64,000 nucleotides of DNA from NCBI GenBank assembly GCA_025041195.1, contig JAKCFM010000001.1, positions 806,001 through 870,000 of the forward strand, read 5' to 3'. The DNA comes from Halobacteriales archaeon YIM A00013. GTDB taxonomy: Archaea; Halobacteriota; Halobacteria; Halobacteriales; Haloarculaceae. Shown here piece by piece: positions 1-64,000 of this stretch; position 1 is the stretch's first letter; each line of letters opens with the position of its first letter. Under the pieces are notes generated by a model. That model made no database searches. It saw nothing but the letters and a program-made list of their open reading frames with translations, and had not been told where the DNA came from. Position numbers and translations under genes: made by a program.

Positions 1-147
1 GCGCCGCCGTCGCTCATTCTGCAGTAGATGAAACAGGTCGTCTTTGGACAAGCGCGGGTGTGTGTCGGAGTCGTCGGTCGACGTCGCTGTCACCGCAGCG
101 GTGCGCTCGGTCTCGCCGCCAGGATCGCTGTTTGCCACTGGACTCAT
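1..147 (-). CDS. N-terminus of a DUF7344-like haloarchaeal regulator (partial)
   Basis: The minus strand reads from an ATG at 147 to the window edge (49 codons) with no stop. A low-complexity acidic lead of about 30 residues is followed by LSKDDLFHLLQNERRRR. This resembles the start of the DUF7344 domain, a small winged-helix-like module of haloarchaeal regulators in which LSKDxLFxLLxNxRRR opens helix 1. Only this opening is present, so the assignment rests on one motif. It lies 49 bp downstream of the glycosyltransferase gene and is probably a separate unit. Confidence 0.6.
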   Translation of the reverse strand, partial: MSPVANSDPGGETERTAAVTATSTDDSDTHPRLSKDDLFHLLQNERRRR

Positions 148-195
148 GAGGGGCTCTCCGTGCGCGGGGTGCCTTCACAAAAGTAAGTGCGAGAT

Positions 196-1122
196 TCAGT
201 TAAGAACCTTCTGATAAACGCGAGTGATACCGTCGCCAAGCCGATCGAGCGATCGATCGGTCACAGCCCGGCCGTTTGATCGTCTGTCACCGGCAAGGAT
301 CTCTGCGAGGCCGTCGCGAAGTCTGTCCTCGTCGTTGCTAATAACGGAGGGCTCGACGCCATCCAGCACGTCGGTGACAAAGCCCACATCACGGCTCACC
401 ACCGGAACGTTGCAGGCAGCCGCTTCGCAGACCGAGAGCGGCCCGCTTTCGTAGTCGGAGGTGATCAACAGAGCATCGCTCGCGTTCATGTACGTCGGCA
501 TCGATTCGTACGGCACACCAGTGACAGTTTCGAGCCGAACCCCATCGAGCTGGTCGGTGAGACGCCGCGCGAGCGCAACGTTCTTTTCCGACCGCTCTGG
601 ATCGTATGGGAATAAAACAACGTTTTCGTCGGTTGACCAGTCGAGTGCTTCACGCGCGCTAGCTCGATCACTCGGTTGAAACAAGCTGTAATCAATACCG
701 AATGGAACGAACTCGGACGGAACAGAGAGCGCTCTCTGGAGTGGTTTCGTCGGTGCGATCACGGCGTCACTGAATCGGACGGACGTTTCGCTCAGCAGCT
801 GTAACCAGCGGGGCCCGAGCACATCGGAGCCCCACAGCGTCACCACGAGCGGTCGACCGAGCTGACAGACGCCCATGGGCGCTAAGAGTCCATAGTTCAC
901 GTGGATCAGATCAAAATCTGCCAGCCCCTTGCCGAGCAGCTGGAGATAGACGCTGAGATAGGATCGGATGCCTCGGCTCCCCGCACGTGGGCGCGGAACG
1001 ATGAGCGTTTCACACTCGATATTCCGGTCTTCGAGGACGGACACCTGCTGGCTAAAAAACGACCTGTTCGATGTTGCGACCTGGAGGACGCGAAGCGGCT
1101 CATCGAAGGCGTTAGCTGCCAT
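196..1122 (-). CDS. GT4-type glycosyltransferase
   Basis: A 308-residue GT-B glycosyltransferase that transfers a sugar from a nucleotide donor. The C-terminal donor domain has an E-x7-E pattern (E225 ... E233, within YESGPLSVCEAAA), preceded by VPFGIDYSLFQP near residue 140, the usual PxGxDxxxF block of family GT4. The N-terminal acceptor half has VTLWGSDV near residue 95. An upstream in-frame start at 1290 would add 56 residues of shadow sequence, so the ATG at 1122 is preferred. It overlaps the stop of the DUF354 gene by 11 bp, which suggests translational coupling. As the last gene of the sugar-nucleotide operon, it probably uses the sugar made by the upstream genes. The acceptor is unknown. 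Confidence 0.85.
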   Translation of the reverse strand: MAANAFDEPLRVLQVATSNRSFFSQQVSVLEDRNIECETLIVPRPRAGSRGIRSYLSVYLQLLGKGLADFDLIHVNYGLLAPMGVCQLGRPLVVTLWGSDVLGPRWLQLLSETSVRFSDAVIAPTKPLQRALSVPSEFVPFGIDYSLFQPSDRASAREALDWSTDENVVLFPYDPERSEKNVALARRLTDQLDGVRLETVTGVPYESMPTYMNASDALLITSDYESGPLSVCEAAACNVPVVSRDVGFVTDVLDGVEPSVISNDEDRLRDGLAEILAGDRRSNGRAVTDRSLDRLGDGITRVYQKVLN

Positions 1123-2128
1123 CGAGTGCCTCCAGAATGACTGCCGTCGTATCCGTTCGTGCTTCGAGCAACTGTGCTTGCCGTTCGTCCCACGCAGTGT
1201 CGCTTTCGAGCATCGCGACGGCGCTGTCGATCGCACGCTGATGTCGGTATGCTCCCTGGCAGTTGACGAGCAGTCCGTATTTTGCTTCAATCTCGTCGGT
1301 GTATCCCATGCGAAGCGAATTCACGTAGACGGCTGGCGTTCCAAGCACGGCGCTTTCGGCCGCCATTGTTGCACCTTCGCCGACGAAACAGTCCGCATAC
1401 GCAAGGAGATCGTGCATTCGATGGGGTGGAATCTGCGCCTGTCGATCGCGGAGCTCGCTCGGGACGCCGGCTTCTGCTGTAATGAGCACGTTGGCTCCCG
1501 TCGACTCCAATCGCGTGACGACATCGACCACGTCGTTGAATCCGCCCTCGCCGATGTCGTGTGATGCCTCCCAGGAGACAATCCGTAGGACCACAAACCG
1601 ATCGTCGGGATCGATATCGAGCGAGTCGAACACGCTTGGGTCGGGTTCGAACCGATCGGGATGCAGATAGGCGAGTTCGTGATAGCCGTCGTAACGATGC
1701 TGTTTCTCGCCAATATCATCGGTGTAACAGCTCGGCGTCCAGATTTCGTCGGCAAACGGGAACGTGATCGTATTCCCTGGCGCGTGTTCGGTGTCGGTGA
1801 AGACGACGCTTCTGGCACCAATCAGTGTTCCCACGTGTGCAACTGCCGTTCCGCCGATCGCACACATGACATCAGGCTCTAGTTCGCGCGCGCGTTGTAA
1901 CAGATGGAGCTCCCACCGCGGTTGGTCCACGAGGAGGCCGCGCATTCCGTCGGATTGCCCCCGAATCAACAGTTCGTAGTCGATGTCGGCAGCGTCGAGC
2001 AATTCGACTGTCACCTCCTTATCGCGGGCAAACACTGACACCTCGTGGCCGCGTTCGCGAAGCTCCCATATCGCGTGTTTGAAAAAGTGAACGTGCGCTG
2101 GATGTTGGATCGTAATACAGTAATGCAT
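1112..2128 (-). CDS. DUF354 family protein (GT-B-like, predicted glycan enzyme)
   Basis: A 338-residue member of the DUF354 family (COG1817), which shares the GT-B fold with UDP-GlcNAc 2-epimerases and some glycosyltransferases. The family start IQHPAHVHFFKHAI is at residues 7-20. FTDTEHAPGN (near 110) and GEGATMAAESAVLGTPA (near 250) match the family's donor-site region. It starts 14 bp after the downstream-named dehydrogenase ends and overlaps the GT4 gene. No biochemical function is established for the family. Inference: a second glycosyltransferase or a C2-epimerase acting on the diacetamido uronic acid precursor, because the cluster otherwise lacks an epimerase. Confidence 0.8.
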   Translation of the reverse strand: MHYCITIQHPAHVHFFKHAIWELRERGHEVSVFARDKEVTVELLDAADIDYELLIRGQSDGMRGLLVDQPRWELHLLQRARELEPDVMCAIGGTAVAHVGTLIGARSVVFTDTEHAPGNTITFPFADEIWTPSCYTDDIGEKQHRYDGYHELAYLHPDRFEPDPSVFDSLDIDPDDRFVVLRIVSWEASHDIGEGGFNDVVDVVTRLESTGANVLITAEAGVPSELRDRQAQIPPHRMHDLLAYADCFVGEGATMAAESAVLGTPAVYVNSLRMGYTDEIEAKYGLLVNCQGAYRHQRAIDSAVAMLESDTAWDERQAQLLEARTDTTAVILEALDGS

Positions 2129-2142
2129 GTGGAATTCGCCGA

Positions 2143-3426
2143 TTACAGGCGGTCGTAATCGAAGCCAGCCTCGCGTGCTCGATCCTTCTCGAAGCAGGTG
2201 CCGACATCTATCAGAACGGGGTCGTCGTTGAGTTGCTCAGTCATCGTTTCCGGTGACAGTGCGGCGAACTCGTCGTGACCGGTTGCAACGATAATGCCAT
2301 CAAAATCATCGAATGTGAGCGCATCGATGATCGGAATGTCAAACGACTCACTGGCGGTCTCCGGGTCGACAAGCGGGTCGTAGCCGACTATCTCGATATC
2401 ATACTCGGTGAGGGCTGAGACGATACCGGCGACCTGCGAACTCCGCATGTCTCCGATGTTCGCCTTATACGAGAGCCCAAGAATGAGAATCCGGGACTCT
2501 TTGAGCACCTTCCCGCTTCGGTTGAGGGCTCGCATCGCCAGTTCGGCGGTGTGTTTCGACATATACTCGTTGACCTCGCGGCCTTGCATGATGAGCTGTG
2601 GCCGATACCCAACGCGTTCGGAGCCGTGGGCAAGATACAACGGATCGATTGGAATACAGTGTCCACCAACCAGTCCCGGTCGATACTCGTGGAAATTCCA
2701 TTTGGAGCCGGCGGCCGCAAGCACCTCCTGCGTGTCGAGGTCCATGTGATCACAGATAATCGACAGCTCGTTCATCAGGGCGATGTTGAGATCACGCTGA
2801 ACGTTCTCCGTGACTTTCGCAGCCTCTGCCGTTTCGAGCGTTGGAGCGCGATAGATGCCAGCATCAACCACCGAACCGTACAGCTCGAACAGCTGCTGTT
2901 CAGTTTCTGCATCGGAGCCGCTCACGATCTTTTTCACCTCACTGAGGCTGCTGCCGGATTCCCCCGGTGAGAGGCGCTCTGGAGAGTAGCCTAGCGAGAG
3001 CTCATCTCCAATCGTGAGGCCGGACTGCGCTTCGATCACCGGGCCGAACACGGTGCGCGTAACGCCCGGATACACTGTCGATTCGAGGACGATCGTCGTC
3101 TCTTCTGCAACGTGCTCGCCGATCGTTTCGGCAGCCGCTTCGATGTACGACAGATCCGGATTTTTCGAGTCGTCAACCGGCGTTGGCACCGTCACGATGA
3201 CGATCGATGCCCGCTCGATTGACTGTGGACTGGTGGTAAACTCGATGGTCGAATCGCTGATCAGCGCATCGCCGTGATCACCAGTTGGATCGGTTCCAGC
3301 AACGAGCGATTCGATCTTCGAATCGCTGATGTCGAAGCCGATAACATCATACCCCTCTTCGTCGAACGCCAGAGCCAGCGGCAGTCCAACGTAGCCCTGG
3401 CCGATAATACAGATCGTTTCAGACAT
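2143..3426 (-). CDS. UDP-sugar 6-dehydrogenase (UDP-GlcNAc/ManNAc type)
   Basis: A 427-residue nucleotide-sugar dehydrogenase that oxidises C6 of a UDP-hexose(amine) to a carboxylate using two NAD+. It has an N-terminal Rossmann site GQGYVG (residues 9-14), a central helical domain with EAAKVTENVQRDLNIALMNE (about 201-220), and the catalytic cysteine C257 in GLVGGHCIPIDP. The C-terminal UDP-binding domain contains GLSYKANIGDMRSS. The length is normal. It overlaps the preceding dehydrogenase gene by 8 bp. The pair are diverged paralogs. Which of them is the WbpA-like UDP-GlcNAc dehydrogenase cannot be decided from motifs alone. Confidence 0.9.
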   Translation of the reverse strand: MSETICIIGQGYVGLPLALAFDEEGYDVIGFDISDSKIESLVAGTDPTGDHGDALISDSTIEFTTSPQSIERASIVIVTVPTPVDDSKNPDLSYIEAAAETIGEHVAEETTIVLESTVYPGVTRTVFGPVIEAQSGLTIGDELSLGYSPERLSPGESGSSLSEVKKIVSGSDAETEQQLFELYGSVVDAGIYRAPTLETAEAAKVTENVQRDLNIALMNELSIICDHMDLDTQEVLAAAGSKWNFHEYRPGLVGGHCIPIDPLYLAHGSERVGYRPQLIMQGREVNEYMSKHTAELAMRALNRSGKVLKESRILILGLSYKANIGDMRSSQVAGIVSALTEYDIEIVGYDPLVDPETASESFDIPIIDALTFDDFDGIIVATGHDEFAALSPETMTEQLNDDPVLIDVGTCFEKDRAREAGFDYDRL

Positions 3427-4813
3427 TGATTCCGATCCCTCTGTAATGGATATCGTCGTGTGTACGTAGGTCTTTCAGTTCGCTCCGTCCATCGACAACG
3501 ACGAGTCGCGCGTCTGCAGCGGGAGTTCCGAGCGATGGAATGTCGAGCTCGGAAAATGACGGCTGCGGAGTCACCAGGACGATGCCATCGAACTCCGACC
3601 CCAGTTCCGTGAGCGAACACAGCGTTGCCCCTGCGTTCTCGAACGGCTCGGTGTGGGTGTTCACCGGGTCGACCGCCGTGACGTCGATACCAGCGTCGGT
3701 CAGTGATTCGACGACTCCCAGCGACGGCGCTGCCCTGATTTCGTCGACGCCTGGCCGGTACGTTAGTCCCAACACCAGCACGCTCGATTGCTCGGGCTCG
3801 ATTCCCTCGGCTCGGAGCCCATCGATAGTGTGCTCTGCGGTGTACCGTGGCATATACTCGTTCGTCTCGCGTGAGTGTTGCATGATCGGCGTCGGCTCGC
3901 CGGCAACGTCCATCACGAACCGTGGATAGTACGGAATGCAGTGGCCACCAACCCCCGCGCCAGGATCGTGAATATGGCAGAACGGCTGTGTGTTTGCCGC
4001 TTCGATCGCTTCGGTCACGTCGATGCCGATCGCTTCGGTCTGTAGCGCCAGCTCGTTTGCCAGCCCGATATTCACGTCACGATAGACCCCCTCGAACACT
4101 TTCACGGCTTCTGCCGTGGTTGCATTCGAGACGGTGATGATCTCGTTGTCGTTGATTTCGCCGTAGATCAGCTCTGCAACGCGGGTGCTCTCTTCGTCGA
4201 GTCCGCCAACGATCTTCGGATACGCGCCGCGAATGTCTTCGAGCGCCTGCCCGGAGGCGGTACGCTCGGGACAGAACGCCATGCCAAACTCACCGAGCGA
4301 GAGACCGCTTTCACGCTCCAGAATGGGGAGGATGGTGTCCACACAGCTGCGTGGCGGCAGCGTCGATTCGGCGATCACGATATCACCAGGTGACAGTCCC
4401 TGTGCGATCGTCGTCATGGCGGCCTTGATCACAGAAAGATCGGGCCCGCCGTCATCGTCGATCAACGTCGGAACGATAACGACGTGGATTCTTGCGGCCT
4501 CTGCAGCACTGACACCGTCAGTCGTTGGCGCAAACGCCCCATCGGCGACCAGCGTGTCGACGAGCGTCGGTAGTTCAGGCTCACCGGTGATGTGACAGTC
4601 GCCATTCGAGAGGCTATCGACGACAGTCTGATCGATATCCACGCCGGTGACGTTGCCGGTCACCTCGGCGTAGACCACAGCGAGCGGCAGTCCCATCTTG
4701 CCGAGTCCGGTAACGGCGACGGGAACGTTTCCGCTGAGAAGGGCTTCCCGTTGTTCGGCTGGCGATACGGCGGCGTCGTACAGGCCTGTCGATTGCGTCT
4801 GTGTATCACTCAT
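3419..4813 (-). CDS. UDP-sugar 6-dehydrogenase, second paralog
   Basis: A 464-residue nucleotide-sugar dehydrogenase with an N-terminal extension of about 30 residues before the Rossmann motif TGLGKMG (35-41). The catalytic cysteine is C292 in GAGVGGHCIPYYP, and the central helix carries AEAVKVFEGVYRDVNIGLANE (about 235-254). It overlaps the acyltransferase gene by 4 bp (ATGA) and the next dehydrogenase by 8 bp, so all three are probably co-translated. In WbpA-type pathways this enzyme converts UDP-GlcNAc to UDP-GlcNAcA, the substrate of the Gfo/Idh/MocA enzyme encoded upstream. Two such dehydrogenases in one operon suggest two uronic acids or a two-substrate pathway. Confidence 0.9.
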   Translation of the reverse strand: MSDTQTQSTGLYDAAVSPAEQREALLSGNVPVAVTGLGKMGLPLAVVYAEVTGNVTGVDIDQTVVDSLSNGDCHITGEPELPTLVDTLVADGAFAPTTDGVSAAEAARIHVVIVPTLIDDDGGPDLSVIKAAMTTIAQGLSPGDIVIAESTLPPRSCVDTILPILERESGLSLGEFGMAFCPERTASGQALEDIRGAYPKIVGGLDEESTRVAELIYGEINDNEIITVSNATTAEAVKVFEGVYRDVNIGLANELALQTEAIGIDVTEAIEAANTQPFCHIHDPGAGVGGHCIPYYPRFVMDVAGEPTPIMQHSRETNEYMPRYTAEHTIDGLRAEGIEPEQSSVLVLGLTYRPGVDEIRAAPSLGVVESLTDAGIDVTAVDPVNTHTEPFENAGATLCSLTELGSEFDGIVLVTPQPSFSELDIPSLGTPAADARLVVVDGRSELKDLRTHDDIHYRGIGINV

Positions 4814-5394
4814 CGTAACATATTCTCTGCAGCAAGTGTTTCCGGCAGTGGCCGGTGGTCGGCTGGCGTTCCTACGGCGAGCGTCTCCGGGGGAACATCC
4901 TCGGTGACAACCGCTCCAGCGGCGACAAACGAGTCGCGTCCGACTGTCACGTTGGGGAGAATGGTGGCGTTTGCGCCCACTGACACGCCGTCTTCAATCG
5001 TGGGCCCGACCAGATCGACATCCCGTCTGACCGGATACGGATCGTTGGTCAACACGGCACGCGGGCCGAGAAACACGTTGTCACCGATCGTCGTGTCGGT
5101 CGGAACGTAGACACCCGTTTGTAAGCTCACGTGTGAGCCAATGGTGGTGGTGCCATCGATCACCGTATCCGTCCCAACGATCACGCTATCGCCGATCTCC
5201 GTGGCTTCGCGGACGAGCGCACGATGGCCGGTGATGAAGTCGTCGCCAATCCGCACGTCCTGATAGATGATCGTTCCTGAACGGATGCGTGCATCATCTC
5301 CAAGCTGCGTCGGTCTCCCATCGTCAGTGTACGCGTAGCCAACGGTCGCTCGGTCGTCGATCCGTGGGTCAACTCCGGCTTCGTAGTTCGTCAT
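4810..5394 (-). CDS. Left-handed beta-helix N-acetyltransferase (WbpD-like)
   Basis: A 194-residue hexapeptide-repeat acyltransferase. Repeated [LIV]GxxxxI units (IGDDFIT, IGDSVIVG, IGSHVSL, IGDNVFLG, VGANATILPNVTVG) cover residues about 30-165 and would form the left-handed beta-helix that binds acetyl-CoA. The context (aminotransferase, oxidoreductase, dehydrogenase) fits WbpD, which acetylates the 3-amino group of UDP-GlcNAc(3N)A. An alternative is serine or maltose-type acetyltransferase, less likely given the neighbours. An 82-bp spacer separates it from the oxidoreductase gene, and its stop overlaps the dehydrogenase start. Confidence 0.85.
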   Translation of the reverse strand: MTNYEAGVDPRIDDRATVGYAYTDDGRPTQLGDDARIRSGTIIYQDVRIGDDFITGHRALVREATEIGDSVIVGTDTVIDGTTTIGSHVSLQTGVYVPTDTTIGDNVFLGPRAVLTNDPYPVRRDVDLVGPTIEDGVSVGANATILPNVTVGRDSFVAAGAVVTEDVPPETLAVGTPADHRPLPETLAAENMLR

Positions 5395-5475
5395 CGTCTT
5401 CAGTGTTCGATTGGTCGTCAGTGGTTAACCATCCAGTGGTTCTTCCCAGATACGTTCCACGCGCAGGCTGCTCGA

Positions 5476-6471
5476 TCAGTCAACGGCTGAATAAGAGAAC
5501 GGACTCGACTGTGGTTCAGTGTCAGAGTCCGAGACGAGACGATCGATCGACTGTGTGAGCTCTAGGGCGCGCAGTCCATCCTCACCGGAAACGACCGGTT
5601 GTTCGTGGGTACGGACAGCCGTGGCAAACGAGTCAAGCTCGTTTTTCAGTGGCTCGGTCTGATCGATTGAGAGCCGCTCGACGACGTTTGCGTGGCGGTG
5701 ATGGATGTCGCCTCGATTGACGTATTCGGAGGTTGATTGGCGGTGAATCTCCACCGATTGATTGATGTAATCCAGCTCGACCCAGCAGCGTTCCGCCGAG
5801 ATCGACAGCTTTCGGATCTTCCGCTGGGTGACACGACTCGCACTCAACCGACCGATCACGCCGGATTCGAACTCCAGCAGCGATTCGGCGTAGCGGCCGT
5901 TGTGGTTGCCGGTCGCCTGGACGGACGAAACCGGATCGTCGACGAGCGCGAGTAGTATCTCAACGTCGTGGATCATGAGATCCATCACGGCCGTGTCCTC
6001 GATTGACCGGCTTGGTGGTGGCCCCATCCGTTCGACGCTGATACCGATGATATCTAGCTCATCGATCATTCCCATGAGTGCACGCACGGCCGGGTTGAAT
6101 CGCTCAATGTGGCCGATCTGCATGACGACATCGCGCTCTGCTGCCCGCTGGATGAGATCGCGGCCCTCTGCTGGGGTTCCAACGAACGGCTTTTCGATCA
6201 ACAGGTCGACGTCGGCGTCAATACACTGTCGGGCAACGTCGCTGTGATATCGTGTTGGAACGGCGATCGACACCATGTCAGTGCGCGATAGGAGCTCGTC
6301 GATCGTGTACGCAGTCGTGTCATACCGTTCACTGATCTCCTCGGCACGAGACTGATCAGCATCGGCAATGCCAACGAGCTGAGTGTTCGCGAGCTCGTTG
6401 TACACGCGGGCGTGATTCTGTCCCATACTTCCCACGCCGATCACCCCCGCGTGAAGCGCCTGCTCAGACAT
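5476..6471 (-). CDS. Gfo/Idh/MocA oxidoreductase (WbpB-like UDP-uronate 3-dehydrogenase)
   Basis: A 331-residue NAD(P)-dependent oxidoreductase. The Rossmann motif GVGSMGQNHARVY sits near residues 11-23, EKPFVGT (the conserved EKP lysine) near 85, and HIERFNPAV near 115. The Gfo/Idh/MocA C-terminal domain follows with its HD-type segment (MIHDVEILLAL). The ATG at 6471 is chosen over 6501 because it overlaps the aminotransferase stop by 8 bp and gives the normal family start. In the diacetamido uronic acid pathway WbpB oxidises C3 of UDP-GlcNAcA to the ketone that the aminotransferase then uses. The neighbour order supports this role. Confidence 0.88.
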   Translation of the reverse strand: MSEQALHAGVIGVGSMGQNHARVYNELANTQLVGIADADQSRAEEISERYDTTAYTIDELLSRTDMVSIAVPTRYHSDVARQCIDADVDLLIEKPFVGTPAEGRDLIQRAAERDVVMQIGHIERFNPAVRALMGMIDELDIIGISVERMGPPPSRSIEDTAVMDLMIHDVEILLALVDDPVSSVQATGNHNGRYAESLLEFESGVIGRLSASRVTQRKIRKLSISAERCWVELDYINQSVEIHRQSTSEYVNRGDIHHRHANVVERLSIDQTEPLKNELDSFATAVRTHEQPVVSGEDGLRALELTQSIDRLVSDSDTEPQSSPFSYSAVD

Positions 6472-7567
6472 GCTCGATCGTACTTGCCCGCATGGCTTCA
6501 CCGATTCGGTTTAGCTCCGCGTCCGAGAGCTCTGGGTGGACAGGCAACGAGAGCACCTCTCGCGCCGTCTCCTCTGCGTACGGGAACGACTGATCGGGGT
6601 CTTCGTACATCGGATACTTATGAATTGGTGTCGGATAGTAGATGCTTGTTCCGACGCCTCGATCGGAGAGCTCGGACTGCAACGCATCACGGTTGCCAAC
6701 CTTGATCGTGTACTGATTGTACGCGTGAAATCGTCCGTCGGGCTCGACTGGCGTCGTCGCCGCCGTCGGTTCAAGATACTCGTTCAGCCGAGCAGCGTTC
6801 GATCGGCGCTGTGCGACTTTCTCGTCGAGTCGGTCGACCTGGATCCGGCCGATTGCCCCCGAAATATTGGTCATTCTGAAATTGTGCCCAACCTGCTCGT
6901 GTTCGTAGCCATACCCCCCGGCGGTTCGACCGTGATTGATGAACGATCGAGCGTTCGCGGCGATTTCCTCGTCGTCAGTGGTGATGATACCACCTTCTCC
7001 TGAGGTGATGTTTTTTGTCGGATAGAACGAAAAGCAAGCCACGTCGCCGAGCGATCCGGCATGCTTTGCGTGGTATTTCGCGCCGTGGGCCTGGGCAGCG
7101 TCCTCGATGATCGTCGCGTCGTATTTCTCGCCGAGCGCTTCGAATCGATCCATATCGGCCGCCAGCGCGAACAGATGCACCGGCATAATGGCATCAACGT
7201 CACCGTCGAGTTCCTCGATTCTCGATTCGACAGCGTCGGGATCGAGCGCGAACGTTTCCGGATTGATATCGGCGAACACTGGCTCTGCACCGGCCAGCCG
7301 GATCACATTGGCCGTTGCGACGAACGAAAAGGCGGTGGTAACCACCGTATCACCGGGGCCAATGCCAGCACTCACGAGCGCGGTGTGTAACGCGGTGGTG
7401 CCGTTTGACGTCGCCACCGCATGGTCAGTGCCACAGTACTCTGCGAACGCGTCTTCAAACTCGGCCACCGCGTCGCCAGCAGCGAGATTGCCCGCTTCGA
7501 GCACCTCGGTCACTGCGTCTATCTCCTCGGTTCCCAGCCGTGGATCGGCGATCGGGATTTCGCTCAT
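6464..7567 (-). CDS. DegT/DnrJ/EryC1/StrS PLP aminotransferase (WbpE-like)
   Basis: A 367-residue sugar aminotransferase and first gene of the operon. The PLP Schiff-base lysine is K185 in FYPTKNITSGEGG. D156 and Q159 in IIEDAAQAHGA contact the cofactor, and the phosphate-binding SNGTTAL is at about residues 54-60. The length is standard. In context it would aminate C3 of the UDP-3-keto-GlcNAcA made by the adjacent oxidoreductase, using glutamate. The start at 7567 is the only good candidate. A TATA-like element about 115 bp upstream implies a leader of roughly 90 nt, longer than usual for haloarchaea. Confidence 0.9.
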   Translation of the reverse strand: MSEIPIADPRLGTEEIDAVTEVLEAGNLAAGDAVAEFEDAFAEYCGTDHAVATSNGTTALHTALVSAGIGPGDTVVTTAFSFVATANVIRLAGAEPVFADINPETFALDPDAVESRIEELDGDVDAIMPVHLFALAADMDRFEALGEKYDATIIEDAAQAHGAKYHAKHAGSLGDVACFSFYPTKNITSGEGGIITTDDEEIAANARSFINHGRTAGGYGYEHEQVGHNFRMTNISGAIGRIQVDRLDEKVAQRRSNAARLNEYLEPTAATTPVEPDGRFHAYNQYTIKVGNRDALQSELSDRGVGTSIYYPTPIHKYPMYEDPDQSFPYAEETAREVLSLPVHPELSDAELNRIGEAMRASTIEHV

Positions 7568-7679
7568 TGCCGATGCACTCCCACAGTTTGGCGTCGGCGC
7601 CGACTACGAACGGTTTGACACTCGGTTCGTCGTCTATCGATTGCGTCGTACATTTACTGATTGGACGAAGCCACCGCCC

Positions 7680-7690
7680 TTTATTATAGG
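7680..7690 (-). promoter_or_regulatory. TATA-like element for the sugar-nucleotide operon
   Basis: On the minus strand CCTATAATAAA lies about 115 bp before the aminotransferase ATG in an otherwise gene-free gap. It is the best archaeal TATA match there and would place transcription start near 7660. The prediction is by motif only. Confidence 0.4.
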
Positions 7691-7830
7691 TTGGCTAACG
7701 AACCTGCCTCGTGAATAGTTCACACGCCTTGGGTGCGGACTCTCTCACTGGGTGTCCACAATGGGTGCTTCTGGGTCTCAAAACGAACAATCGCACTGGC
7801 CAGCGCGTTCCCGACCGCACCTCGCAGAAG

Positions 7831-8000
7831 GTGAACTACCCCGGGCGCGGTGGCCCGTGGCTTCCTGTTTCCACGACGTCACCAAAACGCGAAGCGTTTT
7901 GGTTGGCTCGAAAGACGCTCCACGTCTTTCGAACGTTGCCAGACTACGTCTGGCAGCCAGCCAGAACCTTCGGTTCTGGCGAACGCGCTTTGCATCCACC
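7831..8000 (-). ncRNA. Possible omega-RNA (reRNA) region at the tnpB 3' end
   Basis: TnpB elements encode a guide RNA overlapping the tnpB 3' end and finishing at the right end. Here the last 170 bp are rich in stem-loops, including the end stem around GCCACGGGC/GCGCCCGG and four further hairpins. A guide-RNA origin for part of this is plausible. The extra hairpins may be later insertions, and the boundary at about 8000 is arbitrary. Confidence 0.35.
7882..7980. repeat. Array of four short perfect hairpins
   Basis: Four consecutive inverted repeats lie in 99 bp. Their arms are 7882-7890/7894-7902 (CCAAAACGC, loop GAA), 7909-7917/7923-7931 (CGAAAGACG, loop CTCCA), 7937-7944/7948-7955 (TGCCAGAC, loop TAC) and 7960-7968/7972-7980 (GCCAGAACC, loop TTC). 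All arms pair perfectly although the four sequences differ. The array stays open in the tnpB frame. Confidence 0.9.
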
Positions 8001-8314
8001 TCAACCGTGGTGGACCCAGGGAGCGCAGTCTCCGCAGGCGTTTCTTCGGTCTCTCCCAGCCCTAGTAGTTCCTCGACTGCGTAGTCGATGCCCAATTCCT
8101 CCAATCCGAGTTGCTGCACATTGTACGAGGCGTTCTCATCGCGGTCAGCCTCGTATCGACACGCGGGGCAGTTGTGCTCACGAACCCAGAGGGATTTCTT
8201 CGATTCCACCCCACAGTTTGCACAGCGTTTGGTCGTCCCTTCCGGCGGAACCGTGACTACGTGACAACCGTTCTTCTCGCCGTGACGTTCGAACGTTTTG
8301 ATTGTCTCACGCCA

Positions 8315-8365
8315 CGCCATCACCAAAAATCTCAGATTTCTGGTTAGCAGCCGAGCTTCGCTCGG
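8315..8365 (-). repeat. 51-bp double-hairpin insert A inside tnpB
   Basis: The insert is in frame (17 codons) between residues that are adjacent in intact relatives. It contains hairpin CCGAGC-TTC-GCTCGG (8351-8365) and hairpin CCAAAAATC-TCA-GATTTCTGG (8323-8343, one mismatch). It is flanked by CCA on both sides (8312-8314 and 8366-8368), a possible short target duplication. On the minus strand it shares CTGCTAACCAGAAATCT ... TGGTGATGG with insert B. Confidence 0.85.
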
Positions 8366-8836
8366 CCACATCGACGCCACGTTCCGACCGTTCCTGTTTC
8401 CTTCGAGCATCCCGCTCACGCTCAGGTCTTCGAGAAACACTGCGTCGTATTGCTGAGTGTACGACCGACCGAGTTTCTCGCGGAAGTCCTTTCGTTTGTG
8501 TTTCAGCCGTTCGTAGGCCTCGGCCAGCTTTCGTCGGGCGGTCTCCCAGTTCGAGGAGTCGTACGCTTTCCGAGACAACGCTCTTTGCCGGTCCTCGATA
8601 CACTCATGGTCTGCTGATTCATCGAGCGGTCTGACCGCAACGCCGTCTGAATCGTGCGTGAATTTCAGGATACCGAGGTCAATTCCTACCGTATCCTCCG
8701 GATTGATGGTCTCAATCGCCGGTTTCTCGGGGTAGTCCGGGTCGCGGTCTACGACCACCGAAGCATACCACTTCCCGGATTTCTCCTCTTTCAGACGGAC
8801 TTCTTTGATGGTGGCGTCGTCGGGAAGTTTGCGGTG

Positions 8837-8892
8837 TCGCCAGAACGCGTGCGTTCTGACTGCTAACCAGAAATCTTCGACTTCTGGTGATG
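8837..8892 (+). repeat. 56-bp double-hairpin insert B inside tnpB, inverted relative to A
   Basis: The insert separates GACTAC from CACCGCAAACTTCC in the tnpB coding sequence and shifts the frame (56 is not a multiple of 3). It contains hairpin CAGAACGC-GT-GCGTTCTG (8841-8858, perfect) and hairpin CCAGAAATC-TTC-GACTTCTGG (8867-8887, one mismatch). On the plus strand it carries the same CTGCTAACCAGAAATCT ... TGGTGATGG segment that insert A has on the minus strand. Confidence 0.85.
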
Positions 8893-9426
8893 GTAGTCGA
8901 GGGCTATCGCCCCGATTTTCGAGAGCGTCAGAATGGCGTGTTCGGTGCGGCCCGTGTTACTATCCACGTCGAAGCCTGACTGATTGAACACGATACTGCG
9001 GTACTCTCGCGGCGACTTCCACCTCAGCTTCCCGACTTTGTACCCCTTCTCTTTGAGGGATGTGAGAACGCTCAAACTGGAATAGATACGACGGACGGCC
9101 ATCTGCAAGCACTTCGCGTTCACCGTTTTCCATACCGACCACTCGCGCTTCTAGCCGGGGAGCCTGTTCTGGAGGGTGGTGTAACTGGGTTTGTCGCCGT
9201 CTGGAGCGGAATCGTACTTTCCGAGCGCGTGATTATACACTTGCCGACAGATATTGATGTGTCTGCGGGCTTCGGTAGCCACGTCATCCGTCGGGTACGC
9301 TCGGTACTTGTACGTCTGCTCCACTACACCTCAACTGGAGTGTGGGCTACTTAACCATTCGCTTTAAGTCGGTCGGTTTGTCGGATTCAGCCACGGGTAC
9401 TGTTCCCCGTGGAATTCTCCTTGAAT

Positions 9427-9436
9427 ATCTTTAAAC
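9427..9436 (+). promoter_or_regulatory. TATA-like box, DUF1616 gene
   Basis: ATCTTTAAAC is centred about 29 bp before the ATG at 9461, the spacing expected for a leaderless haloarchaeal transcript. Confidence 0.5.
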
Positions 9437-9460
9437 TCCTCCAACCTGTAGTCACCGAAA

Positions 9461-10414
9461 ATGGTACGTTGGTTGCTCGATCTCGTGCTTGCCGCGGCGC
9501 TGACGGCACTGGCTGGTGTTGGTTTTTTTATGCTCGACGGGATCGCCAGAATTGCACTCGTTCTCCCGTTGCTCATGTTCCTCCCTGGATACGGGATGCT
9601 CTCAGTGCTCTTTCCCGAGGAGAGCAAACTCGGTCGGGCACGACGCGGTCGACGTCCCTGGGGGTCGCCCGACCGTCGAAGCGGGCAAGGCTCTGAAGAC
9701 GATTACTTGCTCGGCAATATGGAACGGTTTGTGCTCTCGATCGCCCTGAGTCTTGCGCTCGTTGCGTTCACCGTTTTCGGTCTGAACTTCACGGTGGGGT
9801 TCGGTGAGCCCCAGCGGATTGCAATTCTTCTGATGGGTTTTACTGGCTCGATGCTTATCTTCGCGCTCGCGCGACGAATCGTCTTGCCACCTGAAGAGCG
9901 ATTCGCCCTCGAATTCTCGGCGTCGGGAATCCCAACCGATGCGGGCTTTCTCAGCGTCTTCGGAATGAGTCTGCTCATTCTCGCCGCGAGCGCCGGCGGC
10001 TTCGTCGTACTCAATCCAACACCCGATGGCGGCTCTTCGGGACTCGCAATCGTCGATCAGGGCACCTTCAGTGGCGGAGAGACAGCCACCTACAACGGCG
10101 AGCCGGTGACGCTGTCGATACAGAACACCTACCCTTCGCCCAAAGAGTACTCGGTCGTCGCGAAAGTTGGTGGAGAGCGCCACGGCGATCCAGTAACCGC
10201 CACTGTCGAGCCCAACTCGTTCAGAGAAGTTCGCTTCGAGGATATGCCCGGTGGAGATGAGCGAATCACGTTCTATCTGTACGAGGGCGCACCTCCGGAA
10301 GAGGTCTCTCGCGACACGGCGATCGCTGTGGCACCCATCGGTCCATCTGCGAGTCAGAACGCCATCAGCGTACCTGCTATCCTCGCTCCAGTGCAACTCC
10401 CAGGTGGCCACTGA
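9461..10414 (+). CDS. DUF1616 domain membrane protein
   Basis: A 317-residue membrane protein of the DUF1616 family. Transmembrane segments fall at about residues 5-25, 28-50, 87-110, 118-140 and 165-187. LPGYGMLSVLFPEE (about 41-54) is the characteristic DUF1616 block after helix 2. The rest, from about 190, is a soluble beta-rich extracytoplasmic domain, probably Ig-like. The family is often found in haloarchaeal surface-glycan (N-glycosylation, exopolysaccharide) regions, which fits the operon at 0-7.6 kb, but its function is unknown. The next gene starts 2 bp after the stop, so the two are co-transcribed. Confidence 0.85.
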   Translation: MVRWLLDLVLAAALTALAGVGFFMLDGIARIALVLPLLMFLPGYGMLSVLFPEESKLGRARRGRRPWGSPDRRSGQGSEDDYLLGNMERFVLSIALSLALVAFTVFGLNFTVGFGEPQRIAILLMGFTGSMLIFALARRIVLPPEERFALEFSASGIPTDAGFLSVFGMSLLILAASAGGFVVLNPTPDGGSSGLAIVDQGTFSGGETATYNGEPVTLSIQNTYPSPKEYSVVAKVGGERHGDPVTATVEPNSFREVRFEDMPGGDERITFYLYEGAPPEEVSRDTAIAVAPIGPSASQNAISVPAILAPVQLPGGH

Positions 10415-10416
10415 TC

Positions 10417-11028
10417 ATGTGGCCATGGGGACACGCAGCCACCGGCTATCTCTGCTACTCGCTCGGCACGCGCCTGTTCGGACGCTCGCCAACTGGATCG
10501 ACAACGCTGGCTGTGCTCTTTGGGACCCAGCTTCCGGATCTGCTCGATAAACCGCTTTCATGGGTGTTCGAGCTGTTCCCACAGGGGTACTCCGTCGGAC
10601 ACTCCGTGTTCCTCGCCGTGCCAGTCGGGCTGTTCGTCATGCTCATTGCATACCACAGCAGCCACACTGAGACCGGTCTCGGCTTCGTCGTGGGCTACTG
10701 GTCGCACCTGCTCGGTGATCTCCTCTTTGGGCTGGTTACGAACAACCCACTCACGGCAGAACGACTGCTCTGGCCGATCGTCACGCTACCGTCGTACACC
10801 AACGATCTCAGCGCCCTTGAGCGAATCGTGGCCTACGGCATCTCATTTCTGCACTTTTTCGCCGATGAGGGACTCGTTCCTGCGCTTGTTTTGCTCGCGA
10901 TTTACTTCGGTCCCGTCGTCGTGGCCACGCTTGTCTGGTTGTATGATGGATATCCTGGCACGGGAACCATCCGTCGGTTGCTCGCTCGGAGCTGGATCAC
11001 AGCGAAGGATCTACTGACCCCGTTTTAA
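10417..11028 (+). CDS. YdjM-like membrane-bound metal-dependent hydrolase
   Basis: A 203-residue membrane protein of the LexA-binding/YdjM-like membrane hydrolase family. WPWGHAATGY opens the protein, PDLLDKPLSW is near residue 45, HSVF near 68 and GYWSHLLGDLLFG near 93. These His/Asp positions are the family's presumed metal ligands. There are four or five predicted transmembrane helices. It follows DUF1616 by 2 bp. Substrate and role are unknown. A phosphatase-like activity on a lipid or glycan intermediate would fit the neighbourhood but is inference. Confidence 0.82.
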   Translation: MWPWGHAATGYLCYSLGTRLFGRSPTGSTTLAVLFGTQLPDLLDKPLSWVFELFPQGYSVGHSVFLAVPVGLFVMLIAYHSSHTETGLGFVVGYWSHLLGDLLFGLVTNNPLTAERLLWPIVTLPSYTNDLSALERIVAYGISFLHFFADEGLVPALVLLAIYFGPVVVATLVWLYDGYPGTGTIRRLLARSWITAKDLLTPF

Positions 11029-11225
11029 ACAGATCTTGGTGTCTCAGTTCGGTCCAAGGACGCGCCATATAAAAACCGAATACGTTAATAATTAAATTAT
11101 AACACTTTGCCGTGTTTTGCCCGCAAAACGAGTAATGGTTCTAACCAGATTAGGAGGTTATAGATAACGTTTGTGGCCAAATCGCCGAATTTGTCTGATC
11201 GTTGGCTGATCGATATAGTAAGTTA

Positions 11226-11235
11226 TTTTGTATAG
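11226..11235 (+). promoter_or_regulatory. TATA-like box, beta-helix protein gene
   Basis: TTTTGTATAG lies 24-33 bp before the ATG at 11259, inside a 230-bp AT-rich spacer. This is consistent with a leaderless transcript. Confidence 0.45.
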
Positions 11236-11258
11236 TACTCCCGTGATCCCAATGGACT

Positions 11259-12902
11259 ATGCCAGAGAGAGAAGAGGCCAGAACACTGTCGCGTCTGTCA
11301 CCAGGCGTCAGTCGTCGTTCGTTCCTCGGAACGACCGGCGCTGCTGCAGCATCGCTGTCGGTGTCAGGGACCGCCGCTGCGGGGTCCTGTTCGCGGCAGG
11401 ATTCCGATTCGGACGTTGCGATCAAGAAAGCGTCAACGGACGAAGTCGAGCTTCAGTCCGAGGCACCTGAGTCCGAGTCGGTGGCGGACATCGACTATGA
11501 CGAGGTTATCAACGTCGTTGAAGCTGGCGCGGACAACACCGGTGGAAAGTCGATCACGCCGCTTATTCGTGATCTCGCTTCGTCGAACACCCTCCTGAAG
11601 TTCCCTGAGGGTCGCTATCTCGTCGACGAGTGGGTCCGACTCACCGGATTCGAGAACTTCGGGATGGTCGGTGAGAATGCCACACTCGTGCCGGCTCCAG
11701 CCAACCAGTACAAGGGCGATCCGATCATGTTCAAGCTGGGTGTGTTTTCGAACCCCGGTCGGAACCTGGAGTTCCGCAACTTCACCGTGGATTACACGGC
11801 ACCGAACACCGGCGTTCGTGCCCTTCACGCGGCCGTCTCTGACGGCCTTCGCGTCGAGAACGTTGCCGTTGAGGGCGTTCACGACGCCGGAACCTGGGGC
11901 CCATTCAAGGCTGACATCGTTGATTCGGGCGGCTACGGAATCGTCAAAAACGTTGAGGTTCCTGAGGGTGGTGTGTACACCAAAAACACCGCACAGGACA
12001 TTGAACCAACCGTCAAAAACGGTCCGACTGGCTTCTTGCTCTCGCCGTTCCACGCAGGACGCCTGGACGTTGTCGATTCCGTTATCGGTGCGTTCCCCGA
12101 CAACGGTCTCTACGACTCGGAAAGCCCTGGACAGGTCGTCGTGAAAGGTGGACGGTTTGCGAACTCCAACTCCGGTAACATTCGGATCACCGGCGACAAC
12201 AGTGGTGTGTACGGCGCACACGTCGTCATCGATCAGAACCGACCGAACGACCGTGGCCAGCACGGAGTTCGTTTCGACGGTGGGAAAAACCTCACCGTCG
12301 CGGACACCGTTATCGAGATGACCCAACCAAACGGGCACGGAATCTTCACGCTCAGCTCGGTTGAATCGGCGACGATCGAGAACACCAAAATCTTCGCCGG
12401 GAAGAACGACGCCCGGGAAACGATCAAGTCGATCGCCGTCCGCAAGGGTGCTGGAGCAATCGATATCATCAACAGTGAGGTCGTTCAGGACCACGAAGGC
12501 CCTGCACTCAACGTTAGTGACGGCTCCTCACCGGTTCGTGTCAAGGGACTCTCGGTCTCTGGCGAATCGACGGGTGAGACCGGAAGCCGAGAGGCGCTCA
12601 TCACGCAGCGTGATGGCACCGAATTCCGCGGCCTCGACGTTGATCTTCCGAACGGAAGCCGCCGCCGTGCGCTCGGCATCTTTTCCGACAGCGTCAGTGT
12701 CCTCGGTGGGACCTACTCCTCATCCGGACTGCCGATCACTGTCGAGGGCTCCGACGTTCTCATCAAGGAAGTGACGGCAGGTGCGTACGACGGATCGACG
12801 GTCGCCGTCGACGTCGAATCGGGTGTCGCCAAACTCGTGAACAACAAACTCACGAACGGTGCCGCAGGCGACATAATTGAACAAGGCAACGAATACATCT
12901 GA
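11259..12902 (+). CDS. Tat-exported right-handed beta-helix protein
   Basis: A 547-residue secreted protein. The Tat motif SRRSFLG is at residues 18-24, followed by a hydrophobic Ala-rich stretch to about 41. The mature part starts with DEVINVVEAGADNTGG, the pectate-lyase/pectin-type opening (VxxAGADxTG), and continues with repeated short strands (IRITGD, LTVADTVIEM, SATIENTKIF) typical of a parallel beta-helix. Such proteins bind or cleave polysaccharides. No catalytic triad can be assigned, so lyase activity is only possible. An ATG at 11252 is out of frame, and the start used keeps the Tat signal at the N-terminus. It may act on the cell's own or environmental glycans. Confidence 0.85.
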   Translation: MPEREEARTLSRLSPGVSRRSFLGTTGAAAASLSVSGTAAAGSCSRQDSDSDVAIKKASTDEVELQSEAPESESVADIDYDEVINVVEAGADNTGGKSITPLIRDLASSNTLLKFPEGRYLVDEWVRLTGFENFGMVGENATLVPAPANQYKGDPIMFKLGVFSNPGRNLEFRNFTVDYTAPNTGVRALHAAVSDGLRVENVAVEGVHDAGTWGPFKADIVDSGGYGIVKNVEVPEGGVYTKNTAQDIEPTVKNGPTGFLLSPFHAGRLDVVDSVIGAFPDNGLYDSESPGQVVVKGGRFANSNSGNIRITGDNSGVYGAHVVIDQNRPNDRGQHGVRFDGGKNLTVADTVIEMTQPNGHGIFTLSSVESATIENTKIFAGKNDARETIKSIAVRKGAGAIDIINSEVVQDHEGPALNVSDGSSPVRVKGLSVSGESTGETGSREALITQRDGTEFRGLDVDLPNGSRRRALGIFSDSVSVLGGTYSSSGLPITVEGSDVLIKEVTAGAYDGSTVAVDVESGVAKLVNNKLTNGAAGDIIEQGNEYI

Positions 12903-12964
12903 GGTCTTTCATCGGTCCCTGTTCGATTCGACGTACACAAACGGCTGTATGCCGTATGTAACGT

Positions 12965-13549
12965 ATGTCGTCAATTACGAACATCGCTGCTGGTGTTCAG
13001 GCGTTCACCAGCAACGCGTTTCTCGTTACCGGTGACCGGACCGTCCTGATTGACGCTGGTAACGAGTTTGACGCACCAGAACGGATCAGAGAGCACACTG
13101 ATGATCTCGACGCAGTCGTGCTTACGCACACGCATCCGGACCACATCGGCAATCTCACAGCGGTGACCGAGGCGTTCGATGTCGAGACCTGGGGGTTCGA
13201 TCCGTCACACGCGCTGGTTGATACCCCCATCGCTGACGGTGAGCGGATACCAATCGGCGATTCGACGTACGAAGTGCTCCACACTCCAGGACACAAAGAC
13301 GACCATTGCTGTCTCTACGCGAGTGCAACCGGGACGCTGTTCGCCGGCGATCTCATTTTTGCCAACGGAAGCTTCGGTCGGACGGATCTCGAGGAAGGCA
13401 ATCGCGAGACGCTGGTGGAGTCAATCGAGTACGTCCTCGCAAAAACCGACGAGACACTCACAGCGATCCACACGGGCCACGGCGCAAGCGTCACTGACAG
13501 TCCGTATGATAACATCGAACTCGCCCGTCGCGCAGCAGAGCTCTACTGA
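12965..13549 (+). CDS. MBL-fold metallohydrolase (glyoxalase II-like)
   Basis: A 194-residue metallo-beta-lactamase-fold hydrolase. The metal motif HTHPDH lies in VVLTHTHPDHIGN (about 56-68), the second His in LHTPGHKDDHCC (about 103-114), the bridging Asp in LFAGDLIF (about 123-130) and the last His in IHTGHGA (about 167-173). All ligands are present, so it should be active. Size and pattern fit small glyoxalase II-like thioesterases. The substrate is unknown. It converges with the P-loop gene, with a 7-bp overlap of the 3' ends. Confidence 0.87.
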   Translation: MSSITNIAAGVQAFTSNAFLVTGDRTVLIDAGNEFDAPERIREHTDDLDAVVLTHTHPDHIGNLTAVTEAFDVETWGFDPSHALVDTPIADGERIPIGDSTYEVLHTPGHKDDHCCLYASATGTLFAGDLIFANGSFGRTDLEEGNRETLVESIEYVLAKTDETLTAIHTGHGASVTDSPYDNIELARRAAELY

Positions 13550-14355
13550 GTTGCTGTCTCCAGCAACGCGTCGTATGCAGGTTCGTAGGCGGTCGCAATC
13601 GCTTCTGGATCACTCTGGCGCGCTTTTGTGAGTGCGTAGAGGTCACACTCTGCGACGGGATCGATGAGATCCGTGACGCGGTCGACTGACACCTCAAGGC
13701 GACCGTGTTGGGCGCTGCCGCTGGCAACGGAACAGGCGTTTGCATACCGCCTCCCGTCGTAGATGCGAGCCCGCCGTGGCTCGACGACCGCCACTGCATC
13801 CGGTTCGAACGTTCGTAGCGGCCGTGCAATTGCACCGTACGATTCGACGACGGCCGGTTTCGTGGTCTCGATCCGCTGCGAAATCCGTTCGAGGGCGCCC
13901 AAATGGTGCGTTTCCATCAACTCGTTGAACTGCTTGAGCGAATGAACGGGCGTTCCATCGGCGAGTTCAAGCCGCGTGATGAGATCGTCGGGCAGCGCCA
14001 CCGTGTCGTTGTACAGATACGTTGGATCGACAACGCCAACGCGATCAACGAGAAACTCCCGGTCAGTCCGGCCCAGGAGCCCCTCGGCCGGTCCCGGTGA
14101 TGGCCGCCAGAGGCGGTGAATCGGATTAATCGACACCGGGTGGTGGTCCGTGGGACTCGCACTGGCGAGTCGACGCGCGTCTTTGCCGTACAGCAGTCCG
14201 CGATCGGTTGCGACGTCGACATCGTCGTGGTCGTACCAGTGGTCGTTGCCAGCGCGGGGTTTAAATCCCGTTGCGCCGAGCCGATCGATCAGTCCGACTG
14301 AAAACGTCGTTTTGCCCGCATCCACACGGGACCGTCCGGCGACGAGCAACTGCAT
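13543..14355 (-). CDS. P-loop NTPase, haloarchaeal
   Basis: A 270-residue protein beginning MQLLVAGRSRVDAGKTTFS. GRSRVDAGKT at residues 7-16 is a Walker A loop. The ATG at 14355 is chosen because 14403 adds residues overlapping the upstream gene's end. The body includes KPRAGNDHWYDHDD near 32 and HHPVSINPIHRLWRPSPGP near 70, recognisable only as conserved haloarchaeal sequence. It is 1 bp from the stop of the DUF5827 gene, so the two form an operon. The function is not known. The N-terminal loop suggests a SIMIBI-class ATPase or GTPase. Confidence 0.75.
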   Translation of the reverse strand: MQLLVAGRSRVDAGKTTFSVGLIDRLGATGFKPRAGNDHWYDHDDVDVATDRGLLYGKDARRLASASPTDHHPVSINPIHRLWRPSPGPAEGLLGRTDREFLVDRVGVVDPTYLYNDTVALPDDLITRLELADGTPVHSLKQFNELMETHHLGALERISQRIETTKPAVVESYGAIARPLRTFEPDAVAVVEPRRARIYDGRRYANACSVASGSAQHGRLEVSVDRVTDLIDPVAECDLYALTKARQSDPEAIATAYEPAYDALLETATQ

Positions 14356-14356
14356 C

Positions 14357-14620
14357 TTACGCGAGTCCGTAGTGACCCGGTTCGTCATCACTTTCGGGCG
14401 CACCGAAGACGAACGACTCGGCGTTGTAGATCATCCACGGGATCGCCCAGTCGAGTAACACCGCCTCGGTCTCCGCATCGAGTTCGCGATCCGGTTCAAG
14501 GCCCTGGAGCAGGCGAGCAATTTCGTAGGTGGTGTACATCTGATCCGGTTCTAACACCGCCTCGGGTGCTTTAAAAGCCAGCGGCTGGAGGCGTTCGAAA
14601 TTTGCTTTCGGTCGTGGCAT
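14357..14620 (-). CDS. DUF5827-like small acidic protein
   Basis: An 87-residue acidic soluble protein starting MPRPKANFERL. The core MYTTYEIARLLQGL, DAETEAVLLDWAIPWM and the tail ESDDEPGHYGLA match what I know of the haloarchaeal DUF5827 family, whose function is undescribed. The ATG at 14620 gives the family start, and the in-frame 14647 start is less likely. It is directly followed by the P-loop gene. Confidence 0.75.
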   Translation of the reverse strand: MPRPKANFERLQPLAFKAPEAVLEPDQMYTTYEIARLLQGLEPDRELDAETEAVLLDWAIPWMIYNAESFVFGAPESDDEPGHYGLA

Positions 14621-14671
14621 ACACTCTAGCAGTTTCGCGAGCGCCAAAAGACCGCCGTCTCCTCGCCGAGC

Positions 14672-15283
14672 CTACTCGTGAGAAGCAACGACGTTCTCGT
14701 ACTGCTGGGCCACATCGTCCCAGTCAATCACTTCGAAGAACGCATCAATGAACGACCCACGGTCTGGTCCGTAATCGTAGTAGTACGAGTGCTCCCAGAC
14801 GTCGAGTGCGAGAATGGGATGCGCGCCCCAGAGCGCACCCTGGTCGTGTTTATCCACGGCAACGTTCCGGAGCTGCTTCGCTACCGGGTCGTAGACGAGC
14901 AGTGCCCAGCCACCAGCAGCACTCGCCGCGGAGCGGAACTCGCCCTCCCAGCCGTCGTACGATCCAAAGTCCTCCTCGATACGGCTCGCAAGCTCACCGG
15001 ACGGCGTGCCACCGCCGTTTGGCGACATATTATTCCAGAACAACGTGTGGAGATAGTGACCACAGCCGTTGTGGGTGACGTTCGAGAGTGCTCCTGGCGT
15101 CGAGTCGTACTCTCCGCTCGATCGGTTGGCTGCCAGCGTCTGTTCTGCGCTTTCAAGCCCGTTGACGTAGCCCTGGTGGTGCGTGTCGTGGTGCCAGGTG
15201 AGCACTTGCTCTGAGATGTGCGGTTCGAGTGCATCGTAGTCGTACGGCAACGGGGGAAGTTCCGGGTTCGAGTGTTCAGTCAT
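14672..15283 (-). CDS. sod: Superoxide dismutase (Mn/Fe)
   Basis: A 203-residue cytosolic SOD that dismutates superoxide to O2 and H2O2. Metal ligands align as H31 (TWHHDTHHQGYVNG), H79 (CGHYLHTLFW), D161 and H165 (ALDVWEHSYYYDYG). The length is normal. The sequence looks like the Mn-dependent haloarchaeal enzymes, but metal choice cannot be proven from motifs. It is transcribed alone, with a TATA-like TTAAAT about 40 bp upstream and a perfect 6-bp inverted repeat between that and the start. Confidence 0.96.
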   Translation of the reverse strand: MTEHSNPELPPLPYDYDALEPHISEQVLTWHHDTHHQGYVNGLESAEQTLAANRSSGEYDSTPGALSNVTHNGCGHYLHTLFWNNMSPNGGGTPSGELASRIEEDFGSYDGWEGEFRSAASAAGGWALLVYDPVAKQLRNVAVDKHDQGALWGAHPILALDVWEHSYYYDYGPDRGSFIDAFFEVIDWDDVAQQYENVVASHE

Positions 15284-15299
15284 TGTGGTATCCTCGTTT

Positions 15300-15316
15300 C
15301 AGCCCTCTACGGGCTG
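15300..15316. promoter_or_regulatory. Inverted repeat in the sod leader
   Basis: CAGCCC-TCTAC-GGGCTG pairs perfectly (6-bp arms, 5-nt loop). It lies 17-33 bp before the sod start and just downstream of the TATA-like TTAAAT. It could be an operator near the transcription start or an mRNA hairpin. No regulator is identified. Confidence 0.4.
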
Positions 15317-15386
15317 GATGTTAAATCTTGAGATGTGCCCACATTACTCTCGTCCATTGTCAAGAAGAAACTGAGCGTTTGCTGGC

Positions 15387-15983
15387 TCAGAACAGATGCG
15401 TTGTGTCGAGACGAGCTGCTGTCTCGCCGAGTAGCTGCGTCGCATCCGCGTATTTCAGCACCTGTTGCATGTCGCCCTCAATTTCTAGTTCTCCGCTCAT
15501 AACGGCAGGAACCGGATCCAGCGTGCCACTCACGATACGCTTCCAGGCCCCGTGTTCACCCGTGAGAACAAAGCCCACGTCTCGTTCGTCACGATCTGAG
15601 AGGATCTCCGTTTCTCGACAGCCCCCATCGTACAAGTCGATATACGTGTACACCGTTCCGTCGACGATGTGATCTTCGACCTGGTCTAAGAGTGCACTAG
15701 AGCGCTCTGGAAGATGAGTTCGCACGTTGTCGTCGATCAGCTCTGCGGCCTCGGCCACGGGAATGTCCGCCAGTTGCTCGCGAAGCCCATCGGCGACACC
15801 ATCCAACGCCTCCTCTGGGAGTGCCCCTAGCGTCGTCTCCCCAATCGGAACGTCGGTGATCTCGAACAACAGCGCACCGTTGAACTCGACACCCCAGCCA
15901 GCACCCGCCTCACTGAGCTGGTCGTTCTCCTCCAGGGCGGTTTCATACGCTGACAGCCACTCGCTTGTGGGATACAGCACCAT
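15387..15983 (-). CDS. SCP2-like lipid/acyl-binding protein
   Basis: A 198-residue soluble acidic protein, paralogous to the protein at 18825-19385. Both share an opening with W-S near residue 8, GWGVEFNG/GWGVDFNG near 30, a cysteine-bearing DGGC/NGGC, and the C-terminal ExEGDMQQVLKYADA/DLDGDMQKVLQYSDA. That tail resembles the sterol-carrier-protein-2 segment (G-x-hydrophobic-x-G-D). With an acyl-CoA dehydrogenase and another SCP2 protein upstream, a role in carrying acyl-CoA or another lipid substrate is likely, but binding is not shown. Confidence 0.7.
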   Translation of the reverse strand: MVLYPTSEWLSAYETALEENDQLSEAGAGWGVEFNGALLFEITDVPIGETTLGALPEEALDGVADGLREQLADIPVAEAAELIDDNVRTHLPERSSALLDQVEDHIVDGTVYTYIDLYDGGCRETEILSDRDERDVGFVLTGEHGAWKRIVSGTLDPVPAVMSGELEIEGDMQQVLKYADATQLLGETAARLDTTHLF

Positions 15984-16051
15984 CGTGGTCCGAATCGTGC
16001 GACCATCACGTTGGATCTATAGCCGGCTATACGGGGGTATTTTTTGTTGGA

Positions 16052-17260
16052 TCAGTGATAGGCGCTCATGCCGGTGAGCTCAGAGCCGACGATGAGCTTC
16101 TGGATCTCGGTGGTGCCGTCCGGGATCGTCATCACACGGGCGTCGCGGTAGTACCGTTCGAGTCGGTTCTCAGGTTTGAGTCCCTCAGCTCCGAACACCT
16201 GAATTGCGTCGTCAGTCACCTGCTTACTCGTTTCGGCGGTGTAGCCCTTCGCCAGCGAAGACATGAGTCGTGCGTCAGGATCACCAGATTCGAGCAGTTC
16301 GGCCGCTCGGCGGGCGAGTCCACGTGACGTTTCGAGCCCGGCTTTCATCTGATACAGTTTGTCCTGCACGAGCTGGTGTTGTGCAATCGGTTTCTCAAAT
16401 GTTTCCCGATCGGTGGCGTACGCCACGGCCTCGTCCATTGCGGCCTGCATGATCCCAACGGCCATAAAGGACATTCCGGTTCGCATGAACGAGAACGTGG
16501 CATTCAGCGGCTTCTGCTCGAAGAACAGCTGGGTGACGCTCTCGGGGAACGGAACGATCTCATGCATCTCATGCCCCTCCATGATCGCATTGGAGAAGAT
16601 ATTCGAGAGCCGGTTTCCTTCGGGGACTCTGACCGAATCGAACGTGATTTTAGCGTTCGAGACGCCCTTCCAGCCCAGCTTGTCCAGCTCCTCGGTTTCG
16701 AAACTCGCGTTCTCGCGATCGACCAGGAACATGTCCTGAGCATCGGTCGATTCGTCGTGTGCAACCACGAGCACCACGTCTGCGTAGTGAGCGTTGCCCA
16801 CCCAGATCTTCTGCCCGTTGATGACGAATTCGTCGCCGTCCTTGGTTGCTGTCGTCCGCGGTCTCGCAGTGTCAGAGCCACCGCTTGGTTCGGTGACAGC
16901 AAGACTAGCCAGACACTCGCCGGTTTCGAGCTTTGGCACCATGGCCTCGCGGGTTTGTGGAGCGGCGAATCTGACGAACACTGACGGGAACGACATCATC
17001 AGACCAACGTTCAGGCTCGGCCAGACGTAGCTGATCTCTTCTGCCGTGAGCATGAACTTCCAGACATCCCCAAAGAAGTTCGGAGCGATATCGGGATCGA
17101 AGCCGATGCCGAACTCGCGGAGATCTGTGACAAACCCCATCAGGGTGTCCCTGTCCATCGGCCCGTTGCGATCGAGCTCGTCGACGACCGGTTCGACGTT
17201 TTCCTGCAGATACCCCCGCAGATCGGCCCGAAACGCCCGCTGTTCGTCTGTCAGTTGCAT
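16052..17260 (-). CDS. Acyl-CoA dehydrogenase
   Basis: A 402-residue FAD-dependent acyl-CoA dehydrogenase that introduces a C2-C3 double bond in acyl-CoA. It has the helical N-domain, SLAVTEPSGGSDT (about 121-133, FAD/substrate loop), FVINGQKIWVGNAHYAD and a C-terminal helical bundle with QVFGAEGLKPENRLERYYRD. At the usual catalytic IYEGT position the sequence is IPDGTTEIQ, so D381 stands where medium-chain enzymes have Glu. The base may sit elsewhere, as in some family branches. It starts 2 bp after the SCP2 gene ends, in the same operon. Confidence 0.93.
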   Translation of the reverse strand: MQLTDEQRAFRADLRGYLQENVEPVVDELDRNGPMDRDTLMGFVTDLREFGIGFDPDIAPNFFGDVWKFMLTAEEISYVWPSLNVGLMMSFPSVFVRFAAPQTREAMVPKLETGECLASLAVTEPSGGSDTARPRTTATKDGDEFVINGQKIWVGNAHYADVVLVVAHDESTDAQDMFLVDRENASFETEELDKLGWKGVSNAKITFDSVRVPEGNRLSNIFSNAIMEGHEMHEIVPFPESVTQLFFEQKPLNATFSFMRTGMSFMAVGIMQAAMDEAVAYATDRETFEKPIAQHQLVQDKLYQMKAGLETSRGLARRAAELLESGDPDARLMSSLAKGYTAETSKQVTDDAIQVFGAEGLKPENRLERYYRDARVMTIPDGTTEIQKLIVGSELTGMSAYH

Positions 17261-17261
17261 C

Positions 17262-17879
17262 TCACTGCGTTGCCTGTGCTTGCTCGGAGAGCGTGTTCAT
17301 GATCGGTGCCAGACGCGTTCCCTTCTGCACGGGACCGTCCATCTGGTACTGCTGTTGCATGAATCCCTGAATCGGATCGACCGATCCAGTGATTAGTCCC
17401 ACCAGTACGTCTGCCGGACCGGTGATCGAAATGTCGGGGTCGTCAAGCACGCCTGCTCCGCCGGTGACGGTGGTGTTCTCGCTGACGACCTCGACGTGGC
17501 CGGTCATCGGACAGTCTTCGGCCTCGAAGTTCACCGCGATGTCCTCGTTGATCTGCTCTTCGACCGCTTCGTTACCGTCGGCGACCGTCCGAACGCCAGA
17601 CCAGAGCAGCTCCTGGAACTGGTCTGCCGTATCTGGATGGTCGGAGACGAACGGCGCGATCTCCATATCACCCATTCGGTCAAGAATTCGCGAGACGATG
17701 GCTGGGTTGCTCTGTACCAGCTCGTCGGCGTTGCCTTCGATTTCGGCGAGCAGCTCAGGCAGCACGGCCTGCAGCTCGTCGTCGTCTTTGTCGAACGATT
17801 CCTCGATTCGCTGAACGAGTTCGTCGTCTACCATGCGATAGTTGCTCGTAGTGGAGATCTGTGAATGGGTTTGACTCAT
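17262..17879 (-). CDS. SCP2 sterol-binding domain protein
   Basis: A 205-residue protein with an N-terminal helical part (to about 100) and a C-terminal SCP2-like domain (VNFEAEDCPMTGHVEVVSENTTV..., then DPDISITGPADVLVGLITGSVDPIQGFMQQQYQMDG). DxxIxGxxxVLxxLxxGxxDPxxAFMxGxxxxxG is the hallmark of SCP2 domains that bind acyl-CoA or sterol-like lipids. It is coupled to the acyl-CoA dehydrogenase (1-bp gap), consistent with substrate delivery. The ATG at 17879 is used. A later ATG, about 15 codons in, is possible. Confidence 0.85.
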   Translation of the reverse strand: MSQTHSQISTTSNYRMVDDELVQRIEESFDKDDDELQAVLPELLAEIEGNADELVQSNPAIVSRILDRMGDMEIAPFVSDHPDTADQFQELLWSGVRTVADGNEAVEEQINEDIAVNFEAEDCPMTGHVEVVSENTTVTGGAGVLDDPDISITGPADVLVGLITGSVDPIQGFMQQQYQMDGPVQKGTRLAPIMNTLSEQAQATQ

Positions 17880-17923
17880 CGGATGGGAGGGTGTTTAAGA
17901 ATATTACACCGCAGACTGGCGGT

Positions 17924-18700
17924 TTAGAAGCTAAACAGATCGACGCCGCCCGTGACACCGACGACCTGTCCAGTGATGTATTCGGCCTGCTCGCTGCACA
18001 AAAATGCGATGAGATTCGAGACGTCTTCTTCCCGACCGAGCTTTCGCATCGGGGTCGCCTTTGCAATCCGAGCGAAATGCTCATCAACCGCTTCGAGCTG
18101 TTCGATCGGGAGATCGGCAAGCGCACCGACGACGATGTTCGGTGCCACAACGTTACAGGTAACGCCATTCTGAGCGCCCTCAAGCGCCAGTGTTTTGCCA
18201 AAGCCGATGAGCGCAGCCTTCGTCGTCGCGTACGACGCCTGGCCAAACCCTCCCTGGATCCCCGTGATTGAGGACATGTTCACGATTCGTCCCCAGCCAC
18301 GCTCACACATCGCCGGAAACACTTCCTGGGTGATGTTGTACGTCCCAGTGATGTTGATCGACATATCGCGATCCCAGGTTTCGTCGTCGTAATCCTGCAT
18401 CCGCGAGCGAGCGTCGACCATGCCAGCGTTGTTGATGAGCACATCGATTCCGCCGGTCTCCTCGCGGAGCGCCTCGACAGTCGAGCCGACCGCGTCGCGG
18501 TCGGTAAGATCACACTCGACTGCGTGTGCCGTCCCGCCATCCTCCTCGATCTCCTCGGCGACAGTCTCGGCGGCGTCTTCGTTCACGTCGAGCACGACAA
18601 CTTCGGCACCCTCCTGGGCAAGCACCCGACAGTCTTCAGAGCCAATCCGTCCCGCACCACCAGTTACCACCGCAGTCTTCTCACTGAGTCCAAAATCCAT
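17924..18700 (-). CDS. SDR oxidoreductase (3-hydroxyacyl-CoA/3-oxoacyl reductase type)
   Basis: A 258-residue short-chain dehydrogenase. The cofactor motif GGAGRIG is near residues 14-20 (an acidic residue after beta-2, VVVLDVN, favours NAD), followed by NNAGM near 90, Ser in NMSSITG near 140 and Tyr-Lys in SYATTKAAL near 153-157. The start at 18700 gives the family N-terminus, and the longer 18847 frame adds unrelated residues. First gene of the SCP2/acyl-CoA operon. 3-Hydroxyacyl-CoA oxidation is the likely role, by context. Confidence 0.9.
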   Translation of the reverse strand: MDFGLSEKTAVVTGGAGRIGSEDCRVLAQEGAEVVVLDVNEDAAETVAEEIEEDGGTAHAVECDLTDRDAVGSTVEALREETGGIDVLINNAGMVDARSRMQDYDDETWDRDMSINITGTYNITQEVFPAMCERGWGRIVNMSSITGIQGGFGQASYATTKAALIGFGKTLALEGAQNGVTCNVVAPNIVVGALADLPIEQLEAVDEHFARIAKATPMRKLGREEDVSNLIAFLCSEQAEYITGQVVGVTGGVDLFSF

Positions 18701-18787
18701 GACGATCAACCGTTGGGAAACCGCCCCCAAATAGGTTCCCTGCCGAATACGCGGTTGCTTAAAGGCTCCAACGCTTCTTCCCGGCAG

Positions 18788-18798
18788 CATATTTAAAC
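18788..18798 (+). promoter_or_regulatory. TATA-like box, divergent SCP2-like gene
   Basis: CATATTTAAAC is centred about 31 bp before the ATG at 18825 and supports that start over the internal Met at codon 11. Confidence 0.5.
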
Positions 18799-18824
18799 AC
18801 ACGTGAATACTCCGAAGTAGGTTT

Positions 18825-19385
18825 ATGACACACGAGAGATTCACCACTGACGTAATGTCGGATACTGAATCCGGTTCCGAGCCGATGATCTTTCCGAGTC
18901 AGAATTGGTTTAGCGAATATGGCGACCGCGTTGACGCCGACGAAGAGTATGCCGAGGTCAGCGAGGGGTGGGGCGTCGATTTCAACGGCGATTTCATCTT
19001 CGAGATGACCGAAATGCCAGTTGACGAGCTTGACAACGACGCAATGCCCGAGTTTCTCGTCAATGATCTCGACACCTACGTCACCGAAGAATCCGGAAAA
19101 GGATACACTGGACAGGCATATATGGCGCTTGAGAACGGGGGCTGTCCGGAGTGTCACTTGATCGAACCCGACGAAGAGCCGGACGTTGGCTTCTATCTCC
19201 GCGCCGATTACGACACGTGGAAGGAGCTCATGCGCGCTGAACTCGGCGTAATCGACGGACTCATGGGTGGGAAGTTCGATCTCGACGGTGACATGCAGAA
19301 AGTGTTGCAGTACTCCGACGCCGCGGTCCAGCTAACCGATCTCGCGTCGTCGATCGATGCTGGATTCGCCGACGAAGAGTACTAG
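18825..19385 (+). CDS. SCP2-like lipid/acyl-binding protein, paralog
   Basis: A 186-residue acidic protein sharing the GWGVDFNGDFIFEMTEMP block, a CPEC-containing middle (ENGGCPECHLIEP) and the C-terminal GKFDLDGDMQKVLQYSDAAVQL with the protein at 15387-15983. Transcribed away from the acyl-CoA operon from its own promoter. Likely a carrier partner of the same pathway. The two-cysteine CPEC is absent from the paralog and could bind metal or be redox-active. Confidence 0.72.
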   Translation: MTHERFTTDVMSDTESGSEPMIFPSQNWFSEYGDRVDADEEYAEVSEGWGVDFNGDFIFEMTEMPVDELDNDAMPEFLVNDLDTYVTEESGKGYTGQAYMALENGGCPECHLIEPDEEPDVGFYLRADYDTWKELMRAELGVIDGLMGGKFDLDGDMQKVLQYSDAAVQLTDLASSIDAGFADEEY

Positions 19386-19393
19386 ACGCCGCC

Positions 19394-19651
19394 TTAGTCC
19401 AGATATCCTTCTTCTTCGAGGCCGTCCATGATGTCGTCAACGAGATTCTCTACCGAGTCGTACGGGAAGGATTGACTACCGCCGGCCTGTGCATTGAGCT
19501 CCATGGCAGTAAAGCTCACATCACCGGATTCGAACGTCGTAGCCGGCCCGTTGGGCAGTGCAGGCACAAGATCCATCGGGCTGTTGACCGGGTAATCGGC
19601 ACCTTCGAATCCGTCGATGAGCTGCGATCGCAGTTCGTCTGTGTCGACCAT
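19394..19651 (-). CDS. MTH865 family small protein
   Basis: An 85-residue acidic protein. It matches the MTH865 family: an N-terminal helix (DELRSQLIDGFEGADYPVNS), then DLVPALPNGPATTFESGD and a C-terminal helix (SVENLVDDIMDGLEEEG). The structure of the family is an EF-hand-like helical fold without a known function. The ATG at 19651 is preferred over 19816, whose extra 55 residues overlap the regulator gene antisense-free spacer and are not family-like. Confidence 0.85.
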   Translation of the reverse strand: MVDTDELRSQLIDGFEGADYPVNSPMDLVPALPNGPATTFESGDVSFTAMELNAQAGGSQSFPYDSVENLVDDIMDGLEEEGYLD

Positions 19652-19724
19652 GACGGCACTGCGTACCGACGGTTGATAGGTAACATCGTTGCCTGTGATG
19701 CCCGTCTCTTTAAGTTCGCCCGCC

Positions 19725-20375
19725 TTACGGGGTGATCTCAGCGAGCAGCGTCGCCTCGATCTTCCGGAGATGCTCGCCAACAGTTCCGCCCGAACAGTCG
19801 AGTGATTCGGCGACATCCTTATGTGTCACTTTTCTGGGAACCTCATAGTAACCCTGCTGGATCGCCGTCTGGAGGATTTCCTGTTGTCGATCGGTGAGCA
19901 ACGAAAACAGCCGATCGGTCGTGGGTTCGTACTCGCCTAGCTGTTCGAGCTTGAATCGGAGCGATGGCGGCACTTCGGTCATCGCCTGGCGAAAGACCGA
20001 CTCTTCGCCGATTACCGTCACGCGAAGCCCCCCACGGTGGGTGTACACCAGTGGAGTGTCAACCACCAGTTCGTGCTCGTTGGGAATTGAAAGCAGTTCC
20101 GTGATGATCTCGTTGGCTTCCAGATGGAGATATGCGTGGTGGTTCTCTCTGGTTTTCGTGATATTGTACTCAAGGACCTCCGGAGAGGTTTCTAAGATTT
20201 CATCAGCGCGTTCGACCGCTCCACCGAGTTCGAAGATCAACACCGCCGTCCCGTCAGTTAGAAGATTTATGTGTTGGATCGAGTGACGGGTGATCGCGGC
20301 CGACTCACCGAATGCGCGGTCGGCGTCGGTCAATCCCCCGTCCGGTGGAATGATGACGAACGTGATGTACCTCAT
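19725..20375 (-). CDS. bat-type HTH_10 transcriptional regulator
   Basis: A 216-residue regulator. The C-terminal HTH_10 domain (bacterioopsin-activator type) is clear: LLTDRQQEILQTAIQQGYYEVPR at about 158-180, then VTHKDVAESLDCSGGTVGEHLRKIEATLL. The N-terminal 150 residues form a sensor-like domain with strands typical of the bat-associated GAF/bacterio-opsin N-domain, with no ligand motif visible. The ATG at 20375 is supported by a TATA-like box 20-33 bp upstream. It stands next to the MTH865 gene and the acyl-CoA/SCP2 cluster, so regulation of that cluster is possible but unproven. Confidence 0.88.
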   Translation of the reverse strand: MRYITFVIIPPDGGLTDADRAFGESAAITRHSIQHINLLTDGTAVLIFELGGAVERADEILETSPEVLEYNITKTRENHHAYLHLEANEIITELLSIPNEHELVVDTPLVYTHRGGLRVTVIGEESVFRQAMTEVPPSLRFKLEQLGEYEPTTDRLFSLLTDRQQEILQTAIQQGYYEVPRKVTHKDVAESLDCSGGTVGEHLRKIEATLLAEITP

Positions 20376-20394
20376 AGGATGGGGTACTGGATTC

Positions 20395-20408
20395 TATACG
20401 TAAATATC
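20395..20408 (-). promoter_or_regulatory. TATA-like box, HTH_10 regulator gene
   Basis: Minus-strand ATATTTACGTATAG lies 20-33 bp before the ATG at 20375, consistent with a leaderless mRNA. Confidence 0.45.
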
Positions 20409-20436
20409 TTCACCAAAGAAAATGTTTATTATCGGA

Positions 20437-21138
20437 TTACTCGTTCGCGGCTTCGACGATATCCAGCAGCTCGCTGAGATCGTCGATCCGGTAGTCGACG
20501 ACTGAATCGTTTGCGTTTGCACTCGCGCTTCCTCCGTGTGCAACGGTCGTAAAGCCCGCTCGCTTGCCTCCATGCATGTCGTGTTCGATCCGATCGCCAA
20601 TGTAACAACTGTGCTCGGGCGAAACTGGTGCCTTCTCGATGGCTGTTTCGAACATTTTCGGATCAGGTTTCGTTCGCCCGACCGCCTCGGATGTTGTCAC
20701 GTGATCGAAACAGTCCGTAAGTCCAAACTGCGCAAGCATCTGCTCTGCCTCGAATGTGTCGATATCCGAGATGATGGCGAGATAATACCCGCGGTCATCG
20801 AGCGTTCGAATCGTTTCGACGGCGTGTGGCGTGTGTTCGAGGCAGTCTGCGCTCGCAGCCGAAAATGCTGGTCGCCACTCAGACTCTGGGATTTCACGCC
20901 CAACCGCGGCGTTGAGTGCGCGCTGATATCCCACGAGTGCGCGGCGATACTCAGTTCCGTCGCGTCCGTTGAAATATGCACTCAGCGTTTCACGCCAGGT
21001 GGTAGTCAGTTCGTCTACATCGTCGATTCCTTCGTTTTCGGCGATTCTTTCGAGGAACGCCAGGTGACCGCTCCCGACGGATTCGAGATCAAGAATCACG
21101 CCGCCAATGTCGAAAAAGACCCCATCGAAGCCGCTCAT
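20437..21138 (-). CDS. HAD-superfamily hydrolase
   Basis: A 233-residue phosphatase-like protein. Nucleophile D10 lies in VFFDIGGVIL (the second position is Gly, as in many FDIGGVL-type HADs). Motif II is Ser in AIISDID near 118, motif III Lys in GRTKPDPKMF near 155 and motif IV in YIGDRIEHDMHGGKRAG near 180. The helical cap insert between motifs I and II places it in subclass IA. Its start overlaps the MBL gene stop by 4 bp (ATGA). The substrate is unknown. It is probably a phosphatase or dehalogenase-fold phosphohydrolase. Confidence 0.88.
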   Translation of the reverse strand: MSGFDGVFFDIGGVILDLESVGSGHLAFLERIAENEGIDDVDELTTTWRETLSAYFNGRDGTEYRRALVGYQRALNAAVGREIPESEWRPAFSAASADCLEHTPHAVETIRTLDDRGYYLAIISDIDTFEAEQMLAQFGLTDCFDHVTTSEAVGRTKPDPKMFETAIEKAPVSPEHSCYIGDRIEHDMHGGKRAGFTTVAHGGSASANANDSVVDYRIDDLSELLDIVEAANE

Positions 21139-22121
21139 TGCGCTTCTGGAAGGGAGTAACGGCGCACGCCCTCCTCGTCGATAGCGTTGAGTTCGCCCTC
21201 CTGGTGGAGATATTCGAGTGCTGCGAGCACCTCAGCCGCGATGTACGTCGTGTCACGACTGCCCGCTCGTTCGGCCGCAACGTCCGCCCCACTGATCGGT
21301 GACTCGGCCGCTTCGACGGTTTTGACCGTCGCCACGAGCGTCTGCTTGAGCCGTTCACGGTGCTGTTCGATCGTTTCTGAAAACTGAGTGTGCACCGGCC
21401 CGTGTCCAGGATACACCCGATCGATCGACTGCGCAGCGAGCCGATCGAGCGCCGTGAAAAACGCCCCAATGCCGTCTTCAACGCCGCGATCCATCCCAGC
21501 GTGCAACACCACCGGACGGAACGATTCAATCGCCATATCACCCGCGATAAGCAGTCGTTCGCCGCCGAGTTCAACGGCATAACAGCAGTGGTCGGCCTGA
21601 TGGCCGGGCGTGTGTATCACGTCGATCGAGGTCGTTCCGATCGTCGCTGTCGACCCTCCCTCAAGCCACACATCCACCGCGGACGGTTCCAGCAGCTCTC
21701 GGTTGCGTCGCAACGATTCGACGGCCTTCGTGACGAGAAACTCGCTCTCTGCGTCATTGAACCCGGCTCGTTTGACGTTGCTCGCAACAGTGGACTCTAA
21801 GTCATCAAGGGTCCGGTCAAATCGTCCCTGAATGCTGGCCGGTGCGTACACGGTCGGGTCGGCCGCCTCAATTATCGTCTCGGTCTGCCCAATGTGATCA
21901 ATATGTGGATGCGTGATAACGAGATGCTCGATCTCTGTGAGCGAGTAGCCGTGACCGGATAGCGTCTCCCGCAGTCGGCGCTCACTGTCTTCACCAGGCA
22001 TTCCCGCGTCGATCAGGACGGGCTCTGCACAGTCAATCAGATAGCTTGTCACGTGGCCGGGTGGCCAGTTCACGTCGTATTCGATCCGATGGATCGGAAC
22101 GGGACGTTCACGCGATTCCAT
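21135..22121 (-). CDS. MBL-fold metallohydrolase with C-terminal helical domain
   Basis: A 328-residue hydrolase. The metal motif is HPHIDH in VITHPHIDHIGQ, then HTPGHQADHCC, LLIAGDMA and a last His in VYPGHGPVH. After the MBL core, an all-helical C-terminal domain of about 80 residues (SRDTTYIAAEVLAALEYLHQEGEL) resembles the winged-helix tail of LACTB2-like hydrolases. The ATG at 22121 gives a typical N-terminus, and 22175 is an alternative start 18 codons upstream. Coupled to the HAD gene and divergent from the SDR operon. Confidence 0.88.
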   Translation of the reverse strand: MESRERPVPIHRIEYDVNWPPGHVTSYLIDCAEPVLIDAGMPGEDSERRLRETLSGHGYSLTEIEHLVITHPHIDHIGQTETIIEAADPTVYAPASIQGRFDRTLDDLESTVASNVKRAGFNDAESEFLVTKAVESLRRNRELLEPSAVDVWLEGGSTATIGTTSIDVIHTPGHQADHCCYAVELGGERLLIAGDMAIESFRPVVLHAGMDRGVEDGIGAFFTALDRLAAQSIDRVYPGHGPVHTQFSETIEQHRERLKQTLVATVKTVEAAESPISGADVAAERAGSRDTTYIAAEVLAALEYLHQEGELNAIDEEGVRRYSLPEAQ

Positions 22122-22271
22122 TACCTCACGATTCGGCGGCGTGTGAATAAGCGTGACGTTGCCATCAGCAAACACGTCCGCCTGTCGAATCCGGCTGTCA
22201 CTTCCGGAACCGGGGTGTTTTTCTAACTGTAATAGTTGTTGTACACCAATGTTATTCGAGGTGGCTACCGC

Positions 22272-23042
22272 GTGACGACGGATCAGTTCAGCGTTGCGGA
22301 CAAAAACGTGATCATTACCGGCTCTTCGCAGGGGATCGGTGCGGTGACTGCCCGACGCTTCGTCGAAGACGGAGCGAACGTCGTCGTTTCGTCGCGAACG
22401 CAGGAGAAGATTGACGACGTTGTCGACGATCTCGATGGGCCTGGGCGCGCGATCGCTATCGAATGTGACGTTCGCGACCGAGCGTCAGTCGGTGCGCTCA
22501 TCGAGGCAACCGTCGAGGAGTTCGGATCGGTCGACGTGCTCGTCAACAACGCCGGCGCGAGCTTCATGTCGAACTACGAGGACATCTCCGAGAACGGCTG
22601 GAAGACGATCGTCGACATCAACCTTCACGGTACGTATCACTGTTCACAACTTGCCGGTGAACAGATGCGCAACGGCGACGGCGGCGTGATCGTCAATCTT
22701 GCGAGCGTGGCCGGCATGGACGGCGCACCGTATATGAGCCACTACGCGGCGGCCAAAGCTGCGGTCGTCAATCTCACGAAGACGCTGGCGTTCGAATGGG
22801 CCGGTGACGACGTTCGCGTCAACTGTGTCTCGCCCGGCTTCGTCGCGACCCCCGGTGTCGAATCACAGATGGGTGTAACAGCGGAGGAGATCGACCGCAC
22901 TGCCGTCGATCGACGGATTGGGCTGAGCGAAGAAATTGCGGACACGATCCAGTTTTTGAGTTCAAAGGGTGCATCATACATCACCGGCGAGACAATTGTC
23001 GCCCGTGGTGTCCCCGACATCATGGAATCGCCCGACCTATGA
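22272..23042 (+). CDS. SDR oxidoreductase
   Basis: A 256-residue SDR from a GTG at 22272 (VTTDQFSVADKNVIITG). An ATG at 22236 would add 12 atypical residues. Cofactor loop GSSQGIG near 19, NNAGASF near 93, Ser in NLASVAG and Tyr-Lys in HYAAAKAAV near 158-162 are all present. The stop overlaps the LLM gene start by 4 bp. With an F420-type oxidoreductase and a thiamine-diphosphate enzyme downstream, it probably oxidises an alcohol or hydroxy acid in a catabolic pathway. The substrate is unknown. Confidence 0.9.
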   Translation: MTTDQFSVADKNVIITGSSQGIGAVTARRFVEDGANVVVSSRTQEKIDDVVDDLDGPGRAIAIECDVRDRASVGALIEATVEEFGSVDVLVNNAGASFMSNYEDISENGWKTIVDINLHGTYHCSQLAGEQMRNGDGGVIVNLASVAGMDGAPYMSHYAAAKAAVVNLTKTLAFEWAGDDVRVNCVSPGFVATPGVESQMGVTAEEIDRTAVDRRIGLSEEIADTIQFLSSKGASYITGETIVARGVPDIMESPDL

Positions 23043-24037
23043 CCGCGCTCGACGTGTCGCTTCCTGTGGCGTCACAGCCCTCGATCGACGTGCTCTCCGG
23101 GCAGGCCGAGCAGGCAGAATCACTCGGCTACGACCGACTCTGGCTGCCAGAAACCTGGGGTCGTGATGTCGTGACGGTGCTGTCAGCGATCGCCGAACGA
23201 ACCACGGAGATCGGTATCGGTAGTTCGATCGCCCCCGTTTATTCGCGCTCGCCAACGTTGCTCGGACAGACTGCGGCCACGCTTGATGAGCTCTCTGCTG
23301 GCCGATTTCGACTTGGCGTCGGGCCGAGTGGCCCACAGGTGGTTGAACAGTGGCACGGGGAGTCGTTCGACCGACCGCTACGATACACGCGCGAAACCAT
23401 CGCGGTGATTAAGGCGGTGCTCAGTGGTAACCCCGTTGAGTACGACGGCGAGTTCTTTGAGCTGTCCGGGTTTCGGCTGCGCTGTGAGCCGCCATCACCT
23501 GCGCCACCGGTTGACACTGCCGCCATGGGCCCCAAAGCCGTCGAGCTCGCGGGCCGATTTGCTGATGGCTGGCACGCGCTCATGCTGACACCGGACGGAA
23601 TGCAATCGCGTCTTGAAGCGTTTCGCCATGGCGTCGAACTCGGTGACCGTGACCGCTCGACCCAACGGGTGACGCTCTCCGTTCCGTGCTGTGTCGATCC
23701 GGATCTCGATCGAGCACAGGCGCTTGTTCGTGCGCATCTCGCGTTTTACATCGGCGGAATGGGGACGTTCTACCGGGATGCACTCTCCAGTCAGGGCCAC
23801 GAAGACGTCGCGTCGACGGTGTATGAGCGGTACAACGACGGCGATCGCGACGGTGCTATCGAGGCAGTTCCGACGTCGTTGCTCGAAAATCTGGCCGTTG
23901 CCACGACGCCGGCAGAAGCGACCGATGAACTCAGGCGATTTCGAACGATCGATGGCGTTGATGCCGTTGCGATATCGTTCCCTCGTGGAGCAACACAGAC
24001 TCAGATCAGCACGACGATCGAGGAGCTTGCACCATGA
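23039..24037 (+). CDS. LLM-class F420/FMN-dependent oxidoreductase
   Basis: A 332-residue luciferase-like TIM-barrel protein. It shows AEQAESLGYDRLWLPETWGRDVVTVL at the N-terminus (first strand and cofactor-side residues), LDELSAGRFRLGVGPSGPQVVEQWHG near 87-112 and VDTAAMGPKAVELAGRFADGWH near 165. This pattern fits the F420-dependent branch common in haloarchaea, which make F420. It overlaps the SDR by 4 bp, and the next gene follows 16 bp later. It is likely a redox step of the same pathway. Confidence 0.88.
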   Translation: MTALDVSLPVASQPSIDVLSGQAEQAESLGYDRLWLPETWGRDVVTVLSAIAERTTEIGIGSSIAPVYSRSPTLLGQTAATLDELSAGRFRLGVGPSGPQVVEQWHGESFDRPLRYTRETIAVIKAVLSGNPVEYDGEFFELSGFRLRCEPPSPAPPVDTAAMGPKAVELAGRFADGWHALMLTPDGMQSRLEAFRHGVELGDRDRSTQRVTLSVPCCVDPDLDRAQALVRAHLAFYIGGMGTFYRDALSSQGHEDVASTVYERYNDGDRDGAIEAVPTSLLENLAVATTPAEATDELRRFRTIDGVDAVAISFPRGATQTQISTTIEELAP

Positions 24038-24053
24038 GATCGGGTGATTGTCC

Positions 24054-25733
24054 GTGACGGATGCGGTCACCGGCGCGGAGTGTTTCGTACAAACGCTCGA
24101 AGAATACGGCGTCTCTCGCGTGTTCGGCAATCCCGGAACGACTGAGCTCCCCGTGCTTGAGGCCATCGCCGACGCCGATCTGGAGTATACGCTTGCACTC
24201 CACGAGGATATCGCGGTTGGGATGGCGGCCGGCTACGCAAGCACTCGTCGGTATCACGCGACGGAGCGGCCGCCGCTCGGCGTCGTCAATCTCCACATCA
24301 CGCCGGGAATGGCCCACGGTCTCGGCAATCTGTACGGCGCACACTGGGCCGGCGCACCGGTGGTAGTCACTGCTGGAAATCACGAACTCGACTTTCGTCA
24401 CGAGGAGCCGCTGTTGAACGGCGATCTCGAAGCAATGGTTGATCAGTTCACGAAATTCAGCGCTGAGGTGACCGATATCGAGGCCCTTCCACTGCTGTGT
24501 CGGCGCGCAGTCCGTGCCGCACTTTCCCCACCAACTGGGCCGGCGTTTCTCGCGCTTCCCATGGACGTGATGCTGGAAGCTGCCGAAATCAGCCCGGAGC
24601 CACTCGGTGCGATCCCGACCGCTGGCGGTGGTGATCCCACACAGCTGCAGGCTGCGACAGACGCGCTGGTCTCGGCGACAGATCCCGTCTTGGTCGTTGG
24701 CGATCACGTGGCCAGAAACGATGGCGTTGACGGCGCCGTCGCACTGGCAGAAGCCGCGGGAACACGCGTTCACGGCGAAATTCTTGCTTGCGAAGTGAAT
24801 TTCCCGGCCGACCATGCGCAGTGGCTCTCGCATATCCCACCACAGGAAGGCCCGGCAGCAATGTTGCTTGACGCTGACACCATCGTGTTTGCGGGCTGTT
24901 CCTCGAACACAACGCTACTCAGACACGAGAACGATCTCGTTGGTGCAGACACCACAACGGTCCACATCAGCGATGCGCCCGATGATCTCGGAAAGCGAAT
25001 CCCGGCTGACGTCTCGCTGCTCGGCGATCCCGGCCAGATATGTGCTACACTCGCCGAACGCGTCGCTGACCGACTCGAAGCAGCCACACAAACGGCTCGA
25101 CTCGAACGGACCAGCACGCTCAAGGAGTCGATCGCCGGTCTCGTCGAATCGATGGGTGTCGATGAGACGCCACCGGACGAGACCCGACCCAACAAAGCCG
25201 CACTCGTCGATGCGCTCTACGATCTCGCCCCGGACGCGTTCGTCGTTGATGAGGGCGTCACCTCGAAATACCCGTTGTTGACGCGCTGGCCGCTCAATCC
25301 ACAGCAACTGCTCTCGAACAAAGGGGGTGGTCTGGGCTATGGCCTCCCGGCCGCGCTCGGCGCGGCGTTTGCACAGGCCGAACGCGACGATCCACAGTCG
25401 GTCATCGGCTACGTCGGCGATGGCTCCTATCTCTACTATCCGCACAGTCTCTACTCCGCGGTGCGCTATGATCTCGATCTCACTGTTGTCATTCCAGACA
25501 ACAGAAACTACCGAATTCTCAAAGACAACACGAACGCGATCTTCGGTGGTGACGACGACGACCACGATTTCGTCGGCATGGATTTTGACCCGCCAGTAGA
25601 TCTCGTTGCCAACGCAGAGAGCCACGGGGCAAGCGCCCATCAGGTCACCACGCCTGACGAACTCGATTCCGTGCTCAATTCCGCGCTGTCAAACGACGGT
25701 CCGGACGTTGTGGACGTTCTTGTCCACGATTGA
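24054..25733 (+). CDS. Thiamine-diphosphate enzyme (benzoylformate decarboxylase / acetolactate synthase type)
   Basis: A 559-residue ThDP enzyme. The N-terminal Pyr domain has GNPGTTELPVLEAI and the activating Glu in LHEDIAVGMAAGYA. The C-terminal PP domain has the ThDP/Mg motif VGDGSYLYYPHS ... DNRN. GNPGTTE is typical of benzoylformate decarboxylases, so 2-oxoacid decarboxylation or carboligation is likely. The acetolactate-synthase FAD pattern is not obvious. The GTG at 24054 is chosen because GGTGAT (24043-24048), complementary to the 16S 3' end, is 5 nt upstream. A TTG at 24048 would have no spacing. Last gene of the SDR-LLM operon. Confidence 0.88.
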   Translation: MTDAVTGAECFVQTLEEYGVSRVFGNPGTTELPVLEAIADADLEYTLALHEDIAVGMAAGYASTRRYHATERPPLGVVNLHITPGMAHGLGNLYGAHWAGAPVVVTAGNHELDFRHEEPLLNGDLEAMVDQFTKFSAEVTDIEALPLLCRRAVRAALSPPTGPAFLALPMDVMLEAAEISPEPLGAIPTAGGGDPTQLQAATDALVSATDPVLVVGDHVARNDGVDGAVALAEAAGTRVHGEILACEVNFPADHAQWLSHIPPQEGPAAMLLDADTIVFAGCSSNTTLLRHENDLVGADTTTVHISDAPDDLGKRIPADVSLLGDPGQICATLAERVADRLEAATQTARLERTSTLKESIAGLVESMGVDETPPDETRPNKAALVDALYDLAPDAFVVDEGVTSKYPLLTRWPLNPQQLLSNKGGGLGYGLPAALGAAFAQAERDDPQSVIGYVGDGSYLYYPHSLYSAVRYDLDLTVVIPDNRNYRILKDNTNAIFGGDDDDHDFVGMDFDPPVDLVANAESHGASAHQVTTPDELDSVLNSALSNDGPDVVDVLVHD

Positions 25734-26166
25734 ACCGATTGTCGCTTTCGTTCATTACAGTGTAGATCTATTAGGAGTTCGTATCTCCATAGCGTTTCAC
25801 GATGTGAGTGGTCACCTAGGCAGTTCTATTCATAGTTTAACGTCTCACTGAAACAGCTCTAAATTCGGCACTGGTGGCTAATATTCGGGGCCTCCTAGCG
25901 TTAAATTCGATAGTTTTATTTTCAATCGTTCATACCTGTTTATCGAGCAACTTCGCACAGTATGTCCGCGAATACCTGCATCAATTTATACAATTATTTT
26001 TGTATAATGAGGATTTTCTCAACTGCTGTTGTCGAAATCGAAGCCAATCGAAGGGAGGGTTGTTACATCCTTACCAGTGTAATACCGGAACGGCAATTGG
26101 ATAACGTCGTTCGACCGGCTGGGGTGCACTGGCAAACAGTGGAAGCGGAGGGTCTGTAGCGCTCGC
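25734..26166. other. Gene-free AT-rich spacer
   Basis: About 430 bp between two convergent genes (the ThDP enzyme and PEP carboxylase). Short open frames here have no family-like sequence or acidic composition. The only structure noticed is the inverted repeat at 25986-26007. Confidence 0.6.
25986..26007. repeat. AT-rich inverted repeat
   Basis: TTATACAA-TTATTT-TTGTATAA has perfect 8-bp arms and a 6-nt loop. It lies between convergent genes and could be a bidirectional terminator hairpin or a chance structure in AT-rich DNA. Confidence 0.4.
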
Positions 26167-28854
26167 TCAGCCGGTATTTTTCATGCCGGCAGCGATTCCG
26201 TTTATCGTGAGTCTGAGCGCGCGTTCTTCGACAGCGGATCGGTCATCCGTCGCAAGCAGTGCCACCTGTAGGAGATTGAGCGGATCAACGTAGGGATTTC
26301 GGCGTTCGAGGCTCTCTCTGAGCCACTCTCGATCGATCAGATGCTCACGACCGGTGATCTCAAGGACGAGCGCTCGCGCTCGTTCGTGTTCGCCTTCGAG
26401 GAGGGGAAAGATACGATTCCGGAGCGTCTCGTCGGCGAGATCGGCGTACTGACTCGCAATCTCCATATCAGTGCGAGCAATTGCGAGGGCGGCGTTGTCG
26501 AGGGTGGTCCGGAAGAACGGCCACTGGTCGTACATCTCCTGTAGGGTGTCGATCGAGCCATTTTCGAGATAGCTGTCGATTCCCGTCGCAACGCCGTACC
26601 AGCCGGGGAGAATACAGCGTGATTGGGTCCACGAAAACACCCATGGGATTGCTCGCAGATCCTCGACGGAACGCTCATCCGACCGTGATGCCGGACGTGA
26701 ACCGAGATTGAGGGTTTCAATGACGGTAATCGGCGTCGCCTGCTCGAAGTAGCGAACGAAGCCATCCGTCTCCAGCAGATCCTGATATGCCGACTGGGCG
26801 CTGGCAGCCATCGTCCCCATCGCGTCGGTCCAGGTGGGGCTGATCGGTGATTCTGGTTCGTTAATGGCCTGGAGTCTGGCACGGAGCTGTGCCGTTAGCA
26901 TCTGCTCGATATTTCGTTCGGCGATGCGTGGATTGGCATACTTCTCGGCGATGGCTTCTCCCTGTTCGGTGAATTTCACCGCACCAGTGACGGTCTCTCG
27001 TGGCAACGCGAGCAACGCCTCGTTCATTGGGCCACCACCCCGGGATATCGAGCCCCCCCGACCGTGGAACAGACGGAGATCGACCGCAAACTCATCGGCA
27101 ATTTCGCCCAACCTTCGCTGATTGCGATACAGCGCCCAGTTTGCACCCAGAAATCCGTTTTCTTTGTTCGAATCCGAGTAGCCCAGCATGATCTCCTGGG
27201 TTTTGCCCCGTAGCTCAAGCGCCTGTGCGTACGCCTCGTTCTCAAAGAGGGTGCCCATGATCTCGCGGGCGTTAGAGAGCGCGTGTTCGGTTTCGAGAAG
27301 CGGAACCACGTCAATGCCGGCATGTTCGGGGAGTTGAATCACTCCTGCCTGATCTGCCAAAAACAGCACCTCCATCACGTGACTGGGCGTTTCGGTCATG
27401 CTGATACAGTAGGTATCAATCGCCTGCACACCGAATTCGGCCTGCCAGTCCGCCAGCGCCGAAAATCGGTCACAGACACGCGTTGCACTGTCCGAGAGCC
27501 CATCGGTTGCGGTCAGTTCGACGATGGACTGGTCCTGACAGATGGCGTCCGTCAACAGTCCCATTCGCTCGGTTTCATTGGCCCCTGCGTAGTCGATTCC
27601 TTCGGCTTCGAGCAGTTCGGCGACAGTTTGAGTGTGATTTTCTTGATGATCCCGAAGATCGAGGCTGGCAAGCGTGAAATCGAACGTGTCGATCTGTCGA
27701 ATCAACGGCTCTAGTTGCGACGCAACGATTGCCTCGCCACCGTTCGCACGGACTGACTCGGCCAGGAGCTCGACGTCCGCTTTGAACTCCGTTGCGTCCG
27801 CGTATCCCCCCGGCCGAACGTCACCCACCCGGTCGAGACGCTCATACATCAGGCGAAGTTTTTGTCGGTACGGTTCGTCCGGATAGGCCGTTTGTGCCGT
27901 TTGGGCAACCCGTTCGAGCGCCGCACGATCCCGTTCGAGTGCGTCTTCGAAGGCCGAACGCAACGAGAGTCGCGTGATATCGTGACTGAGCACCGCACCG
28001 AGCGATTCGAGTGCCGACTGATACCGTTCGAGGACCAACTTCCGTTGGCGCTCTAGCGTGCGTGCCGTCACGTCGGGCGTTACGTGTGGGTTTCCGTCGC
28101 GGTCGCTTCCGGCCCAGGACCGGAATTTGAACAGCTCAGGCACGTCGATCTCGCCGTCGATGTCGGCCTCACAGACGGCCTCGAACTCCCTGTAGACGTC
28201 TCCAACCACATCGAACAGAACGTTTTCGAGATACCACTGCACGTTGTGTGCTTCGTCGTCCGGCGTCGGCTGGCGCGACCGAATCTGTGCGGTCTGCCAG
28301 AGACTCGTCACCTCTGCAGTGAGTTCAGCGGATAGCTGCTGGCGTTCGATGTCCGTCAAAGACTGTTCGTCGAGCGTTTGCAGCAACGACTCGATCGATC
28401 GGAGTTTTGATTTGATTGTTTTCCGCCGGGCTTCAGTTGGATGGGCGGTGAACGTCGGCTCGATCAGCACGTCGTCCACGATCGTCTGGACGAGCGACGG
28501 ATCCTCGTTTGCTACCGCGTCGGCAACGTCTGCGAAACTCCCCTGCAGGGTTTGTTCCTGTGATTCGGTACGGATGGTGCGTACCCGCTCGCGCTCTTCG
28601 GCGAGATTGATCAGCTCGAAATACGTGGTGAACGCACGCGCAACGTTCCGATGTTGCTCAGGTGAGGCAGCGGTAAGTTCGTCAACGAGTGGAGCACGGC
28701 TTTCGAGCTCGCCGTCGCGGTAGTCAATCGCATCGGTTCGCAACGATTCTACCGTCTCGAACGATCCAGCGGATCCATGTTCGGAGAGCACGTCGCCAAG
28801 CAGTGCGCCAAGCTCGCGGACGTCCTGACGGACGTCTCTGCTGTGCAATTCCAT
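26167..28854 (-). CDS. ppc: Phosphoenolpyruvate carboxylase
   Basis: An 895-residue bacterial-type PEPC that carboxylates PEP to oxaloacetate and replenishes the TCA cycle. H138 in FTAHPTEARRKT is the catalytic His. GYSDSNKENGFLGANW is near residue 558, HGRGGSISRGGGP near 597-609, and the C-terminal tail ends KNTG, as needed for the active site. Full length with all motifs, so active. Transcribed alone, with a divergent AT-rich region upstream. Confidence 0.97.
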   Translation of the reverse strand: MELHSRDVRQDVRELGALLGDVLSEHGSAGSFETVESLRTDAIDYRDGELESRAPLVDELTAASPEQHRNVARAFTTYFELINLAEERERVRTIRTESQEQTLQGSFADVADAVANEDPSLVQTIVDDVLIEPTFTAHPTEARRKTIKSKLRSIESLLQTLDEQSLTDIERQQLSAELTAEVTSLWQTAQIRSRQPTPDDEAHNVQWYLENVLFDVVGDVYREFEAVCEADIDGEIDVPELFKFRSWAGSDRDGNPHVTPDVTARTLERQRKLVLERYQSALESLGAVLSHDITRLSLRSAFEDALERDRAALERVAQTAQTAYPDEPYRQKLRLMYERLDRVGDVRPGGYADATEFKADVELLAESVRANGGEAIVASQLEPLIRQIDTFDFTLASLDLRDHQENHTQTVAELLEAEGIDYAGANETERMGLLTDAICQDQSIVELTATDGLSDSATRVCDRFSALADWQAEFGVQAIDTYCISMTETPSHVMEVLFLADQAGVIQLPEHAGIDVVPLLETEHALSNAREIMGTLFENEAYAQALELRGKTQEIMLGYSDSNKENGFLGANWALYRNQRRLGEIADEFAVDLRLFHGRGGSISRGGGPMNEALLALPRETVTGAVKFTEQGEAIAEKYANPRIAERNIEQMLTAQLRARLQAINEPESPISPTWTDAMGTMAASAQSAYQDLLETDGFVRYFEQATPITVIETLNLGSRPASRSDERSVEDLRAIPWVFSWTQSRCILPGWYGVATGIDSYLENGSIDTLQEMYDQWPFFRTTLDNAALAIARTDMEIASQYADLADETLRNRIFPLLEGEHERARALVLEITGREHLIDREWLRESLERRNPYVDPLNLLQVALLATDDRSAVEERALRLTINGIAAGMKNTG

Positions 28855-29351
28855 ACCATTACTCTATAGCCAATCCACTAAACGTTCCCGTTCATGTGGG
28901 AAACGAATGATTAATAGTGGATAGCAAAATTTGCCCCTAAAAACACACTTCTCTTCGAGTAAACTTTTCACGTAATTATTCGTTCCAGTAGTACTGCAAT
29001 CTGTCACAATCTGGTGCTATTCATTACTAGAACTCTATACTAATTGTGATATTGAAACATTAAATAGTTTCTATATTTTTTAATCTGCCCGCTATACTTT
29101 TCTATTCGGATTAATTCACCATATACAACAGTTAATATATTCGAGTGATTATAGCTATTAGATATTCTATTAGAATTAGAGTTATTCTATTATTTCACTT
29201 TGTAATATTTATTATTTTAGGGTGACTATACCTCCTGAGCTGCGCGGACCCGTCCATTCACTGGAGTAGATCTGTTCTCCGTGTATGGGACCCCATTTGT
29301 TTTTACGAATTCCCCATGATTTATTTATATGGTTGCCGATCATACACCCGA
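28855..29351. other. AT-rich spacer without a gene
   Basis: About 500 bp, markedly AT-richer than the coding DNA around it, lies between divergent ppc and the EthD gene. It holds the promoter of the EthD gene (29321-29330) and presumably that of ppc. No coding frame, RNA gene or repeat could be supported. Confidence 0.6.
29321..29330 (+). promoter_or_regulatory. TATA-like box, EthD gene
   Basis: TTATTTATAT is centred 26 bp before the ATG at 29352. This supports a leaderless transcript and decides against an upstream ATG at 29316. Confidence 0.55.
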
Positions 29352-30032
29352 ATGTACAAGCACGTTTCCCTCCTGGTCGGAAAACAGGACGGCCCGTCGA
29401 TCAACGGTCAGTGGACCGAGCGCTTTGCGAGCGCCGTCGATGATTTCGATCCAGTACAGCGGAGTCATCACGTGCTGCCGGTCGACCGTGATGCAGCCGA
29501 ATACGACGGTCTCGCGGAACTGTATTTCGACTCGCCCGATGCAGTCGAAAATGCGGGCGACCACCCCGTGCTTGGTGACGCATCCGTGGGTGACCCAATA
29601 GCGCTCGATCGGTCGCCCTGGATGGCAGGCGAAGAAATCGTCGAACTCGACCACACCGACGGCAACACCGACGGTTGTTATAAACATTCGGCGTTTCTCA
29701 TCAGAAAGGAAGGGATGACATACGACGCGTTTTTGGACCATTGGTCGACCGAACACGTCCCGCTTGCCCGGAACATTCCCGGTGTCGTCCGGTATTCGCG
29801 TGTTGTCCCCACTGATCGGTCAGCAGTCGCGTTCGATGGAATTGCCGAACTCTACTTCGACGATATTTCTGCGCTCCGGGCAGGACTCGGCCACGAATCC
29901 TCACGTGATTACGATCCGGATCATCCACAGGCGAAAGCACCACGTGATGACGTGGATAACTTCCTCGAAATCGGTGACAGGCCACGATTCGTCGGCGAAG
30001 AACGAGTCATTCTGCGCCACTCGACACAATGA
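29352..30032 (+). CDS. EthD-type protein with two tandem dimeric alpha-beta barrel domains
   Basis: A 226-residue protein made of two diverged copies of one domain. Copy 1 (about 1-110) begins MYKHVSLLVGKQDG and has YDGLAELYFDS. Copy 2 (about 118-226) begins CYKHSAFLIRKEGMTYDAFLDHWSTEHVPLARNIPGVVRY and has FDGIAELYFDD. The second copy keeps the EthD signature (FxxxWxxxHxPLxxxxPGxxRY), while the first has lost the conserved His. EthD proteins accompany degradation of ethers and aromatics. The ATGA overlap with the HD gene implies co-translation. Substrate and role are unknown. Confidence 0.82.
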   Translation: MYKHVSLLVGKQDGPSINGQWTERFASAVDDFDPVQRSHHVLPVDRDAAEYDGLAELYFDSPDAVENAGDHPVLGDASVGDPIALDRSPWMAGEEIVELDHTDGNTDGCYKHSAFLIRKEGMTYDAFLDHWSTEHVPLARNIPGVVRYSRVVPTDRSAVAFDGIAELYFDDISALRAGLGHESSRDYDPDHPQAKAPRDDVDNFLEIGDRPRFVGEERVILRHSTQ

Positions 30033-30625
30033 CCGCATCCCCACGTCGCGAGCAGATTGAAGCCGCGTTTCCATCACTCGAAGAACTGTCCGACGAGGAA
30101 CTCGCTGCGAACTGTGTTCGTGCCTGGGAGCTTGGACTCAAACGAGGAGGGTGGCGCGACATTCTCGACATCCCGTACGCCTGGAATATTGACGAGGTGA
30201 GCACCGTCGAACACGTCCATGGGGTGGCCCAGATCGCACTGACAGCGATCGAACAGCAAGCGCACATCCACAACGCACCGATCGACCGGGATGTGGTAAT
30301 CGCTGGTGCACTTCTCCACGACGTTGGAAAATGTTATGAATACACGGATCACGTCTCGGAGGACCGGCTCGACGCACCCAATCCGTCGTATGCAGGCGAT
30401 GTGATTCCCCATTCGCTTTCGAGTTACGCACTGGCGCACGAGGTTGGCTGTTCGATCGCCGTCAAACGCACCATCCCGCATTTTCTCGGAGAGATTCCCA
30501 CCCGATCGATCGAAGCTGAACTCATCAGTAGCGCCAATGCGATCTCCTCAAACGCGATTACCCAGGCCACAATGGGCATCTCGCTCCCAGAATGGGTGGA
30601 GCGATACAGCCAAACGCAGGCGTGA
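30029..30625 (+). CDS. HD-domain phosphohydrolase
   Basis: A 198-residue protein with an HD domain at about 60-170. EHVHGVAQIAL supplies the first His, LLHDVGKCYEY the HD pair (H97-D98), and VIPHSLSSYALAHEVG a further His. HD proteins cleave phosphomonoesters or diesters of nucleotides or small metabolites. The N-terminal 55 residues (KRGGWRDILDIPYAWNIDE) look like a substrate cap. Overlaps the EthD gene by 4 bp and is probably in the same pathway. Confidence 0.85.
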   Translation: MTASPRREQIEAAFPSLEELSDEELAANCVRAWELGLKRGGWRDILDIPYAWNIDEVSTVEHVHGVAQIALTAIEQQAHIHNAPIDRDVVIAGALLHDVGKCYEYTDHVSEDRLDAPNPSYAGDVIPHSLSSYALAHEVGCSIAVKRTIPHFLGEIPTRSIEAELISSANAISSNAITQATMGISLPEWVERYSQTQA

Positions 30626-30796
30626 TTTTTCTATGTAACTCTATGTCACGGAATAATTAAGTGCAAACCGCGTGATTATATGATCATGTCACACGGTAGT
30701 CGTTGGCAGCTGATCGATCAACCCACGACCGTGGATTGTCGGTAGCTCGAAGAGTCGGCTATCGTTGAGCGTCTGCGTGCGGTACCTTTCACACCC

Positions 30797-31885
30797 ATGA
30801 GCGTTCCAGACCACGATCCGACAGAGCAGTCCATCGTATCGACCGACAACCTCATAACCGTCCTCGATGAGCAATCTGCGGCCCAATCGGTTTCGCTTGA
30901 CGCGACCGAGCGCGTATCGCTCTACCGAACGATCCGAACAGCACGAGAATTCGACCAGCGGATGATCAGCCTCCAGCGGCAGGGTCGAATCGAGACGTAC
31001 GCCCCGATGACTGGTCAGGAGGGTTCCCAGGTAGCAACAAGTTTCGCACTTGATACGCGAGACTGGCTCTTTCCGACCTATCGTGAGCATGCAGCGGCCT
31101 ACGCACACGGGGTCGATCTCACAACGTTGGTCGCGGAGCTCCGCGGGATCTGTCCGTCCCGTGAGTCAACGCGCGTCGCGCCACCAACGATTCCGATCGC
31201 GACACAGCTCCCACACGCCGTGGGAATGGCCTGGGCAGCCACCCTTCGAGACGACGATGTTGTAGTCCTCTGCCATTTTGGTGACGGGGCGACAAGCGAG
31301 GGGGATTTTCACGAAGCACTGAACATGGCTGGCGTCTTCGACGTCCCCGTCGTATTTGTCTGTAATAACAATCAGTGGGCGATCTCCGTTCCCCGCGAAA
31401 GTCAAACAGCGAGCCAAACACTGGCGCAAAAAGCCACCGCATACGGGTTCGAGGGGGTCCGCGTCGACGGTCTCGATCCACTTGCGGTGTACAGCGTCAC
31501 CAAGAACGCCATTGAGCGCGCGAGGGAACCCCCTGAGAATGAACTGCGGCCAACGCTGATAGAGTCCGTCCAGTATCGGTTTGGCGCGCACACGACTGCA
31601 GACGATCCCAAACGATACCGAAGGGAGGCTATTGCTGAGCAATGGCGTGAACGCGATCCGGTCTCCAGACTCCGTGATCACCTCACAGCGACGGATATCT
31701 GTACCGAAGCCGAGCTGGAAACGATCGAGTCAGAAGCCAAAACGACCGTACAAACGGCAATTGAACGGGCAGAATCCATCGAGCCCGATCCTGACCGTCC
31801 GTTCGACGACGTGTTTGCCACACCAACCGATCGACTCACCGCACAACGTCAGATCTGGGGTGCTCACGCAGCCCAAGAGGATTGA
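30797..31885 (+). CDS. 2-Oxoacid dehydrogenase E1 component alpha subunit
   Basis: A 362-residue E1-alpha homolog. The ThDP/Mg motif runs GDGATSEGDFHEALNMAGVF (from G162) to CNNNQWAIS (N190-N191), and QFRYGAHT-like YRFGAHTTADDP lies near 260. These are typical of pyruvate or branched-chain oxoacid E1-alpha. E1-alpha is normally encoded with E1-beta, E2 and E3, but here the next gene is a convergent MDR and the upstream gene an HD protein, so it is solitary. It may pair with a beta subunit encoded elsewhere, or act in a substrate-specialised complex. Confidence 0.9.
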   Translation: MSVPDHDPTEQSIVSTDNLITVLDEQSAAQSVSLDATERVSLYRTIRTAREFDQRMISLQRQGRIETYAPMTGQEGSQVATSFALDTRDWLFPTYREHAAAYAHGVDLTTLVAELRGICPSRESTRVAPPTIPIATQLPHAVGMAWAATLRDDDVVVLCHFGDGATSEGDFHEALNMAGVFDVPVVFVCNNNQWAISVPRESQTASQTLAQKATAYGFEGVRVDGLDPLAVYSVTKNAIERAREPPENELRPTLIESVQYRFGAHTTADDPKRYRREAIAEQWRERDPVSRLRDHLTATDICTEAELETIESEAKTTVQTAIERAESIEPDPDRPFDDVFATPTDRLTAQRQIWGAHAAQED

Positions 31886-31889
31886 GCGC

Positions 31890-32906
31890 CTACAGGGACT
31901 CGTCGCTGACCTGGACCAGCTGTTTGCCGATATTTTCACCCTCGAACAGACCCATGAACGCATCCGGGGCGTTTTCGATCCCTTGAGTGATCGTTTCTCG
32001 ATACGTGATCGATCCCTCACCGACCCACTGACCGAGCTGTTCAGTCGCTTGGCCAAACCGCGGTGCGTAATCGCTAACGATGAAGCCGCTCACCGACGCC
32101 CGCTTTGTGAGAATCTGCGGCAGTTTTCGTGGACCGGTTGGCACCGATTCGGCGTTGTAATGTGCAATCTGTCCACAGATGGCCACGCGAGCGTCGGTGT
32201 TGAGCTGGGTGAACACCGCGTCAGTGATCGGTCCGCCAACGTTGTCGAAGTAGACATCCACGCCGCCTGGAGCGGCCTCTTTGAGTGCGTCCCGGTAATC
32301 GTCGGTCGTTTTGTAGTTAATTCCAACGTCAGCCCCGATCTCTTCGAGGAACTCGACTTTCGTGTCACTCCCCGCAAATCCAACGACACGACAGCCGTTG
32401 AGCTTTGCAATCTGGACGACCGTGGACCCGACTGCACCGGCCGCACCGGAAACGACGACGGTGTCACCGGCGCGAGGCCTGCCCTCCTCAAGCAGACCGA
32501 AATACGCCGTCTGCCCCGGCATGCCAAGCACACCAAGATACGTCGAAAGTGGTGCGAGCTCCGGGTCGATTTTGTGTACTGACCCACCGTCGACAACGGC
32601 ATACTCTGCCCATTCGAGCTCTCCGGTCACGTATTCTCCGGCCTCCAGCCCGTCGTAGTTCGACTTCGCCACCTGACCTACGACCGCACCACGCATCGGA
32701 TCGCCAAGCTCCCATGGGTCAGCGTATGATTCGCTTGCGTCCATCCGGTCACGCATGTACGGGTCGACGGAGAGATACACCGTCCGTACCAGGATGTCAC
32801 CACTTTCTGGCTCTTCAAGGGGAACAGACTCCAGTTCGAACGTCTCCGGACCAGGAACACCCTCCGGTCGAGCACCGAGTACGTACCGCCGATTCGTTTC
32901 CGACAT
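31890..32906 (-). CDS. Zinc-free MDR oxidoreductase (NADP-dependent alkenal/one reductase type)
   Basis: A 338-residue medium-chain reductase of the leukotriene B4 12-hydroxydehydrogenase / PTGR1-like branch. The N-terminus has the DPYMRDRM motif after SVDPY, the cofactor site is SGAAGAVGS near 157, and YFDNVGG near 235 is the branch signature. No zinc ligands are visible. It likely reduces the C=C bond of an enone using NADPH. It converges with the E1-alpha gene (4-bp gap) and is a single-gene unit. Confidence 0.88.
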   Translation of the reverse strand: MSETNRRYVLGARPEGVPGPETFELESVPLEEPESGDILVRTVYLSVDPYMRDRMDASESYADPWELGDPMRGAVVGQVAKSNYDGLEAGEYVTGELEWAEYAVVDGGSVHKIDPELAPLSTYLGVLGMPGQTAYFGLLEEGRPRAGDTVVVSGAAGAVGSTVVQIAKLNGCRVVGFAGSDTKVEFLEEIGADVGINYKTTDDYRDALKEAAPGGVDVYFDNVGGPITDAVFTQLNTDARVAICGQIAHYNAESVPTGPRKLPQILTKRASVSGFIVSDYAPRFGQATEQLGQWVGEGSITYRETITQGIENAPDAFMGLFEGENIGKQLVQVSDESL

Positions 32907-33178
32907 ACACCTCGCCTAGAGCGTTCTTCCTTTTATCGTCCTCCGGAAACGGAGATTGTCTCCGGCAGATATCCGTGATATCACGACTCAATAAACCGTT
33001 CGCGCGATTACAAGCGTACCTGTGTAAACCGACAGGAGCTCACTGACGTATCAGGTCGCACCATAGAACGCTGACATTCAAATTCATATATAAATTTGTA
33101 CAACTAGCCTGCTTTATCGGATAGTCGAGTATATCATATCTCCGTTTTATCCATTGAAGGATTGATGGAACCATCGTC

Positions 33179-33664
33179 ATGAGTAGACGTATGGACCGGA
33201 GGACGTATCTCAGAAGCCTTTCTCCAGTGGTTGCGCTCGCTGGCGGCTGTGTTTCCTTACCTGCTGATGATGACGGTCGGTCTCCTGACGGTGTTTCAAC
33301 TGAGTTTTCAATCCTTTCGCAGTCTCCATCCGGGCCGATGGACAACCCTCCCGATATCGCCATCAGGCATGAAAAACAACAGGTGAGGGTGCGCGGAAAG
33401 CTGTGGCGTGGAAACTCCTGTGAGACCGTTGAGCCGTCCGTCGTCGAGTATGACAACGGCTCAAAACGGTTTAATCTGGTAATCGCAGCGGTCGAAAAGG
33501 AGACGCCCCTCTGGGTAACGAGCTGTCAGCCCGCCCTGGGAGCGATCGAATACGAGCTCATTGCGCGGTTTCAGCGGACGCTACCGACCGTCGTCACTGT
33601 TACCGAGAAGCCGACCGATGGCTACAAACACCAGCAAGCCGCAAAGACCGTCCACCAGCGGTGA
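33179..33664 (+). CDS. Tat-exported lipoprotein, unknown function
   Basis: A 161-residue secreted protein. The N-terminus carries the twin arginine in MDRRTYLRSL and a hydrophobic run ending in the lipobox LAGGC (Cys near 25), so it is a membrane-anchored lipoprotein. The mature part is small and beta-rich with two more cysteines (NSCETVE, TSCQPAL) that could form a disulfide. No family is recognised. The Met at codon 5 (33191) is an equally good start. It precedes another Tat lipoprotein but is not close enough to be certainly in one operon. Confidence 0.72.
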   Translation: MSRRMDRRTYLRSLSPVVALAGGCVSLPADDDGRSPDGVSTEFSILSQSPSGPMDNPPDIAIRHEKQQVRVRGKLWRGNSCETVEPSVVEYDNGSKRFNLVIAAVEKETPLWVTSCQPALGAIEYELIARFQRTLPTVVTVTEKPTDGYKHQQAAKTVHQR

Positions 33665-33763
33665 AACCGTTCCCGTTCTTATCTACCATTTCTATTTCTT
33701 TGGATTAGTATCATGGTTGCATTCGCAGTGTTCGCATCCAAACTACTATGTTATTGACAGAAA

Positions 33764-33771
33764 GATATATG
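33764..33771 (+). promoter_or_regulatory. TATA-like box, DUF7405 gene
   Basis: GATATATG is centred about 30 bp before the ATG at 33797, in an AT-rich 130-bp gap. This is leaderless spacing. Confidence 0.5.
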
Positions 33772-33796
33772 TGAGACAAATAGAAATACCTTCAAA

Positions 33797-35095
33797 ATGA
33801 CTTCACCGGAAGACCGAGGACTCTCACGGCGAACGTTAATCAAAGCAGCACTGGCCATCGGTGGATCGAGTGCGTTGACAGCCTGTCAAAATGCAGAGCT
33901 TTCAGGCACTCCGTCTCCGACTGATGGGGAACAGTATCCCAGAGGTGATCCGACAGCACTTCCGGACGGCCAGCACAGCTGGGACGAGTATCTCGTTCAG
34001 TCGGTGCACGGGACCGAGACGCAGAGCCAACATCAGCTCATTCTCGGACTGGAGTATACGGGCTCGGTCCCTCCGACCGACGAGGACCGCGAAACGGTCG
34101 AATCAGCACTCGCGCAACTCGAACAGGCGTTTCGCTGGGGTAGCGGTGCTGATACGAGCGGGTCAATAAACGATGGGTTGCTGTTTCTGATTGGGTATGC
34201 ACCGAGATATTGCTCATCAGTAGATTTGGAGGTTCCTGGCCTACAGACGCCCGAAACGATGCTCGAAACGCTCGGAGAGGACAGCTCGCTTGCAGCGCCC
34301 TTTGACGCGGTGTTGTTGCTTGATAGCGATTATGCCTCGATCCTGCTTGCAGCAGAACAGGCGCTGTTCAGTGACGCTGATACACTGAACGGACTTCCAG
34401 TCGATCACCGACTCACCGATCAGTTCGACATTGTTGAGCGTCGAACTGGCGTGCTGGGAAAGGGTAGACCGGCGGCAACAATCGACAACGAGGACATTCC
34501 TAAAAACGCACCGCTCTCGATGGGCTTTCGCGCCGGCTTCGAAAACAGTCTCCCACCCGAGGAGATTGCGACGAGAACCGAGGGCCCCTATCCGGGCGGA
34601 ACGACACTCGTACTCTCACGCGTGCGCACGGATCTCGAATCCTGGTACGACCAGCCACACGAAGATCGGCGCAAAGAGATGTACTGTCCAGCCCACACGC
34701 ACGAGGAGGTCGGCGAGATCGGTGATCGGCTGGGGAGTGACAGCAAGATCACTGAAGAGAACGTCGATAGTATCGCCGAGCTCGCCGAGGAACACGGCAT
34801 TATTGGGCACGCTCAGAAGGTGGCTTCGGCTCGCTCAGAGGATTTCACGACGCAGATACTCCGCCGGTCGGAGGGGGTGGCCACTGACACCGTTCATGGC
34901 TCGACGTTCAACTTTTCGTCCATTCAGGATCGAACGGAGAAGTTCGTTGAGATTCGAACGGCGATGTCGGTCGATTCGTACGATCTTGACGTTCCCGAGG
35001 ATAAACACGGGATCGTTTCGTATCTGGAGACGCTCTCCCGGAGTACGTACTTTGTTCCACCGCGAGCAGCCCGGGCGCTTCCATCGAACCGATGA
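33797..35095 (+). CDS. DUF7405 Tat protein, Dyp-peroxidase-like
   Basis: A 432-residue exported protein. The Tat motif SRRTLIK is at residues 10-16 and LTAC near 28-31 is a lipobox, so it is probably lipid-anchored. The body matches the haloarchaeal DUF7405 family, distant from dye-decolorizing (EfeB-like) peroxidases: FLIGYAPRY, APFDAVLLLDSDYASILLAAEQALF, APLSMGFRAGFENS, GPYPGGTTLVLSRVR, FCPAHTHEEV-like CPAHTHEEVG with a candidate heme His, and the C-terminal YFVPPRAARALP. The stop overlaps the CRTAC1 gene by 4 bp. Heme binding is an inference. Confidence 0.82.
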   Translation: MTSPEDRGLSRRTLIKAALAIGGSSALTACQNAELSGTPSPTDGEQYPRGDPTALPDGQHSWDEYLVQSVHGTETQSQHQLILGLEYTGSVPPTDEDRETVESALAQLEQAFRWGSGADTSGSINDGLLFLIGYAPRYCSSVDLEVPGLQTPETMLETLGEDSSLAAPFDAVLLLDSDYASILLAAEQALFSDADTLNGLPVDHRLTDQFDIVERRTGVLGKGRPAATIDNEDIPKNAPLSMGFRAGFENSLPPEEIATRTEGPYPGGTTLVLSRVRTDLESWYDQPHEDRRKEMYCPAHTHEEVGEIGDRLGSDSKITEENVDSIAELAEEHGIIGHAQKVASARSEDFTTQILRRSEGVATDTVHGSTFNFSSIQDRTEKFVEIRTAMSVDSYDLDVPEDKHGIVSYLETLSRSTYFVPPRAARALPSNR

Positions 35096-36729
35096 GACGC
35101 GGTTCGACCCCGATGTGGGGGCTCTGTATCAGCATCTGTGTACTGCTGATCGCTGGCTGTCTCTCACTGAGTGGCGGTCCTGCGTCAACGCTGTCGTTTC
35201 AAGAGCGGACGAACACCAGCGGTATCGACTACCAGACCGACGGGGGCGGCCCAGGCAACGGGAACGACGGGGTGTTCGTGGCGGATTATGACCGCGATGG
35301 TTGGCACGATCTGCTCGTTACCGGTGGGGACCAACCGGCCCTGTTTCACAACGACAACGGAACGTTCTCGAACGCAACCCCGTTTTCCGGTATCAACGGC
35401 TCGGTAAAGAGTGCGCTCTGGTTTGATGCTGACGGCGATGGGTTCGAAGAGCTCGTTCTGTTCAGAGAACACGATCGACCCCTGTTCGTTGCAAATAACG
35501 ACGGAACGCTTGGGAGTCCTGACGAGCGGTTCGGGAATCTATCCTATCCAATGGGTGCAACGCCGGGCGATTTTGACGGTGATGGTGATCAGGATCTGCT
35601 CATCTACCAATCAGGTGATTGGGAGCAAACGAAACCAGACGGCTATTTCAGCCTACATCTCTATCTCACAGAGGATAACGGCAATCAGAATGTGGTGTAT
35701 GAAAACACTGGCTCGGGCTTCGTTCGACGGAACAATACAGGGCTTGGAGCCGTGGACCGGTGGTCGCTCGCCGCGAGTACCGCTGATCTGAACGGCGATC
35801 GGCAGCCTGACGTCCACGTTGCCAACGACTACAACACCGATACGGTGTATATCAACCGCGGCAACTGGACGTTTGACCGGCGTGATCTTCAGGGCAACAC
35901 CTCACGCAATGGGATGGCGTCCGAGATCGCAGACGTAAACGGCGATGGCTCCCCGGACGTGTTCACGACGAATATACATCTGCCACTTGACCAGATCGAC
36001 GATCCTGAGCGATACGAACGGCTGAAGCTGTTGTTCACCTACGTGATCAAATCAGGCCGGACGAAGGGGAACACGCTCCTCATCAACGATGGTACTGGCA
36101 CGCTCTCGGACTCGGCGGTTGGGTATCGCGTCCGCGATGGTGGATGGGGCTGGGCGGCCACGCTGACGGATTTCGATCTCGACGGTGATCGGGATCTCAT
36201 CCATGCGACACAACAGGTCGTTCGAATCAACAAATCGAATCCAGAGTACACCCTGCCGATGGTGTTCGAACGGACCGGCGACCGGTTTACAAATCGAGAT
36301 GCAGCAACGCTGAACTTCTCCGAACACGACGGCCGTGGACTCGCCGCGCTGGATTACGACCGCGACGGTGATCAAGATCTCGTGGTTGCGCCGTACGATG
36401 GACGGATCCGGACGTACGAAAACACGGTGACTGGTGGCCACTCAATTGGGTTCCGTGTTACGACACAATCGGGTGCAACCGTCCACGGCGCACGGATAAC
36501 GGTGACCTCGGACGACGAGACCTCCGTACTCCATCAGACGGCTCGCACTGACTTTCTCTCACAAGAACCACGAGTGTCGTCCATTGGGACGAATGACGAC
36601 ACCGTCACCGTGGCGGTTCGGTGGCCCGACGGAACGACGCGAACCCATCGCAACGTGGCTGTTGACCGAGCGTATCGAATCACGAAAGACAATTTGCGGA
36701 TGGTCGGCAACTACTCGGACACAGCTTGA
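35092..36729 (+). CDS. CRTAC1-type VCBS/FG-GAP repeat lipoprotein with ASPIC/UnbV C-terminus
   Basis: A 545-residue surface lipoprotein. The signal peptide ends in the lipobox LIAGC. Repeated FG-GAP/VCBS units with Asp-rich calcium-type loops (DYDRDGWHD, DADGDGFEE, DFDGDGDQD, DLNGDRQPD, DVNGDGSPD, DFDLDGDRD, DYDRDGDQD) fill residues about 50-450 and predict a seven-bladed beta-propeller. The C-terminal 90 residues with TVAVRWPDGTTRTHRNVA form the ASPIC/UnbV domain. Translationally coupled to the DUF7405 gene. Such pairs suggest a cell-surface redox/binding unit. Function unknown. Confidence 0.88.
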   Translation: MRRGSTPMWGLCISICVLLIAGCLSLSGGPASTLSFQERTNTSGIDYQTDGGGPGNGNDGVFVADYDRDGWHDLLVTGGDQPALFHNDNGTFSNATPFSGINGSVKSALWFDADGDGFEELVLFREHDRPLFVANNDGTLGSPDERFGNLSYPMGATPGDFDGDGDQDLLIYQSGDWEQTKPDGYFSLHLYLTEDNGNQNVVYENTGSGFVRRNNTGLGAVDRWSLAASTADLNGDRQPDVHVANDYNTDTVYINRGNWTFDRRDLQGNTSRNGMASEIADVNGDGSPDVFTTNIHLPLDQIDDPERYERLKLLFTYVIKSGRTKGNTLLINDGTGTLSDSAVGYRVRDGGWGWAATLTDFDLDGDRDLIHATQQVVRINKSNPEYTLPMVFERTGDRFTNRDAATLNFSEHDGRGLAALDYDRDGDQDLVVAPYDGRIRTYENTVTGGHSIGFRVTTQSGATVHGARITVTSDDETSVLHQTARTDFLSQEPRVSSIGTNDDTVTVAVRWPDGTTRTHRNVAVDRAYRITKDNLRMVGNYSDTA

Positions 36730-36750
36730 GAATAATTGATCGGGGTGACC

Positions 36751-38886
36751 CTACTCAGGGCGTTCGCTCGCACCGTCAAGCGGCTCACTCTCCCAGTACT
36801 GGTGGTCAGGGTCCGATCGGAAACACGCAACGGCACCGTCAACATCCGCACAATCTCTGAGTTCCGGCGACGTATCGACACAGGTTTCTCTTGCGACCGG
36901 ACAGCGGGTGTGAAATCGACAGCCAGACGGCGGATTGATCGGGTCTGGCACGTCGATCTCCCGAACGGGTGGCTCATCGTCACCGTCAGTGTCAAGGCCG
37001 AGAGCTGGCGTTGCCCACCGCAACACTTCCGTATATGGGTGTCGGGGATCCGTGAGCAGCCGTTGTGCAGTTCCTATTTCGACGATTTCGCCCAGATACA
37101 TCACCGCGATCCGCCCGCCCGCGTGTTCCGTGATGTATCGTGCGTTCGAGAGATCGTGTGAGATGAACAGATACGACGTTTCGAACTCCGCTTGCAGTTC
37201 CAAGAGGAGATCCATAATCTCGATTCGCAACGACACATCAACAGCACTGATTGCTTCGTCGGCAAGAACGGCATCGGGGTCCATCAACAGCGCACGCGAA
37301 AGCACAACCCGCTGCTGTTCCCCGCCAGAGAGCTGGTGTGGATACCGTTCGATATACGCATCTGCCGGCGTCATGCCGATTCGTTCCAGCAACGACGTGA
37401 TGCGACTTCGCCGTTCTGCAATCGATGCATTTGGATGCGTGTGTAACAGTGGCTCCGAGAGAATGTCCACGATTCGTCTGTTCGGATTCAACGCACTCGA
37501 AGGGTCCTGATGGATGATCTGCAGTGCGGCCCGTGCATCGTCGTGTTCGTCAAGGGGGTCACCGCGAAACGTGATCGAGCCGCCGGTTGGTTCCTGAAGC
37601 CCAATCATCGCTTTGCCGAGCGTCGTCTTCCCACAGCCACTTTCACCGAGCAGACAGACAAGATCCTGCGGTTCGATCGACAACGAGACGCCATCAACGG
37701 CCCTGACTACGTCAGGATCGCCAATCAACCCTTCAGGCAACCCCTGCGAGCTCTCGAAATGCACCTCCAAATCAGACAGCTCAAGCAGCGGTTCTCCATC
37801 AGTCGACGGCCGTGTTGTGGACTCGGTAGCGCTAAACGCACCCGCCTCGTCAGTGCTGACCGTGAGTTCTTCGCGCGCACGCTCGACGTGATGACAGGCA
37901 ACCCGATGCCTGTTGCTCTCCGCTCCCTCTAACGCCGGATCGACCGACTCGCATTCCTCGGTCGCCACCGGACAGCGCGGGTGGAACCGACAGCCCGATG
38001 GAACGTTCGCCGGTGCTGGTCCCTGCCCTTCAATCGACTCCATCGCCTCAAGCGGACTGTTGATGTTTGGAGTGGCCTGTAACAGGGCTCGTGTGTACGG
38101 ATGGGCGGCGTTCGATATGATTGCATCACGAGGGCCAATCTCGACAAACTCGAACGCGTAGATGATCGCCATTCGATCGGCGATTCCAGCGACGAGCGGC
38201 AGATCGTGCGTGATGAACACAATCGTCAGATCGTACTCAGCCTGGAGGTCGTGCAACAACGAAAGGATCGAGCGCTGCATGAGCAGATCCAGTGCTGCCG
38301 TCGGCTCGTCCATGATCAACACCTCCGGATTGAGCACCATACTCAGCGCGATCAGCGCTCTCTGTTGCATCCCACCTGAAAGCTCGTGTGGATAGGCGTT
38401 CAACACCCGTTCGGGTTCGAGATAGAGGCTTTCGAGCAGTTCTCTGGCAAACGACATCCCCTCGCTCACCGATCGGTCGTGGCTCTGGAGTGTTTCCGTA
38501 AAGTGGGTTTTGATCTTCATGGTGGGGTTGAACGAGTGCATCGCCCCCTGGAACACCATGGCAATCTCTTCCCACCGGAATGCACGCAACTGTTCATCAG
38601 AGAGCCCGAGAATGTCAACAGTTCCGTCGGGCCCATTGTAGCGCAGCTGTCCCGTGAGCACACCCGGATCGGGAACAGCATCGAGAATCGCGGATGCGAA
38701 CATCGATTTACCGCTGCCACTCTCGCCGACAATGCCGAGAATTTCGTCCCGATGGATCGAGACCGACGCATCTTCGAGCACGTACGATTCGCCGTCCGTG
38801 TACGTTACGTTCGTATCCGTAATCTCCAGGATTGGGTCTGGTTGTCGGTTGTCGTGTTCCTGTGATCCAGGGCTGTGTGAGCTCAT
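36751..38886 (-). CDS. Fused Dpp/Opp-type ABC transporter ATPase (two NBDs)
   Basis: A 711-residue protein with two ATP-binding domains. NBD1 has Walker A GESGSGKS (residues 54-61), signature LSGGMQQRA and Walker B LIMDEP. NBD2 has Walker A GESGCGKTT near 415, signature LSGGEQQRV and a Walker-B-like VLADE. Each ends with the family's cysteine element (GCRFHPRCP and GCRFHTRCPV). These are the DppD and DppF halves, normally separate, fused in one chain. It directly follows the permease gene. It powers import of peptides or oligosaccharides by the transporter encoded upstream. Confidence 0.94.
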   Translation of the reverse strand: MSSHSPGSQEHDNRQPDPILEITDTNVTYTDGESYVLEDASVSIHRDEILGIVGESGSGKSMFASAILDAVPDPGVLTGQLRYNGPDGTVDILGLSDEQLRAFRWEEIAMVFQGAMHSFNPTMKIKTHFTETLQSHDRSVSEGMSFARELLESLYLEPERVLNAYPHELSGGMQQRALIALSMVLNPEVLIMDEPTAALDLLMQRSILSLLHDLQAEYDLTIVFITHDLPLVAGIADRMAIIYAFEFVEIGPRDAIISNAAHPYTRALLQATPNINSPLEAMESIEGQGPAPANVPSGCRFHPRCPVATEECESVDPALEGAESNRHRVACHHVERAREELTVSTDEAGAFSATESTTRPSTDGEPLLELSDLEVHFESSQGLPEGLIGDPDVVRAVDGVSLSIEPQDLVCLLGESGCGKTTLGKAMIGLQEPTGGSITFRGDPLDEHDDARAALQIIHQDPSSALNPNRRIVDILSEPLLHTHPNASIAERRSRITSLLERIGMTPADAYIERYPHQLSGGEQQRVVLSRALLMDPDAVLADEAISAVDVSLRIEIMDLLLELQAEFETSYLFISHDLSNARYITEHAGGRIAVMYLGEIVEIGTAQRLLTDPRHPYTEVLRWATPALGLDTDGDDEPPVREIDVPDPINPPSGCRFHTRCPVARETCVDTSPELRDCADVDGAVACFRSDPDHQYWESEPLDGASERPE

Positions 38887-39900
38887 TTATCGGACCTCCG
38901 TGGTGTGATCTGGCGTCGATTCGACGGATTCGGATTCACCCGTGAGTCGGGTTCGCACTCGCGGATTGAAGATGCGATCCATTCCCTGGCTCAGGAGAAT
39001 CAACCCACAGGCAAGTCCAACGATCGCGATGATCGGTGCCAGCAGCCAGTGTATCGCCTCAAGTCCGAACAGCGCCCCCTGATTGTACGCGTAGTTCAGC
39101 GTAATTCCCCAGTTCTGTCCCGTGTAGGGCAACACGCCAAGGAAATAGAGTGCGACTGCCGCAAAGATCGTATACCGAGCTGCAAAGACGAAGTTCACCA
39201 GCACGTACGGCATGAGATTCGGCAGAATGTCCTTGCGAATGATCCGGACCGTGCTCGTTCCCATCGCCCGTGCGGCCTCGACGTAGCTTTCGTTTCTGAT
39301 CGAGAGCACCTGCGAGCGAATTGACCGTCCCAAGCCCGCCCAGTAGTTGATCGTGAGGATCACGCCGAGCACAAGCGGACTTTCCGGTTCAAGTGTGATT
39401 CCCAGCACAATCACGAGCGGAAGCCCCGGAATCGACATAAAGAAATCAGAGATCGCGGTGATCACCGAGTCCGTCAGGCCACCCTTATAGCCAGAGATCG
39501 TCCCGGCGATCACGGCCACACCGGTTGCCCAGACGCCACCGGCAAGCACCATCTGCAGGATAAACGGCGTAGAATCGATGATCAACGCCAGCACGTCGAC
39601 ACCCGATTGCGTCGTTCCCAGTGGGTACGACCAGTTCTGAAACGCACCCAGCATTCGTGGTGCCTGACTCGTGCTCGCATCGCGCCAAAGGCCCAACAGA
39701 TCGACCAGCGCCATCGAGAGGTATACCAACACGATCAGCAGGCCAGTCTGTGTTCGGCGATCGCTCCAGGCGATGATTGCTGGTTCGTAGATACGCAAGA
39801 CGAACCCCTCGTGGAGTCGGTCGCGCCAGTCGATCGCCTCGTCGGTCCGTTCGCTCTGCCAGTTGACGTCGGTGTCAGTACTCATCTGCATCACCCACAC
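38887..39900 (-). CDS. Dpp/Opp-type ABC permease (DppC-like)
   Basis: A 337-residue integral membrane permease. A hydrophobic helix at about 50-72 precedes a large loop, then five helices. The EAA-like cytoplasmic loop is EAARAMGTSTVRIIRKDILPNL near 208-229. It overlaps the DppB-like gene by 26 bp and ends where the ATPase gene begins. With DppB it forms the membrane channel. The start at 39900 retains the overlap, and internal Met residues are possible starts. Confidence 0.92.
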   Translation of the reverse strand: MWVMQMSTDTDVNWQSERTDEAIDWRDRLHEGFVLRIYEPAIIAWSDRRTQTGLLIVLVYLSMALVDLLGLWRDASTSQAPRMLGAFQNWSYPLGTTQSGVDVLALIIDSTPFILQMVLAGGVWATGVAVIAGTISGYKGGLTDSVITAISDFFMSIPGLPLVIVLGITLEPESPLVLGVILTINYWAGLGRSIRSQVLSIRNESYVEAARAMGTSTVRIIRKDILPNLMPYVLVNFVFAARYTIFAAVALYFLGVLPYTGQNWGITLNYAYNQGALFGLEAIHWLLAPIIAIVGLACGLILLSQGMDRIFNPRVRTRLTGESESVESTPDHTTEVR

Positions 39901-40873
39901 TGATTCGTGGATCGATCAGTCCGTAGGTCATATCGGCAACGTACACGGCAAGCACGAGCGCGATCGTGATCACCATAAAGCAGCCCATCATCAACGGATA
40001 ATCGTTCGCATTCACGCCTTCAATCAGATAAAAGCCAAGCCCTGGATAGGTGAATATCTCTTCGAGCACGACGGTGCCACCCAGTCGAAAGCCGATCAAC
40101 AACAACAGTCCAGTGTACATGGGCAGAATCGCGTTCATCGCCACGTAGCGCGTTGCGATCCGTTGATCGGAGAGTCCACGGAGGCGGGCGACCTCGACGA
40201 ACTCCCGTCCGAGAACCTGAATCGAGTTGCCCCGCATGCTCAGGGCCGTCGAGCCGACCCCACCAATCGTAAAGGAGATGATTGGTAAGGCTGCGTGGTG
40301 CAACACGGAAACAGCATATGCAACCGTAAATCCCGCTTCAATGCTCCGATCTGCCGCCGCGCTTGTTGGAAAGACTCTCCAGCTAAACGCCAACACGACC
40401 AGAAATGCCACCGCGTAGATGTAATATGGAATTGACATGAAAAGAATCGATAGCCCTGAGCCGACCGAATCAAACGTCGTTCCCTCCCAGTATGCCTGCA
40501 GGGAGCCAAGTAACACACCCAGGATGAACATCAACAGCGTTGAGACGATGACAATAAACACCGTCCACGGGAGTGCCTGGCCAATCACCTCGATCACGGG
40601 TTTGTTGAGCGATATCGACTGGCCAAGATCCAGTTGGACAACGCCGATCAGATAGTCAATATACTGCTCGGGAAGTGATTTATCGGGCCGAATGTTCTGC
40701 AACGCCTCAATGCGCGCGTTGATCTCCTGGGCATCCATGCCTCGTCGTCGAAGCTGGATCCGCAACTGTGTAAACGGGCCGCCTGGAAGCAGGCGTATCA
40801 GTCCGAACGTGAGCGTGGCCACCCCAAGAATCGTCGCCGGGATCCGAATCGTTCGCCGAAGGTAGTAGTTCAT
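39875..40873 (-). CDS. Dpp/Opp-type ABC permease (DppB-like)
   Basis: A 332-residue permease beginning MNYYLRRTIRIPATILGVATLTFGLIRLLPGGPF, the standard DppB/GsiC start. The ATG at 40873 is therefore preferred to one at 40915, which would overlap the binding-protein gene. Six helices are predicted, with the EAA loop EVARLRGLSDQRIATRYVAMNAILP near 210-235. Encoded between the binding protein and DppC. Confidence 0.92.
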   Translation of the reverse strand: MNYYLRRTIRIPATILGVATLTFGLIRLLPGGPFTQLRIQLRRRGMDAQEINARIEALQNIRPDKSLPEQYIDYLIGVVQLDLGQSISLNKPVIEVIGQALPWTVFIVIVSTLLMFILGVLLGSLQAYWEGTTFDSVGSGLSILFMSIPYYIYAVAFLVVLAFSWRVFPTSAAADRSIEAGFTVAYAVSVLHHAALPIISFTIGGVGSTALSMRGNSIQVLGREFVEVARLRGLSDQRIATRYVAMNAILPMYTGLLLLIGFRLGGTVVLEEIFTYPGLGFYLIEGVNANDYPLMMGCFMVITIALVLAVYVADMTYGLIDPRISVGDADEY

Positions 40874-40892
40874 TGGGTGCTCATCCTCATTG

Positions 40893-42659
40893 TTACCCCG
40901 AATACTGGAGCTCACCCTGCTGTGGCCACCAGAACGGCGGCCACTTCACGCGCCGGTTCGTCGTGTCCTCCTCTGCGTTCGTCCACTCGTCGTTAGTCAC
41001 CCAGGACTGCTCAAACTTTGAGACGAGCCCCAAAAACGGCAGGTCGATATGGTTGTGCCAGGCAGCCTGTTGGACGAACGGTCGCGCATCGTCATCTGAG
41101 GACTGTTGGGCAATTTTTTCCGTTACCTCGATCGGTGTGATCGTCATATCGGAGCCATCACGCGACGGAATCGTCTGCTCGGACTCGGCGATCTCTCGGT
41201 AGTTGTGGCCCCCGCCGATATCGGTCGCCCACAGCTGATAGTACAGCGGGAAATACGGGAACGAAGAACGAGAGCCGCCGGGAAGCCAGTACAACGCACC
41301 CATCTTGAAGTTGGAGTTCGAAAACTGCCCCGTCCAGTCCTGTGTTGGTTTCGAACTGATCTGGAAGTCGAATCCGAACTGATTGAGCTGGTCGACCACC
41401 GTATTCGTTAGCGCTGTCCAGTCGGTCCAGCCCGCTGGCGTGTAGTAGTTCCCGCCGAGCGCCTCGCCGTCGCTGTTCTGCCACGTTCCACCAGATTTCG
41501 TGTAGCCTGCGTTCTCAAGTAACGTCGTCGCCTCATCCGTCTGGCTCCCATCAGCCCCGTACGTTTCGAAATCACCCAGCCAGTCCCCAAGCCAGTACTC
41601 CTGGTCTCTCGGTGCGATTCCACACGGCGTCCCGGTGACGAATTTCGTTCGTGGCCCGGCGTTTTTCACCAACTCCTCACGGTTGATCACGTGGGCGATT
41701 GCTTGACGAACGGCACGCGTTCCAAAGTCCGGATCATTGTGGTTGAAGACGATCCCGTAGCCCCACTTTGCCGGAATATTCACTTCGACCACGTGATCAG
41801 GGAACTGCTCTGCGGTGTTTGGCGGCGTGAACAGACTTGACGCCGCATCTACCTGCTCGCCAGCAGCCAACGCTTGATGCTGTGGCGTGTTTCCCTCGAA
41901 ATATTTGAGAAGATACGTCTCGAAGTTGATGTTGTCGGCGTTGTAGAACTCGGGATTTCGCTCGTATTCGAACGCTTGCTGGTCTTTCGTCACGAACTTC
42001 ATAAAGCCGGTCGCCACCGGATCCTCCCAGGCCCACTGCAGATACTCCTCGGCGGATTTGTCCAGCCACTGCTCGTGCGTCGAGACTTTCGTGTCCGCAA
42101 AGAAGTTCGTCAGCTCGAATTTGATGATTTTCGGACTCGTAGGTCCCGACAGGGTCAGCGTCGCGGTCTTCTCATCATCAATCTCATACCCATCGAGGTA
42201 GCCCCACAATGAGTTTTCAACCTTTTTGGCAAGCTCAAGCTGCACCTCGAAGTCGTCTGTCGTCCAGTCCGAGCCGTCTTCCCATTTCAGATCGTCGCGG
42301 AACGTGAGCACCACTTCGGTTCCGTCGATCTGAACGTCTGACAGGGCTCCGAGGAGAAACTCATCGTCAGTAAACGAGTATTTCATGAACGGCGCGAACA
42401 GTGGTCGGTGCGCCGCCCAGGAGAAGTTCTGACTCGCGGCGGAGTTGAAGTGGTGGTCGACCGGATTGTTGGCAATCGCGTTGACGAATGACATCGAACT
42501 CACACCGGAGCTGCCAGAACCACCACCGTCCGCAGTCGAACCATTATTATCCCCGCTACATCCGGCAAGCGCCATTGCTCCCACCGTTCCAGCGACCGAA
42601 AGTACTCTGCGTCTACTTACTACTGACTCGAAATCAGTTTGGTTGCTATCATCACCCAT
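40893..42659 (-). CDS. ABC transporter substrate-binding lipoprotein (family 5)
   Basis: A 588-residue Tat-exported solute-binding protein. SRRRVLSVAGTVG is at residues 15-27, the lipobox ALAGC has C34, and a Ser/Gly-rich linker follows. The mature part has family-5 blocks (DLKWEDGSDWTTDDFE near 117, and FGTRAVRQAIAHVINREELV near 305-324). Family 5 proteins bind oligopeptides or, in many archaea, oligosaccharides. A GH3 beta-glycosidase gene 1.4 kb away favours a sugar ligand, but this is inference. First gene of the operon, behind a TATA-like element. Confidence 0.94.
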   Translation of the reverse strand: MGDDSNQTDFESVVSRRRVLSVAGTVGAMALAGCSGDNNGSTADGGGSGSSGVSSMSFVNAIANNPVDHHFNSAASQNFSWAAHRPLFAPFMKYSFTDDEFLLGALSDVQIDGTEVVLTFRDDLKWEDGSDWTTDDFEVQLELAKKVENSLWGYLDGYEIDDEKTATLTLSGPTSPKIIKFELTNFFADTKVSTHEQWLDKSAEEYLQWAWEDPVATGFMKFVTKDQQAFEYERNPEFYNADNINFETYLLKYFEGNTPQHQALAAGEQVDAASSLFTPPNTAEQFPDHVVEVNIPAKWGYGIVFNHNDPDFGTRAVRQAIAHVINREELVKNAGPRTKFVTGTPCGIAPRDQEYWLGDWLGDFETYGADGSQTDEATTLLENAGYTKSGGTWQNSDGEALGGNYYTPAGWTDWTALTNTVVDQLNQFGFDFQISSKPTQDWTGQFSNSNFKMGALYWLPGGSRSSFPYFPLYYQLWATDIGGGHNYREIAESEQTIPSRDGSDMTITPIEVTEKIAQQSSDDDARPFVQQAAWHNHIDLPFLGLVSKFEQSWVTNDEWTNAEEDTTNRRVKWPPFWWPQQGELQYSG

Positions 42660-42685
42660 AGCGTACTATTCCTTGTAATAGTAGT

Positions 42686-42698
42686 AAATAAATATTTC
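42686..42698 (-). promoter_or_regulatory. TATA-like element, ABC importer operon
   Basis: Minus-strand AAATATTTATTTA lies 27-39 bp before the ATG at 42659. An AAGGAA further down could be a weak ribosome site. Confidence 0.5.
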
Positions 42699-42800
42699 CA
42701 TCATGAATTTTAATGGTGTTTGCCATATCTGAACCGTTGAATCCCAATACGCACGCCAGTCTGGAACACGTTTATTCGGTTGCTCTGCTAGCAGAGACCT

Positions 42801-43034
42801 GTGAAGCTTCATACACTCGTCCTGGACCAGCTCTGTGCCAGCCGCAAGCGGCTGCAGGTGCTCATAGCGCTCGTGATCGCAATGGGGCTCCTGTTGACAA
42901 TTTCGATTGTGACTGTCGACCCAGACGACCGTGCCTATCCAGTCCTCGTGTTTGATATCGTCCTGGTGATCGGTTCGTTCGCGCTGTTCACGACGACATA
43001 CTGGTACTGTATCAAACGATCAATGCGCGAGTGA
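42801..43034 (+). CDS. Small two-helix membrane protein
   Basis: A 77-residue protein from a GTG at 42801. Two strongly hydrophobic helices lie at about 18-37 and 47-67, with a short acidic loop (TVDPDDRAYP) and basic ends (KRLQ, CIKRSMRE), a topology seen in many small haloarchaeal membrane proteins. No family is identified. Divergent from the ABC operon and convergent with the HEAT gene. Start codon choice is uncertain. Confidence 0.6.
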   Translation: MKLHTLVLDQLCASRKRLQVLIALVIAMGLLLTISIVTVDPDDRAYPVLVFDIVLVIGSFALFTTTYWYCIKRSMRE

Positions 43035-43039
43035 GCTCA

Positions 43040-43939
43040 TTATGGCTGCTCGCTCGCCTGAAGGAATGCTGCGGTGTCCACAGCCATCGATCGAATGTCG
43101 TCGTTTGGATCCGTTTCGGCTCTTCGCTTGAGTGGCGCAATGGCTGTGCGTGCGTTGGCGTGTCCGAGCGCCCAGATCACCTGTGAACGAACCGCCACGT
43201 CATGGTGGTCGAGCTGATCGATAAGCGTCTGCACGACCGATGGTCCTATCGTTCTCCCGTTCGCTGCGAGCTCGCCGAAACAAAAGGCTGCATCGCCTGC
43301 AATGTCCGTATCGTCGTCAGTAACCAGCGATTCCAACGTGGCAACCGATTCGTCCGTTAGCGTGGTGGATTGCTCGGTGAGAACGGTACGAATGACGCCC
43401 ATCAGCAACCGCCGTCCCATCACTCCATCCCTGCGTTCACCCATCTCGTGGTGCTCGATCGTCCGCTGGGTGATGGGATCAGCGGCTGTGGATTCAACAG
43501 CCGACGGTTCGTACGGTGTGCGTTGGGCAACCACCGAGAGCAGTTTCGACGCGTCCGACTCGAGGTCGGCGGGCTGTTCGGCACCAAGAACTGCGAGAAT
43601 CTTCGCCGCTCGTCGCTGAATCGTCCCGTACTCCGTATCCACACAGTCGAGCAGCTGTTCTCGACCCTCCATAACGAGTGCCACATCCTCCAAGAGAAGC
43701 TCCTCAAACACCGAAAGTGCCGTCTGTCTGATGACGACAGAATCGCTACACAGGCTCTCGGCAATCGACTCGACCAGCGGAGTGAGCGCCGTTGGTGTCG
43801 ACTCCGCGATGGTGAGACAGCGGGATAACAGCTCCCGCCGGTCGCTCGAACCGGTCTCAAACGCTGCTCTGAGCCGTTCAATTTCCGTCGGTTCGTCCGC
43901 TTCGGTCTCACCTGCCTGCACATCCGTATTCTCAACCAT
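43040..43939 (-). CDS. HEAT-repeat protein
   Basis: A 299-residue all-helical acidic protein. Repeats of about 33 residues carry HEAT-like pairs (DVAVRSQVIWALGHANARTAIAPLKRRAETDPNDDIRSMAVDTAAFLQA at the C-terminus, with similar DSDVVIRQTALSVFEELL and DTDIAGDAAFCFGELA upstream). HEAT proteins act as protein-binding scaffolds. The ATG at 43939 is preferred because a palindromic TATA-like CGTATATACG lies about 30 bp upstream. A TTG at 43948 is the alternative. Partner unknown. Confidence 0.82.
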   Translation of the reverse strand: MVENTDVQAGETEADEPTEIERLRAAFETGSSDRRELLSRCLTIAESTPTALTPLVESIAESLCSDSVVIRQTALSVFEELLLEDVALVMEGREQLLDCVDTEYGTIQRRAAKILAVLGAEQPADLESDASKLLSVVAQRTPYEPSAVESTAADPITQRTIEHHEMGERRDGVMGRRLLMGVIRTVLTEQSTTLTDESVATLESLVTDDDTDIAGDAAFCFGELAANGRTIGPSVVQTLIDQLDHHDVAVRSQVIWALGHANARTAIAPLKRRAETDPNDDIRSMAVDTAAFLQASEQP

Positions 43940-44051
43940 GGATTTCAAATCTATGTCGTATCGTATATACGTACCGTTAAGCCTGGTTTAACTATCAGTC
44001 GCCCCATGTGTTGGTTCGTCTCCAGCCATAAAAAATTCACTGAGGACTGAA

Positions 44052-46361
44052 TTAATATTCTCCTTCTCGTTCCGGAGCGACACTCGTCTCACTGAAGTAC
44101 GTCCGCTCGCTACTTGCAACTTCCCGGAAGTCGGTGATTTCGATCGTTTTCGACTGTGCGATCGAGTCAGCGTCGTATCCGATACGGAGTTCGTATTCGC
44201 CCGGATGCACGGCGAACGTTTCGGTGGCGTCGTAATAGGCAAACTGGGTCGCATCAACCGTTATGGCGATTCGTTTCGCGTCGCCAGGATCGAGCGTGAC
44301 GCGCGCAAAGCCAACGAGTTCCTGGATGGGACGGGCTACGGCCGGTGACACCGCATGGACGTACAGCTGCACCACGTCGTCTCCGGCTCGATTTCCTTCG
44401 TTCGCAATCGTACATTCGACGGTGACCGTCTCATCAGGTCCAATCGTCGTCGTGTCAACGTCGATGTTTCGAACGTCGAACGCGGTGTAGTGACAGCCGT
44501 GTCCGAACGGAAACCGTGGTGAACTCTCGGTGTGGACGTATCGTTCGGTGGCTGAATTCGGCCGGCGATTGTACGCAACAGGGAGTTGGCCGACGGATCG
44601 TGGGAGTGAGACCGGAAGGTGACCACTCGGTGATTCGTCTCCGAACAGAACACTATCGATGGCTATTCCACCATATTCCCCTGGCAGCCAGGCATAGATG
44701 AGCGCCGGGACACGATCTGCCAGCTCTCCAATCGCGTGTGCGCGTCCGCTCACAATCACCGGAATGTGCACCGTGTCAGTTTGGTCAATTCGTTCGAGGA
44801 GAGCTTCCTGCACGCCGGGCAGACCCAGGGAGGTAACGTCACAGCCCTCGCCACTGGTTGGGATCGTTTCCCCCGCTCCCGACGGGCCGTCGGAGAAATC
44901 CACGGCCGAGCGTGCTCCAACGAACGAAAGCGTCACGTCTGCGGCGCCGGCCGCCGCCACAGCGGGTTCAATTCCACTGGTGTCCGTGCCGGTGGTCGAA
45001 CAGCCGGGCTCGTATTGCACAGCAATCCCGGCTGCCTCGGCACGGTCACGAATCGCCGCAAGCGGAGTGACACAGTCGATTGATCGTTCAGCATCCACAT
45101 AATGTGCCGCCCAGGCGTAATCGCCCAGCAGCTCGGTGCCGTCGTCTGCACTCGGTCCGACAACAGCCATTGAATCGATTGTTGATTCGTCGATCGGTAG
45201 CGTCTCTTCATCGTTTTTCAACAGCACGATCGATTCAGTGGCTGCCCGTCTGGCGATTTCCCCTGGGTGGTCAGCATCGAACGGTTTCCGCGCGGCTGTC
45301 GTGTCCACCGACGGATCGTCGAACAGTCCGGCACGTATTTTCTCCCGCAGTACACGCCTAACACTTCGATCGAGCGTTCGTTCGGAAAGGTCCCCACCCT
45401 CGATGAGTGCAACCAGTTCGTCATAGCAGTCAGTCGCCGGCAGTTCCACGTCGATCCCAGCCGTTAGCGCCTGTTGTGCCGCGTTTGTCTTGGTGCTGGC
45501 AACTCCGTGTTCGGTTTTGAGATTTGCGACGCTGTTGTAGTCGGCGACGACTGTACCATCAAATTCGAACGTATCGCGCAACAGATCAGTCAACAGCCAT
45601 TCGTTGTTCGCACACGGAACGCCGTCGATGTCGTGATACGCGTTCATCACCGATCCAGCGCCAGCAGTTCGAATTGCCGCTTCGAACGGAAAACAATCGA
45701 CTTCTCGGAGCTCCCGCCTCCCAACTGAAACCGAACTCCGGTTTTTCCCGCCTGCGCCACGACCGTGTCCCACGAAATGTTTCAGCGTCGCTGTCACCCC
45801 ATCTTCTCCTGACTGGAGCCCCTCGACGTATGCCGTGGCCATCGCACCGACTAGATACGGATCCTCGCCAAACGTTTCTTCGAGTCGGCCCCAACGGAGA
45901 TCGTCTGCCACGTCACAAACCGGAGACAGCGCCTGTGTCGTTCCAATCGCACTGAGCTGTGCTCGAATCGCCGACGTCACCTCCTCCACCAGCGCTGGGT
46001 CCCACGTGCTCGCAAGTCCAATGCTCTGTGGAAACGTCGTTCCGTCAGGACCCATATATCCACTCAGGCACTCCTCGTGGGTGATTGCTGGGATGCCCAG
46101 CCGCGTCTTCTCGTCGAGTAGCTGCTGGATTGCAGCCGTTGCGCTTGCCACCGCCGACGGTGAAAGACCCGCATCACCACCCAGTCTGGTAATGTGGCCG
46201 ATTCCATGTTCGAGGAGCGCAGCCGCGCGGGCGTGGTCAAGCTCTCCATCCTCGATCAGTGAGCTTGCTTTCACTGCTCCCAGCTGTGCTACCTTCTCTT
46301 CAACCGTCATCATCTCCAGCAGTTCGTCTATTCGCGTCTCGGTCGCGTTGTTTGAACCCAT
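44052..46361 (-). CDS. Glycoside hydrolase family 3 (beta-glucosidase/xylosidase)
   Basis: A 769-residue GH3 enzyme releasing terminal beta-linked sugars. The catalytic nucleophile is D274 in TVVADYNSVANL. The substrate-contacting KHFVGHG is near 194, and RWGRLEETFGEDPYLVG near 156-172 is the classic GH3 block. The C-terminal GH3-C domain (VVGPSADDGTELLGDYAWAAHY...) and a final fibronectin-III-like domain (ECTIANEGNRAGDDVVQLYV) are intact. There is no signal peptide, so it is cytoplasmic and needs imported oligosaccharide. The neighbouring ABC importer could supply it. Confidence 0.95.
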   Translation of the reverse strand: MGSNNATETRIDELLEMMTVEEKVAQLGAVKASSLIEDGELDHARAAALLEHGIGHITRLGGDAGLSPSAVASATAAIQQLLDEKTRLGIPAITHEECLSGYMGPDGTTFPQSIGLASTWDPALVEEVTSAIRAQLSAIGTTQALSPVCDVADDLRWGRLEETFGEDPYLVGAMATAYVEGLQSGEDGVTATLKHFVGHGRGAGGKNRSSVSVGRRELREVDCFPFEAAIRTAGAGSVMNAYHDIDGVPCANNEWLLTDLLRDTFEFDGTVVADYNSVANLKTEHGVASTKTNAAQQALTAGIDVELPATDCYDELVALIEGGDLSERTLDRSVRRVLREKIRAGLFDDPSVDTTAARKPFDADHPGEIARRAATESIVLLKNDEETLPIDESTIDSMAVVGPSADDGTELLGDYAWAAHYVDAERSIDCVTPLAAIRDRAEAAGIAVQYEPGCSTTGTDTSGIEPAVAAAGAADVTLSFVGARSAVDFSDGPSGAGETIPTSGEGCDVTSLGLPGVQEALLERIDQTDTVHIPVIVSGRAHAIGELADRVPALIYAWLPGEYGGIAIDSVLFGDESPSGHLPVSLPRSVGQLPVAYNRRPNSATERYVHTESSPRFPFGHGCHYTAFDVRNIDVDTTTIGPDETVTVECTIANEGNRAGDDVVQLYVHAVSPAVARPIQELVGFARVTLDPGDAKRIAITVDATQFAYYDATETFAVHPGEYELRIGYDADSIAQSKTIEITDFREVASSERTYFSETSVAPEREGEY

Positions 46362-47073
46362 CCGACAGTTCACTCAGTGTATTGACCAATAGTTCTTTTG
46401 GTACCTGCAGTGTTGCTACTGTTACTCGTTCAAAATCACGATGCTTGAGGATAGCTGTCGGTTACAACTGACCACGACAACGTTCAATACTGTGGGAACT
46501 ATTACCAGGACGCTTTGAATCATATTTACAGGGGTACGTTTGTAATGGCAGTCCGTTCAGGTGTGTGTATTTCTCCGCTATATCACCATTGAAAGTCTAG
46601 ATGATTGTGTGAATATAGTTTCAGCATTGCAGAAATCTTCCCAGATTGATCGTACGTTCGGGCTACAATCGACCACCAATATACGACTACCGCCGTATTG
46701 CTCCAATTCTATACACCAATGGTGAAACAGTCCTGTTCGATTGATCGGCCAGCGTGAGTGGGCCTGGCTATCGCAGAGGGCATGGCGTCCCAGTCGAGTG
46801 GATGCGTCCAGATATGCGTATCCAATGGAAGCAATCGAAAGCCCAAAACTACTAAAATCTAGACATAGTACGTTCTACGTATCGTTGCTCGTCCCACCTC
46901 CCGTAACCGCTCATTGTATCGTGCAGTGACTGCAGTATCACTACTACAAACCAGTATGTTCCCTGTCGTGTGACGTCACTCTTCTTTGTTCGGAATGATT
47001 ATAATTGAAATTTTTCACTGGGCGGACTCTGATCAACGGCTATTTGTGGATTCACGGCCCAATATACGGTACA
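46362..47073. other. Spacer with no supported gene
   Basis: About 710 bp between the GH3 start and the wHTH gene. Short frames lack family resemblance and the expected acidic composition. It may hold decayed sequence, as an exporter relic lies just beyond the next gene. Confidence 0.5.
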
Positions 47074-47310
47074 GTGACCGAGAACGAGGCACTCGCCGAT
47101 CTACCGCCCAGTGCCAAACTGGTTTATAAAGTACTCGAATATGAAGGCGAGTTAACGCAACAGCGTCTCGCAGAGGAGACGCGGCTGTCAACTCGGACGG
47201 TCAGGTATGCACTGAACAGCCTGGAGTCGATCGAACTGATCGAACAGAAGGTCTACTTCGCGGATGCCAGAAAGCGCCTCTATTCACTCCCAGGAACCGA
47301 TGTGGAGTGA
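47074..47310 (+). CDS. Winged-helix regulator (MarR-like, haloarchaeal)
   Basis: A 78-residue protein from a GTG at 47074 (VTENEALADLPPSAKLVYKVLEYEG). The helix-turn-helix LTQQRLAEETRLSTRTVRYALNSLESIELI is followed by the wing VYFADARKRLYSL. The pattern matches small haloarchaeal MarR/TrmB-like regulators. A TTG at 47005 would add 23 residues unlike the family. DNA target unknown. The flanking spacer and the degraded transporter downstream suggest it may be an orphan survivor of a lost locus. Confidence 0.78.
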   Translation: MTENEALADLPPSAKLVYKVLEYEGELTQQRLAEETRLSTRTVRYALNSLESIELIEQKVYFADARKRLYSLPGTDVE

Positions 47311-47347
47311 GATCCTTCACTTCCTTACAACAGCACTCACGTAATTA

Positions 47348-47690
47348 TCATCTGAGTGACGGCGATTCCATACTGTGGTGGCTGCTTCGTTCGTTGGCTA
47401 CAACCTCACTAGTCTGAATCGCCCAGAGATCGGTGTACGTTCCATTCCATTCGAGCAGTTCGTCGTGGGTTGTGCGCACTGTGATTTGGCCGTCTTCGAG
47501 CACGATAATTCGGTCGGGGTGTTTCTCGCTGTTGCGAGTCGGTGGGCAATGATTATGACGTTCGATTCGCTCGTCATGCCGAAATCTAGAATTTGCGGTG
47601 AGCCATACAGTGAGCGAAAGCAATACGCTGGAGCTGTCCGCCAGAAAACTGCTGTCTCTGCTCTCTCACGCGCGTGTACAGCATAAACGT
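47348..47690 (-). pseudogene. Relic of an ABC exporter ATPase C-terminus
   Basis: Pieces of one ATP-binding domain occur in different minus-strand frames. They are QFSGGQLQRIAFAHCMAHR followed by a stop (ABC signature region), then VIIIAHRLATARN (H-loop region), then DRIIVLEDGQITV-THDELLEWNGTYTDLWAIQ (C-terminal tail of MsbA-like exporters). The Walker B segment is deleted, and frames change between pieces. The rest of the transporter gene is absent. It is an ancient, non-functional remnant. Confidence 0.85.
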
Positions 47691-47724
47691 CACCAGGGTT
47701 CCGGCTGTTAGCGATTGCCAACAA

Positions 47725-48107
47725 TAAACAGCACCACGCACGATGAGCCCTCCAGGGGCGAACCCATCAATGAACGCGATCGATGCGGCCAGAACAATTT
47801 ACTCACATACAGTCAATTTCCATTTTTCTATATATTACTGACATAACATTAAAATATTGCAGATTTTTATGAATAAATGGATCATTTGCTTATATTGATG
47901 ATAAATAGGTTTATATTTATGAAATGAGTGTACATATGTCTGACAAGATAGAATTTCTGAATTCTATATTCTTAAAGGTTTGCGTGAACTTAAGAACCGT
48001 TTGATAATAGTATATGTAGAAAGTTAATATGATAGTTATGAGTTTTGCGATTGATGTATAAAAAATAGGATCGACATACCTTAGTCTGAATGGAAGCGAT
48101 GTGAGAT
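47725..48107. other. AT-rich spacer with promoter
   Basis: A strongly AT-rich stretch of about 380 bp without a coding frame. TGTATAAAAAATAG (48056-48069) is a good TATA match 39-52 bp before the epimerase ATG. The short leader contains GTGAGAT before the start. Confidence 0.55.
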
Positions 48108-49025
48108 ATGGAAGGAAAGCGTGTGCTTGTTACTGGCGGTGCTGGATTCATCGGATCGAACCTTGCGAACCACCTCGCGACGAGCAACGATGTCGTTGCG
48201 ATCGATGATCTGTATCTTGGCACGCCGGAGAACCTCGACGACGCGGTTGAGTTCCACGATGCGAGCGTTCTCGATTCGGAGCTTCCCGGGACGGAAGACG
48301 TCGATGTGCTGTTTCATCTCGCAGCGCTTTCTTCACGCAACATGCACGAGGACAACCCGCAACTCGGCGTTCGCGTGAACGTCGAAGGGTTTGTGAACAC
48401 CGTCGAGCAGGTCCGTGCTGACTGTGACACAGTGGTGTTTGCATCAACGTCCTCGATCTACGGGAGTCGGACCGAGCCGTCGCCCGAAGACATGGAAATT
48501 GCCTCGCAGACGGGGTATGAGGCATCGAAACTTGCCCGAGAGAAGTATGCCGAGTACTATTCGAACCACTACGGACTGGCGATGGCGGGGCTGCGGTTTT
48601 TCTCCGTCTATCAGGGTTACGGCGGTGCAGAAGAACACAAAGGCGAATACGCGAACACGGTTGCTCAGTTTGCCGATAAACTCGCCAGCGGTCGCCCACC
48701 AGAACTGTTCGGTGATGGCTCACAGACCCGCGATTTCACACACGTCGATGACATCGTTCGCGGGCTCGAAGCCGCGGCCGACAATCATCTCGATGGAATC
48801 TATAACCTCGGAACCGGGAAAAGCTACGATTTCAACACCGTGGTCGAGTTGCTCAACGAGGAGCTCGGAACTGATATCGAACCGGAGTACATCGAAACGC
48901 CGTTCGATGATTACGTGCACGACACGCTCGCAGATTCTTCGAAAATGAAAGAAGCAACCGGCTGGGAGCCACAGATCGACTTCGAGGAGGGCGTCGAACG
49001 CGTCTGTGCGCCGTATCAGCAGTGA
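48108..49025 (+). CDS. NAD-dependent epimerase/dehydratase (extended SDR)
   Basis: A 305-residue extended SDR of the UDP-glucose 4-epimerase type. The Rossmann motif GGAGFIGSNL is near 10, FHLAALSS near 67 and the catalytic Tyr-Lys in GYEASKLARE near 138. FGDGSQTRDFTHVDDIVRGL near 200-219 (sugar-nucleotide binding) and YNLGTGKSY near 231 are also present. It makes or modifies a nucleotide sugar, possibly for the surface glycan. Far from the 0-7.6 kb operon and alone between unrelated genes. The specific substrate cannot be told. Confidence 0.92.
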   Translation: MEGKRVLVTGGAGFIGSNLANHLATSNDVVAIDDLYLGTPENLDDAVEFHDASVLDSELPGTEDVDVLFHLAALSSRNMHEDNPQLGVRVNVEGFVNTVEQVRADCDTVVFASTSSIYGSRTEPSPEDMEIASQTGYEASKLAREKYAEYYSNHYGLAMAGLRFFSVYQGYGGAEEHKGEYANTVAQFADKLASGRPPELFGDGSQTRDFTHVDDIVRGLEAAADNHLDGIYNLGTGKSYDFNTVVELLNEELGTDIEPEYIETPFDDYVHDTLADSSKMKEATGWEPQIDFEEGVERVCAPYQQ

Positions 49026-49044
49026 ATCTGTAGATAGCTGCCAC

Positions 49045-49050
49045 TTTTTT
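49045..49050 (+). terminator. T-tract after the epimerase gene
   Basis: Six T residues lie 20 bp after the stop on the sense strand, the usual archaeal intrinsic termination signal. No hairpin is needed. Confidence 0.35.
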
Positions 49051-49220
49051 GGAGCCTCCCTGTTGGCGATCAGTTTTAGAAACTTTGTCAATTTCCGCAG
49101 GACCCTCGCCAGCCAAGGGTTCACAGTTTCTTCACGAACGTTGTCAATACTGTGATGTGCTCACACTCCGCATTTGATATAGCGAAATACGGTGTATGGC
49201 TGAAGCACAAACAGCCAGAA

Positions 49221-50252
49221 TTACAGAAGTGAATAAATACTCTGTTCGTACACGTCTCGAACTCTATCACCCCAATCGTGGGTGTAAGTGTCGATAATAT
49301 CCTGTGCAACGTCGCCTCGTAGGTATTTCACGATTCCGCGATCGCCCGTGCGATATCGGAGATATGTAGTGAAAAAGTGCCGAAAATAATGTGGTGTCAC
49401 GTTTTCCTCGGCGCCACCGCCAACGCGATACCAGCCGCGTTCTTTCGCGTGGGTCCGTACCATTCGACGTACCTGTGGTGGAGTGAGCCGCTGTCCCCAC
49501 TTTCGCCCGGTGTCGAGAAACAGTGGCTCGGCAGGCGATCGCGTATCGGGACGAATCGCAAGCCAGCGGGTCAGTACGTCGCTGAGCTCCTCGTCAATTG
49601 GGACCACTGTCACTCGTTTTCGCTTGTTTGCTGCGGTCCGTTGTTCGCCGTTAACGAGCTGTCCCGTGTCGATTTCGGCAGGGACGAAGATTGAATCCGG
49701 TCGGCCGTCGAGCTGTGGCCGATGGGTGTAGTCGTACTCCCGTCGGACGCTTTCTGTGGTAAGGTTGCAGTCTCTGAGATCCAGATTACAACACTCACCC
49801 ACTCGGAGCCCGGTTTTTAACAACAGCACCACCACGGCCTGCTCAAGGGGATGGGAGAGATCGCCGACGAACGACCGCATCCCCTCGATGGAGATATCCC
49901 GGCGTGTGGGATCCGTATCGATCGATTCGTCCATCTCCGAGAGCACCAGCTTCATCGGATTTGCATCCAGTGCGCCCGTCTGATTCATGTATGCGTAAAA
50001 TCGGTGGACGTAGGAGGCATACGACGCCACTGTCGACGGTTCCAGCGGGCCACGCAGTGAGTGGACGAACGCCATACAGTCGCGCTGGCTCGCCGATGCC
50101 GGCGTACAGTCGCGATCAGTACAGAAGGCCTCAAATCGCCGGAGTACGCGCTCGTACGATTCGAGCGTCCGATCGGATTTGCCGTGGAACGTGAGATCCT
50201 CAATGAAGTAGCCGACCGGATCCTCCTGGGATCTGTTACTGACGTTCGACAT
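49221..50252 (-). CDS. Tyrosine recombinase/integrase, haloarchaeal variant
   Basis: A 343-residue integrase. The N-terminal SAM-like core-binding domain spans about 12-100, the catalytic domain about 118-343. R150 (KTGLRVGE), H288-xx-R291 (PHYFRHFF) and Y323 (IIDTYTHDWG) are in the expected order. At the usual LGH position, the sequence is LRGDVAQ, so the second His/Trp is missing, a change seen in this haloarchaeal branch. It overlaps the DUF5805 gene by 17 bp. No mobile-element ends were found nearby, so it may be a resident chromosomal recombinase. Confidence 0.88.
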   Translation of the reverse strand: MSNVSNRSQEDPVGYFIEDLTFHGKSDRTLESYERVLRRFEAFCTDRDCTPASASQRDCMAFVHSLRGPLEPSTVASYASYVHRFYAYMNQTGALDANPMKLVLSEMDESIDTDPTRRDISIEGMRSFVGDLSHPLEQAVVVLLLKTGLRVGECCNLDLRDCNLTTESVRREYDYTHRPQLDGRPDSIFVPAEIDTGQLVNGEQRTAANKRKRVTVVPIDEELSDVLTRWLAIRPDTRSPAEPLFLDTGRKWGQRLTPPQVRRMVRTHAKERGWYRVGGGAEENVTPHYFRHFFTTYLRYRTGDRGIVKYLRGDVAQDIIDTYTHDWGDRVRDVYEQSIYSLL

Positions 50253-50631
50253 CGGTGAGGGTGTAACCGCCGTTTCGGCCGCTGTATTTGATTCGATTCG
50301 TCTCCTGGAGGCGTTCTAAACAGTCCTCAAGTCGCTCTTCAACGTCGTCGGTCACGCCCGAAACGAGGGCGTCCCAGCCGAGATGATCGGGCGATTCGCG
50401 AAGGACCGAGAGGACACGCTCTTCGAGGTCGTTACCCCCGGGGTTACCGCCTCCAGAATGGGTCTCTGGGTCACCCCCGGAAACGTCGATATCCCGTCGA
50501 CCAGCCTGAACCATCGATCGAATGAACTCGCTCTGTGACATATCGAGCTGGTCCGCGCTTTCGACCCACCGCTGCTTCTGCCATCGTGGAAGATGGACCT
50601 TCACCGCAACTCGGTCGTCATTTACTCCCAT
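50236..50631 (-). CDS. DUF5805-type RHH protein with C-terminal winged helix
   Basis: A 131-residue protein with two DNA-binding-like parts. A ribbon-helix-helix region (VAVKVHLPRWQKQRWVESADQLDMSQSEFIRSMVQAGRR, about 8-46) matches DUF5805. A Gly/Asp-rich linker follows, then a winged helix (SVLRESPDHLGWDALVSGV ... LEDCLERLQETNRIKYSGRNGGYTL). It overlaps the integrase start by 17 bp, so the two are co-translated. Probably a DNA-binding partner or regulator of the recombinase. A palindrome sits in its promoter (50667-50690). Confidence 0.8.
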   Translation of the reverse strand: MGVNDDRVAVKVHLPRWQKQRWVESADQLDMSQSEFIRSMVQAGRRDIDVSGGDPETHSGGGNPGGNDLEERVLSVLRESPDHLGWDALVSGVTDDVEERLEDCLERLQETNRIKYSGRNGGYTLTDVERQ

Positions 50632-51186
50632 GGCAGGGGGTTGCGCTCTGCCACCATCATTCTTTCCCCATTAATTGGGATAGGTATCCCTTATCCGGTC
50701 TGGTAGGGTCATATTTCGACCGTGAGAGCCATAATATCCTCATACATAGGGTAGTATTCACCAGTGATTTACCCCGTTGCTCGGGATAAGATACAACCGA
50801 CGGATGTCACCATCTTTCGGTGCTGAACCTGGGTTCTGCGTGGGATGATTGAGCAGTTCTCGTTGCAGTCAACGAGTGGCGGCCATTTTGTTGCGGTTGT
50901 CCACTGGGCCTCGTTTGTTCGAGAAATTCGCTAAGCGGTCGCTCAGCGATTGCAGAGAGAGACACCTCCAGACGTTCGTTCCGTGTCGTCTTGGGGTTGA
51001 TCACCCGTTTGTTGAAAATGCTGTAAATCGTATACTGCTCTATAGAATGGCTGAATTGCCGATTTGGCAGTCGAGTGCAACAACTGCCGAGATTCAATCG
51101 GTTGCTGCCACAGCTAACGCACTGATTTACCGATTAATTCCGAAATCTCACAATAAGGTTGGCTGTATTTTCTTGTGATCCGAGAA
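50632..51186. other. Spacer of about 555 bp
   Basis: Between the DUF5805 gene and the cupredoxin gene end. It contains the operator-like palindromes at 50667-50690 and a lone GGGATA at 50783-50788. An open plus-strand frame at 50849-51178 has no recognisable family and non-acidic composition, so it is not called. Confidence 0.5.
50667..50690. promoter_or_regulatory. Nested palindromic operator upstream of the DUF5805-integrase pair
   Basis: CCCA-TTAAT-TGGG (50667-50679) overlaps GGGATA-GG-TATCCC (50677-50690, perfect 6-bp arms). They lie 36-60 bp before the DUF5805 start, in its presumed promoter. RHH proteins typically bind such palindromes, so autoregulation is likely. The binding itself is inferred. 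Confidence 0.5.
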
Positions 51187-51630
51187 TCAGTTACTCATCG
51201 AGGACGTCGTGACGGTGACCGTTCCAGTCATATCCGATTGCTCGTGTGGAAGACAGACGTATTCGTAGGTGCCCGGCAGTTCGAACGAATGGGAATACGT
51301 TCCGCCCGTTTCGATCAGTCCGTCGTTGCTGTTGTTCCGAGCGTGTGCTTCGGAGTCAAATCCGCCGCTGGCGAAATACTCTGCCGGGTCTGGAACTGAA
51401 GCTTCGATCGCGGTGACGGTGTGTTTGGCCGCCGTTGGATTCTCCCAGACGACCTCCGTGTTCGCTGGGATTCGAATCGACGCTGGCTCGAATCGCAGAT
51501 CATCTGTCATTGAGACGGTCCGTTGCTCGGTCGGCCGTGACCCACTCAGACACCCCGAAAGGGCGCTTGACAGGACCAGAGTGCACCCAGTGGCGAGTGC
51601 TCGTCTGCGTGTGAGCGTCTGCTGGTTCAT
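51187..51630 (-). CDS. Halocyanin-like cupredoxin, Tat lipoprotein
   Basis: A 147-residue blue-copper protein. The Tat motif TRRRAL is at residues 7-12 and the lipobox LSGC has C27, so it is membrane-anchored. The type-1 copper ligands are H70 (AKHTV), C126, H129 and M134 (YVCLPHEQSDMTG). It should carry electrons one at a time. It overlaps the ZIP gene by 4 bp and is the last gene of the oxidase/ZIP operon, where it may accept electrons from, or deliver them to, the multicopper oxidase. Confidence 0.9.
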   Translation of the reverse strand: MNQQTLTRRRALATGCTLVLSSALSGCLSGSRPTEQRTVSMTDDLRFEPASIRIPANTEVVWENPTAAKHTVTAIEASVPDPAEYFASGGFDSEAHARNNSNDGLIETGGTYSHSFELPGTYEYVCLPHEQSDMTGTVTVTTSSMSN

Positions 51631-52838
51631 AACGTGATGAGAAGATCTGTTGCGTACATCACGATAAGGCCGATGCCAAAGCCAGCGAGATTTGGCACAG
51701 AGCGAAGCGATCCGGCGTCCTGAATCAGCTCTCCGATGTCGAAAACAACCTGGAGGAGCGCACCGACCCCGATGGCGAGAAACAGGGCGATGAGTAGTGG
51801 CGATTGAGTAAGCACGCCAATCCAGCCCCCAACGATTGCTGGCGCGCCGGCTAGGAGCCCAAGCGCACCAAAGTGTCCGAGCGACGGTCGCTCACCTTCG
51901 GCGAGCGGAGCGACGAACACCGGTCCTTCAGTGATGTTGTGCGCCATAAAGCCAACAATGAGAAACGCTCCGAGCGACGTGCGCCCAAGCGCGAACGCTC
52001 CGCCAATAGCCAACCCCTCGGCGAAGTTGTGGAGCCCAATTCCGAGGGCGGCAGAGTAGGCGAGTGCAAGCCGTGACTCATCAGCATCGTCAGTCCGCCA
52101 GTCCATGATCGACTGGACCAACAGCAGTGCACCAACGATACCGAGCACGACGAGCAGCGGCCCCGCATAAAACGTCGGCACCTCCTCAGCTACCTCAAGG
52201 GCTTCAAAGCCGGCATCGACGATGAGAAAGCCAAGAATACCGGCCGAGAAGGCAAGCACTGCGTGGAGCCATTTGGTGCGCATCGTCCGGATGAACGGAA
52301 ACCAGAACATGCCGAGGGTGACCGGAACGATCCCCACAAGGAACCCGATGACTGCGAGATCCCAGAGAAGCGCCCCCGTCACGGCAGGCGTCTGCTGGGC
52401 CGCGACGATGGTGGTTCCGAAAGTTACTCCGTCTGCAGTCAGAAGCACAACCTCATAATCGTACCCCTCCATCCACTGGTAGGGGATCGTGACAGTGGCC
52501 CGTTCACCGGTCTTGAGATGCGCGTCTTCTCCTGGACTCGACACGTCGAACTGCCAGTTTGCCTCGTTAACATGAACCTGAGCGATGTCTATTGGTGGCC
52601 CGTTATTCGTCACGTGCGCGACGATCGTGTCGTCGTTCGGGAGTGTCGTGTACTCAACGGTGGCGTCTGGCAGCGAGTCTCCACGACCCAGATCAGCAAA
52701 CGGGCTCGTTAGCACGAAGCCGCCGATGATGAGCCCCAGAATAACGACTGGAGCGATTGCCGTCACCCAGCGTGGGAGTCCAAACGGCTGTCTCGTGGAC
52801 TGTGCGCCCTTGCCCGTAGGTTGTGAGCTGTCCGCCAT
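51627..52838 (-). CDS. ZIP-family metal transporter with an extracytoplasmic N-terminal domain
   Basis: A 403-residue membrane protein. A signal-anchor helix (about 25-45) is followed by a soluble beta-rich domain (about 55-150), then at least seven helices. Paired ZIP metal motifs HNFAEG (270-275) and HNITEG (300-305) give the intramembrane metal site. ZIP proteins import Zn, Fe or Mn. The extra N-terminal domain is unusual and could collect metal or dock the oxidase or cupredoxin. It starts directly at the end of the oxidase gene. Confidence 0.87.
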   Translation of the reverse strand: MADSSQPTGKGAQSTRQPFGLPRWVTAIAPVVILGLIIGGFVLTSPFADLGRGDSLPDATVEYTTLPNDDTIVAHVTNNGPPIDIAQVHVNEANWQFDVSSPGEDAHLKTGERATVTIPYQWMEGYDYEVVLLTADGVTFGTTIVAAQQTPAVTGALLWDLAVIGFLVGIVPVTLGMFWFPFIRTMRTKWLHAVLAFSAGILGFLIVDAGFEALEVAEEVPTFYAGPLLVVLGIVGALLLVQSIMDWRTDDADESRLALAYSAALGIGLHNFAEGLAIGGAFALGRTSLGAFLIVGFMAHNITEGPVFVAPLAEGERPSLGHFGALGLLAGAPAIVGGWIGVLTQSPLLIALFLAIGVGALLQVVFDIGELIQDAGSLRSVPNLAGFGIGLIVMYATDLLITL

Positions 52839-54170
52839 TTAGTTCACCTCGAAGAAGCTCATCCAGCCAAGCTCAGCGAACTCGGACTGGTGGGCGTGGA
52901 ACATATACAGCCCCGGCTGGTGGTTGCTGTAATCGAACTCTAACACGCCGCGCTGGGCCTGACACTGCAGAATTGTGTCGATCGTACTCCGATCTGGAAA
53001 GAGCGACGTCCCCGCGTCGTAGTAATCGAAAAACTGTGAGTGACAGTGGAACGAATTCACGAAGTCGAATTCGATCATATTCACGAGATGCACGCGCTGG
53101 AGCTCGTTCCGGTCGATCTGAATGGGGTGTTTCGTCTCGCCTGCCTCCCATTCACCGTTGTAGGCGTCCGTACTGGACGGTGCGTAACAAAACCCACGCG
53201 TGTTGACGCCGTAAACCTCGTTATCGCCGTTGAAATTGGTGTCAAAGCCGTTCATCACCATTACCATCTCGTCGATGCCATCGAAGCCCTCTGGGCTGTA
53301 CTCTGCGTGCGTAACCATGTTTCGGCTCCGCGCTCGTTCGGCTGCCATCTCCCGAACCTCCTCGGTAATCGGGCCGTGGTAGTCAATGTATTTCCGGGGA
53401 GTTTCGTAGACCCGCTCTGGTTTTGGGTCGACGATGATCGTCCCGTACAGCCCACGGTGAACATGTGCTTTCAACGGAAGCGTATGGCAGTGATACAGAT
53501 GCGTTCCGACGGGCTGGGCTTGCCACTCGTAGGTGAATGATTCGCCCGGTTTGAGCACCCCCGGTCCGTTCTGGGGAACGCCATCCATTCGAGGATTGCG
53601 GTTCCGGAGGTGTGGATGGATCGTGTGGTCCATCTTCTCCGAGCCGTTCGTGAAGTTCACTCGAATGAGATCGCCTTCTTCGACACGGATTGTTGGACCT
53701 GGTACCTGCCCGTTGTACGTCCACATCGGGAACGTGACCCCGGGAAGGATCTCCTGTTCAACGTTTATCGCTGTGAAGTTGAATTCCCGAACTGTCTGTC
53801 CGTTTTCCTCGTAGACGCCGCCGTTCAGGTCGTCTTTCCGCCCGAAGATCGCGTCTCGCTCGTTCGTTGATTCTCCGGTGTTGAACTCGCGAAGGAAGCC
53901 GTGCGGGTCGAACTGCTGGTGGGTGTACTCTCCTGGCGCGCCAAACCCTCCCGTCTCAGCAGGTGAGTTACTGTCGTCGTCTGCTGTGCTCGTTCCAACA
54001 CCAGTAATCATCGATCCACCCGCGAGCGCGAGCCCACCCAACACCGCCCGCCGAGTAACGCCCTCGTGATTTTTGATGGAATCGATGAGCCGATGCTCAA
54101 GATCGTTCGTGAACGACGCCGCCTGCTGTGTTTCTGTAGGAGACGTCTCGCTGTCTTGCCTGTCCGTCAT
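52839..54170 (-). CDS. Two-domain multicopper oxidase, Tat-exported
   Basis: A 443-residue exported oxidase. The Tat motif TRRAVLGG is near 39-46. Copper ligands lie in HTIHPHL (182-188), YHCH (226-229), AHVHRGLYG (235-243), FHCHSQFF (374-381) and MFHAHQSEFAELGWM (423-437). Two-domain enzymes of this kind include ferroxidases, laccases and nitrite reductases. The axial position after AHVHRG is Leu rather than Met, seen in higher-potential sites. First gene of the operon with the ZIP transporter and cupredoxin. Oxidation of Fe(II) or Mn(II) coupled to uptake is inferred. Confidence 0.9.
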   Translation of the reverse strand: MTDRQDSETSPTETQQAASFTNDLEHRLIDSIKNHEGVTRRAVLGGLALAGGSMITGVGTSTADDDSNSPAETGGFGAPGEYTHQQFDPHGFLREFNTGESTNERDAIFGRKDDLNGGVYEENGQTVREFNFTAINVEQEILPGVTFPMWTYNGQVPGPTIRVEEGDLIRVNFTNGSEKMDHTIHPHLRNRNPRMDGVPQNGPGVLKPGESFTYEWQAQPVGTHLYHCHTLPLKAHVHRGLYGTIIVDPKPERVYETPRKYIDYHGPITEEVREMAAERARSRNMVTHAEYSPEGFDGIDEMVMVMNGFDTNFNGDNEVYGVNTRGFCYAPSSTDAYNGEWEAGETKHPIQIDRNELQRVHLVNMIEFDFVNSFHCHSQFFDYYDAGTSLFPDRSTIDTILQCQAQRGVLEFDYSNHQPGLYMFHAHQSEFAELGWMSFFEVN

Positions 54171-54200
54171 GTGATGTCTATCAGTGTAATGTGACTAACT

Positions 54201-54212
54201 GAAATATAAAGT
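54201..54212 (-). promoter_or_regulatory. TATA-like element, multicopper oxidase operon
   Basis: Minus-strand ACTTTATATTTC lies 31-42 bp before the ATG at 54170, giving a short leader. An AT-rich flank follows. Confidence 0.5.
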
Positions 54213-54406
54213 AGTTTCGATCAAATCTATTATTTAGACACGACTAATTAGCTCGTTTTATTAAAAACTTGCTTCGTTCTGTTACACTCGCCGGACCAGT
54301 GGAACGAGCGAGCCAGCCATGCGACAGGCTCTGACGGTACCGAATCGATGGCGTCCCGGAACCGTGTGATATCAAATTTGATTGCTCCAGATACGAACCA
54401 CACATC

Positions 54407-55072
54407 ATGGAGCAGTATCGTATTCATGACGCATCAATGTCGATGGATGCGTTCGATTTCGACGGTGACCAACCGTTCGAAATTTCAGGGCCGTTTAACC
54501 GTGTTGCGGGGTCAAATCCGGAGTACGTCTACGATCTCGAATTGTCCACCCAGACAGGGACACACATCCAGGGCGCACACTACTTCGACGAATCAGGAAC
54601 GCGAATCGAGGAGTATCCACTGCAGCGGTTCGAGGGCAGGGCACACCTCTGTGATATCGACGAACGGGGCGTTGACACGACTGCAGCGTTTTTCCGGAGC
54701 CGTTTCGATGACGTTGCTCTTGCTGACGCAATTCTCATCCTTCGAACCGGTCATATGGCGGACGTCATCGAACGTGGCGAGCTTGATCCCACAGACCGAC
54801 CCGGTCTCTCTCCTGGGGCGGCTCGCTATCTCGTCGAGGAAAAGCAACTCAGCATGATCGCCATCGATTCCGTTGGCGTCGAATCACGAGAGACGGAGAA
54901 CTTCGAGGTGAACGTCTATCTCGGCAAGCATGACGTTCTCATCCTTGAAGGATTGATGAATCTCGATGCGATCACGGCGACAGCGGTCTTTCTTGAGGCG
55001 TTTCCGCTGAAGATTCCAGGGGTTGAAGGTACACCTTGCCGTGCAATTATCAAAGAGCCACTCGCGGAGTGA
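54407..55072 (+). CDS. Cyclase family (kynurenine formamidase-like) protein
   Basis: A 221-residue member of the putative cyclase family (PF04199). The metal motif region is STQTGTHIQGAHYF near 47-60, which normally reads SxHxGTHxDxPxHF. Here Asp is replaced by Gln and the first His by Gln, while the GTH and HYF histidines remain. Later strands (AILILRTGHMADV, IAIDSVGVES, LILEGLMNLDAI) follow the family. The altered metal site makes catalysis uncertain. Alone upstream of the lipase maturation factor gene. The start fits a local context without a strong promoter. Confidence 0.75.
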   Translation: MEQYRIHDASMSMDAFDFDGDQPFEISGPFNRVAGSNPEYVYDLELSTQTGTHIQGAHYFDESGTRIEEYPLQRFEGRAHLCDIDERGVDTTAAFFRSRFDDVALADAILILRTGHMADVIERGELDPTDRPGLSPGAARYLVEEKQLSMIAIDSVGVESRETENFEVNVYLGKHDVLILEGLMNLDAITATAVFLEAFPLKIPGVEGTPCRAIIKEPLAE

Positions 55073-55155
55073 CATTTGTTTGACTACGGGTGACGCTCCA
55101 GTTCGGCTGTAACTCCGCGTCAGTTCTTTGGTACTCGGCTGCGATTGGATCGTGC

Positions 55156-56634
55156 ATGGTGGCCTGGGAGACGGAGTACTGGCTCGTCAGATTCGTCTTC
55201 CAGCGCGGGTTGGCGCTGCTCTACTGTGTGGCCTTTCTCGTCGCAGCACGCCAGTTTCGGCCGCTCGCAGGGGAGGATGGACTGCTTCCGATCGAAGAAT
55301 ACATCAACCAAGCATCGTTTCGCGACCACCCCAGCCTCTTTTACTTCTTGCCGAGCGATCGCGTCATCGGGATCGCCGCCTGGAGTGGTGTCGCACTCTC
55401 GATTGTGGCGTTGGTTGGAGGTCCGTACTGGGTGGGCGATCCGTATGCGATCCCCCTTTCGATGGCGTTGTGGACCGTTCTCTGGCTGTTGTACCAGTCA
55501 TTCGTCAACGCCGGCCGGCTGTTTTATGGCTACGGCTGGGAGACGATGTTGCTCGAAACTGGCTTTCTGGCGATTTTTCTCGGAGCTGGCTCAAGTGGCC
55601 CACCGGTGATCGTGCTCTGGTTGCTGAACTGGGTCCTGTTCCGGAACATGTTCGGAGCGGGGCTCATCAAACTCCGCGGTGACGAATGCTGGCGTGAGCT
55701 CACCTGTCTGGAGTCTCATTACGAAACACAGCCATTACCGAATCCTACGAGTTGGTACGTCCACCACCTCCCAGCCCGATTCCACCGGCTCGAAGCACTG
55801 GGAAATTTCGTCGTCGAAATTGCCGTTCCGTTTCTGTACTTTGCACCACATCCCATTGCAGATGTCGCGGGCATCGCCACGATCAGCTTTCAGGCGTGGC
55901 TCATGCTGACGGGAAATTTCTCCTGGCTGAACGCCCTGACGATCGTGCAGGCAATTACAACGTTCAGTGATGGCGTGCTCGCCGTGATCGTTCCGTTTGC
56001 ACCCGCGACGAGTAGTGCACCACCGCGATGGCAGGTGGTGCTCGCCGTGCTCGTCGCCGTCCTTGTGATCTGTCTCAGCGTCAACCCCGTGCGGAATATG
56101 CTCTCAGAACGACAAATAATGAACACGTCGTTCGACCCGCTGCATCTCGTCAACACGTACGGGGCGTTCGGGTCGATCACCAAACGGCGGACACAGCTCG
56201 TGATTGAAGCCACCACCGAAACCGACCCCACACCGGACGACTGGCACGAATACGAGTGGTACGGCCAGCCATCGGACCCCGGGAGGCGGCCATCACAGGT
56301 GGCTCCGTACCACCTGCGACTCGATTGGCAGCTCTGGTTTGCAGGAATGCGTCCCCGGCCGGGCTCACGACAGCGGTGGCTCCGCAGGCTGCTTGACCGA
56401 CTGCTCGAACCCGACGATGACGTGCGAGCCCTCCTGCGGTCGACGCCGTTCGAACAGGCACCCCCTGAACAGATTCGGATTGTCCGGTATCGCTACCGAT
56501 TTAGCACCCCTGAAGAGCGCGCTGTGACTGGTACGTGGTATGTACGCTCCAAACTGGGGCTCTATCTCGGTCCGATCAGCCGACCGGCAGAGGCTCCAGC
56601 CACTGACGCGCGCGCCGAGGGGCCCGACCGGTAG
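55156..56634 (+). CDS. Lipase maturation factor family membrane protein
   Basis: A 492-residue membrane protein similar to LMF1/LMF2. Several transmembrane helices run from residue 10 to 340, with the conserved RPLAGEDGLLPIEEYI near 35 and YGWETMLLETGFLAIFL near 125-141. RNMFGAGLIKLRGDECWRELTCLESHYETQPLPNP near 167-200 is also present. A C-terminal domain (VIEATTE...EYEWYGQPSDP) is present. In animals LMF1 folds lipases in the ER, but prokaryotic roles are unknown. The ATG at 55156 gives the family start, and a GTG at 55090 is an in-frame alternative. Confidence 0.88.
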   Translation: MVAWETEYWLVRFVFQRGLALLYCVAFLVAARQFRPLAGEDGLLPIEEYINQASFRDHPSLFYFLPSDRVIGIAAWSGVALSIVALVGGPYWVGDPYAIPLSMALWTVLWLLYQSFVNAGRLFYGYGWETMLLETGFLAIFLGAGSSGPPVIVLWLLNWVLFRNMFGAGLIKLRGDECWRELTCLESHYETQPLPNPTSWYVHHLPARFHRLEALGNFVVEIAVPFLYFAPHPIADVAGIATISFQAWLMLTGNFSWLNALTIVQAITTFSDGVLAVIVPFAPATSSAPPRWQVVLAVLVAVLVICLSVNPVRNMLSERQIMNTSFDPLHLVNTYGAFGSITKRRTQLVIEATTETDPTPDDWHEYEWYGQPSDPGRRPSQVAPYHLRLDWQLWFAGMRPRPGSRQRWLRRLLDRLLEPDDDVRALLRSTPFEQAPPEQIRIVRYRYRFSTPEERAVTGTWYVRSKLGLYLGPISRPAEAPATDARAEGPDR

Positions 56635-56665
56635 CCTCTCTTCGATTGCACCCGAATCGTTCCCC

Positions 56666-56836
56666 ATGGAGCCGTTCGTCAGATGGATTCTCGCCGGTGG
56701 AGTGGCGCTCGTGGTTGGACTCTGGGTCAGTACGCTCACGTCACCCTGGTCGTCACCGTGGCTAGCGGGTGCGATGGGATCCATTCTCGGCCTCGCGGGA
56801 ATCACCGTCGGCCTCCGGCGACAACTCGTCATCTGA
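56666..56836 (+). CDS. Small single- or two-helix membrane protein
   Basis: A 56-residue protein (MEPFVRWILAGG...). Two hydrophobic segments, about 7-24 and 33-50, flank LTSPWSSPW, and the C-terminus GLRRQLVI is basic. It lies in the gap between the LMF and GH3 genes in the same direction, so it may be co-transcribed. No family is known. The ATG at 56666 is the only start after the LMF stop. Confidence 0.6.
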   Translation: MEPFVRWILAGGVALVVGLWVSTLTSPWSSPWLAGAMGSILGLAGITVGLRRQLVI

Positions 56837-56881
56837 GAGGTGTCAATAGTTAACCGCCTGCTCGCCCATCGTGAAGACACC

Positions 56882-59089
56882 ATGTCCACATCTCCTGATC
56901 GGCTCGATGACCTGGTCGAATCGATGACACGCGAGGAGAAGTTCCGCCTCATTCGCGGAACCGTACTGCTTGAAGAGGGGCGAGCAACCGGATATTTGCC
57001 CTCGATCGACCGACTTGATCTGCCATCGCTCAAAATGGTTGATGGTCCACTCGGCGTCAGACTAGACGAGGCCACCGCATTTCCGGCGAGTATCGCGCTT
57101 GGGGCATCGTTCGATCCAGCGCTCGCAACGGAATTCGGTGAAGCGATTGGTGCTGAAACCCGCGCAAAAGGGATTGACGTGCTGTTAGCGCCCGGTTGCA
57201 ATCTGATTCGTGTTCCACAGTGTGGACGCAATTTCGAGTACTACGGCGAAGATCCCTATCATTCAGGAGCGCTCGTTAGCGCAACGATCGAGGGAATCCA
57301 ATCGCAGGGCGTCGGTGCAACGGTGAAACATTACGTTGCGAACAATCAGGAACACGACCGAACGGAGGTGAGCGCAGCGGTGGATTCCCGACCCCTCCGC
57401 GAGCTGTATTGCAGACCGTTCGAGGCGGCCGTCGATGCCGACGTTGGGGCGGTTATGGCGGCGTACAACCGGATTAACGGCACCTACGCGACCGAGCACG
57501 AAGCGCTCCTCACTGACGTTCTCAAAGATGGATTTGGGTTCGATGGCCCGGTTATGTCTGACTGGTGGGCAGTGAACAACGGGCTGTCAGCCGCACGAGC
57601 TGGCACTGACCTGGAGATGCCTGGCGTGGGGGTGTTTGAGCTGTTGCCGACACAGTCGGAGCGGCTCACACCACTGGCGAGACTCAACGACCGGTGGCCA
57701 GATCGGATTCCTGGCCCGGAAGCGCTCATCAATGCGATCGCCAGGCGTGCCAGCGCCAGCCGCGGTGGGTTTCCGAACGTCTCAGAATCGAAATTTGCAG
57801 GTGAACTCGAAGACGCAATCGAGACTGGTAGCTTCGCAGAAGGTGAGCTGGATGCGATGGTTCGTCGGGTGCTCACGCTCCATACGCGTGTTGATCGTTC
57901 GAAAGAATCGGATCAGATACATCCCGAGGAGCACGACGTTCTGGCCCGCACAATGGCTACCCGTGGAACGGTCCTCCTCGAAAACGATGGCGTGTTACCA
58001 CTGACAGCGGACACCGATCTCGCAGTAATCGGTCCAAACGTCACCACAGCGAAGATTGGTGGGGGTGGAAGCTCAGAGGTGAACCCGTTCAATACGGTGA
58101 GTCCAGCAGCGGGCATTCGAAACCGGGCGTCCGGGTCAGTCACGGTTGCTCAGGGACACCCGCCAATCGATGATCCGTCGATATTTTCGATCGATATCGG
58201 ATCGAGATTCTTCGGCGGGACAGAGTCTGCAGACATACGCCCAGCAATTGACGCGGCCAGGGCCGCCGACGTTGCGATCGTCGTCGTCCAAGATATCGCC
58301 ACTGAAGGCCGTGACCGTCAGTCGCTCGCACTGCCTGGCGATCAGAATCAACTGATCCAGACGATCGCAGCGAATGCAGACCGGACGGTGGTGGTCGTCC
58401 AGGCCTCGGGACCGGTGGAACTTCCCTGGATAGAGTCGGTGAACGCGACGCTCTGTAGCTGGTATCCAGGCCAGGAAGCTGGCAGCGCGCTTGGGAAAGT
58501 GCTGTTCGGCGACGCCGATCCAGGTGGCCGTCTCCCAGTCACATTTGCAAGCGAAGGCACGTATCCGACCGGTGGCCAGACGAGCTATCCAGGTGTTATC
58601 GGAAACGAGAACGTCCCAGTTGCGCAGTACGATGAGGGCGTTTTCATCGGCTACCGCTGGTTCGATGATCGTGAGCGATCGGTGCAGTTCCCGTTCGGCC
58701 ACGGGCTGAGCTATGCCCAGTTCGAGTATCAGTCGCTCTCGCTCGGCGACGGCACCCCACCAGAATCAGCCACCGTCACCGTTTCAAACTCTGCGGATCG
58801 TTCCGGTCGCGAGGTGATTCAGCTCTACGTCGAACCAGAGGCTCCGGCGGTGGATCGACCACCGCGAGAGCTGGCTGGATTCACGTCGGTCGAGATTCCC
58901 GCGAATTCGGAGCACACCTGCACGATCGACCTTGATCCGCGAGCGTTCGCCTACTACGACGACGAGAACGGCTGGACGATCGATGAAGGGACCGCCACCG
59001 TTGCAGTGGCCCGATCGTCACGAAATACGCAACTGCGTGCAGAGACTGCAATCCAGGCCGACGATAGCGAGGACGCAGAGCCGCGGTAG
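56882..59089 (+). CDS. Glycoside hydrolase family 3, second enzyme
   Basis: A 735-residue GH3 enzyme. The nucleophile is D227 in PVMSDWWAV. GRNFEYYGEDPYHSG (115-129) and TVKHYVANNQEHDR (about 147-160) are conserved. The GH3-C domain (VIGPNVTTAKIGGGGSSEVNP) has a PA14-free layout, and the chain ends in a fibronectin-III-like domain. WGRNFE-type blocks differ from the first GH3 (44-46 kb), so specificities differ. No signal peptide, so probably intracellular. The ATG at 56882 is chosen over 56840. It ends 30 bp before the truncated glycosylase gene. Confidence 0.94.
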   Translation: MSTSPDRLDDLVESMTREEKFRLIRGTVLLEEGRATGYLPSIDRLDLPSLKMVDGPLGVRLDEATAFPASIALGASFDPALATEFGEAIGAETRAKGIDVLLAPGCNLIRVPQCGRNFEYYGEDPYHSGALVSATIEGIQSQGVGATVKHYVANNQEHDRTEVSAAVDSRPLRELYCRPFEAAVDADVGAVMAAYNRINGTYATEHEALLTDVLKDGFGFDGPVMSDWWAVNNGLSAARAGTDLEMPGVGVFELLPTQSERLTPLARLNDRWPDRIPGPEALINAIARRASASRGGFPNVSESKFAGELEDAIETGSFAEGELDAMVRRVLTLHTRVDRSKESDQIHPEEHDVLARTMATRGTVLLENDGVLPLTADTDLAVIGPNVTTAKIGGGGSSEVNPFNTVSPAAGIRNRASGSVTVAQGHPPIDDPSIFSIDIGSRFFGGTESADIRPAIDAARAADVAIVVVQDIATEGRDRQSLALPGDQNQLIQTIAANADRTVVVVQASGPVELPWIESVNATLCSWYPGQEAGSALGKVLFGDADPGGRLPVTFASEGTYPTGGQTSYPGVIGNENVPVAQYDEGVFIGYRWFDDRERSVQFPFGHGLSYAQFEYQSLSLGDGTPPESATVTVSNSADRSGREVIQLYVEPEAPAVDRPPRELAGFTSVEIPANSEHTCTIDLDPRAFAYYDDENGWTIDEGTATVAVARSSRNTQLRAETAIQADDSEDAEPR

Positions 59090-59489
59090 TTTTCTTCATA
59101 GACGGGGTATGGGTTCGCATGGAAGTGCTCACGCGTGATCCAGTCCTGGCGCCACTGATCGCTGACCACGGACCACTGACAATCGAACCCGCAGACGATC
59201 TCTTCGAACGCCTGATCTCGTCGATCGTCAGCCAACAGCTCTCGACGGCCTCGGCGTCGGCCATTCATGACCGGCTGGCCGGACGGTTCGAACTCACGCC
59301 TGCGGCCCTGCTGTCAGCCGACCCCGATCAGCTGCTCAACTGTGGGCTCTCGGGGCAGAAAGTCGAGTATATCCAAAACGTGGCTCGCGCATTCGAGACG
59401 AACGAGTACAGCCGATCGTTCTTCGAAGAGCACTCCAATGGAGCGGTGATCGATGAACTCACGGCGATCACTGGCGTCGGCGTCTGGAC

Positions 59490-59515
59490 CGCGAAAATGA
59501 TGCTCGTCTCTTTAC
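59490..59515. other. Probable attachment site (attL/attR) inside the glycosylase gene
   Basis: Glycosylase homology ends between codon 129 (ends 59505) and 59508, and the integrase operon begins just beyond. The core is expected within ACCGCGAAAATGATGCTCGT (59488-59507). A second copy would be needed at the far end, outside the window, so the exact core is not known. Confidence 0.65.
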
Positions 59516-59530
59516 GCTGTATAGACAAGA

Positions 59531-59539
59531 ACTATATCC
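59531..59539 (+). promoter_or_regulatory. TATA-like element, provirus integrase operon
   Basis: ACTATATCC lies 29-37 bp before the ATG at 59568, directly after the attachment region. A small inverted repeat GTAC-CGT-GTAC (59554-59564) follows before the start. Confidence 0.4.
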
Positions 59540-59567
59540 ACTGATTCTCAACTGTACCGTGTACGAA

Positions 59568-60134
59568 ATGACCAACGAGATAAAACAGATAATCTTCAAA
59601 GCCTCAAAGGAGCAGAAAAAAGAATGGGAGGAGGAAGCTGAAGAACAGGGCTTCAAATCGTTCTCCGATTTCATTCGAACGACGCTTACGAAGGAGTTAG
59701 CACAATCGTCTCAGACGGACACAGGAGCCTCTGATGATGTTTCAGCCCAACTGTCGGAGTTAACGCAGACGGTGAATAAAATCGCCACACAGGTCGATGA
59801 TGTGGATTCTCGACTGGATTCAATCGAACGTGAAGTACGGGATGATCCAGAGGTGAAGGAACTCGCAAGTGACGTGTTCCGTATTCTGCCAACGAAAAAC
59901 GAAGCAATCGAATCCGCGAAAGGTACCCCGAGTTCGACGGACAGTGTTGGAGGAACAGTCGAGCAGATAGCCAACCGACTTGATCGGAAACCGTACGAGA
60001 TTGAGCAAGCCATCGAACGACTGCAGAAGGATACTCACCGAGTGCATTCGATGACGGCCTCGGTGGAACTCGGTGGTATAATCCAGGGTAGAGAGGAGCA
60101 GAGTGACGCTCTACGATACTACAAGGACCGATGA
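59568..60134 (+). CDS. Provirus RHH protein with C-terminal winged-helix-like region
   Basis: A 188-residue acidic protein. The N-terminal ribbon-helix-helix (EIKQIIFKASKEQKKEWEEEAEEQGFKSFSDFIRTTLTKEL, about 3-43) is followed by a coiled segment (LSELTQTVNKIATQVDDVDSRLDSIEREV, about 65-95). The C-terminal helix-turn-helix-like region reads VEQIANRLDRKPYEIEQAIERLQKDTHRVHS. The start at 59568 (ATG) follows a GTG at 59559. Its stop overlaps the integrase by 4 bp. The layout parallels the DUF5805-integrase pair at 49-50 kb. A directionality factor or repressor is likely. Confidence 0.78.
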   Translation: MTNEIKQIIFKASKEQKKEWEEEAEEQGFKSFSDFIRTTLTKELAQSSQTDTGASDDVSAQLSELTQTVNKIATQVDDVDSRLDSIEREVRDDPEVKELASDVFRILPTKNEAIESAKGTPSSTDSVGGTVEQIANRLDRKPYEIEQAIERLQKDTHRVHSMTASVELGGIIQGREEQSDALRYYKDR

Positions 60135-61078
60135 ATCGCCAAATAGAGCGATACATGAAGCGAGTGAAGGGTCTCAAATCCGAAGGGACGTACAAAACGC
60201 GCAGAACGGACCTTCGGAATTTCGATGCATGGTTTCAGGAGAGCGTTTTCGAGGATATCGAAGAGTTGGACGCTCTTGCCCTGGAAGAGTATTTCATTGA
60301 GCAGGCACAGCAGGATTACGCTTCAACGACCTTGGCGAATCGATACCAATCGATAAAGGGATTGTTTGAATTTCTCGCGGACAAACTCGATTTGTACGAC
60401 GATTCGCCGTTTGAAAATCTGAATCCGTCGGACTATACGAATGGAGGAGGCACCAAGAAACGGACAAAGTCGGATATCATCTACCTCACAGCTAAAGAGG
60501 TAGACGAATTGGCGAAACACGCGCCTGCTCCTTCCCTTCGAAACGAACTGATCATTCGGATGCTCTTCCAGACGGGTATGCGTGTAGGTGAGATTGCTCA
60601 AGTCGAGTTGGACGATATCAATAGAGACGAGCATTCGATTCAGGTGTACGCTGAAAAGACTGATTCCGTTCGAACCGTATTCTACCAACCTTCTCTGGAT
60701 ATTCTAATGGACCAGTGGATAGACGGGGGTTATCGCGATTCATACCCCAAAGCAAGCGAGACTAACACTCTATTCGTCGGTTCGAAGGGGGAACTATCGA
60801 AGTACACGTACTCGAAAAAGGTAGCAAAAGCAGCTGATGCTTCTGGACTGCAGGAAACGATTTACGTCGATATGAACGGAAGAGAGAGAAAGAAAATCTC
60901 AACTCACACGCTAAGACACTCGCACGCGGTGAACGCCCTCAAATCCGGTATAGACGTTCGTACAGTACAGAGGCACCTCGGCCATAAAAAGCTCGATATG
61001 ACCATGAAATATTTACAACTTGTGGAGAATGACGTTCGAGAGCAGTATCGGCGTTGGGATTCGGGTGATAGAGAGTAG
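60131..61078 (+). CDS. Tyrosine recombinase/integrase, provirus
   Basis: A 315-residue integrase with full catalytic set. R151 (GMRVGEIAQ), H259-xx-R262 (THTLRHSH), H285 (HLGHKKLD) and Y294 (TMKYLQLV) lie in the canonical order, with K176 in QVYAEKTD as the likely Lys. The core-binding N-domain spans about 8-95. It starts on the ATGA overlap with the RHH gene. It is the enzyme that inserted the element into the glycosylase gene and should drive excision. Unlike the first integrase (49.2 kb), it keeps the LGH histidine. Confidence 0.93.
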   Translation: MNRQIERYMKRVKGLKSEGTYKTRRTDLRNFDAWFQESVFEDIEELDALALEEYFIEQAQQDYASTTLANRYQSIKGLFEFLADKLDLYDDSPFENLNPSDYTNGGGTKKRTKSDIIYLTAKEVDELAKHAPAPSLRNELIIRMLFQTGMRVGEIAQVELDDINRDEHSIQVYAEKTDSVRTVFYQPSLDILMDQWIDGGYRDSYPKASETNTLFVGSKGELSKYTYSKKVAKAADASGLQETIYVDMNGRERKKISTHTLRHSHAVNALKSGIDVRTVQRHLGHKKLDMTMKYLQLVENDVREQYRRWDSGDRE

Positions 61079-61082
61079 ATCG

Positions 61083-61280
61083 TTAGAGGAACCAGACGAA
61101 GGAGCCTCTTACAGTCTTTCTCTTCACTCTATCGTTGTCGTATAACTCTGTCAAACGAATCCTCGCATTCTCTGACGTACATCCCACTTCTTGAGCTATT
61201 TCGGTGGTACTGGCCGGTTGATGGTTCCTAACGGCATTAATAAATTCGTCATCCCCATACCGACGATTTCTTTTTGGCAT
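61083..61280 (-). CDS. Small winged-helix DNA-binding protein
   Basis: A 65-residue protein: a basic N-terminus (MPKRNRRYGDDEFINAV), then HTH STTEIAQEVGCTSENARIRLTELYDNDRV and a wing KRKTVRGSFVWFL. It converges with the integrase and is divergent from the small zinc gene. This is typical of a proviral regulator controlling lysogeny-type decisions. No relatives can be named. Confidence 0.8.
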   Translation of the reverse strand: MPKRNRRYGDDEFINAVRNHQPASTTEIAQEVGCTSENARIRLTELYDNDRVKRKTVRGSFVWFL

Positions 61281-61357
61281 AGGAATGAATTGGAGAGGTG
61301 ATTTATTCGTTTTGGGGATAGACCAAATCTATAAGTGGTCAGAATCAGACAAACATT

Positions 61358-61513
61358 ATGGGACCGACCGAAACCAAATCAGTTCGGGTGTCAGGGGTCG
61401 AAACGCAAAGGGAATGCCATGAACATTCCCTCAAGGTCGGTTCCGTTTGCGCAACAGAACCATGGAACGATACATTCCGACGGACAAAGAAACTACCGAA
61501 CAGGCAATACTAA
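61358..61513 (+). CDS. Possible small ORF (51 aa), leaderless
   Basis: A TATA-like CTATAAG (61329-61335) lies 23-29 bp before this ATG, the spacing for a leaderless transcript. The encoded protein (MGPTETKSVRVSGVE ... NRQY) has two cysteines but no family. It overlaps the start of the zinc gene in another frame. Either it is translated alone and the zinc gene from an internal start, or it is a non-coding leader. Confidence 0.3.
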   Translation: MGPTETKSVRVSGVETQRECHEHSLKVGSVCATEPWNDTFRRTKKLPNRQY

Positions 61514-61665
61514 AACAGGCATGGCGAAGTACGACTACTTGCCCGGAGTGTAACGGCGAGTCTGATCTTCACGTGGGTGACGAGCATGACGGTAATCATT
61601 GGGTGGTAGTACCAGATTGCCCTCTCTGCCAAGCTGTAGTCTCTCACGTGATAGGACCGCTCTAG
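61462..61665 (+). CDS. Small zinc-finger-like protein
   Basis: A 67-residue protein (MERYIPTDKETTEQA). Two CxxC knuckles, CPECNG and CPLCQA, are separated by about 25 residues that include HVGDEHDG, and form a plausible zinc-ribbon site. Such small proteins are common in haloarchaeal viruses and act in DNA or protein binding. The ATG at 61462 is preferred; a TTG at 61447 would add 5 residues. Function unknown. Confidence 0.7.
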   Translation: MERYIPTDKETTEQAILKQAWRSTTTCPECNGESDLHVGDEHDGNHWVVVPDCPLCQAVVSHVIGPL

Positions 61666-61749
61666 TAGCTCTCTAAGCGTTTTCTCGTCGTTTCCCATCT
61701 CTTCCCTTATCTCGACTAAGAAATCGCTCAGAAAGCCACACAGAGAATC

Positions 61750-62148
61750 CTAGTAGACGCCAAGCTCCACGAGTTCCTTCATCACTCGCTTGTCTAACCG
61801 TCGGAGTTTCTTAACGGGTTTCTGAAGTTTCATTCGGCCATCGTAATATCTCGTCACACCGTTTTCCATGATCCAGGCACTCGCTCTATTTGCAATTTGC
61901 AACTGAGTACCCAGACGAATGGCTCTATCCTCTTCGATGGATTGCTCTGCTCGTTCGAGGATTGAATCAGCTACTCGTTCAATCTCGATTTGTTCGGTGG
62001 CGTCGGCATTCTCATAGTACTGGTCGATATCGGTGTACAGTCCATGACTCAGATTACTCTGATTACCCTCAGGAGCACCAGAACCGACGCTCATCGTATT
62101 CCCTTCGGCAAAGTTGCCGTTCGAATGGCGTTGCTTAGTCTGGCTCAT
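61750..62148 (-). CDS. Viral protein with GNxSNLxHGLY start (terminase-small-like)
   Basis: A 132-residue acidic protein. Its N-terminal GAPEGNQSNLSHGLYTD resembles the GAPxGNxNAxxHGxxS motif found in small terminase subunits and related viral proteins. The rest is helical (EIERVADSILERAEQSIEEDRAIRLGTQLQIANRASAW) and ends basic (KLQKPVKKLRRLDKRVMKEL). The last gene of the minus-strand overlapping block, linked to the next by an ATGA overlap. The terminase assignment is weak, since a large subunit is not visible. Confidence 0.6.
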   Translation of the reverse strand: MSQTKQRHSNGNFAEGNTMSVGSGAPEGNQSNLSHGLYTDIDQYYENADATEQIEIERVADSILERAEQSIEEDRAIRLGTQLQIANRASAWIMENGVTRYYDGRMKLQKPVKKLRRLDKRVMKELVELGVY

Positions 62149-62495
62149 TTCAGATCATGAAGTGCTACCTCTTTCGCCACATCGTTCTTGCCTTTGCGTT
62201 TGCTCCCATCGGACAAGGTGACGGTGTTGAGCAGCTCATCACTGTCGTTGTAAGCAGCAAGCCCACTATCGCTAAAGGCTTCCCAGCAACGACGAGCGAC
62301 TGACAGAGGGATTTCTTCCCCTGGTTCGAACACGACGGTGCGAGTATCGACTTCACCGAAACCGAATTCATCCAGCCAATCTTCGTCACCCTGGATACCC
62401 ACCGGCAGCTCTTTACGGACTGCATGGACCTTCTCGGTTCCTTCGGGTAGTGGATCGTCATTATCACCGTCATTATCGCCTATGCTGGCTTTCAT
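62145..62495 (-). CDS. Viral hypothetical protein, acidic
   Basis: A 116-residue acidic protein (GDNDGDNDDPLPEGTEKVHAV near the start, then EVDTRTVVFEPGEEIPLSVARRCWEAF and a basic KRKGKNDV). No motif is recognised. Both ends overlap neighbouring genes by 4 bp, as in a compact viral operon. Confidence 0.6.
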   Translation of the reverse strand: MKASIGDNDGDNDDPLPEGTEKVHAVRKELPVGIQGDEDWLDEFGFGEVDTRTVVFEPGEEIPLSVARRCWEAFSDSGLAAYNDSDELLNTVTLSDGSKRKGKNDVAKEVALHDLK

Positions 62496-62926
62496 TCGAT
62501 ATCATCCTCGATTTCGTCCGTACTCTTCCAACCGCCCGAATCGACGTTCCCGGCCATATCAGCCTCTGCACCCCGTTGAAACGTATGATTGGCGTTAGAC
62601 TGTCGTGCTTTGATACCCTCCATGAGTCCTTCCAGAGCTTCCATACTCCGGCTCATCAGTTGCTGTTCATCGTCTTGGGTATATTCGCCAGTAGAAACGA
62701 TGTTAGCCACCATCTCGGCCTTCTCGCTATTCGCAGCCATCTCTTCGTATTCCAGTAGCTCTTCGTGTCGATCGCTGTCTAACACTTCCTTGCCTTCGAG
62801 GTAGTGAGAAACGTTTTCCTCAATATCCTCCTTCGTGAGGAAATATCCGTTTTCATCAAGCAATTCGATCGTTTTTTCCATGGTCCTTGCAACGATATCC
62901 TGCTTTTCGTTCTGTGAAATACTCAT
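62492..62926 (-). CDS. Viral hypothetical helical protein
   Basis: A 144-residue, mostly helical acidic protein (QDIVARTMEKTIELLDENGYFLTKEDIEENVSHYLEG, and LMSRSMEALEGLMEGIKARQSNANHTF). Ends with NVDSGGWKSTDEIEDDIE. It lies directly downstream of the DUF2213 gene with a 4-bp overlap, the place where scaffolding or decoration proteins often occur, so a head-assembly helper is possible. Not recognised. Confidence 0.6.
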   Translation of the reverse strand: MSISQNEKQDIVARTMEKTIELLDENGYFLTKEDIEENVSHYLEGKEVLDSDRHEELLEYEEMAANSEKAEMVANIVSTGEYTQDDEQQLMSRSMEALEGLMEGIKARQSNANHTFQRGAEADMAGNVDSGGWKSTDEIEDDIE

Positions 62927-63891
62927 AGCTGATCACTCACAACGGGCGAATTGCCCCAAACCGAACTGTTTGCGGTCGTTTCGTGTTCGTTATGGCAGTC
63001 ACACGTACCTTCGTTGGCCGTTGGACTGTGAATAGTACGATCATCCTCGGAGTGACAGCCACATTCATTCGAAGCCAACTGGTTCACACTCGGACCATTG
63101 CCCCAGTCCGAACCGTCAATTCCGTTGTTCGCTCGCTCTTGAGCGTTAATCATCGATTCAGTCTCGAACTTGTCGAGATTACCGACCATTTCTCGAAGGT
63201 CTTCGATTCGTTTGCCGTAGAGCAACGGCGGATTATCGTGTTCAGTACTGCTGTTTGCGCACAATTCGTCTACCAAAGCGTCTCGTGGTGCCTTTTCGAG
63301 ATTCATGTTCTGATTTGCTGTAATTCCTGCTGATGTTGGTTCTCGCATTGGAGTCGATGCACCTTCACCGAGTTTACACCCGTCCTGGATGTCGCACACA
63401 CCGCTCGACTCTGGTAGGAGTGCTACATGATCGGGTTCGAGGTTGCCTACGACATTTTCACGGTATTCACCGTCATAGGTTCCAGATCGAAGTTTGTCAC
63501 CGCGATAGCCCGATGATACGCTTATCATTCGACCTGATTCGATCTTTTGAGCAGCGAGTTTGCCAGCTTCCCCTTGCTTTCTCAGGCCAGGAAGGTGGAT
63601 CACTGCTGTGGCCTCTGTAAAAACGTCACCGTCTTTGCTCACGGTATGTGGGTCCTTCAAATATCCAACCCGGAGATAGGGCTGTTTATCGACAGAGACC
63701 AAACGGCCATTCTGTTCAGGATGACCGAGTGTGACCGGTATCTCGTTCCAGTCATCTGTTGCTTTCTGGATCTCATTAGCTGGAACATAGCCCCTATTCA
63801 GGTCCATATTCTTGATGAACGTAATCGGAAATTCCCGGATAGACCCGGAACCATCGGGCGGTACTACCTCCGTTTCGTTACTGATGATCAT
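62923..63891 (-). CDS. DUF2213-like protein (prohead-protease-like)
   Basis: A 322-residue protein. GYVPANEIQKATDDWNEIPVTLGHPE near 34-60 and SSGYRGDKLRSGTYDGEY near 125-142 are the DUF2213 marks, and NLEPDHVALLPESSGVCDIQDGC near 150-172 is the third. DUF2213 proteins are found in virus head modules and are thought to be prohead proteases. The C-terminal 150 residues are low-complexity, with repeated WGNGPSVNQL / WGNSPVVSDQ and Cys-His clusters. It overlaps the upstream partial gene by 14 bp and the next by 4 bp. Confidence 0.8.
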   Translation of the reverse strand: MIISNETEVVPPDGSGSIREFPITFIKNMDLNRGYVPANEIQKATDDWNEIPVTLGHPEQNGRLVSVDKQPYLRVGYLKDPHTVSKDGDVFTEATAVIHLPGLRKQGEAGKLAAQKIESGRMISVSSGYRGDKLRSGTYDGEYRENVVGNLEPDHVALLPESSGVCDIQDGCKLGEGASTPMREPTSAGITANQNMNLEKAPRDALVDELCANSSTEHDNPPLLYGKRIEDLREMVGNLDKFETESMINAQERANNGIDGSDWGNGPSVNQLASNECGCHSEDDRTIHSPTANEGTCDCHNEHETTANSSVWGNSPVVSDQL

Positions 63892-64000
63892 TTGGTTCGT
63901 ATCTTATCGGTAATACATTCTCTACATAGTAGTGTTTTTCGACGGTATAGGCAATCAGACGTGCAATAATCGGCTTTGAGTGTTTACAAAATAGTAACTT
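63878..64000 (-). CDS. C-terminus of a viral protein (partial)
   Basis: A minus-strand frame is open from the window edge to a TAA at 63878-63880 (40 codons), ending VEKHYYVENVLPIRYEPNDHQ. It overlaps the DUF2213 start by 14 bp, in keeping with the compact operon. A portal or head-morphogenesis protein is expected upstream of a protease gene, but no family is recognisable from this tail. Confidence 0.55.
   Translation of the reverse strand, partial: KLLFCKHSKPIIARLIAYTVEKHYYVENVLPIRYEPNDHQ

Follow-up and report, generated by a model that had tools for sequence, protein, structure and literature searches.

Two inserts in a haloarchaeal tnpB gene as probable copies of a very short double-hairpin mobile unit

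The two inserts, A and B, that interrupt a tnpB-like gene in this window (the whole 64-kb stretch analysed, positions 806001-870000 of contig 1 in a haloarchaeal genome of 3.7 Mb) are very probably copies of a haloarchaeal mobile unit of non-coding DNA, as the comparison of occupied with empty sites indicates. On balance, the best overall account appears to be a mobile double-hairpin unit that moves by a Y1-like single-strand route, with A and B inherited from an ancestor of this tnpB. Among DNA elements whose mobility is well supported by comparison, the unit, at 51-57 bp, is very small, and it is found in most of the haloarchaeal genomes examined; it breaks or lengthens genes, and the same codons have been struck repeatedly. 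For annotators, the consequence is that TnpB and other genes come to resemble pseudogenes, or gain 17-19 residues.

Both inserts share one anatomy, TG|TC-hairpin1-TGCTA-hairpin2-GATG, and are placed in the window as follows:

8040..9324, minus strand: host tnpB-like gene of an IS200/IS605 (IS1341-type) element (PF07282, 2.7e-16; PF01385, 3.7e-16)
7877..7984, minus strand: array of two diverged double-hairpin units, four hairpins (39.1 and 33.4 bits; fold z -7.2)
8318..8368, minus strand: insert A, type I double-hairpin element, 51 bp, in frame (51.8 bits)
8350-8366, minus strand: hairpin 1 of A
8345-8349, minus strand: linker TGCTA of A
8322-8344, minus strand: hairpin 2 of A (one G.T pair)
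8318-8321, minus strand: terminal GATG of A
8369-8372, minus strand: target side of A, GATG
8837..8892, plus strand: insert B, type I double-hairpin element, 56 bp, frame-breaking, antisense to tnpB (72.0 bits)
8839-8860, plus strand: hairpin 1 of B
8861-8865, plus strand: linker TGCTA of B
8866-8888, plus strand: hairpin 2 of B
8889-8892, plus strand: terminal GATG of B
8833-8836, plus strand: target side of B, GGTG

Insert A, read on the minus strand, is TGGCCGAGCGAAGCTCGGCTGCTAACCAGAAATCTGAGATTTTTGGTGATG, and insert B, read on the plus strand, is TCGCCAGAACGCGTGCGTTCTGACTGCTAACCAGAAATCTTCGACTTCTGGTGATG; in a whole-genome search the two matched each other over 34 bp at 88% identity (E 1e-4). 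The first-pass annotation had described two inserts of 51 and 56 bp in opposite orientations, and its coordinates for B are exact; since GATG stands on both flanks of A, the placement at 8318-8368 is equivalent to 8314-8364, and the earlier 8315-8365 falls inside this ambiguity. The 72.0 bits of B are partly a matter of construction, since B is among the 22 sequences on which the covariance model was trained and A is not. Folded as single-stranded DNA, both inserts surpass shuffled sequences (z -5.2 for A, z -2.7 for B).

The same annotation had held that the coding sequence rejoins cleanly, which excision bears out: without A and B, one full-length TnpB frame is restored across ALDYH|RKLPDD and RNVASM|AWRETI, and its sole further lesion is a nonsense codon, TAG, at 9153-9151. 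Insert A contributes 17 codons and keeps the frame, and B (56 mod 3 = 2) loses it, also as first described. The array at 7877-7984, which the first-pass annotation lacks, sits within the C-terminal end of tnpB, after VDAKR, at the presumed guide-RNA end; judged from its sequence, the host gene at 8040..9324 is a pseudogene, marked by the TAG at 9153-9151, the frameshift from B and the 3' array. Besides A and B, a covariance model search of the 64-kb window found no further strong copies. A weak Rfam match to sot2652 (minus strand, 7818-7896; 17 bits against a gathering score of 61) is consistent with the array splitting the RNA at the tnpB 3' end. Similar diverged double hairpins (GACGT-TGCCAGAC...GAACG) occur near the 3' ends of several tnpBs (7877-7984, L222, L224, L232, L246, L027), and some of these may be native guide-RNA or end structures instead of insertions.

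The alignment with tnpB relatives that had been proposed as a check gave a mixed answer: in the closest relative, from a congener and 69-78% identical over fragments, A and B stand at the same codons, and 18 other TnpBs of the genus are uninterrupted at both sites (two are incomplete). Inserts at site B arose independently in two further lineages, three in all, and site A is occupied in the window gene and its sister only. On these alignments, shared ancestry explains the presence of A and B in the window tnpB and its sister, but the inserts are no constant part of the host element. The shared codons of the nearest relative, together with the related units at several tnpB 3' ends, could also be read as a sign that A and B are ordinary internal structures of the IS family, such as pieces of guide RNA, and not foreign at all; yet the 18 uninterrupted TnpBs contradict this for A and for B, and the same double-hairpin unit is also present in phosphatase, acetyltransferase and W|C genes (described below), which makes a native origin highly improbable.

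As a family, the units are recognised by fixed ends and variable stems. An exact pattern scan of named genomes yielded 39 stretches in Halocatena, Halorubrum, Halolamina, Halorientalis, Halalkalicoccus, Halomarina, Halarchaeum and others. Units with the type I anatomy (TC-hairpin1-TGCTA-hairpin2-GATG) are about 49-59 bp long; TGTC and GATG form the ends of 49 of 52 perfect units and the linker TGCTA is nearly fixed, whereas 63 units contain 40 distinct stem sequences. The two hairpins lie 2-4 nt from either end, and the ends are only loosely alike as inverted sequences. In the 22-sequence alignment, 98.4% of cells are paired, 12 of 20 pairs are altered on both sides, and stem covariation reaches 0.363 (0.102 in shuffled and 0.02-0.07 in slid controls). 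The 1198 stem cells comprise 1172 Watson-Crick pairs, 7 G.T pairs and 19 mismatches; the near absence of G.T pairs (7/1198) suggests that the hairpin is kept as DNA, not as RNA. A known RNA family was sought in Rfam, which gave weak, sub-threshold matches only. Although 46 of the 63 units have a length that is a multiple of three, stem lengths fix the total length, and no selection for frame is therefore claimed. Loops switch between TTC and GAA, which are reverse complements, in otherwise identical hairpins of occupied W|C genes in the genomes G004 and G005 (L144, L149, L151-L155, L171-L175), as if entire hairpins inverted.

The covariance model, built from the 22-sequence alignment and applied with a cut-off of E up to 0.01 (strong matches: E below 1e-9), matched 124 of 146 genomes of the haloarchaeal order. 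Beyond the order there were no strong matches, and weak ones in four genomes; phages and viral contigs had no match to the unit, and carriage by phages or viruses is unsupported. Model searches placed the family at 25 places in its own genome; this count, like all per-genome counts, is rough, since at most 37-46 candidates were scored per genome and palindromes match both strands. Within 1.5 kb of tnpB or tnpA lie 16 of the 25 places (0.37 expected), some of which, at tnpB 3' ends, may be native structure. In Halobacterium sp. DL1, a copy of 78% identity on a named plasmid lies within a gene annotated as IS605 transposase. The initial suggestion of a miniature palindromic mobile unit that the host element does not explain thus holds up: most haloarchaeal genomes contain the unit, its contexts are unrelated, and relatives have empty sites. 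There are further subtypes with different ends and linkers, subtype II being CGTC/GGGCA/GACG. At the ends of tnpB elements, GC-rich palindromes such as CCCTTTAGGGCGGGGAGG seem to harbour double hairpins of subtype II (CGTC ... GACG), as in L253, L254, L266 and L273 (around 1501-1560).

Occupied and empty sites can be compared in several genes outside transposons. A gene of the low-molecular-weight (LMW) phosphatase/arsenate-reductase type in the same genome (G000:C2:145340-145392) carries an in-frame copy of 17 codons, VAELRSAANQNSVNSGD; relatives in 26 other genomes align through this site without an insert. In the congener G005, a gene for an unknown protein has an in-frame copy, and a GNAT gene has a copy with a stop codon inside the insert. 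Two non-transposon genes (L251, L052) stay in frame and open. The in-frame tolerance proposed in the first-pass annotation therefore extends to A, the phosphatase copy and one unknown protein, but is not general: B, the GNAT copy and all W|C copies, the latter through an in-frame TAA, break their gene.

The W|C family consists of proteins of about 180 amino acids with the motif WCxPCxSxGC, has no match in Pfam or NCBIfam and, in five of the seven Halocatena genomes, is represented by 20 to nearly 40 matches each; its members were seen in G000, G001, G003, G004 and G005 (e.g. L121-L150, L151-L190). The unit stands at TGG TG^Y, in constant orientation, in five copies of G004 and five of G005. 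In the W|C tree, occupied copies are dispersed among empty ones, which points to at least eight separate insertions, three of them in G004 and five in G005. Gene conversion was considered as the source of the same-codon copies and rejected; the flanks of occupied genes show only background likeness, and since occupied pairs show no increase in identity around the site, these copies look like independent insertions. Tests of target site and replication strand could draw directly on these paralogues, occupied and empty.

The protein sequence of the W|C family is strongly conserved (dN/dS about 0.1), also among occupied copies, and most occupied W|C genes, like the TnpBs L225 and L247, are otherwise open. 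These observations would suit old, inherited inserts that are skipped or removed at the level of RNA or translation, by archaeal splicing or by a bypass as in yeast mitochondria, so that the genes remain functional. Against this stand the scatter of occupied among empty copies, the two orientations in one tnpB, the near absence of G.U pairs, the nonsense codon that the window tnpB has of its own, and one stop that is read in two of five occupied G005 genes once they are joined (the position of this stop is unchecked). Moreover, inserts are near-identical within a genome while their host genes stand at dS 0.4-0.8, and most insertions therefore look younger than the divergence of the genes. Splicing or bypass of old inserts is accordingly very improbable, and insertion of a mobile unit remains the preferred reading.

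Insertion takes place 3' of TG, mostly within YGRTG. At occupied W|C junctions the left side is GGTG, from the native TGG TGY codons, and the right side is GATG, the unit's own end; this difference excludes a 4-bp target duplication. No target duplication exceeds 2 bp, and a 2-bp duplication of TG is indistinguishable from a TG target. The target must be longer than GRTG, since GRTG occurs 10-18 times per W|C gene, both strands counted together; TGGTG occurs one to three times. In arrays, each new unit is placed after the GATG of the preceding one.

These features resemble several known classes of small repeats. The PATE elements (palindrome-associated transposable elements) of Haloquadratum are non-coding, have palindromes near their ends, make no target duplication and are associated with IS605; their ends resemble IS605-type ends, and the 52-bp terminal-only forms have lost the core and retain a single one of two near-identical palindromes (PMC3119063). 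The present unit is likewise haloarchaeal, IS605-associated and too short to code, with palindromes near both ends and without inverted terminal repeats, and its size is similar to that of the terminal-only form; it differs in having two unlike hairpins joined by a fixed linker, and the tnpA loci scanned revealed no parent IS (the separation follows the description of PATEs, not an alignment). The SMR-A and SMR-B elements of Haloquadratum lack a transposase and a target duplication, prefer IS605-type elements and have an enigmatic mobiliser (PMC3119063). The unit shares the preference for IS605-type elements (tnpB or tnpA stands within 1.5 kb at 16 of the 25 places), and several subtype II copies seemingly lie in terminal or near-terminal IS palindromes, as described for SMR-A (PMC3119063). 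Compared by description, SMRs are longer (80-110 bp, SMR-A about 110 bp) and have prominent inverted repeats, in contrast to the 49-59 bp and two adjacent hairpins seen here. A MITE is not indicated, as no transposon-matching terminal inverted repeat was seen and any duplication is at most 2 bp.

REP/REPIN sequences with a RAYT are similar in that they are short and palindromic, carry a tetranucleotide tag ahead of the stem (here TGTC or CGTC), vary in the stem and form clusters; the GTAG tag, however, is absent here (the tag is TGTC/GATG), the unit is double, and no flanked RAYT was found. REPs are single palindromes of 20-40 bp, listed from bacterial phyla, among which CGTC repeats lack a dedicated transposase (PMC3733652). 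With CGTC-tagged REPs (stem 8-9 bp, loop 4-5 nt, CCA tail) the tag agrees (TGTC in type I, CGTC in type II), whereas loops here are mostly of 3 nt and there are two stems. Rickettsia palindromic elements (RPE) are palindromic selfish DNA found in frame within protein-coding genes (review PMC10969869). The likeness is partial: units are in frame at A, L251 and L052 and gene-breaking at B and in the W|C and GNAT genes, and RPEs are about 150 bp long, confined in this comparison to Rickettsia, and mostly in frame, unlike the often gene-breaking 51-57 bp unit. A literature search, with incomplete coverage, found no description of this double-hairpin unit. Compact mobile hairpin units also include the mitochondrial double-hairpin elements of chytrid-type fungi and the sponge RHE; these are organellar, and the likeness to the haloarchaeal unit is one of form, with no homology claimed.

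The mobiliser is a testable question. Single-strand transposition of the IS608/ISDra2 type is characterised by fixed ends, hairpins near the ends, a short 3' target, no longer duplication and self-targeted arrays. Since the unit's fixed ends, end-near hairpins, short target and self-targeted arrays match these signs of IS200/IS605, a Y1-like single-strand route in trans is favoured, with roughly even odds by analogy. The unit would then move as a folded single strand; a putative nuclease-transposase, acting in trans, would recognise the two hairpins and short flanking bases, cut after GATG and after a GRTG-like target, and join the strand without copying a longer target, in a manner resembling the handling of their ends by IS200/IS605 HUH (Y1) enzymes. 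The ancestor of the window tnpB and its congener sister would have gained A and B, which, with the stop codon and the 3' array, would have left a dead tnpB here; a landing in a permissive frame would add 17-19 codons and leave the gene open.

Y1 genes and element content, however, show no association (the median is 5 matches whether or not Y1 is present): no Y1 exists in 14 of 34 strong-element genomes or in three Halocatena genomes, and none of 11 tnpA loci scanned, in a scan that was not exhaustive, had an autonomous IS with TGTC...TGCTA...GATG ends. The missing link suggests, as a distinctly less likely course, mobility through an agent other than IS200/IS605, be it another transposase, a recombinase or template switching, in which hairpin DNA is copied during replication. 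The frequent TTC/GAA loop exchange in identical stems is an expected product of hairpin inversion, and SMR-A (PMC3119063) and the CGTC repeats (PMC3733652) are likewise without a known mobiliser; the constancy of the ends (TGTC/GATG in 49 of 52) and of the target dinucleotide nevertheless favours a sequence-reading enzyme, and the strong IS200/IS605 association fits cross-mobilisation. Tentatively, the units might form a distinct, order-wide double-hairpin class with several end and linker subtypes, moved by a non-Y1 enzyme or process and homing preferentially into TnpB (IS200/IS605) genes, which they would recurrently inactivate.

Guide sequences of IS608 pair with the cleavage site, and the TGCTA linker may, by analogy, pair in a similar way. 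The triplet after the insertion site is TCG in four of five occupied W|C copies of G005 (L152-L155) and is rarer in empty copies; it may be an extension of the target.
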